Assembly: GCA_021372895.1 (NCBI GenBank)
Contig: JAJFTP010000097.1
Location: forward strand, 1-35,353
Source of the DNA: Synergistaceae bacterium
GTDB lineage: Bacteria > Synergistota > Synergistia > Synergistales > Synergistaceae
DNA length: 35,353 nt
Direction of reading: 5' to 3'
This document shows, piece by piece, positions 1-35,353 of the stretch. Made by a program: the position numbers and the translations under genes. Under the pieces are notes generated by a model, which searched no databases, was not told the DNA's origin, and saw only the letters and a program-made list of their open reading frames with translations. Every line of letters begins with the position of its first letter. The stretch's first letter is position 1.

Positions 1-127
1 ACGCGTTACTCACCCGTCCGCCACTAGAGTATATCAAAAGCAAGCTCCCTCTATACTCCCGTTCGACTTGCATGTGTTAAGCACGCCGCCAGCGTTCGTC
101 CTGAGCCAGGATCAAACTCTCCGTTTG
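1..127 (-). rRNA. 16S ribosomal RNA, 5' end (partial)
   Basis: Read on the minus strand, this is the conserved start of a bacterial 16S gene. The universal 27F primer site lies near 103-122, followed by the conserved block ending in the 'CATGCAAGTCGAACG' motif around 60-75 and the variable V1 region. The gene runs off the left edge, so only about the first 125 bases are present. The 5' boundary (near 127) is placed by analogy with other 16S genes and may be off by several bases. It is the most direct taxonomic marker in the window. Confidence 0.95.
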
Positions 128-378
128 ATTCCGGTGTGCTTACATGTCTCGGTATCCTTGCTCACCTTGACTTGTCTCAGTCGCTAGCTTTTCATTTACT
201 TCAGGTCCGCTTACGCTTCCGCCTGCCGGGGGGCCGGCTTCCACTCGCGCTCCCTGTCCGATGAACGTCTTGCAACGCCCTTCGCTCTTTTGCTTTGCCC
301 TTTATCCTTCTGTCATGGTGCCCGCTGCTCTCTTCTCAATATCACCGAAAAGGTCATGTCGGAAGCGCAACAGGAGGT

Positions 379-407
379 AGTATATGACGCATGTGGAATT
401 ACGTCAA
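379..407 (-). promoter_or_regulatory. rRNA operon promoter
   Basis: On the minus strand, TTGACG (402-407) and TATACT (379-384) are separated by exactly 17 bases. A run of A residues immediately upstream (411-430 on the plus strand reads as T-rich) looks like an UP element, as expected for an rRNA promoter. Transcription would begin near 372 and give a leader of about 245 bases before the mature 16S 5' end. I saw no convincing boxA in the leader. Confidence 0.8.
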
Positions 408-430
408 GCATTTTTTTTAGTTTTTTTAAG

Positions 431-1249
431 GTTTTTCCTTTAGGACACCCGGGCTAGTGAGCCCTTGCAGTTGCTGTTTCAGCAGGCAGTAAGAGGGTTA
501 TTCTCAAGTGTTCTTTCTCATTTTTACCAGTGAAAGTGGCTGATATATTTTAACCCGATAGATTGTTTACCCAGTTGGATCGGAGATGTAAACCCAAAAA
601 ATACTTAACGGCTTGACACACAAGGGTGACCATATACACCTTAACAAAAACCTATAAACTTGTTAAAGCAAAAAATTGAGATGCGGGATCCTCTGTGGGA
701 TTGCAGATATCTTGTTTCTTGGTATCAGTTAATATATAATAGTTATATGAGGGTAAATATATACGGAACTTGATAACCCCATATGGGAAATTACAACCGA
801 TATAAACTTGGATGCCTTCTTTGAATAACTGCGCGTTATATCCATTCGAACATCAATACTTGCATTCCATAATTTTTAGTGTACACTGAATACTTGAGAG
901 TTTTTCTTTAGCGCACAGTGAGGAGATCCTTCTTTCAATATAATATGACTATGTCTGTTTGTTGGAAAGGGAGGTTGTGATGTAATGTAGTAAATTAGCG
1001 TTTAAACATCCGGATTTGTTTTAAATCCACAAAATCTTTCTTCTTCAAAAAATCTTTCTTCTTCAAATCAAACTTTTGCAAATGCTGATTCAAATTCTTG
1101 CAACATAAGAACCATCATGTAGGCGATATTGAGAACCTGATATTGAAACTGTCCGCAATGTCATTCAAAATCATTCCTGTTTTTTGATTTTATTTCATAT
1201 TTTTTAACATAGCCAACAACTAAAAAAATAATTTATTGGAGGGCTGAAT
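431..1249. other. AT-rich intergenic region without a recognisable gene
   Basis: About 0.8 kb separates the rRNA promoter from the first protein gene. No open frame here has a ribosome binding site or a recognisable product. Minor structures are a small hairpin (GGGCT/AGCCC, 450-463), a 10-base palindrome CCCATATGGG (778-787) and a tandem 18-base repeat (1031-1066, listed separately). I could not identify a convincing promoter for the gene at 1250, although one must lie in this stretch. Confidence 0.6.
1031..1066. repeat. Perfect tandem duplication of an 18-base unit
   Basis: The unit AAAATCTTTCTTCTTCAA occurs twice with no gap (1031-1048 and 1049-1066). It lies about 185 bases upstream of the YfcC-family gene. 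It may be a replication-slippage duplication or a pair of binding sites. Nothing in the sequence decides between these. Confidence 0.8.
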
Positions 1250-2992
1250 ATGTCTAAAAATAACAATAACGGCTTAAAGGGCAGCAAAGACCTCACCAAA
1301 ATACGCACTCCCCACACATACGCAATTATATTTTTTGTAGTGGTTTTCTGTTGGATACTGACGTTTATGGTTCCTGCAGGCAAGTTCAGCGTGCACGATA
1401 TAGAGTACAAAGGAGCCAACAATGAAGTAAAAACAAGGACAGTCCTTATGCCTGAGACGTTCAGGTACAGTTATAACCTGAATACTCAGAATCTGTCTTC
1501 AGAGCTTAAAAAATTATCTGAAAATCCTGATGCTGCAAAAGCAACTGGCGTTGATCAGGCAGCACTGCAGGAGTTCGTCAGGACAGACGCAACGAAATGG
1601 AGCCAGTCTGACCTGGATAAGATTGGGTTAACTGATGATGTTCTCTATAAGCTATATGGAGAGTCTATTTACGATACGAGCAAAAAATTACATAAGACAG
1701 CAAATGTCTGGGGCACGGATGATTTCAACGGGTTTGGATTCCTGAATTATATATTTGAAGGCCTGGTTACAGGAAACAAGTACGGTTCGGCTGTAGGTAT
1801 AGTGGCGCTGATCCTCGTAGTGGGCGGAGCCTTTGGGATCATCATGAAGACCGGAGCGGTTGAATCGGGCATCTATGCTTTCATAAGAAAGACAAAAGGC
1901 CTTGAAAGGCTTGCCCTGCCCCTGTTGTTTTTCCTGTTCTCCCTCGGCGGAGCGACTTTCGGCATGTCAGAAGAAGTAATTCCGTTTGCGATGATAATGG
2001 TGCCTTTTGTAATTGCACTGGGGTATGATTCAATCGTTGCCGTAACAGTCACTTTTGTCGCATCCCAGGTCGGCAATGCGGTTTCCTGGATGAGCCCCTT
2101 CAGCGTCGCCATAGCCCAGGGAATTGCAGGCATACCGGTGCTTTCCGGAGCGACGTTCAGGCTTATAATGTGGTGCATCGTGACTGCCCTTTCTGCCGGA
2201 TATATGATGATATATGCAGAAAAAATCAGAAAAAACCCCGAACTGTCCGTCGTTTATAATTCAGACAACTATTTCAGGAATAAAATAGAAAACACCACAG
2301 AGGAGGAAAGGCGCTTCACACTAGGGCATAAACTTATATTGTTAGAGATGCTCGCCGTGTTGATCTGGATCATTTGGGGCGTTACGACAAAGGAATACTA
2401 TATCCCTGAAATTGCATCCCAGTTCTTTGTAATGGGTTTTGCCGCCGGTGTGACGGCAATTATCTTCAAACTGAACAACATGGGGATAAATGAGATGGCG
2501 TCCTCTTTCCAGAGCGGCGTGGCCGATCTTGCAGGGACCGCAGTTGTGGTCGGCATGGCAAAAGGAATACTCCTAGTTCTTGGTGGTGCCGATGCATCTG
2601 TCGCATCAACACTTAATACCGTACTGTACAGCATTGGTAATCTGCTGGATGGAGTCCCTGCAGTTGTCACAGCATGGTGCATGTACGTATTCCAGAGCTT
2701 GTTCAACCTCGTCGTGACATCCAATTCAGGACAGGCCGCCCTTACGATGCCTATCATGGCACCTCTCTCCGATGTTGTCGGGGTGTCCAGGCAGATCGCA
2801 GTATTGGCCTACCAGATGGGAGCCGGTTTCGTCGATGCTTTCACGCCTGTATCCGCAAGTCTGATCGGAGTCCTTGGGGTTGCGCGTATTGACTGGTCGA
2901 CATGGGCGAAATTCCAGATAAAGATGCAGGGCTTCTTTTTCCTGATGGGTACTGTTGCGATCATTATAGCAATAGCAATAAATTTCCAATAA
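1250..2992 (+). CDS. YfcC/DcuC-superfamily membrane carrier, probable peptide or amino-acid transporter
   Basis: A 580-residue polytopic inner-membrane protein of the YfcC family. The first membrane segment (about residues 25-43) is followed by the family motif MVPAGKFS. Later glycine-rich segments (about 178-200, 'VALILVVGGAFGIIMKTGA') and the C-terminal half match the family. The stretch between the first two membrane segments (about 50-165) is long, acidic and hydrophilic. This makes the protein some 70 residues longer than typical members. The start is supported by GGAGGG at 1238-1243. The gene lies 43 bases upstream of iadA on the same strand, which suggests that it imports isoaspartyl dipeptides or exchanges their products. 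Substrate assignment is inference; the family is often annotated only as a putative basic amino-acid or C4-dicarboxylate carrier. Confidence 0.85.
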   Translation: MSKNNNNGLKGSKDLTKIRTPHTYAIIFFVVVFCWILTFMVPAGKFSVHDIEYKGANNEVKTRTVLMPETFRYSYNLNTQNLSSELKKLSENPDAAKATGVDQAALQEFVRTDATKWSQSDLDKIGLTDDVLYKLYGESIYDTSKKLHKTANVWGTDDFNGFGFLNYIFEGLVTGNKYGSAVGIVALILVVGGAFGIIMKTGAVESGIYAFIRKTKGLERLALPLLFFLFSLGGATFGMSEEVIPFAMIMVPFVIALGYDSIVAVTVTFVASQVGNAVSWMSPFSVAIAQGIAGIPVLSGATFRLIMWCIVTALSAGYMMIYAEKIRKNPELSVVYNSDNYFRNKIENTTEEERRFTLGHKLILLEMLAVLIWIIWGVTTKEYYIPEIASQFFVMGFAAGVTAIIFKLNNMGINEMASSFQSGVADLAGTAVVVGMAKGILLVLGGADASVASTLNTVLYSIGNLLDGVPAVVTAWCMYVFQSLFNLVVTSNSGQAALTMPIMAPLSDVVGVSRQIAVLAYQMGAGFVDAFTPVSASLIGVLGVARIDWSTWAKFQIKMQGFFFLMGTVAIIIAIAINFQ

Positions 2993-3035
2993 TTAAAAAT
3001 GAAAGACAACTACGGGGAGAGCGAATAATCAAATT

Positions 3036-4223
3036 ATGATCACAATAATAAGAAACGCCGAAGTTTACGTGCCTGAGCATGTGGGTGTAAAAGACGTACT
3101 GCTGCTGGGCAATAAGATAGCGGCAGTGGATGATCATATCTCCTTCGATATGAAAGGTCCCGTCGATGTAATAGAAATCGATGCGGCGGGAAAGTCACTG
3201 GTTCCGGGATTTATAGACTCCCATGTTCACATTCAGGGAGGCGGGGGAGAAGGCGGCTTTTCGACCAGAACCCCCGAAGCGACACTGACAGATATTACGA
3301 CCGCGGGAGTTACAACTGTAGTGGGTTGTCTCGGAACAGACGGGACAGCACGGGATATGGTCTCTCTTCTGGCTAAGGCGAGGGGCCTGGACGAGGAAGG
3401 AATTACAACATATATATACACCGGCTCATACAGGCTTCCCGCAAAGACAATAACCGGAGATATTATGAAGGACATAATGGTCGTTGATAAAATCATCGGT
3501 ATCGGGGAAATAGCCGTATCAGACCATCGATCCTCGCAGCCGACTTTCGAGGAATTCGTAAGAGCGGTCTCGGACGCACGGGTAGCCGGCATGCTTTCGG
3601 GAAAAGCCGGCATCATAGACATTCACCTGGGTGATGGTAAAAGAAAAATAGAGTTAATAAAAAGAGCTGTAAAAGAGACAGAAATACCTATTACACAGTT
3701 CTTGCCGACTCACATAAACAGGAATCAGGAGCTCTTTGAAGAATGCGTAGAATATGCCAAGGCAGGTGGCTATATCGATTTTACCGGCAGCGACGATCCT
3801 GATTTCTGGGAAGAAACCGACGGCGAAGTCCGATTCAGCAAAGGCCTTAAGAGATTATTGGATGAAGGTGTGAATTGTGACAATTTTACAATTTCATCCG
3901 ATGGACAGGGCAGTTTGCCTATATTTAACGAAAAAAAAGAATATGTCGGAATTGGCGTCGGGAAATCGTCCTGTTTGATCAAAGCGATAAAAGAATGCGT
4001 TTTCCGTGAGAATATTCCACTGGAAATAGCAATCAGAGCACTAACTTCGAACCCCGCCAGAATTTTGAAATTTTACACAAAAGGGAAGATCAAAGCCGGT
4101 ATGGACGCAGATTTATGCATTCTGGACGAGAACATTGATGTAGATACTGTGGTCGCAAAAGGTAAAATTATGGTTCAGAACAAAAAGCCTGTAGTATATG
4201 GCACTTTTGAACAGAAAAAATAA
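3036..4223 (+). CDS. iadA: Isoaspartyl dipeptidase (beta-aspartyl peptidase)
   Basis: A 395-residue amidohydrolase that hydrolyses beta-aspartyl dipeptides, which arise from damaged proteins; E. coli IadA has 390 residues. Metal ligands are visible: HVH at 63-65, His197, His226 (PTHINRN) and Asp289 (SSDGQGS). The substrate-contact arginines Arg165 (SDHR) and Arg229 are present. The GGGGEGG loop (68-74) and GTDGTAR also match. The bridging carboxylated lysine of the E. coli enzyme (Lys162, just before SDHR) is replaced by Glu158, so the bridging ligand probably differs. The gene is cotranscribed with the upstream carrier and followed by a strong terminator. GGGGAGAG (3013-3020) is a rather distant ribosome binding site, but no better start exists. 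Confidence 0.93.
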   Translation: MITIIRNAEVYVPEHVGVKDVLLLGNKIAAVDDHISFDMKGPVDVIEIDAAGKSLVPGFIDSHVHIQGGGGEGGFSTRTPEATLTDITTAGVTTVVGCLGTDGTARDMVSLLAKARGLDEEGITTYIYTGSYRLPAKTITGDIMKDIMVVDKIIGIGEIAVSDHRSSQPTFEEFVRAVSDARVAGMLSGKAGIIDIHLGDGKRKIELIKRAVKETEIPITQFLPTHINRNQELFEECVEYAKAGGYIDFTGSDDPDFWEETDGEVRFSKGLKRLLDEGVNCDNFTISSDGQGSLPIFNEKKEYVGIGVGKSSCLIKAIKECVFRENIPLEIAIRALTSNPARILKFYTKGKIKAGMDADLCILDENIDVDTVVAKGKIMVQNKKPVVYGTFEQKK

Positions 4224-4234
4224 TATGCTCTAAG

Positions 4235-4275
4235 GCGGCTGTGTGAGGCGTTACCCTCTTACACAGCCGCTTTTT
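4235..4275 (+). terminator. Rho-independent terminator of the carrier-iadA unit
   Basis: GCGGCTGTGT (4235-4244) pairs with ACACAGCCGC (4261-4270). The stem is extended inward by weaker pairs, and TTTTT follows at 4271-4275. It sits 12 bases after the iadA stop codon. Confidence 0.9.
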
Positions 4276-4300
4276 GATTTACCTGCAATAAATCCTCTCC

Positions 4301-4329
4301 TTGACAATATATTAATACTAAGGCATAAT
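4301..4329 (+). promoter_or_regulatory. Promoter of the NiCo riboswitch-ATPase transcript
   Basis: TTGACA (4301-4306) and CATAAT (4324-4329) are separated by 17 bases. The predicted start near 4336 lies just upstream of the riboswitch aptamer. Confidence 0.8.
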
Positions 4330-4349
4330 CGCCCGACAATACTATATAA

Positions 4350-4450
4350 ATCACAGGAGCAGGCGATGAGTCCGGAGATTTAGGACTTGTGGGGCTGGGC
4401 CGGGACGACAACCCGGCAACAGGCGTAAATATTACGGCCTGTGGGACCGT
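4350..4450 (+). ncRNA. NiCo (czcD-type) riboswitch aptamer
   Basis: The order of conserved blocks matches the published NiCo (czcD) riboswitch class. GAGCAGGC (4358-4365) is followed by a P2 stem (GAGTCC/GGACTT), the junction GGCTGGG, a P3 stem (CCGGG/CCCGG), CAACAG, a P4 stem (CAGGC/GCCTG), and GTGGGAC at 4441-4447. Outer stem P1 looks weak. The class binds Ni2+ or Co2+ cooperatively and switches metal-efflux genes on. Here the 3' half of P4 and the GTGGGAC block form the left arm of the following terminator, so metal binding and termination exclude each other. This predicts transcription read-through when the metal is bound. Identification is by eye; a covariance-model search for the NiCo family would confirm it. 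Confidence 0.87.
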
Positions 4451-4480
4451 TTAAGACGATCCCGCAGGCCGTATTTTCTT
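4434..4480 (+). terminator. Riboswitch expression platform: intrinsic terminator
   Basis: A 17-base arm at 4434-4450 pairs with 4456-4472 across a five-base loop, with two G-U pairs and no mismatch. A T-rich tract (ATTTTCTT, 4473-4480) follows. The left arm contains the GCCTGTGGGAC block that the aptamer needs. The structure is therefore a ligand-off terminator. Confidence 0.88.
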
Positions 4481-4509
4481 GCCTGCTACAATAATGGAGG
4501 AAAACAGTC

Positions 4510-7017
4510 ATGATAAACGGAATAAACGGAAACAAACACTACGAAGGACTTACTTCCGAAGAGGTGATCGAACGCCGGCAGAAACACGGAAGGAACCAGC
4601 TTGAACAGGCAGAAAAGGCGAGCCTTCTGAAGACCGTCCTGAAATTTTTCTCAGAACCGGTTTTTCTGCTCCTGATAGGAGCCTCACTTATATATTTTGC
4701 CCTTGGAGAGCCGCGCGACGGTATTATCATGCTCACATTTGTCGCCTTTATGACGGGAATAAATCTCTATCAGGAATGGCGAACGGATAAAACTCTTGAA
4801 GCTCTGCGCAGCCTATCATCGCCAAAGGTCAAAGTTATACGGGATGGAAGGGAATCCACCATCGCTTCAGACGAACTTGTACCTGGTGATATCATGCTGC
4901 TTGCTGAAGGGGAGAGGATCCCGGCTGACGGAGAGATTCTTTTCTCTGACGGCTTTGGCGTGGACGAGTCCGCCCTGACAGGAGAGTCAGATATAGTATG
5001 GAAGGTCTCTGCCCCTTCGACGGAAACCGGATCTTACTGGAAATCGGATCACTGTTATATGGGTACAAACGTGATTGCAGGCCGTGCCGTCGTCCAAGTG
5101 ACAGCTACCGGTCCATCAACGGAATATGGGAAAATAGGCGCGGACGTAGCAAAAGCTCCCGACAGGCCGACGCCGCTTGAAAAACAAACAGGCAGACTTG
5201 TACGCAATTGTTCTTGCTTCAGCTTCGGCTTGATGCTGCTGGTCGTATGCGCCACTCTGCGTAACGGCAGCGGATTCGTAGACGCCGCACTTTCCGGAAT
5301 AACAATAGCGATGGCTACGATACCGGAAGAGTTTCCGGTCGTACTGACAGTATTTCTGGCCATGGGAGCATGGCGTATTGCACAGCGCAACGCCCTGATA
5401 CGGCGCATACCATCAGTTGAGACACTAGGGGCTGTAACTGTTCTGTGCGTAGACAAAACAGGTACTCTGACGCAGAACAGGATGGCTCTGCGTGAGCTCA
5501 TACCATTTCAAGAGAAGGAACTTTCGGAATTGCTGGAAGTTGCCGTTATGGCGTCTGAAACAAGTCCATACGACCCTATGGAGACCGCTTTTATTGAAAA
5601 AGCCGAGGACGAGGGCATAGATGTATCCCTACTTCAGGGACACGAGCTTGTGCATGAATATCCCTTCTCATCCGAGGCGCGCATGATGGGACACGTCTGG
5701 GCAGTCGGCAATGATTCAGTGCTCGCAGCAAAGGGATCGCCTGAAAATATTTTCCGGCTATGTATGCTTACAGAGGCGGAGGCACTGGATATTGCAGCTG
5801 AGCAGAAACGTCTTTCAGACCTCGGATGCCGGGTCCTTGCCGTAGCGGTCAACCGGTCGCTGGGCGACATACCCGAAAAACTTTCAGACTGCAGGCTGGA
5901 TCTTGTAGGCCTGGCTGCATTTATGGATCCTCCGAGGGAAACCGTTCCTGCCGCAATCGATGCCTGCCGGCATGCCGGCATACGAGTGGCGATGATAACA
6001 GGCGACAACAGTATGACAGCGCACAGGATCGCTCACGAGGTCGGACTGGATTCCGCCGGAGAGAAAGAACATCAGATAATAACCGGAGACGAACTGGATA
6101 CACTTGATGAGGACTCGCTTACAGAAAGGCTGAAGCACGTTACGATATTCTCTCGCATACTTCCAAGGCAGAAAATGCGCATAGTAACGGCGTTCAAGGC
6201 TGCAGGAGAAGTAGTGGCAATGACAGGCGACGGAGTAAACGATGCGTCGGCGCTTAAGTACGCCGACATCGGAATAGCGATGGGCGAGCGCGGAACGCAG
6301 GTCGCGCGCGAAGCCGCTGATATAGTGCTGCTCAACGACAACTTCACGACCATAGTGGACACGATCCGCGACGGGCGGCGTATCTACGACAACATCCGCA
6401 AGGCAATGGAATATATAATCGTCATCCACATACCCATTGCACTCTCGGCCCTTGCCGCGCCGCTTCTTGGCCTGCCTGCGCTGCTGCTGCCTATCCACGT
6501 GGTCCTGCTTGAACTGGTAATCGACCCAACGTGTTCAATAGTCTTTGAGCGTCAGCCTGCCGAACCTGACATAATGGAGAGACCCCCAAGACCGGTGAAT
6601 TCTTCCATAGTCACCAAAGACATTTTTATCAAAGGCCTGATACAGGGACTTGTGATATTCGTGGCAGTTTTCAGCGCATACTTATATACACTGCCTATCG
6701 AAGGCGCAGAGCACGCACGCACGTTCTTCCTGACGATACTGGTGCTCTCTAACCTGTTTCTGGTCTACGTGAACCAATCCAACACTGAATCAGCATTTAC
6801 AAACAAAAGCAGCAATTTCGACCCGGTACCGTGGATCATCAACTTTGCCATACTCGGAGGTCTTATACTGATATCCTCCGTCCCCACACTGGCTTCAATG
6901 GCAAAGGTCAAACCCCTGTCATTCAGGGATTTTGCTATTGCAGCGGCAATAGCAGCAGCCGCTACATTCTGGTGGGAAATTGTGAAGTTCTTGAAGCGAA
7001 GGACCGGACTGAATTGA
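4510..7017 (+). CDS. P2-type cation-transporting ATPase, probable Ni2+/Co2+ exporter
   Basis: An 835-residue P-type ATPase of the calcium-pump-like (P2) type. Visible parts are an N-terminal cation-ATPase domain (about 10-75), the actuator loop TGES (157-160), the membrane-4 motif PEEFP (272-276), the phosphorylation site DKTGTLT with Asp315, KGSPE (408-412), MITGDN (495-500) and the hinge GDGVND (573-578). Membrane segment 6 carries [13 protein letters not shown] (668-680). There is no CPC/SPC motif and no N-terminal metal-binding domain, so it is not a P1B metal pump. Database annotation would probably say calcium or generic cation pump. The NiCo riboswitch immediately upstream argues that it exports Ni2+ or Co2+, or responds to them. 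The start is supported by GGAGG at 4496-4500. Confidence 0.9.
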
Positions 7018-7061
7018 GGCTGCTATGATTTTCCCGTCAACATCCGTAACCTAATTGCTGG

Positions 7062-8114
7062 TCACTCTTTTGCCGGAAACCAGCTTTTTGTGCCGTTGCA
7101 GAAGCGGACAAGCATCAGCATGACAGGAACTTCAATAAGGACTCCAACGACTGTCGCAAGCGTAGCGCCTGAGTGGAGACCGAAGAGGGATATTGCTACC
7201 GCGACGGCTAATTCAAAGAAGTTGCTTGCTCCGATAAGGCCCGCCGGAGCCGCGATATCATGCGGAAGTTTCCACACCTTGGCCCAGAAATAGCCTATGG
7301 CGAAGATGAATATCGTCTGTATAGTCAATGGTATCGCTATAAGGAGGATATTCATAGGATTATCGATTATCACGCGTCCCTGGAACGAGAATATTATCAC
7401 CAGAGTAAGAAGCAGTCCTATCGTCGTTATATTGTCAAACTTTGAGACAAAGCGGTCGAACTCTTCCTCTCCATGCTGTTTTATATAGGATGTTCTTGTC
7501 AGCCATCCGGCCGTAAGCGGGATCACGACAAATAAAACCACAGACAGAAGCAGCGTGTTCCATGGGATCGCAATACCTGAAACGCCAAGAAGAAACGCCA
7601 CTATCGGCGTAAACGCGACCAATATTATCAGGTCATTTACCGCAACCTGTACAAGCGTATAGGCCGGGTTGCCGTCTGTCAGGTGACTCCATACAAAGAC
7701 CATAGCCGTACAGGGGGCTGCTCCGAGCAGTACGGCGCCGGCAAGATATTCCTTAGCAATTTCCGGCGAAAGAAAATTTCCGTATAGGACAAGGAAAAAG
7801 AATGCGGCTATCCCATACATCGTAAACGGTTTTATCAGCCAGTTCGTAACACAGGTTACGATAAGCCCCTTAGGCATTCTAACCGCATTCACAATGCTCG
7901 AAAAATCAATCTTAAGCATCATGGGATAAATCATAAGCCATATCAGGACTGCGACAGGAATAGAGACATGGGCATACTCGAACTTCGCAAGGGCAGCAGG
8001 AATTATGGGGATAAACTGTCCGATGGCAACACCGACAATCATGCACAGTGCGACCCATATCGTGAGATACCGCCCAAAGAAGCCAAGCCCATCGTTATTT
8101 TTTTTGTCAGACAT
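7062..8114 (-). CDS. acr3: Acr3-family arsenite efflux permease
   Basis: A 350-residue membrane protein with about ten hydrophobic segments. It matches the Acr3 (bile acid:sodium symporter superfamily) arsenite exporter and expels As(OH)3 across the inner membrane. The conserved membrane-4 cysteine is Cys135 in LGAAPCTAMVFVWSHLTDG, followed by the family stretch QVAVNDLIILVAFTP. A conserved glutamate lies in VLIEVPVM near the C-terminus. The frame stays open upstream to 8204, but the ATG at 8114 is preceded by GGAGAG and begins the conserved protein. No arsR, arsC or other ars gene lies nearby. The promoter is overlapped by inverted repeats. It converges on the ATPase gene with only 44 bases between them. 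Confidence 0.92.
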   Translation of the reverse strand: MSDKKNNDGLGFFGRYLTIWVALCMIVGVAIGQFIPIIPAALAKFEYAHVSIPVAVLIWLMIYPMMLKIDFSSIVNAVRMPKGLIVTCVTNWLIKPFTMYGIAAFFFLVLYGNFLSPEIAKEYLAGAVLLGAAPCTAMVFVWSHLTDGNPAYTLVQVAVNDLIILVAFTPIVAFLLGVSGIAIPWNTLLLSVVLFVVIPLTAGWLTRTSYIKQHGEEEFDRFVSKFDNITTIGLLLTLVIIFSFQGRVIIDNPMNILLIAIPLTIQTIFIFAIGYFWAKVWKLPHDIAAPAGLIGASNFFELAVAVAISLFGLHSGATLATVVGVLIEVPVMLMLVRFCNGTKSWFPAKE

Positions 8115-8161
8115 GCAAATCTCTCCTTTTATTATATCTATTCTATTCGTGGCATTTTTCA

Positions 8162-8187
8162 ATATTGTCGTATGCGAGGGACAATAT
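8162..8187. promoter_or_regulatory. Inverted repeat at the acr3 transcription start (candidate operator)
   Basis: ATATTGTC (8162-8169) and GACAATAT (8180-8187) form a perfect 8-base inverted repeat with a 10-base spacer. It covers the -10 box and probable start of the acr3 promoter. This position suits a repressor such as an ArsR-type protein, but none is encoded in the window. Confidence 0.5.
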
Positions 8188-8215
8188 AAAGTATATATCG
8201 ACAAATGTCAATATA
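8183..8215 (-). promoter_or_regulatory. acr3 promoter overlapped by a second palindrome
   Basis: On the minus strand, TTGACA (8206-8211) and TATATT (8183-8188) are 17 bases apart. The -35 region sits inside a near-perfect palindrome: TATATCGACA (8194-8203), a two-base spacer, then TGTCAATATA (8206-8215). One position of ten is unmatched. Together with the repeat at 8162-8187, this suggests repression at two sites. Confidence 0.7.
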
Positions 8216-8335
8216 TAGATATGCCAAGCTGGATTATGATTTGATTATGTCTGATTTTATTCATTTAATTTCATTCAATGAAACTCTGCTTAATAGAATA
8301 ACGGCCGTAAAACATGCCTCGGCGTTGAACCTTAA

Positions 8336-9094
8336 TTACATGCGCACGGACACACCTCTTTTGTGCAGATATTTCTTCAGCTCTGGTATGGAAATTTCAT
8401 TGTAGTGAAACAGAGACGCGGCAAGGACCGCATCTGCCCGGCCCAAGGTGAACGCATCATAGAAGTGTTCGTATGTGCCAGCCCCACCGGAAGCTATTAC
8501 AGGAATGTTGACCCTTGAGCTTATAGCAGCGGTGAGGTCCAGGTCATAGCCTGATTTTGTCCCGTCTTTGTCCATGCTGGTAAGGAGTACCTCTCCGGCG
8601 CCAAGGCTTTCTGCCTTCATTGCCCAGCCTACCGCATCCATATGTTCGGGATGACGTCCTCCTGAAGTGTAGACTTCCCAGTATCCGTCACCCTTGCGCT
8701 TTGCGTCTATCGCAACTACAACGCACTGACTTCCGAATGCCTCTGCACCCTCTTTTATCAGAGATGGATCCTTTACAGCTGCAGAGTTCACGGATACCTT
8801 ATCCGCTCCGGCCCTGAGCATAGATCTGATGTCCTCCACGGTGCGAATGCCCCCGCCTACTGTTATTGGGATGAATACTTTTGACGCTACACGTCGGACA
8901 AGGTCGGCGACCGTATCGCGTGAATCGCTTGTGGCTGTGATATCCAGAAATACTATCTCATCAGCGCCAGCCTCCTGATAAGCCATAGCGCATTCCACGG
9001 GATCTCCCGCGTCCTGCAGGTCGACAAAGTTGACGCCTTTTACTACCCTTCCATCTTTTATATCAAGGCATGGTATTATTCTCTGTGCAAACAT
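8336..9094 (-). CDS. hisF: Imidazole glycerol phosphate synthase, cyclase subunit
   Basis: A 252-residue (beta/alpha)8 barrel. It uses ammonia delivered by HisH to convert PRFAR into imidazole glycerol phosphate and AICAR, the fifth step of histidine synthesis. The catalytic pair Asp11 (PCLDIKDG) and Asp130 (VAIDAKR) occupies the canonical positions. The phosphate-binding motifs TVGGGIRT (78-85) and IASGGAGT are present. Length is normal. It is the last gene of the leftward his operon; its start overlaps the hisH stop by one base (TAATG), so translation is probably coupled. No clear terminator follows. Confidence 0.97.
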
Positions 9095-9714
9095 TATCTG
9101 ACACCTCCGGCAAGTTCTGTAAAACGTTGTAATATGGACAGTCCTGCAGCTCCGCTCTTTTCCGGATGGAACTGACAGCCGAAAAGATTGTTCTCTTCAA
9201 CTGCGGCATCGAATTCCACTCCGTATTCCGATACTGCGGTGACCGATTCTCTGTTCTGAGCCTTCACATAATACGAGTGAACGAAATACATGCAGGCCCC
9301 CTGAGGCAATGCACCCAACAGTCTGCTTTTCTTATCGGTATTTATTGAGTTCCAGCCGATATGGGGTATTTTCAGCCCTTTACCTGACGGGAACAGCAAC
9401 ACTTTCCCCGGCATAATGCCCAAACCGGGAACACCCGGGCTCTCCTCGCTCCATTCAAAAAAGAGTTGCATCCCGGCGCAGATACCCAGAAAAGGCTTCC
9501 CGCTTGCAGCCAATTCCCTTATAGTCTCAGCCAAACCCCGTTTATTTATCTCAGCCATCGCACTTCCGAACGCACCGACGCCCGGAAGTATAACCCCATC
9601 TGCCGATGTGATTTCCTCAGCATTTGAAGCCACAACGTTAGGGCAGCCGATGTGGTCAAGCGCATTGCGCACGCTCTGGAGATTCCCCGCTCCATAGTCG
9701 ATTATTGCTATCAT
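9094..9714 (-). CDS. hisH: Imidazole glycerol phosphate synthase, glutamine amidotransferase subunit
   Basis: A 206-residue class I glutamine amidotransferase that supplies ammonia to HisF. The triad is Cys79 (GICAGMQ), His183 and Glu185 (QFHPEKSG). The usual nucleophile elbow is GICLGMQ; here Ala replaces Leu. The start overlaps the end of hisIE by four bases (ATGA), and its stop overlaps the hisF start. Both arrangements are typical of tight operons. Confidence 0.96.
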
Positions 9715-10349
9715 CCCGCACCTTGCTTCCTGTGCCTTGACTCAAGTTCTTTCAAAACATCGTTAAACGGCACACCTGCAGAGATACAGGCTACAAGCAG
9801 ATGGTAAAGCAGATCCGCAGCCTCATAGCGAAACCCGTCTTTATCCCCCGTCGCCGCGGCAATGGCTGTCTCCACTCCCTCTTCGCCGACCTTCTGAGCG
9901 ACTCGTGACCTGCCCTGTGAGAGAAGCCTGGAAGTGTAACTCTCTTCGGGACTTTCGTTTTTGCGCCTGTTCAGGTAGTACCAAAGGCGTCCAAGGAAGG
10001 TGGCCTCTGTAGAATCCTCCGTGCCCCAGAGCGTTCGGTAAAAACAAGTACGTTCTCCGGTGTGGCATGCGGGGCCGTCAGGCCTGACGATCGCAAGCAG
10101 AGTGTCTCCGTCGCAGTCTATGCGCAGCTCAAGGACATGCATGACATTGCCGCTCGTCTCACCCTTGTGCCATATTTCCTGACGCGAACGGCTCCAGAGG
10201 ACAAGCTCGCCGCACGCCGAGGTCATTCTCAGTGAATCCTCGTTGGCCCATCCAGTCATCAGGACTTCCGCGCTTACTGAATCCTGAACTACAACTGGAA
10301 CCAGACCGTTTTTATCAAATTTTATAAGTTCCATGCTTATTTCAGCCAT
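9711..10349 (-). CDS. hisI: Bifunctional phosphoribosyl-AMP cyclohydrolase / phosphoribosyl-ATP pyrophosphatase
   Basis: A 212-residue HisIE fusion that catalyses steps two and three of histidine synthesis. The N-terminal HisI domain (about 1-115) shows the motif SRSRQEIWHKGETSGN and the zinc/metal residues of DCDGD and PACHTGERTC. The C-terminal HisE domain (about 120-205) shows the acidic metal-binding pattern GEEGVETAIAA and the helix FRYEAADLLYHLLV. The frame is open upstream to 10454. The ATG at 10349 is preferred because GGAGGGG lies just before it and the HisI domain begins there. It overlaps the hisA end by eight bases. Confidence 0.95.
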   Translation of the reverse strand: MAEISMELIKFDKNGLVPVVVQDSVSAEVLMTGWANEDSLRMTSACGELVLWSRSRQEIWHKGETSGNVMHVLELRIDCDGDTLLAIVRPDGPACHTGERTCFYRTLWGTEDSTEATFLGRLWYYLNRRKNESPEESYTSRLLSQGRSRVAQKVGEEGVETAIAAATGDKDGFRYEAADLLYHLLVACISAGVPFNDVLKELESRHRKQGAG

Positions 10350-11070
10350 TTTGTCCCCTCCGGCATTTTGCAGCTTCCAACGCATCCGCAAGTCTAATGC
10401 CGCCTTCATATAGGCTTTTCCCGACAACTGCGCCGCTGACGCCTGCCAATGCAAGCGCAGAAATATCTTTCGCCGTCGTTATGCCGCCGGCGGCTACGAT
10501 ATCGTACCCTTTGCCGAGAAACGGCTTGTAGAACTCTGCGCTTGTTCCGCCCATAAGGCCGTCCCGCCCAGTATCAGTCACAAGAAATACACTGAATCCG
10601 ATCCCGTGCATGCTTTTTATCACTTCATCCGGAGAGAGTCCTGTTTCCTCAAGCCAACCGGAATGCACGACCCTGCGGCCTCTCACGTCTATTGCAGGCA
10701 TGACTGCCTTGCCAAATTCGCTGATTATCTTTTTCGGCATGTCAGGGTCCATAAATAGCAGGCTTCCTATCATAACCCTGTCTGCGCCTGAAGAGAGGGC
10801 ATCCCTCACGCAGGTCTCAGAACGCAGGCCTCCGCCATACTGTACGAACATCCCAAGACCCCTTATCTGTTCAAGTATATGCAGATGACAGGGGCAGCCA
10901 AGCTCCGCCCCTTCAAGATCGACGATATGTATATATCTGCAGCCTCCATCGAGAAAACGTTTAGCAGCGTCAACAGGCAGGAGGCCGTAATCTGTTTTTC
11001 TCGCAAAGTCTCCCTCCGTAAGCCTGACGACGCGCCCTCCGTAGAGGTCTATCGCAGGGAAAAGTATCAC
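10342..11070 (-). CDS. hisA: ProFAR isomerase (HisA)
   Basis: A 242-residue (beta/alpha)8 barrel paralogous to HisF. It isomerises ProFAR to PRFAR. The first-strand Asp (FPAIDLYGGRVVRL, residue 8) and the second catalytic region (AIDVRGRR and LVTDTGRDG) are visible, as are the phosphate-binding glycines (YGGGLR, AAGGI). The start codon is GTG, overlapping the hisB stop as GTGA. The protein begins normally at this residue, so the GTG start is well supported. Confidence 0.96.
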   Translation of the reverse strand: MILFPAIDLYGGRVVRLTEGDFARKTDYGLLPVDAAKRFLDGGCRYIHIVDLEGAELGCPCHLHILEQIRGLGMFVQYGGGLRSETCVRDALSSGADRVMIGSLLFMDPDMPKKIISEFGKAVMPAIDVRGRRVVHSGWLEETGLSPDEVIKSMHGIGFSVFLVTDTGRDGLMGGTSAEFYKPFLGKGYDIVAAGGITTAKDISALALAGVSGAVVGKSLYEGGIRLADALEAAKCRRGQNG

Positions 11071-11636
11071 AGCCAGATACCCTTCGTGCTTGGATCCTGC
11101 AATGCCGGAGAGAGTGCCTGGCGCAGCGCCATGCCGACTCCCTTGAAGATGGCCTCGGCAGCATGGTGCGAATTGTCAGCCTCAAGTATTGCAATGTGGA
11201 GCGTTATGCCGCCCTCGCGTGCGATGGCCCTGAAAAATTCCGGGACCAGCTCAAGGTCAAAATCGCCGCACTTTTCTGAGGAGAACGAGCCGCTCCAGTA
11301 AGCACCTCCGCGGCCGCTCAAATCAAGCGCGACACGCGCAAGCGAACCATCCATGGGAAGCAGGCACCAGCCATACCTGTTGGCAGGACCGGACCCCGCT
11401 ATTGTACGAAGCGCACGGCCAAGGCTTATGCCGATATCCTCAACAAGATGGTGGCAATCGACCTCGACGTCGCCCTCAGCCTTGATGAAAAGGCCCAATC
11501 CGGCCCGATGGCACATAAGATCCAGCATATGTGTGAAAAAACCGCAGCCGATATCGATATTTCTCTCTTCGCCCGGATATTCAAGCATAAGCGATATCTC
11601 TGTTTCGTTGGTATTTCGCGTAAACTCGGTCCTCAT
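11067..11636 (-). CDS. hisB: Imidazoleglycerol-phosphate dehydratase
   Basis: A 189-residue monofunctional IGP dehydratase (step six), without a fused phosphatase domain. The manganese-binding motifs are recognisable: HMLDLM (34-39), DCHHLVED (where DDHH is more usual) and the C-terminal NSHHAAEAIFKG. The open frame extends upstream to 11699. The ATG at 11636 gives the normal N-terminus (MRTEFTRNTNET) and overlaps the hisG stop by one base. Because HisB lacks the phosphatase half, histidinol-phosphate phosphatase must be a separate protein. Confidence 0.95.
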   Translation of the reverse strand: MRTEFTRNTNETEISLMLEYPGEERNIDIGCGFFTHMLDLMCHRAGLGLFIKAEGDVEVDCHHLVEDIGISLGRALRTIAGSGPANRYGWCLLPMDGSLARVALDLSGRGGAYWSGSFSSEKCGDFDLELVPEFFRAIAREGGITLHIAILEADNSHHAAEAIFKGVGMALRQALSPALQDPSTKGIWL

Positions 11637-12280
11637 TATTTCACAACCCCTTTGACATAGTTCTCTATCGCGTTCACCACGCCAAACATAGAGCGCCACC
11701 GGAGCTGCACCGCTCCGGGCCCGGCAACGAGGCGCAACGACACGGACTCTGTCTTTTTTATCACTGTCAGGCCGTTGGCGCGGAGCGTGCTTCCCGTCTG
11801 GACAATATCAAAGATACAGTCGCTTAGGCCAAGGGCAGGCGCAAGTTCCACAGAACCATTAAGCTTCAGTATCTTTATCTGCACACCCCATGAGTCAAAG
11901 GTCTTTCCTGCAACGCGAACATATCTGGTCGCAACCTTGAGCCCCATCAGACCGCATGTGCTTCCGCTGAACTTAGCAGCGAATTCGGGGGGTGCGGCAA
12001 CCGCCATAAAGCATTTCCCGCGCCCTGTATCCAGAAGTTCCACAAGGGATATGCCTGCTTCGCCGATGACGTCGCTTCCTGAAATTGCAAGATCTGCAGC
12101 GCCGTAGTGCGCCATTACCGGCACATCTGACGGTTTAGAGAGAAGATAACGGAAGCTGCCGTCCTCTATCACAAGGTTGCGCCCCGGATTTTTAAGTTTT
12201 GCCACCGGAAGTCCCGCGCCTTCAAGTATCTCTATGCAGCTTTGAAGCGAGCGGCCCGTGGGCAGTGCAAAGGTCAGCAT
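11636..12280 (-). CDS. hisG: ATP phosphoribosyltransferase, short catalytic form
   Basis: A 214-residue HisG of the short type (HisG-S), lacking the C-terminal regulatory domain of the roughly 300-residue form. It catalyses the first step, ATP plus PRPP to phosphoribosyl-ATP. It shows the N-terminal ALPTGRS, the middle SDVIGEAG and the C-terminal PRPP-binding stretch DIVQTGSTLRANGL. In known species the short form works only in a hetero-octamer with HisZ, which is encoded immediately upstream. AGGAGGTG lies five bases before its ATG, inside the hisZ 3' end. Confidence 0.96.
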   Translation of the reverse strand: MLTFALPTGRSLQSCIEILEGAGLPVAKLKNPGRNLVIEDGSFRYLLSKPSDVPVMAHYGAADLAISGSDVIGEAGISLVELLDTGRGKCFMAVAAPPEFAAKFSGSTCGLMGLKVATRYVRVAGKTFDSWGVQIKILKLNGSVELAPALGLSDCIFDIVQTGSTLRANGLTVIKKTESVSLRLVAGPGAVQLRWRSMFGVVNAIENYVKGVVK

Positions 12281-13479
12281 GAGAACACCTCCTGTCCTGT
12301 GCAGGAGATGTTTTTCTCTTCCCCTGTCTGGAGAAAGACCGCTTTTTTTGCTGAAAAATCAACCCACCATTTATATTTTCTGAGACCTGCGATCCTTATC
12401 GATTCAGAGCGGTCGCTGTTCCAGCTGAACTCAAACGAAACTCCCTTTTTGCAGAGTCCGTCCGCATAGCGCAGCCCGTCCGCCGGGTCGCAGTTACCGC
12501 ACCAAAGCATGATCTTAGGCGATGGGGATCCGTCTACGCAGTGGTCGGCAAGTTCCTTAAGGTTCAGTGCAAATCCGGCGGCCTCTCCATTCATGCCGAC
12601 CTTTGACAGTAGTCCGTCATAGCGCCCGCCGCCGCCAAGCAGTGTTCCGGATATAGAAGAATAAGCGTTGAATATCGGCCCGCTGTAATATCCAAGATCG
12701 CGCACGAAACCCAGATCCACTCGCAGCCTGTCTCCGAAGCCAAGTTTAGAAAGTGAGTCGCAGAGACGTTTAAGCGGCATAAGGGCCAGCGGTTCGTCAA
12801 GCATCTGCATGGCTTCGCTAATGACAGAACAGTCACCCTTGAGCGAAGGCAAGGCACGCAGAAGTTTCTGCTCTTGCTCATCATCCACCAGCGCGTCAAG
12901 GATCTCCATATAAGACGTGTACGCCCCCTCCTGGAGCGCACCTATGAGTTGCTCTTTCGCACCTTCGGGCAGTCCTTCAAAGAATTTTGACATCACGGAC
13001 ATATCGCCGAGCACAACCGTCGAGTTCTCTATCGAAAGAACATCGAGCGTCCTGAGCAGAAGCGAAACGACTTCGGCATCCGCCCCTGCGCCCTCCCATC
13101 CGATGAGCTCCACCCCGACCTGGTTCTCCTCGAGATTGTGCCTTGGCGGCGGTGGGACAGAGAAGACACGGTCAGCGTATGAAATACGCAGCGGCCGTTC
13201 ATCGTCATCAAAGTGGCTGCTGAGATAAGTCACCGCAGATAGAGTAAGGTCTCCGCGCAGCACGCAAGGCTCCCCGAACGGGGACGTCAGCGCTATAAGG
13301 CGTCTTGCCCTCGAAAGTGACAGTTTTTCCCACACATCCTCAACAAGCTGGAGCTCTGCGGGGCTGAACGGCCTGTAGCCGTAGAAAGCGAAAAGTTCCA
13401 GCGACTTGTTGCGGCAATATTCCAGCTTCGCCGCAGCAGCGCCGCCGATGTTGCTGCATCCCTTTGGGGTTCTGTTCAT
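12274..13479 (-). CDS. hisZ: ATP phosphoribosyltransferase regulatory subunit
   Basis: A 401-residue paralogue of histidyl-tRNA synthetase that lacks aminoacylation function and serves as the regulatory partner of short HisG. The class II synthetase-like fold is suggested by FAFYGYRPFSPAELQLVEDVW near the N-terminus, the motif LRGDLTLSAVTYL (motif-2-like) and GGGGRYDGLLSKVG (about 300-313). It overlaps hisG by seven bases. The start has GAGGT upstream. It is the first gene of the leftward operon and diverges from the HAD-hisC pair across 122 bases. Confidence 0.92.
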   Translation of the reverse strand: MNRTPKGCSNIGGAAAAKLEYCRNKSLELFAFYGYRPFSPAELQLVEDVWEKLSLSRARRLIALTSPFGEPCVLRGDLTLSAVTYLSSHFDDDERPLRISYADRVFSVPPPPRHNLEENQVGVELIGWEGAGADAEVVSLLLRTLDVLSIENSTVVLGDMSVMSKFFEGLPEGAKEQLIGALQEGAYTSYMEILDALVDDEQEQKLLRALPSLKGDCSVISEAMQMLDEPLALMPLKRLCDSLSKLGFGDRLRVDLGFVRDLGYYSGPIFNAYSSISGTLLGGGGRYDGLLSKVGMNGEAAGFALNLKELADHCVDGSPSPKIMLWCGNCDPADGLRYADGLCKKGVSFEFSWNSDRSESIRIAGLRKYKWWVDFSAKKAVFLQTGEEKNISCTGQEVFSC

Positions 13480-13531
13480 TTTATGACCTCACTTATGTTA
13501 ATTGACTATTTTATCTAGCTAAAATGATAGC

Positions 13532-13560
13532 TTGATGTTTTCGTATGCAGGCTATATAAT
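13532..13560 (+). promoter_or_regulatory. Promoter of the HAD-hisC unit
   Basis: TTGATG (13532-13537) and TATAAT (13555-13560) are 17 bases apart, placing transcription start about 35 bases before the HAD gene. The leftward his promoter must overlap or abut it. A minus-strand TAAAAT at 13508-13513 is a possible -10 box, but its -35 is poor. A small inverted repeat (AGCTA/TAGCT, 13518-13533) lies between them and could be an operator. Confidence 0.75.
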
Positions 13561-13601
13561 ATCATGCGTTTATCTGTTTTGCAAATACCGGAGGATTTCT
13601 C

Positions 13602-14408
13602 ATGAAAAACAAGCTTTATCCCGATGCCCTTATCTTTGACATCGACGGCGTTCTGCTTGACGTGCGGCACTCTTTCCCTGAGGTAATACGGCAGTGCATA
13701 CTGCAGGGCTGGGAAATATTCTGCGGGGGGATATCTGATGCAGGAGGGTACACTCAGGCGCATGAGAGGCTTTTAAAGCGGCATGGCGCATTTAACGACG
13801 ACTATGATATCGCGTGGACACTGCTCTCAATTTCGTCGCGCAGCGGCAAGCGCCGTCTTTCCGCAGCGTTCCCGTCTCCGGAGAAACTTGAAGAAGAGAT
13901 AGAAACATTTAAGGGCTCCGTCCCCTTATGGGTCGCTTCGCGTTACGGAGAACTTGTCCCCCGCAGCGAAGTCCGCTCGCTCTGCGCAGAACTGTACGGC
14001 ACAGGAGATACGGGGGGGCTTCATATGCTGGAGACGCCTATGCTGCACTCGCATTGGAGCGAACTGCCCCTGCCGGTCGGAATTTATACCGGCAGAAATC
14101 TCATAGAGTGGGAACTTGCAAAGAAGAGCCTTGGCTGGCAGGATTTCCCGTCTGAACATGTTGTACACTCTGACAGCGGCATTTTAAAACCATCGCCGGA
14201 GGGGCTGGATATCCTATGTAAAAGCCTTGGATCTTGTTCTCCGCTGTTTTTCGGCGATACGGCAAGCGACATGAAAGCGCATAAGGCCTTCGGCAAAGGA
14301 GATTTTGTAGCAATAGGGGAACTGCTGCCTGAAGCCGGGCTGATTTTTAAAGATACGGAGAGTGCCCTTGAGGAGCTTTTAAATTTTCAGAAAGGCAGGC
14401 AGGTATAA
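13602..14408 (+). CDS. HAD-superfamily phosphatase, candidate histidinol-phosphate phosphatase
   Basis: A 268-residue soluble HAD hydrolase (subfamily IA-like). The four motifs are visible: nucleophile and acid Asp13 and Asp15 (IFDIDGVLLD), Thr in IYTGRN, Lys in SDSGILKPSPEGL, and the acidic FFGDTASDMKAH. A helical cap domain fills about residues 25-150. The stop overlaps the hisC start by one base (TAATG), so the two are translationally coupled. The his locus has a monofunctional HisB and no other phosphatase, which makes this a good candidate for the missing histidinol-phosphate phosphatase. The superfamily is broad; substrate is inferred from context only. The start is supported by GGAGG at 13590-13594. 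Confidence 0.85.
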   Translation: MKNKLYPDALIFDIDGVLLDVRHSFPEVIRQCILQGWEIFCGGISDAGGYTQAHERLLKRHGAFNDDYDIAWTLLSISSRSGKRRLSAAFPSPEKLEEEIETFKGSVPLWVASRYGELVPRSEVRSLCAELYGTGDTGGLHMLETPMLHSHWSELPLPVGIYTGRNLIEWELAKKSLGWQDFPSEHVVHSDSGILKPSPEGLDILCKSLGSCSPLFFGDTASDMKAHKAFGKGDFVAIGELLPEAGLIFKDTESALEELLNFQKGRQV

Positions 14409-15526
14409 TGGAGAATAAAAATATTCGGGATATTTTTTATAATATGGCTCGGCCGGCGGTTCGCGACCTGGATGAGTATGACCCTGGCCCCCTTCCCATG
14501 GACGGCATACGTCTGTCGGCAAACGAAAACAACAGAGGCGTCTCACCTAAGGCATATCAGGCGATGCTCCGCACACTTTCCACGGCTAACAGGTACCCTG
14601 ACAGCAGGTGCGGTGAACTCAGAAAGAAAATTGCATCGTTTTGCGGGCTGAAAGCAGAACAAATATTTATAGGAAACGGTCTTGACGGAGTCTTCACTGT
14701 CCTGGGCCGCGCGCTGCTTGACCCAGGAGACGAAGTGATATGCGGCGAACTGACGTTCTCCGTATACTCAGATATTGCCAAAATAATGGGTGCCACTCCG
14801 GTTACAGTCCCTATGACAGGCTCCATGGCCCTTGATGCTGACGGATTTATCGGAGCAATCACCGGAAAGACAAAGATGATATGCTTCTGCAACCCAAATA
14901 ACCCGACAGGTACTATTTCCGGGTCGGATGATATTGTACGTATGCTGGACGCAACGCCTGAAAACGTCCTTTTCATTTTGGATGAGGCATATATCGAATT
15001 TGCAGATAAGCCCGCGCCTTCCGGACTTGGACTGCTTGAAAAATACCCGAACCTCATGATATGCAGAACTTTTTCCAAAATCTACGGGCTCGCCGGCCTG
15101 CGCATAGGATGGGTCGCCGCACATCCCGAACTCATACGTTATCTTTACAAGGTCCGCGAACCGTATTGTGTCTCAGATATAGCTGCGGCGGGAGCAGCGG
15201 CAGCGCTTGAGGACAGGGAGTTCTTTGAAGAGAGCCGCAGCCTCTTTATCGAAGAACGCACAAAACTCTGTCATTTTTTCTCGAAAAACGGCATAGATTT
15301 CATTCCGTCTCAGGCGAACTTTATACTGCTCCCGCTGGGAGACCGCTCCGCAGCTGTGCGGGATGCGCTTGCAAAGGACAACATCGTTGTGCGCCCCCTC
15401 TCTTTCCGCGGCAGTAAAGTACTGCGCGTCTCTGTCGGCCTGCCTGAAGAGAACCTGCGGCTCGAAAAATCGCTCAAAGCGTCCCTGTATTTGCTGAACG
15501 GGGACAAGGACCTCAAGCAGCAATAG
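14408..15526 (+). CDS. hisC: Histidinol-phosphate aminotransferase
   Basis: A 372-residue fold-type I PLP enzyme that transaminates imidazole acetol phosphate with glutamate. The PLP lysine is Lys224 in RTFSKIYGLAGLRIGW. The PLP-binding NPNNPTG (about 162-168) and ILDEAYIEF (Asp192) are in place. The N-terminal LSANENNRG matches the family (usually LNxNEN). Length is normal. Enzymes of this group sometimes also act on aromatic amino acids, notable because aryl-acid catabolism genes follow, but the his context makes histidine synthesis the first reading. No convincing terminator follows; only a TTGCCGCGGCAA palindrome (15528-15539). Confidence 0.94.
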   Translation: MENKNIRDIFYNMARPAVRDLDEYDPGPLPMDGIRLSANENNRGVSPKAYQAMLRTLSTANRYPDSRCGELRKKIASFCGLKAEQIFIGNGLDGVFTVLGRALLDPGDEVICGELTFSVYSDIAKIMGATPVTVPMTGSMALDADGFIGAITGKTKMICFCNPNNPTGTISGSDDIVRMLDATPENVLFILDEAYIEFADKPAPSGLGLLEKYPNLMICRTFSKIYGLAGLRIGWVAAHPELIRYLYKVREPYCVSDIAAAGAAAALEDREFFEESRSLFIEERTKLCHFFSKNGIDFIPSQANFILLPLGDRSAAVRDALAKDNIVVRPLSFRGSKVLRVSVGLPEENLRLEKSLKASLYLLNGDKDLKQQ

Positions 15527-15575
15527 ATTGCCGCGGCAAAAAACACAGTCAATTAACTAAATTTTGTGATAGGGG

Positions 15576-15604
15576 TTGACATATATACGTAAACTGCATA
15601 AAAT
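15576..15604 (+). promoter_or_regulatory. Promoter of the paaK-1 leader transcript
   Basis: TTGACA (15576-15581) and TAAAAT (15599-15604) are separated by 17 bases. Transcription should begin near 15611, about 34 bases before the leader-peptide start codon. Confidence 0.85.
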
Positions 15605-15644
15605 TACCCCCAACATACTGAAAGATGAAAGGAGACATCGGGAT

Positions 15645-15746
15645 ATGGCACATATAGCAATCAACATCGCAGTCTGTGGCACTGTCACGCGGTTCTCCTT
15701 TATCGGCGCGGGTCCCCTTCACGGGATCTGCGCTCGTGCTGCATAA
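15645..15746 (+). CDS. Leader peptide of paaK-1 (33 residues, Phe-Ser-Phe type)
   Basis: A short ORF of 33 codons plus TAA. It starts with ATG ten bases after AAAGGAG (15628-15634) and ends well before the terminator at 15797. It contains the triplet Phe-Ser-Phe at residues 17-19 (codons 15693-15701), followed by four residues, Pro24, two residues, and Gly27-Ile28. The same pattern with Tyr-Ser-Tyr occurs in the paaK-2 leader. Its 3' half encodes RNA arms 15706-15716 and 15723-15733. I infer a regulatory leader whose translation controls the downstream terminator. It has no resemblance to a known structural protein. Confidence 0.78.
   Translation: MAHIAINIAVCGTVTRFSFIGAGPLHGICARAA
15706..15733 (+). 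promoter_or_regulatory. paaK-1 attenuator: leader hairpin (arms 1 and 2)
   Basis: Arm 1 (15706-15716, GCGCGGGTCCC) pairs with arm 2 (15723-15733, GGGATCTGCGC) across a six-base loop, inside the leader ORF. Arm 1 is also perfectly complementary over 11 bases to 15800-15810, which includes part of the left arm of the terminator. Arm 1 begins five bases after the second Phe control codon. A ribosome stalled there would cover arm 1, and a ribosome at the stop codon would cover much of arm 2. Confidence 0.8.
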
Positions 15747-15796
15747 TTCGGGGTAGATAACCGAAACTCAGTATCGTTGCGTAAATTGCCGTTGAA

Positions 15797-15828
15797 GCAG
15801 GGACCCGCGCAGGGGCCCTGCTTTTTTT
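15797..15828 (+). terminator. paaK-1 attenuator: intrinsic terminator
   Basis: GCAGGG (15797-15802) pairs with CCCTGC (15816-15821), with possible further inner pairs, followed by seven T residues (15822-15828). The segment 15800-15810 can instead pair with leader arm 1, which would disrupt the stem. The paaK-1 start codon is 131 bases further on. Confidence 0.85.
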
Positions 15829-15959
15829 GTACCCGAAAGCAGGAAATACGGCACTGAAAATTTAAAAACTATAGACCTATATCCTCTGCTTGCATTCTAT
15901 TTCACTTGTTTTTAGAGAATGACGGAAACACTTACACTAATATATGAGGAGGAAAAAAC

Positions 15960-17225
15960 ATGGAACCTGTAATTCGCAATGTTGACACAAAAATCTCGAG
16001 GATACGCTACACACTGGAAAAGATGGTCGAGCGTTGCCACCCGTATGCACAGAAGATGAAGGATCTAGGAGTTAAACCTGAACATATAAAACCGGCCCGC
16101 GATATCCGCCTGCTCCCGTTCATGACAAAACAGGACCTTCAGCAGCACTATCCGCTCGGATGGCTGAACGTTGACCGTAAGAACGTAGTCCGTTTTCACG
16201 CTACCTCAGGCACGACCGGAAACCCTACCGTCGTCTGCTACACACAGAATGATATAAAAATGTGGGCGGAGAGCGGCGCATGGTGCCTCGGACTTGCCGG
16301 ACTGGACGAGTGGGACACTTTGCAGGTTTCCTACGGTTACGGCCTCTTCACAGGCGGGCTCGGTATGCACTACGCAGGGGAACGCCGCGGCCTTGCTGTG
16401 ATTCCCGCTTCAGGAGGTGCAACGGAAAAACAGGTGCATATGATAAAGGAACTTGGAGTCACCGCTCTGGCATGTACTCCCTCATATGCCCTTCGCATCT
16501 CGGAAGTATGGGACGACATTGACCCGGACCGTTTCTCAAACGGCGGCACAAAACTCAAGATAGGCATATTAGGGGCAGAACCCTGGTCGGAAGGACTGCG
16601 CAAACGTCTCGAAGAAAAGCTCGGCATAAAGGCTCTCGACATATACGGGCTCAGCGAAGCAATGGGGCCCGGAATTGCGATGGAATGTCTGCAGCAGAAC
16701 GGACTCCATTTCAACGAGGAAGCATTCTTCCCTGAAATAATAGACCCTGATACGGAGAAAAATATGGAAAACGGCGAGGAGGGCGAACTCGTACTTACTT
16801 CTATTAAGAAGGAAGCGTTTCCTCTGATCCGTTACCGCACGCATGACCGCACGCGTTTTCTGTCCGGACCTTGTCCCTGCGGTGATCCGAGCGTACGCAT
16901 AGGCAGGATCGGAGGGCGCACTGACGATATGCTCATAATAAGGGGCGTCAACGTATTCCCAACTCAGATCGAAGCGGCAATCTGCTGTGTAAAGGGGCTT
17001 ACCCCGAACTTCATTATAGACGCATGGAAGAAGGAAGGCATGGACGAAATATCCATAACATGCGAACGCGCCCTTGACAGCGATCCCGGCACAATCGAAC
17101 AGCTGGCTCAAAACATCAGGAAACGCCTCAAGGACAGCCTCGGCGTAAATGTCCCGTTCAAAATAGCGGAGCCTGAAACTCTCCCGCGCACAGAAGGAAA
17201 GGCTAAACATCTTGTAAGACATTAA
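15960..17225 (+). CDS. paaK: Phenylacetate-CoA ligase, copy 1
   Basis: A 421-residue adenylate-forming enzyme that activates phenylacetate, or a related aryl acid, to its CoA thioester with ATP. The ATP-binding loop is HATSGTTGNPTVV (80-92). YGLSEAMGPG (229-238), YRTHDRT (292-298) and the hinge region GRTDDMLIIRGVNVFPTQIE (319-338) are diagnostic of PaaK. A CPCGD cysteine pair (305-309) is typical of the family. A catalytic-type lysine lies near the C-terminus (KAKHLVRH). The start has GAGGAGG seven to eight bases upstream. It is controlled by the attenuator with Phe codons, suggesting phenylacetate from phenylalanine as substrate. A paralogue follows. Confidence 0.93.
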   Translation: MEPVIRNVDTKISRIRYTLEKMVERCHPYAQKMKDLGVKPEHIKPARDIRLLPFMTKQDLQQHYPLGWLNVDRKNVVRFHATSGTTGNPTVVCYTQNDIKMWAESGAWCLGLAGLDEWDTLQVSYGYGLFTGGLGMHYAGERRGLAVIPASGGATEKQVHMIKELGVTALACTPSYALRISEVWDDIDPDRFSNGGTKLKIGILGAEPWSEGLRKRLEEKLGIKALDIYGLSEAMGPGIAMECLQQNGLHFNEEAFFPEIIDPDTEKNMENGEEGELVLTSIKKEAFPLIRYRTHDRTRFLSGPCPCGDPSVRIGRIGGRTDDMLIIRGVNVFPTQIEAAICCVKGLTPNFIIDAWKKEGMDEISITCERALDSDPGTIEQLAQNIRKRLKDSLGVNVPFKIAEPETLPRTEGKAKHLVRH

Positions 17226-17374
17226 GATGCGCAATGCGGGACTTGCTTTTCCAATCAAGTAAATGCTGAATGATCAAAGGCACTAAGGATCATGGTAAAA
17301 ATATAGTATCCGCGCACCTGGCTTATAGCGAAAGCATGTATCAGCATTTCCTTAACAGTATTTTATGCAAAAGG

Positions 17375-17403
17375 TTGACACTTTACTTAGTAAGTGTTAT
17401 AAA
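17375..17403 (+). promoter_or_regulatory. Promoter of the paaK-2 leader transcript
   Basis: TTGACA (17375-17380) and TATAAA (17398-17403) have a 17-base spacer. The spacer carries an imperfect dyad, ACACTT...AAGTGT (17378-17397), with an inner TACTTAGTA. A DNA-binding regulator may therefore also act here. The paaK-1 promoter lacks this dyad. Confidence 0.85.
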
Positions 17404-17440
17404 TGGCGTCAATATCTTACAGGTAAAGGAGGCACTGGAC

Positions 17441-17539
17441 ATGAAAATTAAAAGCAGCACATTGATCCGCGCGATAGATCTTTCAGTCGCAGTGTACTCT
17501 TATGCTCACACGGATCCCCCTCGCGGGATCGGTGTCTGA
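17441..17539 (+). CDS. Leader peptide of paaK-2 (32 residues, Tyr-Ser-Tyr type)
   Basis: A 32-codon ORF plus TGA. It starts with ATG nine bases after a strong AAAGGAGG (17424-17431). Tyr-Ser-Tyr lies at residues 19-21 (codons 17495-17503), followed by four residues, Pro26, two residues, and Gly29-Ile30. This aligns without gaps with the Phe-Ser-Phe leader of paaK-1. A longer in-frame extension to 17270 lacks a ribosome binding site and lies upstream of the promoter, so the short form is preferred. The Tyr pair suggests that charged tRNA-Tyr is sensed. Confidence 0.8.
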   Translation: MKIKSSTLIRAIDLSVAVYSYAHTDPPRGIGV

Positions 17540-17564
17540 GGTGCCTGTGCACTGACAGCCGATC
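17508..17564 (+). promoter_or_regulatory. paaK-2 attenuator: mutually exclusive leader hairpins
   Basis: Arm 1 (17508-17518) pairs with arm 2 (17525-17535): GATCCC/GGGATC plus four outer pairs, with one G-G mismatch and a six-base loop. Arm 2 can instead pair with 17554-17564 (ten pairs and one bulge). Arm 1, through 17511-17519, can pair with 17576-17583 in the left arm of the terminator (eight pairs, one bulge). Arm 1 begins five bases after the second Tyr codon, the same spacing as in the paaK-1 leader. Confidence 0.8.
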
Positions 17565-17572
17565 AAAGTGAG

Positions 17573-17607
17573 GACGGGGTCCGTTATTGCGGACACCGTC
17601 TTTTTTT
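17573..17607 (+). terminator. paaK-2 attenuator: intrinsic terminator
   Basis: GACGG(G)GTCCG (17573-17583) pairs with CGGAC(A)CCGTC (17590-17600) with one internal mismatch. Seven T residues (17601-17607) follow. It lies between the leader peptide stop and the paaK-2 start codon 42 bases downstream. Confidence 0.92.
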
Positions 17608-17648
17608 ATGCTTAAAAACAGGGTTATAAAATATAGGGAGGAATTGCC

Positions 17649-18905
17649 ATGATACACAGCGAAAAAGCACCGGAAAAAATCTCTGAACTGCGCGCCGTTC
17701 TGGAGCGCCTTTGGACGCGCAACCATCCGTACACAGACAAAATGAAGGACGCCGGGATAAAACCCTCCGACATCAGGACCCCTAAGGACATACAGCTGCT
17801 TCCGTTCACCACAAAACAGGACCTTCAAAGCAACTACCCGCTGGGCTGGCTCGGCTGCGACAAGGATGACCTTATACGTTTTCACGCGACCTCAGGCACG
17901 ACCGGCAACCCGACCGTAGTCGGCTACACGGCTAACGACCTTTACTGGTGGAGAAAGGCGATGAAGACCGCATTCAGACGTGCGACACTTACATCCAAAG
18001 ATATCCTGCAGATATCGACAGGCTACGGTCTCTTCACCGGAAGCCAGGGATTCCACGACGCAGCGGAGGAAATGGGCGTCACGGTGATACCGGCAAGCGG
18101 GGGCTTTACCGAGCGCCAGTTCAAGCTTATGCGCGACCTGGGCACAACGGTCTTCACCTGCACGCCGTCATATGCGGTAAAACTCTGTGAGGTCTGGGAG
18201 ACTTTCTCCAAAGAGGACCGCTCGGAATATAAACTGCGCCTCGGCATATTCGGGGCTGAAGCGTGGTCGGAAAGTCTGCGTGAAAAGATACAGAACACGC
18301 TGGGAATTCCGGCAATCGACAGCTATGGGCTCAGCGAAGCGATGGGACCCGGCGTAGGTATGGAATGTCTTGAAAGGAACGGGATCCATCTCTTTGACGA
18401 AGGCTTCATATTTGAGATAATAGATCCCGTGACGCTTGAGCCCCTAGGTCCCGGAGAAGAGGGTGAGCTTGTCATCACCTCGCTTAAAAAAGAGGCGTTC
18501 CCTATAGTCCGCTACCGCACACGGGACCTCACAAGCATAATGCCGGAGCCATGCATGTGCGGCGACAGGAGTACCCGTATCACGAGGGTCAAGGGACGTT
18601 CAGATGATATGATAATCTTCCACGGCGTCAACGTCTTCCCTTCGATGGTCGAACGGGCGATTTGCAAAGTAAACGGACTAACCGCAAACTATCAGATAAA
18701 AGTCTGGGAGACAGAAGGGATCCAGCAGATGAGCGTATCCTGCGAACGAGCTCCGGAAACCACGGCAGAAGAGACAGAAAGGCTCGCAGAGGCGGGGAAA
18801 AAATCAATACACAACGCACTTGGGATCAACGTGCCACTCTCGGTCATCGATCCCGGAATGCTGCCCAGGTTTGAAGGGAAATCGAAACATATCATCAGGG
18901 AATAA
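17649..18905 (+). CDS. paaK: Phenylacetate-CoA ligase, copy 2
   Basis: A 418-residue paralogue of the preceding enzyme, clearly homologous along its whole length. TSGTTGNPTVVGYT (81-94), YGLSEAMGPG, RYRTRDLTS, CMCGD and GRSDDMIIFHGVNVFP are all present, as is a C-terminal KSKHIIRE. GGGAGGAA lies just before the ATG. The attenuator upstream has Tyr instead of Phe control codons. By inference this copy handles 4-hydroxyphenylacetate, derived from tyrosine, or another aryl acid. Direct substrate evidence is absent. Confidence 0.92.
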   Translation: MIHSEKAPEKISELRAVLERLWTRNHPYTDKMKDAGIKPSDIRTPKDIQLLPFTTKQDLQSNYPLGWLGCDKDDLIRFHATSGTTGNPTVVGYTANDLYWWRKAMKTAFRRATLTSKDILQISTGYGLFTGSQGFHDAAEEMGVTVIPASGGFTERQFKLMRDLGTTVFTCTPSYAVKLCEVWETFSKEDRSEYKLRLGIFGAEAWSESLREKIQNTLGIPAIDSYGLSEAMGPGVGMECLERNGIHLFDEGFIFEIIDPVTLEPLGPGEEGELVITSLKKEAFPIVRYRTRDLTSIMPEPCMCGDRSTRITRVKGRSDDMIIFHGVNVFPSMVERAICKVNGLTANYQIKVWETEGIQQMSVSCERAPETTAEETERLAEAGKKSIHNALGINVPLSVIDPGMLPRFEGKSKHIIRE

Positions 18906-18916
18906 CGAGATGAGAC

Positions 18917-18944
18917 TTGACGAAAATTGAAAATACTGTAAAAT
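18917..18944 (+). promoter_or_regulatory. Promoter of tRNA-Thr(UGU)
   Basis: TTGACG (18917-18922) and TAAAAT (18939-18944) have a 16-base spacer. They lie about 40 bases upstream of the tRNA and just after the paaK-2 stop. Confidence 0.7.
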
Positions 18945-18985
18945 GCTTTTCGGCGCTTCTTATACAGGGGCTCTTTGAGTTTTGT

Positions 18986-19061
18986 GCCGGTGTAGCTCAG
19001 TTGGTAGAGCAGCTGACTTGTAATCAGCAGGTCGGAGGTTCGAGTCCCCTCGCCGGCTCCA
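18986..19061 (+). tRNA. tRNA-Thr (anticodon UGU)
   Basis: A 76-base cloverleaf. The acceptor stem GCCGGTG/CGCCGGC has one G-U pair. The D arm contains TAGCTCAGTTGGTAGAGC. The anticodon stem GCTGA/TCAGC encloses loop CTTGTAA with anticodon TGT at 19019-19021, and TTCGAGT is the T loop. The T stem has one A-C mismatch and an end G-U pair. CCA is encoded. Confidence 0.95.
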
Positions 19062-19071
19062 TTGGAACAGC

Positions 19072-19105
19072 AAGGGGTTACGCGATTTTGCGTAACCCCT
19101 TTTTT
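19072..19105 (+). terminator. Terminator after tRNA-Thr(UGU)
   Basis: A perfect 12-base stem, AAGGGGTTACGC (19072-19083) with GCGTAACCCCTT (19090-19101), has a six-base loop and runs into T residues through 19105. Confidence 0.93.
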
Positions 19106-19226
19106 AGCCGGTGTCAAATCAAGTTTGCAATTTTTTATTAGGAAGATTGCAGCAAATTCATTACGAAGAATTTTATGTTGAAGAAATGTCCCATGCAGAA
19201 GGACAGCACGGATTTAATGTCCGGCC

Positions 19227-19439
19227 CTATGTTTTTTCATGGCGCCTGACAAAATCAGCAAATCCTTTAAAAGTATAGTCCTGCTTCCTGTCCATATCAG
19301 GTTCTATCTTTCTGAAGAAACATACAGGGATTTCATCTTCCGACAGACACTTGGCAATACATAAAACACATCCGTTTTCATGGTTGACCGGGTTACATTC
19401 GCACTTATGATCCACGCATGTGCAGAAGGGTACTTTCAT
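19227..19439 (-). CDS. Small cysteine-rich protein, DUF6485-like
   Basis: A 70-residue soluble protein with seven cysteines in the N-terminal 42 residues: FCTCVDHKCEC, then NHENGCVLCIAKCLSEDEIPVCFF. The spacing suggests a small metal-binding (zinc or Fe-S) fold and recalls the DUF6485 family, which I recognise by pattern only. A strong GGAGGTTTT lies upstream of the ATG, so the gene is probably real. It diverges from busR and may share the 24-base palindrome with it. Function unknown. Confidence 0.7.
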   Translation of the reverse strand: MKVPFCTCVDHKCECNPVNHENGCVLCIAKCLSEDEIPVCFFRKIEPDMDRKQDYTFKGFADFVRRHEKT

Positions 19440-19555
19440 CGCTCAAAACCTCCGTTGTCAGATTCTAACCCGCCTATTATAGTACATCCGCCACAGTATT
19501 TGGAAGGGAAGCAGACAAAGCATGCGAGCAACAGTATAAGGCCTAAAACAGCCGT

Positions 19556-19579
19556 AAGCGTCAAATATATTTGACGCTT
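19556..19579. promoter_or_regulatory. Perfect 24-base palindrome, probable operator
   Basis: Bases 19556-19567 (AAGCGTCAAATA) are exactly complementary to 19568-19579. The palindrome includes TTGACG boxes facing both ways: 19571-19576 on the plus strand, with TATGAT at 19596-19601, and 19559-19564 on the minus strand, with TATACT at 19533-19538. Spacers are 19-20 bases, long for strong promoters. It could bind the adjacent BusR-like repressor, which in other bacteria binds palindromic sites and controls glycine-betaine transport. The link to BusR is inference. Confidence 0.7.
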
Positions 19580-19701
19580 GTGAATATAGTCAGGTTATGA
19601 TTTTTTGTGATAGTATTTGAAAAGAGAAAATATTTTTACTTATCCTATTTTTGGAAAAGCAAAAGCACTGAAGCATTGATAACATTGGGGGTATACCCAT
19701 C

Positions 19702-20364
19702 ATGGTTTGCAAGCATGAGAACGAATCACGGTACCAGCAGCTTGCTGCTGATATCGCGGCAAGAATAGTTGAAGGAAGTTATCAGGTAGGGGATAAAATT
19801 TTCGCAAGATCATCACTTGCATCTCAATACCAGGTGTCTTCGGAAACAGCCAGAAAAGCCGTATGTATCCTTGCTGAACTTGAAATAGTAGCGGTCACAA
19901 AGGGAAGCGGGGTTATAGTAAAATCGAGGGAGAACGCAATTTTATTTCTTGGTAAAAGAAGAGACACCAGGACTCTGACTCACCTGAAGCGCAGCATACT
20001 TGAAAAGGTTGAACAAAATATGAACGATTTATCTGAAATCAAAAAGCAGGTTGAAATGCTCGTTGACCTCACAGAGCGTTTTCGATCGACAAACCCCTTT
20101 GTTCCGTTCGAAATAGTGCTCGATAAAGACCTGCCTTGTCTTGGACGCAAAATATCCGAGCTTTGTTTCTGGCAGGCAACTCATGCTACCGTAGTTGCTG
20201 TCAAGCGTAGGGGGACACTGATTTTATCACCGGGCGCCGATACTGTTTTAGCGGAAAATGACATACTGTACTTTGTCGGCGATGAAGGCAGCTACGATAG
20301 GGTCATAGTATTCTTAAATACACTTGATGTAATACCTCCGACAGACTGCTGTAAAACAAAGTGA
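19702..20364 (+). CDS. busR: BusR-like repressor (GntR helix-turn-helix plus RCK_C domain)
   Basis: A 220-residue cytoplasmic regulator with two domains. A GntR-type winged helix occupies about residues 8-76 (IAARIVEGSYQVGDKI...SSETARKAVCILAELEIV). A coiled-coil helix (about 94-130) leads to a C-terminal RCK_C/TrkA_C domain (about 137-212, GRKISELCFWQATHATVVAV...LAENDILYFVGDE). This architecture is that of BusR, which in lactic acid bacteria represses glycine-betaine uptake genes with cyclic di-AMP bound to RCK_C. It lies 84 bases upstream of just such a transporter, strongly supporting the assignment. The ATG follows GGGGG (19687-19691), embedded in the small palindrome GGGTATACCC (19689-19698). 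Confidence 0.85.
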   Translation: MVCKHENESRYQQLAADIAARIVEGSYQVGDKIFARSSLASQYQVSSETARKAVCILAELEIVAVTKGSGVIVKSRENAILFLGKRRDTRTLTHLKRSILEKVEQNMNDLSEIKKQVEMLVDLTERFRSTNPFVPFEIVLDKDLPCLGRKISELCFWQATHATVVAVKRRGTLILSPGADTVLAENDILYFVGDEGSYDRVIVFLNTLDVIPPTDCCKTK

Positions 20365-20448
20365 GAATATGCCGAAATTTTTTCTTGAAAATGTAACAAC
20401 TTCATGTAAAAATAGAGGTGTTTCTTTGTAAAACTAGGAGGGATTAGG

Positions 20449-21441
20449 ATGAACAAGAAATTTTGGAGTTTATTCATACTGATGGGGTTGCTTGTATTTA
20501 TTACGGCATTGCCTTTGTACGCGGCGGAAAAGAAAACGCAGATAATTGTAACGGACAACGGCTGGGACAGCCAGAAACTGCATAACGAGATAGCGCGGAT
20601 AATTGTGGAAAACGCCTATGACGGGTACGAGCTCAAAACTTCTACGGCATCCTCTACCATGAACTGGCAGGCTATTATCGCCGGAGATGTCGACCTTGAT
20701 ATCGAAAGCTGGACGGATAATGTCGCAACATATCCCAAAGACGTCGAAAACGGTGATATAGTAAATGTCGGAGTGTTGGTACCCGACAGTAAGCAAGGCT
20801 TATATGTCCCGAGATACGTGATCGAAGGCGATCCAAAACGAGGGATAAAACCTGTGGCACCCGGGCTTAAAACCGTAAAGGATCTTGCAAAGTATTCAAA
20901 GCAGTTTCCCGATGACGAAGATAAAAGCAGGGGGCGTATATATGGTGCTATCCCTGGATGGATGGCAGATGAAATCCTCTATAAGAAGTATAAGCTATAT
21001 GGTTTGGACAAGAACTTCAACTATGTGCGGTTGGGAAGCGAGGCAACTCTCTTCGCATCTTTGGTTGCAGCCTACAACCTTGGCGAGCCCTGGGTCGGAT
21101 ATTGTTATGAACCGACCTGGGTCAGCGGAAAACTTGACCTGGTGCTTCTGGAAGACGCTCCATACGACAAGGATCTTTTCAAAAAGGGCGCATGCGCGTT
21201 TCCATCCCAGGAACTTAAAATCGTCAGTAGCCGGTATTTTGCTCAAAAAGCACCGGATCTGCTAGAGTTTTTCAAAAAATACAGAACCGGAAGCGAACTG
21301 ATAGCCGAGGCTCTAGCATACCTCGATGAAAAAAAAGTCAGTCACAACGAGGCAGCGAAATGGTTACTGAAAACTCATGAAAACCTCCTTGACGAATGGC
21401 TTCCAAAAGAGAGGGCAGATAGAGTAAGGGCCATTTTGTAA
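20449..21441 (+). CDS. opuAC: Glycine betaine-type ABC transporter, substrate-binding protein
   Basis: A 330-residue secreted protein of the OpuAC/ProX family. The signal peptide (about 1-25) ends at ALPLYAAEKK, a signal-peptidase I-like site, without a clear lipobox. Aromatic residues that typically cage quaternary amines are visible: Trp in STMNWQ, SWTDN, GWMAD and GEPWVGYCYEPTW. It would capture glycine betaine or a similar osmolyte outside the membrane and deliver it to the permease. TAGGAGGG precedes the ATG. It is the first transporter gene after busR. Choline, carnitine or another trimethylated compound cannot be excluded. Confidence 0.87.
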   Translation: MNKKFWSLFILMGLLVFITALPLYAAEKKTQIIVTDNGWDSQKLHNEIARIIVENAYDGYELKTSTASSTMNWQAIIAGDVDLDIESWTDNVATYPKDVENGDIVNVGVLVPDSKQGLYVPRYVIEGDPKRGIKPVAPGLKTVKDLAKYSKQFPDDEDKSRGRIYGAIPGWMADEILYKKYKLYGLDKNFNYVRLGSEATLFASLVAAYNLGEPWVGYCYEPTWVSGKLDLVLLEDAPYDKDLFKKGACAFPSQELKIVSSRYFAQKAPDLLEFFKKYRTGSELIAEALAYLDEKKVSHNEAAKWLLKTHENLLDEWLPKERADRVRAIL

Positions 21442-21491
21442 AGACCTCCTTCAGAACTGATAGCTATTAAATGTAACAGGGAGGTGTTTTC

Positions 21492-22355
21492 ATGGAATAT
21501 ATACTTAAATTTCCCGATAACTGGCGTATTGGCACAGGGGATGCCATTGATGTGGCAATTAAAGCATTCAGCAGAACGCACAGGGAAACTCTGAGCTCTA
21601 TAAAGGCGGTTATTATAGCGTCGATCAACTCTATTAACTCTCTTTTGGAGGCAACACCGTGGATTGTGTTGATTCTGCTGGTCGCATATCTTGGTTGGAG
21701 GGTCAGCAGAAAATATTATGTGGGGCTGATGTACGGAGCAATGCTGTTCTTCGTCGGTCTCTGCGGTCTCTGGGACAACATGCTCGAGACGCTGAGCATG
21801 GTAGTGGTCGCTGTTTTTTTTTCCATCGCTATGGGATTTCCATTTGGAATACTTATCGCAATGAACCGACGTGCGTCAGACATAGTCAGGCCAATACTTG
21901 ATCTTATGCAGACTATGCCGGCTTTCGTCTATCTGGTGCCGGCAGTGATTCTATTCAGCCCGGGAAAAACTCCGGCACTCCTTGCAACAACGATATATGC
22001 GGTCGTACCGATGGTGAGGATGACAAATCTCGGGATCGTCCATGTCGATAAGGAGATGATTGAGGCGGCATCTTCCTTTGGCTCAACCAAAATACAACTG
22101 CTTGCAAAGGTACAGATTCCCCAGGCTCTGCCTTCGATAATGGCGGGGGTCAATCAGACGATCATGATGGCAATGTCCATGGTTGTTACATGTGCGCTTA
22201 TTGGAGCAAACGGGCTCGGCATGGAGATACTTCTTGCAACGAACCGTACCGAAATGGGCAAGGCGCTTATGCCTGGGATCTCAATAGTGATAGTTGCTAT
22301 TATTCTTGACCGTCTTACTCAGGGGATGGTAAAAAAAGAGGCACAATCTGAATGA
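21492..22355 (+). CDS. opuAB: Glycine betaine-type ABC transporter, permease
   Basis: A 287-residue inner-membrane permease of the ProW/OpuAB type with about six or seven membrane segments (first near 57-75). The cytoplasmic EAA loop that contacts the ATPase is visible as EMIEAASSFGSTKIQLLAKVQIPQALP in the middle-to-C-terminal part. A hydrophilic N-terminal extension of about 50 residues is usual for this family. GGGAGGTG supports the start. The stop overlaps the ATPase start by four bases (ATGA). Confidence 0.9.
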   Translation: MEYILKFPDNWRIGTGDAIDVAIKAFSRTHRETLSSIKAVIIASINSINSLLEATPWIVLILLVAYLGWRVSRKYYVGLMYGAMLFFVGLCGLWDNMLETLSMVVVAVFFSIAMGFPFGILIAMNRRASDIVRPILDLMQTMPAFVYLVPAVILFSPGKTPALLATTIYAVVPMVRMTNLGIVHVDKEMIEAASSFGSTKIQLLAKVQIPQALPSIMAGVNQTIMMAMSMVVTCALIGANGLGMEILLATNRTEMGKALMPGISIVIVAIILDRLTQGMVKKEAQSE

Positions 22356-23533
22356 TAAATTCTGATTATGTTGTAGAAGCGAAAAACATAGTAAAGATAT
22401 ACGGGGCAAACAGGGCCGAGGCGGCAAAAATGATGTCCGCCGGCTATGACAAGGATACTGTTTATCGTAAGACAGGTGCTGCTGTTGCATTATGGAATGT
22501 GTCATTCAAGGTCAGAAAAAAGGAGATTTTTGTAATAATAGGCCTTTCCGGCTCCGGTAAATCAACACTGATACGTTGCTTCAACCAGCTATTGAAACCC
22601 ACTTCGGGCACCATCGAATTTGAGGGGCAAAACATAGAAAAACTTAAAGGCGCAGATCTGCTGAACCTCCGCAGAAGAAAGATATCGATGGTCTTTCAGA
22701 ATTTTGGCCTTCTGACCCACAGAAATGTGATCGACAATGTGGCATACGGCCTTGAAGTCAGAGGCGTACCGAGAAAAGAGCGCATGGAAAAAGCAGAAGA
22801 ACTTATAAAAATGGTGGGACTTGAAGGATGGGGGGATAAACCGATATCAAGTCTCTCCGGAGGGATGAAACAACGGGTCGGAATTGCAAGAGCACTTGTA
22901 AATTCGCCGGATGTAATGCTCATGCATGAACCATTTTCTGCCCTTGACCCTCTGGTACGGCGTGAGATGCAGTTCGAACTTTTATCAATACATAGGCGGC
23001 TTGAAAAAACTATAATATTTATAACACACGATATAAATGAGGCGTTCAAACTTGGAGATACCGTAGCAATAATGCACGATGGACAAATAGTACAATCAGG
23101 GACACCCGAGGAAATGTCGATGAACCCGGCAAATGACTATGTCCGGCAATTTATAGAGGGGGCAGATAAAAGCAGGGTGCTTAAAGTTAAACATATAATG
23201 CTTGCTCCTTCGTGCCTTGTCAGAAAAAACGAATCTCCGGCAAATGCCATAATGGAAATGAGAGCCAATCAAGTTTCAAGCGCATTTGTTGTGGATGACG
23301 GCATGTATCTGCTTGGGCTTTTAACACTGGATGACGCTATAAAGGCAAATCGCGAAAAGTTATCTGTGGCCTCAGTTCTTACAAAGGATATCCCTGTAAC
23401 GGGAGAGGAATTGTTCATAAATGAAATAATTTCCAAGGCTGCTCAGGCAAGATTCCCCATAGCTGTTGTGGGGGAGCGCGGGCGGCTTAAAGGCATCGTG
23501 AGCCGTGCCGCTATTTTATCATCTCTGGTCTGA
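22352..23533 (+). CDS. opuAA: Glycine betaine-type ABC transporter, ATPase with CBS domains
   Basis: A 393-residue ProV/OpuAA-type ATPase. Walker A is GLSGSGKST (64-72, Lys70), the Q-loop is VFQNFGLL, the signature is LSGGMKQ (168-174), and the switch histidine is in IFITHDINEAF. Two CBS domains fill the C-terminal 120 residues and may sense ionic strength, as in OpuA. Oddity: Walker B reads VMLMHEP, so His192 (codon 22925-22927, CAT) stands where the magnesium-binding Asp (GAT) is expected. The catalytic Glu193 is intact. A single G-to-C change would explain it; it may be real or a sequence error. Confidence 0.9.
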   Translation: MINSDYVVEAKNIVKIYGANRAEAAKMMSAGYDKDTVYRKTGAAVALWNVSFKVRKKEIFVIIGLSGSGKSTLIRCFNQLLKPTSGTIEFEGQNIEKLKGADLLNLRRRKISMVFQNFGLLTHRNVIDNVAYGLEVRGVPRKERMEKAEELIKMVGLEGWGDKPISSLSGGMKQRVGIARALVNSPDVMLMHEPFSALDPLVRREMQFELLSIHRRLEKTIIFITHDINEAFKLGDTVAIMHDGQIVQSGTPEEMSMNPANDYVRQFIEGADKSRVLKVKHIMLAPSCLVRKNESPANAIMEMRANQVSSAFVVDDGMYLLGLLTLDDAIKANREKLSVASVLTKDIPVTGEELFINEIISKAAQARFPIAVVGERGRLKGIVSRAAILSSLV

Positions 23534-23675
23534 CCTCTTAAGGGTGATATCTATTTCCCCCCTGCCTTCAATTAATTAAACATGCGGCGGGAGAGACAGG
23601 ACAACACCCCGTTTTTCCTTGATGAGTTATACCATGACATTATCGCTGATCAACAACAAAATTGTGCATATAATC

Positions 23676-23703
23676 TTGACATCCGAGGGATATAAGGTAC
23701 AAT
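23676..23703 (+). promoter_or_regulatory. Promoter of the tRNA-Tyr/tRNA-Thr pair
   Basis: TTGACA (23676-23681) and TACAAT (23698-23703) have a 16-base spacer. Transcription would begin near 23710. The 140 bases between the transporter stop and this promoter hold no gene, only a weak possible terminator (CGGG/CCCG followed by T residues near 23588-23616). Confidence 0.75.
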
Positions 23704-23744
23704 ATCTTCTCGTGAATGCCACCTTGTAAGGTGGTCCTGTGAGT

Positions 23745-23830
23745 GGTAGGATGGCCGAGTGGTCAAAGGCAACAGACTGTAAATCTGTCGGCGAGAGCCT
23801 ACGCTGGTTCAAATCCAGCTCCTACCACCA
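23745..23830 (+). tRNA. tRNA-Tyr (anticodon GUA)
   Basis: An 86-base class II tRNA with a long variable arm. The acceptor stem is GGTAGGA/TCCTACC. The anticodon stem ACAGA/TCTGT encloses loop CTGTAAA with anticodon GTA at 23779-23781, and the T arm carries GGTTCAAATCC. CCA is encoded. Confidence 0.96.
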
Positions 23831-23868
23831 TTTCTATGCCAAAAAATGCCCTTACCGCATTATTGGTT

Positions 23869-23944
23869 GCCGCCTTAGCTCAGTAGGTAGAGCACATCCA
23901 TGGTAAGGATGGGGTCTCCGGTCCGAGTCCGGAAGGCGGCTCCA
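23869..23944 (+). tRNA. tRNA-Thr (anticodon GGU)
   Basis: A 76-base cloverleaf with acceptor stem GCCGCCT/AGGCGGC, D arm TAGCTCAGTAGGTAGAGC, anticodon stem CATCC/GGATG and anticodon GGT at 23902-23904. T-arm GTCCGAGTC has C in place of the second T of the usual TTC. CCA is encoded. It is cotranscribed with tRNA-Tyr, 38 bases upstream. Confidence 0.94.
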
Positions 23945-23956
23945 GATTATTACAGG

Positions 23957-23985
23957 GTTTTCGGTACATTGCCGAAAACTTTTTT
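23957..23985 (+). terminator. Terminator of the tRNA pair
   Basis: GTTTTCGG (23957-23964) pairs perfectly with CCGAAAAC (23972-23979) across a seven-base loop, followed by a long T-rich tract. Confidence 0.9.
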
Positions 23986-24017
23986 ATTTTTTTGCTGTCG
24001 TATGGCTGCCAACTTAA

Positions 24018-24057
24018 AAAATAACCGCTCAGGACGTTGGTCCTGAGCGGTTATTTT
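24018..24057 (-). terminator. Terminator of the small minus-strand gene
   Basis: A perfect 17-base stem (24018-24034 with 24041-24057) encloses a six-base loop. On the minus strand it ends in T residues and overlaps the stop codon of the gene at 24056. It could also stop rightward transcription from the tRNA pair. Confidence 0.9.
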
Positions 24058-24256
24058 ATCTCATTAACCTTCTGTATTCACATGGATTTTTAATGCCCAG
24101 CATCACTTTTCCACGACAGCGAGGCAGGTCGATAGTTTCTCCGTTTGGACACAGGTGCGGCACATACTCCTGCCGGAACGGGCAATCATAACATTCCCTG
24201 AGGCTGTCTTTCCACGGCACAAGAACGTCGAATAAAAGCTCTTTTATATTTTTCAT
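24056..24256 (-). CDS. Small cysteine-containing protein of unknown function
   Basis: A 66-residue protein. I do not recognise the family. It has five cysteines, in ECYDCPFR, HLCPNG, RCRGK and NPCEY, which could hold a metal. AAGGATGG precedes the ATG and a strong dedicated terminator follows the stop, so it is very likely a real, independently transcribed gene. It lies alone between the tRNA pair and the flavoprotein region. Confidence 0.65.
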   Translation of the reverse strand: MKNIKELLFDVLVPWKDSLRECYDCPFRQEYVPHLCPNGETIDLPRCRGKVMLGIKNPCEYRRLMR

Positions 24257-24791
24257 CGTCCATCCTTCACACTAACGCAAATGGCAAGATACTTATAATC
24301 GCCGTAATCTGTCTTTTGCGTATTTTATTTTATCTTTTTATTCAGATCTGATCCTTATCCCGAAAATTCCATTTTGATCCTATTAGAAGGAAGATCCATT
24401 TTCCTAAAGCTTTGCCTATTCACCTTAAATCTGGATATCCACCTGCAGAGATTGAATTTTTACCGTCAAATTATTGTCATATCGGCGAAATCCTAGCCCC
24501 TCTCTACTCAGAACCAATGCTGCCACCATGACCCATTTAACACGCGCCTTGACCGCAAATATTATACCCTTAAATTTGTTCATGTATACCGCTGCCCATA
24601 AAAAAACAATTGATCTATAAGACAGGTGTCGCGCTGTAATAATCCTATCCGCTTGAATGAAAGCCTGAAACCTCATCCATGGCGGTACGGCGCTAAAATT
24701 TACAGCAGATTGAAAATTGCCTCGATCGCCGCCTGGATTTATACTATTGGTATATTGGTATAAAATCATTGTATAGAAAGAAGGTATCTTT
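24257..24791. other. Intergenic region without a recognisable gene
   Basis: About 535 AT-rich bases. A minus-strand open frame spanning 24425-24913 has no ribosome binding site and no recognisable product, and it runs into the start of the next gene, so I do not call it. Near the right end, TATTGGTA is repeated in tandem (24745-24760), flanked by TATAC and GTATA. This places a possible regulator site at the -10 region (TATAAA, 24759-24764) of the flavoprotein gene. Confidence 0.5.
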
Positions 24792-25418
24792 ATGAAGGTA
24801 ATTGCAATTAACGGAAGTCCCAATAAAAACAGCAATACGGGCCAGGCATTAAAACTGATGGCTGATGAATTGGAGCATGAGGGCATAGAGGTCGAGATTA
24901 TACATGTAGGCAATAATTTAATTCATGGCTGTATAGGCTGCGGCTATTGCTGGAATTCCGAGCTCAACCGATGTGTCTTCAAAGATGACATCGTTAACGA
25001 AGCGGCGGAAAAAATGCGTAAGGCAGACGGCTTCATTCTAGCCTCTCCAACCTATTACGCCGGCATTGCCGGGACTATGAAATCTTTTTTGGACAGGGTA
25101 TTTTTTACAAGTTCCCGCTATTTCAAATATAAAATCGCAACCGCGATAACTGTCGTAAGACGCGCCGGCGGTGTTGATACCATACACCAGCTGAATAATT
25201 ATCTGGATCTCGCAGAGACCATTACGCCTCCATCACAATACTGGACCGTCGCTTATGGTATGGATGCCGGTGAAATTATGCGGGATGGAGAAGGAATACA
25301 GACAATACAGAAAAATGCGAGGGCCATGGCCTGGCTGCTTAAGGTCGTAGATGCCGGAAAAAGAGATATTCCTCTGCCAAAGGATGATGAACGGATCATA
25401 ACAAACTTTATCCGCTGA
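24792..25418 (+). CDS. NADPH-dependent FMN reductase / iron-sulfur flavoprotein-like
   Basis: A 208-residue flavodoxin-like protein. The FMN phosphate loop is NGSPNKNSNTG near the N-terminus (9-19). The cysteine cluster GCIGCGYCWN...RCVFKDD (about 47-65) is the compact pattern seen in iron-sulfur flavoproteins and related NAD(P)H-dependent oxidoreductases. SPTYYAGIAGTMKSFLDR is the conserved second flavin-contact block. The likely role is redox or electron transfer; the substrate is unknown. GAAGG lies upstream of the ATG. It is probably monocistronic. Confidence 0.85.
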   Translation: MKVIAINGSPNKNSNTGQALKLMADELEHEGIEVEIIHVGNNLIHGCIGCGYCWNSELNRCVFKDDIVNEAAEKMRKADGFILASPTYYAGIAGTMKSFLDRVFFTSSRYFKYKIATAITVVRRAGGVDTIHQLNNYLDLAETITPPSQYWTVAYGMDAGEIMRDGEGIQTIQKNARAMAWLLKVVDAGKRDIPLPKDDERIITNFIR

Positions 25419-25543
25419 TTTATGTAGAAATTCCGTAAAACACGTTAAGAGTTATACCAGCTTTTAGTTTTTTCGACTGCTAACGGCTTGCAGCTGCGGA
25501 ATGCATTTTCCGTGGCGTCTGTCTGTTTTGATTTTTCATGGGG

Positions 25544-25574
25544 AAAAAGTAACATTATTTACGGTTACTTTTTT
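25544..25574 (+). terminator. AT-rich inverted repeat before livH (weak terminator or operator)
   Basis: AAAAAGTAAC (25544-25553) pairs perfectly with GTTACTTTTT (25564-25573), with a ten-base loop, and runs into T residues. It may end transcription from the flavoprotein gene 125 bases upstream. Its position 60 bases before livH would also suit an operator of the liv operon. Confidence 0.45.
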
Positions 25575-25632
25575 GCTGAAAAGGACTAAAATTACGGCAC
25601 TTACGTAGATACAATTGGGGGAAATTATAAAG

Positions 25633-26496
25633 ATGCAGCTATTTATTGAACAAGCACTGAACGGTCTGGCCGCAGGAGGAATGTACGCTCTGATCACCCT
25701 CGGGCTGGCTCTTATTTACGGTGTAATGAAAATACTTCACGTTGCCCACGCTTCGGTTTATACAGTCGGAGCTTATATGGGCCTTTACTTATTCACTCTA
25801 ACCGGAAATATTTTTCTCGCTGCTCTTGGCAGCATGGTTTTTTGTGCGTGCCTCGGCGTTCTTATAGAACGTTTCATATATTTCCCGCTTCTTAAATATC
25901 CTCCCTATGTTCCGCTGATAAGCAGCATAGCGATACTTATAGCGATCGAAGAGCTCTGCAGACTCGTAGCCGGCCCCGAAGTCCGCACTTTTTCAGCAAA
26001 ACTTCCTTTTCCTGCGGTCGTGATCGGCAACTTTACAATATCCTCCGCTCTCGTCACCGTTTACTGCGTCTCTTTGACAGTTTTCATTTTGCTCTGGCTG
26101 CTGATGACAAAGACAGAACTGGGGCTTGCTATGCGCGCAGTATCTCAGGATATGGAAACAGCCTCGGCGCTTGGCGTAAACACCCAGGTGACTGTGGCTC
26201 TGACATTCGTTATAGGATCTGCCATTGCAGCCATAGCGGGAATATTGGTCGGTATATACTATAACCAGGTTTATCCAATGATGGGAGAGGTTCCGGCATA
26301 CAAGACTCTGGCTTTAATAGTCGTCGGCGGTATGGGATCAGCATCCGGCGCCGTGATCGCGTCGTTTCTTCTGGGCCTTGCGGAGACATTCCTTATCGGC
26401 TACGCCAACATTCCGATGCCGCGTGATGCCCTGGCTTTCATCGCCATGATCATTATTCTTATGTGGCGACCGACCGGACTCATGGGAAAACGGTAG
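25633..26496 (+). CDS. livH: Branched-chain amino-acid ABC transporter, permease LivH
   Basis: A 287-residue inner-membrane permease with eight or so hydrophobic segments. The N-terminus (QALNGLAAGGMYALITLGLALIYGVMKILHVAHAS) is typical of LivH. The cytoplasmic coupling region is MRAVSQDMETASALGVN. The frame extends upstream to a TTG at 25615, but that TTG lies within the GGGGGA ribosome binding site of the ATG at 25633, which is therefore chosen. It is the first gene of livH-M-G-F plus the binding protein. Substrate specificity within this family is broad and includes aromatic and other amino acids. Confidence 0.92.
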   Translation: MQLFIEQALNGLAAGGMYALITLGLALIYGVMKILHVAHASVYTVGAYMGLYLFTLTGNIFLAALGSMVFCACLGVLIERFIYFPLLKYPPYVPLISSIAILIAIEELCRLVAGPEVRTFSAKLPFPAVVIGNFTISSALVTVYCVSLTVFILLWLLMTKTELGLAMRAVSQDMETASALGVNTQVTVALTFVIGSAIAAIAGILVGIYYNQVYPMMGEVPAYKTLALIVVGGMGSASGAVIASFLLGLAETFLIGYANIPMPRDALAFIAMIIILMWRPTGLMGKR

Positions 26497-26509
26497 GAGA
26501 GGGACTATC

Positions 26510-27418
26510 ATGAGCAGTTATATGATAAGTGTCGCAACACAGATAATAATCCAGGCCATTGCCGCCTGCGGGCTGAACGTCATAGTCGGATACGCGGGAC
26601 AGATATCTCTGGGACACGCCGCGTTCGTGGGGATAGGCGCCTACTCAAATGCGATGCTCACTACAGCGGGAGGACTTACTTTCTGGCAGGCTCTTCCGAT
26701 TTCACTTCTCATTGTCGGACTTGTCGGGCTTCTATGCGGACTTCCCAGCCTTCGCGTCAAAGAGGACTTCCTTGCGATAACTACGATTGGCATCAACTTT
26801 ATCGTCGTCGCCATTTTCCAATATACTCCGGCACTTGGCGGAGCACTCGGCATCGGCGGGATCCCACGCGTCCGGCTGTTCAGCATGGCGCTTAATGGGC
26901 AGGGGTTTTTCATTCTCTGTCTTGTCTGTCTAGCTATAGTTATGATGACATGTTGGTTCTTTACCAAGTCATGGACAGGACTTTCATGCTTCGCCGTGCG
27001 AGAAGAGGAGACAGCTGCATCTAGCATGGGGGTATCGCCTGTCAGGGCGAAATTGACTGCTTTTGTGCTCGGGACGATTATGGCGGGGCTTTCAGGAGCT
27101 CTTTATGCCCACTACATGCGTTTTATCAATGCGGATTCCTTTTCGTTCACGTTCTCTGTCACGCTGCTCTCAATCGCCGTAGCAGGAGGTCTGGGCACAT
27201 TCTGGGGACCGCTTGTTGGCGCTGTCGTACTTGGAGTGCTTCCCGAGATATTCAGGCCTCTGGTAGACTACCGTATGTTACTCTACGCAACGTTGCTGCT
27301 GATGATGATCCGTTTTCTCCCGGGAGGACTTCTTGGCGGCGTCTCTGTAATGTCGCGCAAGAACCTTAAGATTAAAAAAGATAAGCTCGCGGCAAAGGGG
27401 GATGGCAAAGTTGAGTGA
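26510..27418 (+). CDS. livM: Branched-chain amino-acid ABC transporter, permease LivM
   Basis: A 302-residue polytopic permease that pairs with LivH. GYAGQISLGHAAFVGIGAYS near residues 25-45 is a LivM hallmark, and the coupling region VREEETAASSMGVSPVRAKL is present. GGAGAGGG lies before its ATG. A basic tail (RKNLKIKKDKLAAKG) follows the last membrane segment. The 3' end overlaps livG by 17 bases. Confidence 0.93.
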   Translation: MSSYMISVATQIIIQAIAACGLNVIVGYAGQISLGHAAFVGIGAYSNAMLTTAGGLTFWQALPISLLIVGLVGLLCGLPSLRVKEDFLAITTIGINFIVVAIFQYTPALGGALGIGGIPRVRLFSMALNGQGFFILCLVCLAIVMMTCWFFTKSWTGLSCFAVREEETAASSMGVSPVRAKLTAFVLGTIMAGLSGALYAHYMRFINADSFSFTFSVTLLSIAVAGGLGTFWGPLVGAVVLGVLPEIFRPLVDYRMLLYATLLLMMIRFLPGGLLGGVSVMSRKNLKIKKDKLAAKGDGKVE

Positions 27419-28178
27419 TATTTTGGTTTCTGTGAAGAACCTGTCCATCCATTTTGGCGGGCTTAAGGCAGTGGATGATGTCAGTTTCGACATACACCAT
27501 CGCGAAATACTTGGACTTCTTGGACCAAACGGAGCCGGCAAGACTACATGCTTCAACATGATATCCGGCGTATATAAACCCACCTCCGGCGGGATATTCC
27601 TTGACGGACTCAGAACGGACGGGCTTCCCCCGCACAAGATGGCATCTCTCGGAGTAGGCAGGACATTCCAGGTTGTAAAACCCTTCAGCGGGCTCACTGT
27701 CGAGGAAAACGTGATAGTAGCGCTTGGTATGCCGCTGTACGGCCATTTTATAGGTTCGTGGAAGTTCTGGAACACAGGTAAAAACAAGGCTGCCGCACAA
27801 AAAGTACTGGAAACAGTCGGACTGTTAAACGAGGCAGATACCAAGGCAGGGATGCTTCCGCTAGGCAACCTGCGCAAGCTTGAGTTAGCGCGCGCATTAG
27901 CTCTTGATCCACGCCTCCTGCTGCTTGACGAATGCTTCTCCGGGCTCCGTCAGGAGGAAATACGCATAATAGAAAACCTGATCCGCAGCATAAGAGAGAG
28001 CGGAGTTTCCATCCTGTTGATTGAACATAATATGCGAGTGGCGATGGGACTTTCTGACCGCATTATAGTGCTTGACCACGGCCATAAACTCGCCGAAGGA
28101 ACACCCGACGAGGTCTCATCCAACCCGGATGTCATCGAGGCATATCTTGGAAAGGGAGTTAACGGAGATGTTGCTTGA
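27402..28178 (+). CDS. livG: Branched-chain amino-acid ABC transporter, ATPase LivG
   Basis: A 258-residue ABC ATPase. Walker A is GPNGAGKTT (41-49), the Q-loop is GRTFQVVKP (86-94), Walker B is LLLLDE (172-177), and the switch histidine is in LLIEHNMRVAMGL. The signature region reads LPLGNLRKLELARAL (152-166) rather than the common LSxGQQR type. The D-loop is SGLRQEE rather than AGLNPTE. Such divergence occurs in some LivG proteins and is expected to be functional when paired with a canonical LivF. AAAGGGGG precedes the start; it overlaps livF by 11 bases. Confidence 0.92.
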   Translation: MAKLSDILVSVKNLSIHFGGLKAVDDVSFDIHHREILGLLGPNGAGKTTCFNMISGVYKPTSGGIFLDGLRTDGLPPHKMASLGVGRTFQVVKPFSGLTVEENVIVALGMPLYGHFIGSWKFWNTGKNKAAAQKVLETVGLLNEADTKAGMLPLGNLRKLELARALALDPRLLLLDECFSGLRQEEIRIIENLIRSIRESGVSILLIEHNMRVAMGLSDRIIVLDHGHKLAEGTPDEVSSNPDVIEAYLGKGVNGDVA

Positions 28179-28872
28179 GGTTAAAGACCTTTGTGTCGCT
28201 TACGGCGATATTGAGGCTGTACACGGGATAAGCTTCGGTATAGAAAATGGAGAACTCGTCTCGATAATCGGGGCAAACGGAGCCGGCAAGACTACGACGC
28301 TGCGTGCACTTATGGGGCTTCAGCCGGTAAAGTCAGGGAGTGTCTTCTTTGACGGGGATGATATCACTCAGATCCCCCCACACAAAAGGGCTCACATGGG
28401 CATTCGTATAGTACCGGAACGGGCAAGATGTTTCCCGCAGCTTTCTGTATATGAGAACCTGCGGATGGGAGTCTATGGGATCTCTTCAACACTAAAGGGA
28501 CAACTGGACACAATATATGAGCTCTTTCCGATACTTCGGGAGAGAAGCCGCCAGTCGGCCAACACACTTTCAGGCGGCGAACAGCAGCAGCTAGCTATAG
28601 CACGCGCGCTTGTCTCCTCTCCGAGGCTTCTTTTTGTCGATGAGGTGTCTATGGGACTTATGCCCAAGCTTGCGGCACAGGTCTTTGATGTGCTTAGATC
28701 CCTGAATAAAAACAAAGGGCTCACTATCCTTCTCGTCGAGCAGAATGCCCTCTCCTCGCTCAAAATCTCAGACAGGGGATATGTGCTTGAAACGGGTAAT
28801 ATCGTTATAGAAGGCTCTGCGCAAGAGCTTATTGAAAATAAGATGGTAAGAGCGTCATATCTGGGAATTTAA
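28168..28872 (+). CDS. livF: Branched-chain amino-acid ABC transporter, ATPase LivF
   Basis: A 234-residue ABC ATPase, the partner of LivG. Walker A is GANGAGKTT (35-43), the Q-loop region is IVPERARCFPQLSVYENL (typical of LivF), the signature is LSGGEQQQLAIARAL, Walker B is LLFVDE, and the switch histidine position is occupied by Gln (LLVEQNA), as usual in LivF. The open frame extends upstream into livG; the ATG at 28168 begins the conserved domain and follows a GGAG sequence. Confidence 0.93.
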   Translation: MLLEVKDLCVAYGDIEAVHGISFGIENGELVSIIGANGAGKTTTLRALMGLQPVKSGSVFFDGDDITQIPPHKRAHMGIRIVPERARCFPQLSVYENLRMGVYGISSTLKGQLDTIYELFPILRERSRQSANTLSGGEQQQLAIARALVSSPRLLFVDEVSMGLMPKLAAQVFDVLRSLNKNKGLTILLVEQNALSSLKISDRGYVLETGNIVIEGSAQELIENKMVRASYLGI

Positions 28873-28986
28873 GGAAATGCCGCTGCGTTTTATCGGCGTA
28901 GTTTCAATCAGCGTCTCTTTAATAAATTTGTGTTTCTGGCGGACATTATAAGGGTCTGCCGCAAAAAAATACAGGAGGTGTTCGTT

Positions 28987-30162
28987 ATGAAGAATATGAA
29001 GAAAGTATCAAAAATTTTGGCGCTGGTATCATGTCTGGCGCTGGTCTGCTTCTGCGGAACAGCGTTGGCAGCAGATACCATAAAGATCGGGATGCTTGCC
29101 CCGCTTACCGGCTTTGCTGCAGCTGACGGGTTCAGCGTAAATGAATCAGTCAAAATAGCAGTTGAGAAGGTAAACGCCGCGGGCGGAGTATTGGGCAAGA
29201 AGGTTGAGCTTATCTGCTACGATGATGCAGCAGATCCAAAGCAGTCTGTTCTGCTTGCAAACAAGCTTATTGAGCAGGACAAAGTGGTTGCTTTCGTGGC
29301 AGGTTCATACAGCCTTCCGACACGCGCAGTATCAGCACTCTTCAATGACGCGAAAATCCCGCTTGTCTCGGCTTACGCACTGCACCCGGACATAACTATC
29401 GGTGACTACACGTTCCGCAACGGATTCCTCGGGACGGTAGAGGGAAAGGGCGCTGCTTACACAGCAGTGAAGCTGCTTAAGGCAAAGAAGATAGCTCTTA
29501 TCGTCAGCGACAATGACTTCGGCACAACTCTTACGCAGGGATTTGAGCAATATATTAAAAATCATCCGGAAGCCAAGATAGTGTCACATCAGAAATATCC
29601 GATGAGCGAGAAGGACTTCAAACCATACCTTTCAAAGATGAAGGCGGCCAACCCCGATGTCGTATTCTTCAGCGGATACTACTTCCAGACAGGTCCGGCA
29701 TTGAAGCAGGCAAGGGAAATGGGTATCAACATCCAGTTCATAGGAGAAGAAGGGGCGGATTCTCCTAAGACAGCCGAGATCGCAGGCAAAGCGGCAGAGG
29801 GATTCATAATGATCACAAACCTTGACCGCGACGACAAGCGCAAAGTCGTGCAGGACTTCCTTGCAACTTATCGGAAACGCCATAAGATCGAGCCCGACAT
29901 GGTCGGAGCTTCAGCATATGACGGATTTATGCTTCTCGTCGACGCAATCAAGCAGGCAAAGACAACGGATGGCACGGCGATTGCCAAGGCTCTCGCAAAA
30001 ACTAAAAACTACGACGGACTGACCGGCATCATCAATGGCTTTACCAAAGAGGGCGAGGTCATAAAACCGATACAGATCCAGATAGTCAAGAACGGGCTGT
30101 TCCGTCACTATGGAGTCATAACAGATCCCAATATCATCACTCCCGTCATACCGGGCAAATAG
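28987..30162 (+). CDS. livK: Branched-chain amino-acid ABC transporter, substrate-binding protein
   Basis: A 391-residue secreted binding protein of the Leu/Ile/Val type (periplasmic-binding type 1 fold). The signal peptide (residues 1-27, basic KNMKK then a hydrophobic core) ends at GTALAAD, a signal-peptidase I site. The mature protein starts DTIKIGMLAPLTGFAA, a family hallmark, and GKKVELICYDDAADPKQS follows. A perfect AGGAGGTG precedes the ATG. It lies last in the operon, 114 bases after livF, and a strong terminator follows. Confidence 0.93.
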   Translation: MKNMKKVSKILALVSCLALVCFCGTALAADTIKIGMLAPLTGFAAADGFSVNESVKIAVEKVNAAGGVLGKKVELICYDDAADPKQSVLLANKLIEQDKVVAFVAGSYSLPTRAVSALFNDAKIPLVSAYALHPDITIGDYTFRNGFLGTVEGKGAAYTAVKLLKAKKIALIVSDNDFGTTLTQGFEQYIKNHPEAKIVSHQKYPMSEKDFKPYLSKMKAANPDVVFFSGYYFQTGPALKQAREMGINIQFIGEEGADSPKTAEIAGKAAEGFIMITNLDRDDKRKVVQDFLATYRKRHKIEPDMVGASAYDGFMLLVDAIKQAKTTDGTAIAKALAKTKNYDGLTGIINGFTKEGEVIKPIQIQIVKNGLFRHYGVITDPNIITPVIPGK

Positions 30163-30193
30163 GCAATAATTTCCTGTATAAAGAGCTCTCATA

Positions 30194-30234
30194 AAAATCG
30201 GCAATTCCTTGATAATAAGGAATTGCCGATTTTT
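30194..30234. terminator. Bidirectional terminator between livK and the flavoprotein gene
   Basis: A perfect 17-base stem (30194-30210 with 30217-30233) has a six-base loop. T residues lie on both strands, so it can stop both the liv operon and the convergent minus-strand gene. Confidence 0.93.
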
Positions 30235-30282
30235 GCTGTTTTTCAGATGGCGATCAAACTACTTCCGAACTAAAAATATCTG

Positions 30283-31401
30283 CTACAAAGCAGGTGCTGC
30301 ATTCCTCATTTCTGGAAACGTGAATCCTTCGAGCAGTTCACACATAAGGTCTTTGACCTTGACTATAGAGTTGACCTTTGAGACATTGCTGCCGCAGAAG
30401 AACAGCCCGTTCTCCCAGTCTCCCTTATACGCGCTGATAAGGGCATCGGCGATACAGAAAGTCTCATGCTGGAGGCGGCAAATACAATGCGTCAGACAGT
30501 AAGTACGGCATGCCACCTTTTCAAGCACTCCGTCCAGATAGCGCTGAACCAAGGGAGACCTTATAGCCCTCCCCGGAAGTCCGCACGGACTTTTTATGAC
30601 CACTATGTCCTCATCTTTTGCATCAAGGTACGCCTGCTTGAAACGGTCGGAGGCATCTCCCTCCTCTGTAGCGGCAAAGCGCGTTCCCATCTGGACACCC
30701 TTGGCACCCATTGCAAACGCATCCGCCATATCATTCCCATCCCATATTCCTCCGGCTGCAATGACAGGAATATCGTAATTGTTTTCTTTAAGATATGATA
30801 CGAGCACAGGCACGACGCTTTGCAGAGAAAGCTCGGGATCCATTGCCTGCTCAGCATCACGTGCCCCGAGATGTCCGCCTGCGCAGTTAGGCGTCTCGAC
30901 AACAATGGCGTCAGGCAGACGCCCGTAGTGTTTACCCCAGCGGCTTATGATAAGATGAGCCGCTTTGACGCTGCTTACAATTGGCACCAGTGCGGTATCG
31001 GGGTAATCTTGAGTCAGCTCCGGCAGCTTCAGAGGCAATCCTGCCCCTGAGACAATGATATCTATGCCTGATTCACATGAGGTCCGCACAAGCGAATCAT
31101 AATCGGCCAGCGCGCACATACAGTTTACAGCAAGCACCCCGCCGTTTGAGGCCGCCCTTGCTTCTCCGATCAGCTTCCTCAGCATCGCCATGTTCTCTTT
31201 CGGTGTACAGCGTCCGTCGAAATCAGGAGAAGCAACTGCAAGACCTACAGATGCGATCGTTCCGATGCCTCCGACTGAAGCAACTGCGCCGGCAAGCCTC
31301 GGACCTGAAACCATGACCCCCATGCCTCCCTGCACGATAGGATAGAGGGGCTGATGTTTCCCAATGCGAAGAATCGGCAGCTCTTTTTTTACCTTATCCA
31401 T
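30283..31401 (-). CDS. Nitronate monooxygenase / FabK-like FMN oxidoreductase
   Basis: A 372-residue TIM-barrel flavoprotein of the nitronate monooxygenase (2-nitropropane dioxygenase) family, which also contains FabK enoyl-reductases. FMN-binding segments are QGGMGVMVSGPRLAGAVAS (24-42), AAGGIWDG and VQMGTRFAATEE; GGHLG holds the probable catalytic His. Near the C-terminus, CRTYCLTHCICR with a later FCIADAL forms a four- to five-cysteine cluster seen in one subgroup of the family, perhaps an Fe-S site. AGAGGTG precedes the ATG. Detoxification or a FabK-like reduction are both possible; no neighbouring fatty-acid genes are seen. Confidence 0.87.
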   Translation of the reverse strand: MDKVKKELPILRIGKHQPLYPIVQGGMGVMVSGPRLAGAVASVGGIGTIASVGLAVASPDFDGRCTPKENMAMLRKLIGEARAASNGGVLAVNCMCALADYDSLVRTSCESGIDIIVSGAGLPLKLPELTQDYPDTALVPIVSSVKAAHLIISRWGKHYGRLPDAIVVETPNCAGGHLGARDAEQAMDPELSLQSVVPVLVSYLKENNYDIPVIAAGGIWDGNDMADAFAMGAKGVQMGTRFAATEEGDASDRFKQAYLDAKDEDIVVIKSPCGLPGRAIRSPLVQRYLDGVLEKVACRTYCLTHCICRLQHETFCIADALISAYKGDWENGLFFCGSNVSKVNSIVKVKDLMCELLEGFTFPEMRNAAPAL

Positions 31402-31532
31402 TCAATACACCTCTGACTAAACTTTCTTAAACTATGCATTCTCCTTTTAGAATACACAATTCTACAATAATGGATATGCTATTCTGTTTTTATGTTTTTG
31501 GCAAGGGCAATTAAGCATAAAACAATAAAAGG

Positions 31533-32897
31533 TTACCGCACCACAAGGGCTTCAGGACTACGCAGCCATCTAAACAGTCTTTTGAGAAAAAACAATGCGA
31601 GTATGCAACCGCAGATATCACCGGTCGGAAATGACATCCATATGCCCCAGAGGCCAAAGAAGTTCGGCAGTACCATCATCGGCAGGAACATGAACACAGC
31701 GTGGCGCAGGAGAGAGAGCACCAAAGATTCTTTGGCTTTGGCCATCCCCTGAAGAGCAGCATTGGTTACTATCGGCACTCCGACAAACATGATACCCAGA
31801 TAGCCTATTCTCATTCCAGGAATCCCTACTGCCAGAAGCTCCGGATCACTGCTAAAGAGCATCATCATCTGTTTCGCGAATAACTCAGCAAGTATGAAGC
31901 TCAGCACATAAAAACATGTCGAGAGCAGTATCGCTGTCTTTATTGTCTTCAAAACACGTTCCGGCTCGCCTGCTCCATAATTGTAGCCGACAATCGGCTG
32001 CGTCGCCTCCCCTATGGCCATTGCGGGAAGGAAGAGAAGAGAGTCAAGGCTGAAGAATATACCCATTGCGGAGAGTGCTATGTTTCCTCCGTACGCATGT
32101 ATCATATGGTTCATAACCGTCATATAAAGGAAAAAAGAAAGTTCCACTATAAACGAAGCGCTTCCTACCGCGCAGATTTTTCTTACTACCTTAAAGCGCG
32201 GCCGCAGGAGGAAGTGCAGGCGTATTCTGAGCGGAGTATTCCCGAATAAGAAATACGCCAGGCCGCAGACAGTTGCGCAGCCTTGTGCGATGACGGTGCC
32301 CAGAGCCGCACCCTCGACACCCATCCCCATTTTCATTATGAATATCGCATCAAGAATAACATTTGAAAAAGCTCCAAGCACCTGTGTCCCCATCGCATAG
32401 CGGGGACTGCCGCAGGCACGGATCAGGGAGTTGATCCCGTGTCCAAGCAAGGCCAGCGGACCTCCGATGAGAATTATGCGCAGATAGTTTCTGGCAAGCG
32501 GCAATATCTCGTCGCTCGCACCGGAGATACGAAGAAGGAAATCAACACCGTTTATACTTAGAGCCATACCGGCAAAGCCGACAAGGGCAAGCAGCATAAA
32601 GGTGTGGGCGAGCGCCTGCTCTGCGGGATGCCGTTTTCTTGCGCCGCGAAGTATTGATACGCGGGAAGAGCCGCCTACGCTTATGAGCAACGAGAAGGCA
32701 AACATCAATATCATAGTCGGAAAAGAGAGAGTTATTGCAGCCAGGCCATTTGCACCGACAAACTGTCCGACGAAGATGCGGTCAACTATGTTGTATATAG
32801 CACCTGCGAGCATACCTATCATAGCAGGCAGAGCAAAACTCAGGAGGAGTTTCGGTATCTTCTCCTGATCCATCTGCAGATGCTTGTTATCTATCAA
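31533..32897 (-). CDS. MATE-family multidrug/metabolite exporter
   Basis: A 454-residue membrane protein of the MATE family (MepA/DinF-like branch), with about twelve membrane segments in two halves. It likely exports cationic drugs or metabolites using Na+ or H+. LLLSFALPAMIGMLAGAIYNIVDRIFVGQFVG near the N-terminus and AIGEATQPIVGYNYGAGEPERV in the middle are diagnostic. The best-length start is a TTG at 32897; an ATG at 32873 is an alternative eight codons in. Neither has a strong ribosome binding site, so the start is uncertain. It lies 53 bases after the exported-protein gene on the same strand. Confidence 0.9.
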   Translation of the reverse strand: MIDNKHLQMDQEKIPKLLLSFALPAMIGMLAGAIYNIVDRIFVGQFVGANGLAAITLSFPTMILMFAFSLLISVGGSSRVSILRGARKRHPAEQALAHTFMLLALVGFAGMALSINGVDFLLRISGASDEILPLARNYLRIILIGGPLALLGHGINSLIRACGSPRYAMGTQVLGAFSNVILDAIFIMKMGMGVEGAALGTVIAQGCATVCGLAYFLFGNTPLRIRLHFLLRPRFKVVRKICAVGSASFIVELSFFLYMTVMNHMIHAYGGNIALSAMGIFFSLDSLLFLPAMAIGEATQPIVGYNYGAGEPERVLKTIKTAILLSTCFYVLSFILAELFAKQMMMLFSSDPELLAVGIPGMRIGYLGIMFVGVPIVTNAALQGMAKAKESLVLSLLRHAVFMFLPMMVLPNFFGLWGIWMSFPTGDICGCILALFFLKRLFRWLRSPEALVVR

Positions 32898-32950
32898 AAC
32901 TATTGAGGCTATATCAAAAACTTCCTTTCAAAGACAACTCTATCGGCCTT

Positions 32951-34438
32951 CTACCTTACCCTGAGATAGAAATCTTCCTTCGAACCATCGACTTCTTTCC
33001 CTTTTTGATCAAGCGCAGAAACGTGAACAGTGACTATTCTACCGTACATTGCTTCAGGAATGTCAAAGTTATGGCAAAATTCATATATTGAATCGGCAGA
33101 CCATTCAGTGCCGTCACTTCTGTAGTTTCTCGTCAGAAAAACAGACCTCTCCTCTGTAAGAAGAACTCCGTCGATCATGTCCTCGAACACATAACGTATC
33201 TTGTCTATGCGGTTTCCGATTGTAAAAGTTCCATCGTCATTTGGGGTTACCTCTGAAAGCATCGGCTGTATGGGAGTTACCACGCCATACAGAGTGAGCC
33301 GTTTTCCCCTGTCTGTCGAAACAGAATCGTACACGTCCCAATCCACACATCCGGCGCTTTCGTCCGGATAATATTTATCCCTGCCACTGCCAAGCTCTGC
33401 GCGAGTTAAAGCCACCCTGTCCCCATATTCAAACGGAACGATACGTCCTTCTTTATGTGCCATTCCGGACCATTTTTCGTATTCCAGTTCGGGTTCACCA
33501 ATGTCATAGTAATAGTAGATCATCTCATCGGAATCAAGCCAGCCTTCAAAGGCTATGCGGCCAAGCTCAACATCCTGAGCTGCGCAGCATGTCTCCCTGA
33601 TATTATACATGACCGCATGGACACGTCCTTCAACGTACTCCATCGCGTCATTCATACGCCACCTGACCGGGATCTCGTATGCCAGATCCGGGCTGACAGG
33701 CCAGTAACCGGGGAATGGATCCTTATATACGCGGTAGCCATGTCGGGCCGCGAACTCCTCGACCTTCTTTATGTGCTTCGCAGGAGAGAAACGAGCGAGC
33801 ATTTTCTCCTGCACTGTGCCGAACATCACATCCATTTCATTTTCCGCAAGGACCTCATCGCCGGAGAGTACTGTCGTGAACACACGATAGAGATTCCATT
33901 CAAGGTCTCCTGTGCCAGCCTTGCCATAGTCAGTGTCAAAGTCTTTGGTACAGCCGCCTTGTATCAGTACGGCGAAGCTATCCTCCGTTACGACAGCCTT
34001 CACGCTGGGATCGTAGAAACTGTCAGGATCACCGTGGTGATACACAAGGTCCGGAGGGGGAAATTTCATAAGTTTCTCCCGAGGGATGTCCACCCACGGG
34101 GCCTTGCCTTTATAGCGGAAATTTATGTCTAGTTCAGGCGTTAAGCCCGTCTTTCTGTCAACACGGCTTTGAATAGTACGTACCGGGATCTTGATCCCGT
34201 CCCTCACAAGCCCCGCGATAGCCATTTCGACACGAATATCCAGAGGCTGCTCGGCGGCACTCACTCCTTCGCGGTCCAATCTGCCGATAACATAAAAGTC
34301 ACGCCCAGACTCAAAAACCTGTTCGTCTACGGAAGGGGAAAGCACGGAAACCCTGACCGCCTCCGCAGGACCGCAGGCGGCTGCATTGCACAGCATCAGA
34401 CAAAAGAGCGCTCCCAAGAGCTTAAACCGGTTTTTCAT
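32951..34438 (-). CDS. Exported protein of unknown function
   Basis: A 495-residue protein I do not recognise. The signal peptide (residues 1-27: KNRF, hydrophobic LLGALFCLMLC, then PAEA-V) predicts export. The Cys in NAAACG makes a lipoprotein conceivable, but the lipobox is poor. The mature part is rich in charged and aromatic residues and predicted strands, with no membrane segment. Segments such as RVSVLSPSVDEQVFESG at the N-terminus and VTVHVSALDQKGKEVDG at the C-terminus look like Ig-like sandwich domains. Four central and C-terminal cysteines (ETCCAAQD, AGCVDW, FCHNF) may form disulfides. The frame extends upstream to 34513; the ATG at 34438 is chosen because the signal peptide starts there. 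Confidence 0.7.
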   Translation of the reverse strand: MKNRFKLLGALFCLMLCNAAACGPAEAVRVSVLSPSVDEQVFESGRDFYVIGRLDREGVSAAEQPLDIRVEMAIAGLVRDGIKIPVRTIQSRVDRKTGLTPELDINFRYKGKAPWVDIPREKLMKFPPPDLVYHHGDPDSFYDPSVKAVVTEDSFAVLIQGGCTKDFDTDYGKAGTGDLEWNLYRVFTTVLSGDEVLAENEMDVMFGTVQEKMLARFSPAKHIKKVEEFAARHGYRVYKDPFPGYWPVSPDLAYEIPVRWRMNDAMEYVEGRVHAVMYNIRETCCAAQDVELGRIAFEGWLDSDEMIYYYYDIGEPELEYEKWSGMAHKEGRIVPFEYGDRVALTRAELGSGRDKYYPDESAGCVDWDVYDSVSTDRGKRLTLYGVVTPIQPMLSEVTPNDDGTFTIGNRIDKIRYVFEDMIDGVLLTEERSVFLTRNYRSDGTEWSADSIYEFCHNFDIPEAMYGRIVTVHVSALDQKGKEVDGSKEDFYLRVR

Positions 34439-34631
34439 ATCTTTTTCACCCGCAAAATATCCCAATCTATCAGCACGTATCACAAAGCACAGACCAATAA
34501 TGATATAATCCAAATTGCTGAAATATATATTTACATATTACTATCAAATGATGAAAACCGTGCGGCCTGAATTTTCAAGCAATTTATACGTGAGGTCCTT
34601 AAGCCTCCGTAGTATGGGGAGTGTTTCGAAA

Positions 34632-35345
34632 ATGATGCAGACTCAGGACGAGAACATTATATATGACATCCTACTGTTCCTTAAGGAGAACGGTAGCCCT
34701 GCCGGGGCAGGCTCCGTACAGAGACACCTTGATACAAAGGGCTACTCCATGGCAGAAGCGACAGTGGGAAGACTCTTGCGCGAAATGGACTTCCGCGGGC
34801 TGACCGAAAAACACGGCAATCAGGGGCGTACCCTATCAGAAGGCGGGCTTAAACGCCTGCGTGAACTTGAAGAGTGGAAGTGGCAGGACAAATGGACAGA
34901 AGATTTCATGGATGTCCTTGACAGTAAAGAAAAGGGACGGCTAATCGAACTTCTGACCGCAAGGCGTCCTGTGGAGATAGAGGTAGCCAAGCTGGCTGCA
35001 GAGAACGCAACAAAAGAAGATATCGATAAGTTGCGGCATATTGTGGAAGAACAGGAAGATCTTGCGCGTAAAGGTAAATCCGTCTCTCACCTGGATACGG
35101 AATTTCATCTTCTTCTTGCCAAAGCCAGCGGCAACCAGATACTCGAAGCCATCGTCGGATTGCTTCGAAAGAAACAGGAAGACGCAAATGAATTTGAAGT
35201 TATCAGGCGTAAAACCGGACATATCTATAACACCGAGCACAGAAAAATTTTTGAGGCAATAGAACAGAGGGATGCCGATATGGCCAAACTTACTATGCGC
35301 CGCCATCTTGATAATCTTATGCAGAGTGTTGAAAAAACAGAATAA
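34632..35345 (+). CDS. FCD-domain transcriptional regulator with RNase R-type winged helix
   Basis: A 237-residue cytoplasmic regulator. The N-terminal winged helix (about 5-75: IIYDILLFLKENGSPAGAGSVQRHLDTKG...EATVGRLLREMDFRGLTEK) resembles the RNase R/NrpR-type winged helix rather than the usual GntR one. The C-terminal FCD domain (about 98-232) shows HLDTEFHLLLAKASGN (Asp and His metal ligands), EHRKIFEAI and MRRHLDNL. It probably senses an organic acid. The ATG at 34632 follows GGGGAG (34616-34621) at good spacing; the frame is open further upstream to 34515. It diverges from the exported-protein gene and might control it. Confidence 0.85.
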   Translation: MMQTQDENIIYDILLFLKENGSPAGAGSVQRHLDTKGYSMAEATVGRLLREMDFRGLTEKHGNQGRTLSEGGLKRLRELEEWKWQDKWTEDFMDVLDSKEKGRLIELLTARRPVEIEVAKLAAENATKEDIDKLRHIVEEQEDLARKGKSVSHLDTEFHLLLAKASGNQILEAIVGLLRKKQEDANEFEVIRRKTGHIYNTEHRKIFEAIEQRDADMAKLTMRRHLDNLMQSVEKTE

Positions 35346-35353
35346 TCCCTTAC

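Follow-up and report, generated by a model that had tools for sequence, protein, structure and literature searches.

What do two neighboring paaK genes respond to when each is preceded by its own short leader open reading frame (ORF), alternative hairpins and an intrinsic terminator, and what does this arrangement tell about the function of the two ligases? The question is raised by contig JAJFTP010000097.1 of a Synergistaceae bacterium (assembly GCA_021372895.1), of which the entire stretch of 35,353 nucleotides analyzed here is referred to as the window. The source genome is 1.84 Mb in size and 96% complete, and its nearest named relatives are the Synergistaceae bacteria UBA6101, UBA1037, UBA1358, and OttesenSCG-928-D05. 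The genes of the window include those for a HAD hydrolase and hisC as well as the two paaK copies.

Anatomy of the two paaK leaders

All coordinates below are window positions on the + strand. A consensus scan placed the promoter of leader 1 (TTGACA-17-TAAAAT, 11 of 12 matches) at 15576..15604. It is followed at 15645..15746 by a 33-codon leader ORF of the Phe type with a strong Shine-Dalgarno (SD) sequence (MAHIAINIAVCGTVTRFSFIGAGPLHGICARAA), which is conserved in relatives. The ORF contains the control codons Phe-Ser-Phe (TTC TCC TTT) at 15693..15701, a place where FSF or FFF clusters are also found in relatives, and a predicted 12-bp hairpin with a six-base loop (15705-15716/15723-15734). 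Arm A (15706..15721), identified by its duplex with arm C, is the 5′ arm of the antiterminator and also supplies the 5′ arm and the loop for the in-ORF hairpin, while arm B (15723..15734) is the 3′ arm of that predicted hairpin. Arm C (15793..15810), the 3′ arm of the antiterminator, was assigned by its pairing with arm A and by the cognate-versus-swapped test described below, and overlaps the left arm of the intrinsic terminator that a sequence scan located at 15795..15823, with a T run to 15828. The paaK copy 1 at 15960..17225 is predicted by homology, tree position and diagnostic residues to encode a phenylacetate-CoA ligase of the Phe-leader subfamily.

The second leader repeats this anatomy with Tyr codons. 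Its promoter at 17375..17403 (TTGACA at 17375-17380, 17 nt, TATAAA at 17398-17403) was found by direct reading of the sequence, and was missing from the consensus scan because its −10 element ends in A. The Tyr-type leader ORF of 32 codons at 17441..17539 (MKIKSSTLIRAIDLSVAVYSYAHTDPPRGIGV), also conserved in relatives, contains the control codons Tyr-Ser-Tyr (TAC TCT TAT) at 17495..17503, where relatives have YSY or YYY clusters, and a predicted hairpin with a six-base loop (17505-17518/17525-17540), whose 3′ arm is arm B (17525..17540). Arm A, the 5′ arm of the antiterminator (17510..17524), forms a duplex with arm C (17568..17584), which was assigned in the same two ways as in copy 1 and overlaps the left arm of the terminator found by sequence scan at 17571..17602, with a T run to 17607. 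The paaK copy 2 at 17649..18905 is predicted on the same three grounds to encode a 4-hydroxyphenylacetate-CoA ligase of the Tyr-leader subfamily.

A first-pass annotation of this DNA had already assigned to each paaK copy a 17-spaced promoter, a well-initiated ORF of 32–33 codons, an internal hairpin with a six-base loop and an intrinsic terminator, all of which were located again in both copies. It had also noticed that the left arm of the terminator can pair with the first arm of the leader hairpin. This pairing stands, but the 11 and eight pairs reported for it were too few. They left out the pairs that the loop of the hairpin makes with the 5′ side of the terminator, which extend the A:C duplex to 16 bp in copy 1 (11 plus 5 around a 2-nt bulge, −30.2 kcal/mol) and to 15 bp in the case of copy 2 (9 plus 6, −26.4 kcal/mol). 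The five bases given between the last control codon and the hairpin arm are to be replaced in both copies by 8 nt to an arm with the sequence GGNCC. For each leader, none of the dinucleotide shuffles folds as stably as the actual sequence (z −4.2 for leader 1 and −4.3 for leader 2). When both strands of the 35-kb window were scanned blindly for an SD sequence, a short ORF, an aromatic codon pair, a terminator and an A:C duplex of −16 kcal/mol or lower, only the two paaK leaders matched the full design, and 12 dinucleotide-shuffled versions of the window gave no full match, in agreement with the earlier view that chance is unlikely to have produced the design twice. New beyond that reading are the differing Phe and Tyr control codons, their match to PaaK subfamilies and residues, and the occurrence of the same chassis on other amino-acid genes.

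Conservation and covariation across Synergistota

PaaK1 was used as the query against 188 Synergistota genomes, and the upstream regions were extracted. In 40 of these genomes, a total of 58 paaK genes are preceded by a leader ORF with a cluster of aromatic codons and by a terminator, a count from which one doubtful automatic leader call (L042) was excluded. For both window copies and the 58 paaK leaders, a translatable ORF with a ribosome-binding site is predicted from the sequence, without translation data. The control-codon clusters range from FSF and YSY up to FFFFF and YYYYY, and of the 56 leaders with a recognized GGNCC motif, 53 have exactly 8 nt between the last control codon and this arm (i.e., arm A). 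The stop codon follows arm A by 6 to 15 codons, and the distance from the stop codon to the terminator also varies widely. A fixed spacing of the control codons combined with a drifting stop position fits control by a stalled ribosome.

Among 52 non-redundant leaders, the A:C duplex has a mean length of 13.9 bp and a mean energy of −22.2 kcal/mol. The helix carries compensatory changes, and most of its positions, including ones in the hairpin loop, are occupied by several kinds of base pair; for example, CUUCAC/GUGAAG in L010 corresponds to CUUCAG/CUGAAG in L072. The mean dropped to −17.7 kcal/mol when arm A was paired with arm C of another leader, and the true cognate value was reached by none of 10,000 permutations, which ignore the tree. 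Cognate pairing also exceeded swapped pairing within the Phe group, within the Tyr group, and in 18 representatives that were less than 80% alike. Thus, the mutual exclusion of the predicted antiterminator and terminator is supported by covariation. Loss of the leader ORF or absence of covariation in relatives, which the first-pass annotation had named as grounds for rejecting its reading, was not encountered: the relatives retain the ORF with its codon cluster, at the same spacing and with arms that covary. The interpretation that each paaK copy has one translation-coupled attenuator is supported by this conserved design, with the dependence of read-through on translation being inferred.

Leader type, PaaK subfamily and related leaders on other genes

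The leader-type labels need 8 changes when placed on a maximum-likelihood tree of 67 PaaKs, compared to a mean of 30.9 in shuffles. Two rows of this tree, L026 and L031, were labeled “none,” and Phe leaders were found there afterwards. The Tyr-leader PaaKs fall into two separate clades, one with 19 members (support 99/97) and one with 5 (100/100); the smaller clade is nested with the lineage to which the Phe-leader PaaK1 of the source genome belongs. Therefore, Phe and Tyr types have split at least twice. Some leaders of the Tyr clade mix Phe and Tyr codons (e.g., FFFSFYYY). Mixed leaders were labeled by hand according to the codons nearest arm A, prior to any tree; by an automatic count, four would be labeled Phe.

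The leader types also correspond to residues of the enzymes. Ser at W1 position 228 together with Thr at 171 was found in 24 of 24 Tyr-type and in 0 of 27 Phe-type PaaKs, and all 27 Phe-type PaaKs have Ile or Val at W1 228 and Ala or Cys at 171. Position 228 is the residue preceding the Tyr of the YGLSE motif and, by analogy with other adenylate-forming enzymes, is presumed to border the acyl pocket. We predict that the Ser/Thr pair marks 4-hydroxyphenylacetate specificity. In a matched comparison, 14 alignment columns united the second Tyr clade only with the first, and 4 united it only with the neighboring Phe clade. An equivalence between Ser225 of PaaK2 and Ser239 of 2-hydroxyisobutyryl-CoA ligase (PMC8388817) was also considered, for which the alignment gave no support. 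By homology, both copies belong to the PaaK family, and solved PaaK structures match copy 1 at E 1e-101 and copy 2 at E 1e-95; yet neither is certified as an enzyme of the paa pathway, and their scores against the TIGR02155 equivalog model (444 and 412 bits for copies 1 and 2, respectively) are both below the cut-off of 646.

A covariance model was built from 28 leaders, none of which came from the window, and was run on the 188 genomes, the best 20 candidates per genome being scored. The model recovered both window leaders (E 6.2e-7 and 1.0e-8) and matched sequences in at least 102 of the 188 genomes, with at least two further sites in the source genome. We read 40 further matches outside the paaK set, for some of which gene names were taken from translations. 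Wherever one of these 40 is associated with a biosynthetic gene that could be identified, its codons fit that gene. The gene for a PorC-type subunit of 2-oxoacid:ferredoxin oxidoreductase is preceded by four to six Ile codons in the source genome and at least 10 others, three to four Ile codons precede threonine dehydratase-like genes at no fewer than three loci, and runs of Val, Leu and Ile codons precede ilvN-like genes in the source genome and at a minimum of nine other loci. In the source genome, the ilvN-like gene is followed by ilvC-like and leuA-like genes. The 40 matches also included a Tyr/Phe-codon leader before a sodium:solute symporter gene, a Phe/Tyr/Trp-codon leader before a gene for an unassigned membrane protein, and several matches without an identified gene. 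A threonine dehydratase query yielded nine matches in the source genome, the best three of which had 26–31% identity. No aromatic leader was found on the iorAB-paaK3 operon, where a terminator is present upstream of iorA. In four relatives, shikimate operons have aromatic-rich leaders and terminators in an arrangement unlike that of the paaK chassis.

Proposed control, alternative readings and known systems

Drawing on the anatomy, conservation, spacing, covariation, codon-subfamily match and the chassis common to ilvN and threonine dehydratase genes, all of which can be read directly in the DNA, we consider it very probable that each element is a ribosome-mediated attenuator of a route that makes Phe or Tyr from aryl acids; the stalling of the ribosome, the sign of the response, the substrates and the direction of the pathway are inferred without expression data. 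In the proposed mechanism, the polymerase would start at the leader promoter and a ribosome would translate the leader ORF behind it. A lack of charged Phe-tRNA for copy 1, or of charged Tyr-tRNA for copy 2, would stall the ribosome on the control codons, with arm A at or beyond its edge and the outer pairs of the A:B hairpin hindered. Arm A could then pair with the emerging arm C, which would block the C:D terminator and allow paaK to be transcribed. When the tRNA is charged, the ribosome would cross arm A to the stop codon, so that arm A would be covered and would then fold with arm B, leaving arm C to pair with arm D and end transcription. PaaK would activate an aryl acid to its CoA ester, phenylacetate in the case of copy 1 and 4-hydroxyphenylacetate in that of copy 2, indolepyruvate:ferredoxin oxidoreductase (IOR) would reductively carboxylate the aryl-CoA, and a transaminase would yield Phe or Tyr.

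With a modeled ribosome at the control codons, A:C remained intact and was reduced mainly when the last codon was in the A site. Without a ribosome and before arm D is made, A:C was often favored over A:B in the models, and in many leaders a ribosome parked at the stop codon leaves arm A uncovered. Thus, the off state would rest on cover by the ribosome and on folding kinetics.

The sign of the response is taken by analogy. Because the chassis is common to ilvN-ilvC-leuA and threonine dehydratase genes, a biosynthetic sign, in which starvation for the amino acid would turn paaK on, is most likely. It is unlikely that the sign is the opposite and the function catabolic, such that with plentiful Phe or Tyr a ribosome at the stop codon would cover arm B and free arm A, whereupon A:C would form and paaK would be on. 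That possibility is consistent with the many amino-acid fermenters among Synergistota and with the stop codon lying 6–8 codons past arm A in many leaders, where a terminating ribosome would cover arm B; several leaders, however, have the stop codon 12–15 codons after arm A and yet keep the control-codon spacing fixed. The models with a ribosome parked at the stop codon are likewise divided, given that A:C survives in most Phe leaders but is weakened in most Tyr leaders of the main clade, unlike in most others. PaaK is moreover AMP-forming and works in the activating direction, and the same chassis stands with product codons on ilvN-ilvC-leuA and threonine dehydratase genes, both of which speak against the opposite sign.

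Arrest by the nascent peptide, in which the leader peptide would sense free Phe, Tyr or an aryl acid in the ribosome tunnel as in TnaC, appears very unlikely. Although the Phe leader peptide RFSFxGAGPLHGICA is well conserved in Synergistaceae while the PaaKs differ, across families the peptide varies freely on the N-terminal side of the codon cluster and on the C-terminal side of the GP motif, with nothing but the codon run and the RNA arms retained, and the same chassis functions with Ile and Val/Leu codons. A ligand-binding riboswitch or a T-box with an accidental ORF is scarcely tenable, for although T-boxes are common on amino-acid operons of other phyla, Rfam gave no match to the leaders at E values as high as 10 except one that is evidently due to chance, and codon identity, SD sequence, reading frame and the fixed codon-to-arm spacing are conserved.

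The proposed ribosome-mediated attenuation by starvation implies that the regulated gene serves the amino acid that is read, which is clear for ilvN-ilvC-leuA and, for PaaK, inferred from subfamily, residues and IOR. IOR alpha scored over the cut-off in 144 of the 188 genomes and twice in the source genome, and no prephenate dehydratase, prephenate dehydrogenase or chorismate synthase was found in the latter, which is 96% complete. Given this combination, the consistent reading is that Phe and Tyr are formed from aryl acids. Across the genomes, no correlation was found between paaK leaders and the loss of prephenate dehydratase, prephenate dehydrogenase or chorismate synthase, and the leaders are also present in genomes with a full shikimate pathway. 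Thus, in many species the route would be one of salvage.

More broadly, it seems fairly probable that one chassis has been reused throughout the phylum, with its exchanged codons serving as an amino-acid label, and that it reveals anabolic reductive carboxylation in fermenters: Phe and Tyr from aryl acids via paired PaaKs that specialized at least twice, and Ile from propionyl-CoA via an Ile-attenuated 2-oxoacid:ferredoxin oxidoreductase that replaces the Ile-attenuated threonine dehydratase of other genera. Leader codons would then make it possible to infer from sequence which substrate PaaK paralogues and 2-oxoacid:ferredoxin oxidoreductases use and in which direction their pathways run, which homology alone cannot do. 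They predict biosynthetic aryl-CoA ligases in Synergistota, with PaaK1 for Phe and PaaK2 for Tyr.

The earlier statement that no attenuator has been described on paaK agrees with our search of the open literature, subscription papers and supplements excluded, in which neither an attenuator on paaK nor such a chassis in Synergistota was found. An anabolic use of aryl acids is known from Methanococcus maripaludis, which makes aromatic amino acids from them (Porat et al., cited in PMC4162585). The archaeal route and the one proposed here share aryl acids as precursors via indolepyruvate oxidoreductase, and differ in that the latter is bacterial and would use two dedicated AMP-forming PaaKs, each attenuated by its own product. 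Candidate uORFs have been reported on shikimate genes (PMC6429828), and uORFC-13-1 on aroF and uORFC-8-2 on cysS in other phyla (PMC8632094); these resemble the paaK leaders in that a Phe/Tyr-rich or Cys-containing uORF adjoins a terminator, but they are on other genes, with no paaK among them. Histidine attenuators were identified by comparative genomics in the Bacillus cereus group, Eubacteriales and Erysipelotrichales, while the his genes of Synergistetes were assigned to the repressor HisR and not to attenuators (PMC9413887). As described in the accessible portion of that paper, which does not treat paaK, the order of leader codons, attenuator, antiterminator and terminator is similar to that found here.

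Ribosome-mediated attenuators of the Escherichia coli type are known on trp, phe, his, thr, ilv, and leu operons (Vitreschak et al., 2004, a Proteobacterial survey cited in PMC9413887). Judged from this secondary account, the Synergistota elements have in common with them a leader ORF with codons for the product amino acid, alternative hairpins, an intrinsic terminator and a biosynthetic logic. Unlike those attenuators, the paaK chassis has an aryl-CoA ligase as its target, and its antiterminator arm, which is contained in the ORF and follows the control codons at a distance of 8 nt, base-pairs directly with the left terminator arm. A single chassis is, moreover, used phylum-wide for Phe, Tyr, Ile, and Val/Leu/Ile genes. 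The class of mechanism is old, and what is new is its paaK target and its phylum-wide variant.

Features beside the paaK leaders

In the predicted fold of leader 1, the Phe-type leader that precedes paaK copy 1, base pairing between the Shine-Dalgarno sequence (AAAGGAGA) and the control codons (UCUCCUUU; window 15624-15706) means that this leader could block its own start once the first ribosome is through. The promoter spacer of leader 2, the Tyr-type leader of paaK copy 2, contains an inverted repeat (ACACTT-TACTTAGT-AAGTGT; window 17378-17397), which is possibly an operator. A NiCo riboswitch (window 4344-4451) precedes the gene for a P-type ATPase (4510-7017).

Third PaaK homologue and shikimate operons

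The third PaaK homologue of the window's genome follows iorAB, the indolepyruvate:ferredoxin oxidoreductase genes (extracted loci L094 and L003). A leader of its own was sought at these loci and none is present; a strong terminator-like hairpin lies immediately upstream of iorA (L094 4597-4630 and L003). The shikimate-pathway operons of four relatives (L095, L096, L100, L102) are preceded by aromatic-codon leaders and terminators, the layout of which differs from the attenuator design of paaK.

The paaK-type design on other genes

The paaK-type design also precedes a sodium:solute symporter (L182 and L185; Tyr/Phe codons), a membrane protein without Pfam or NCBIfam match (L183, L184 and L189; Phe/Tyr/Trp codons) and a second, unassigned membrane protein (L187 and L199; Tyr and Ile/Val codons). 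All three are candidate amino-acid transporters, whose substrates would be named by the leader codons.

The same design, with Val/Leu/Ile codons, is found upstream of ilvN in the window's genome (L179, G000:C64:33230-33326, minus strand), where ilvC-like and leuA-like genes lie downstream of ilvN. In this genome and ten others, a PorC-type 2-oxoacid:ferredoxin oxidoreductase operon (L178 437-1143; G000:C81:52036 onward) lies behind a leader that carries six Ile codons, whereas in other genera an Ile leader is found on a threonine dehydratase-like gene. This pattern suggests that isoleucine is made from propionyl-CoA via reductive carboxylation, a route known from other anaerobes (PMC7476758).
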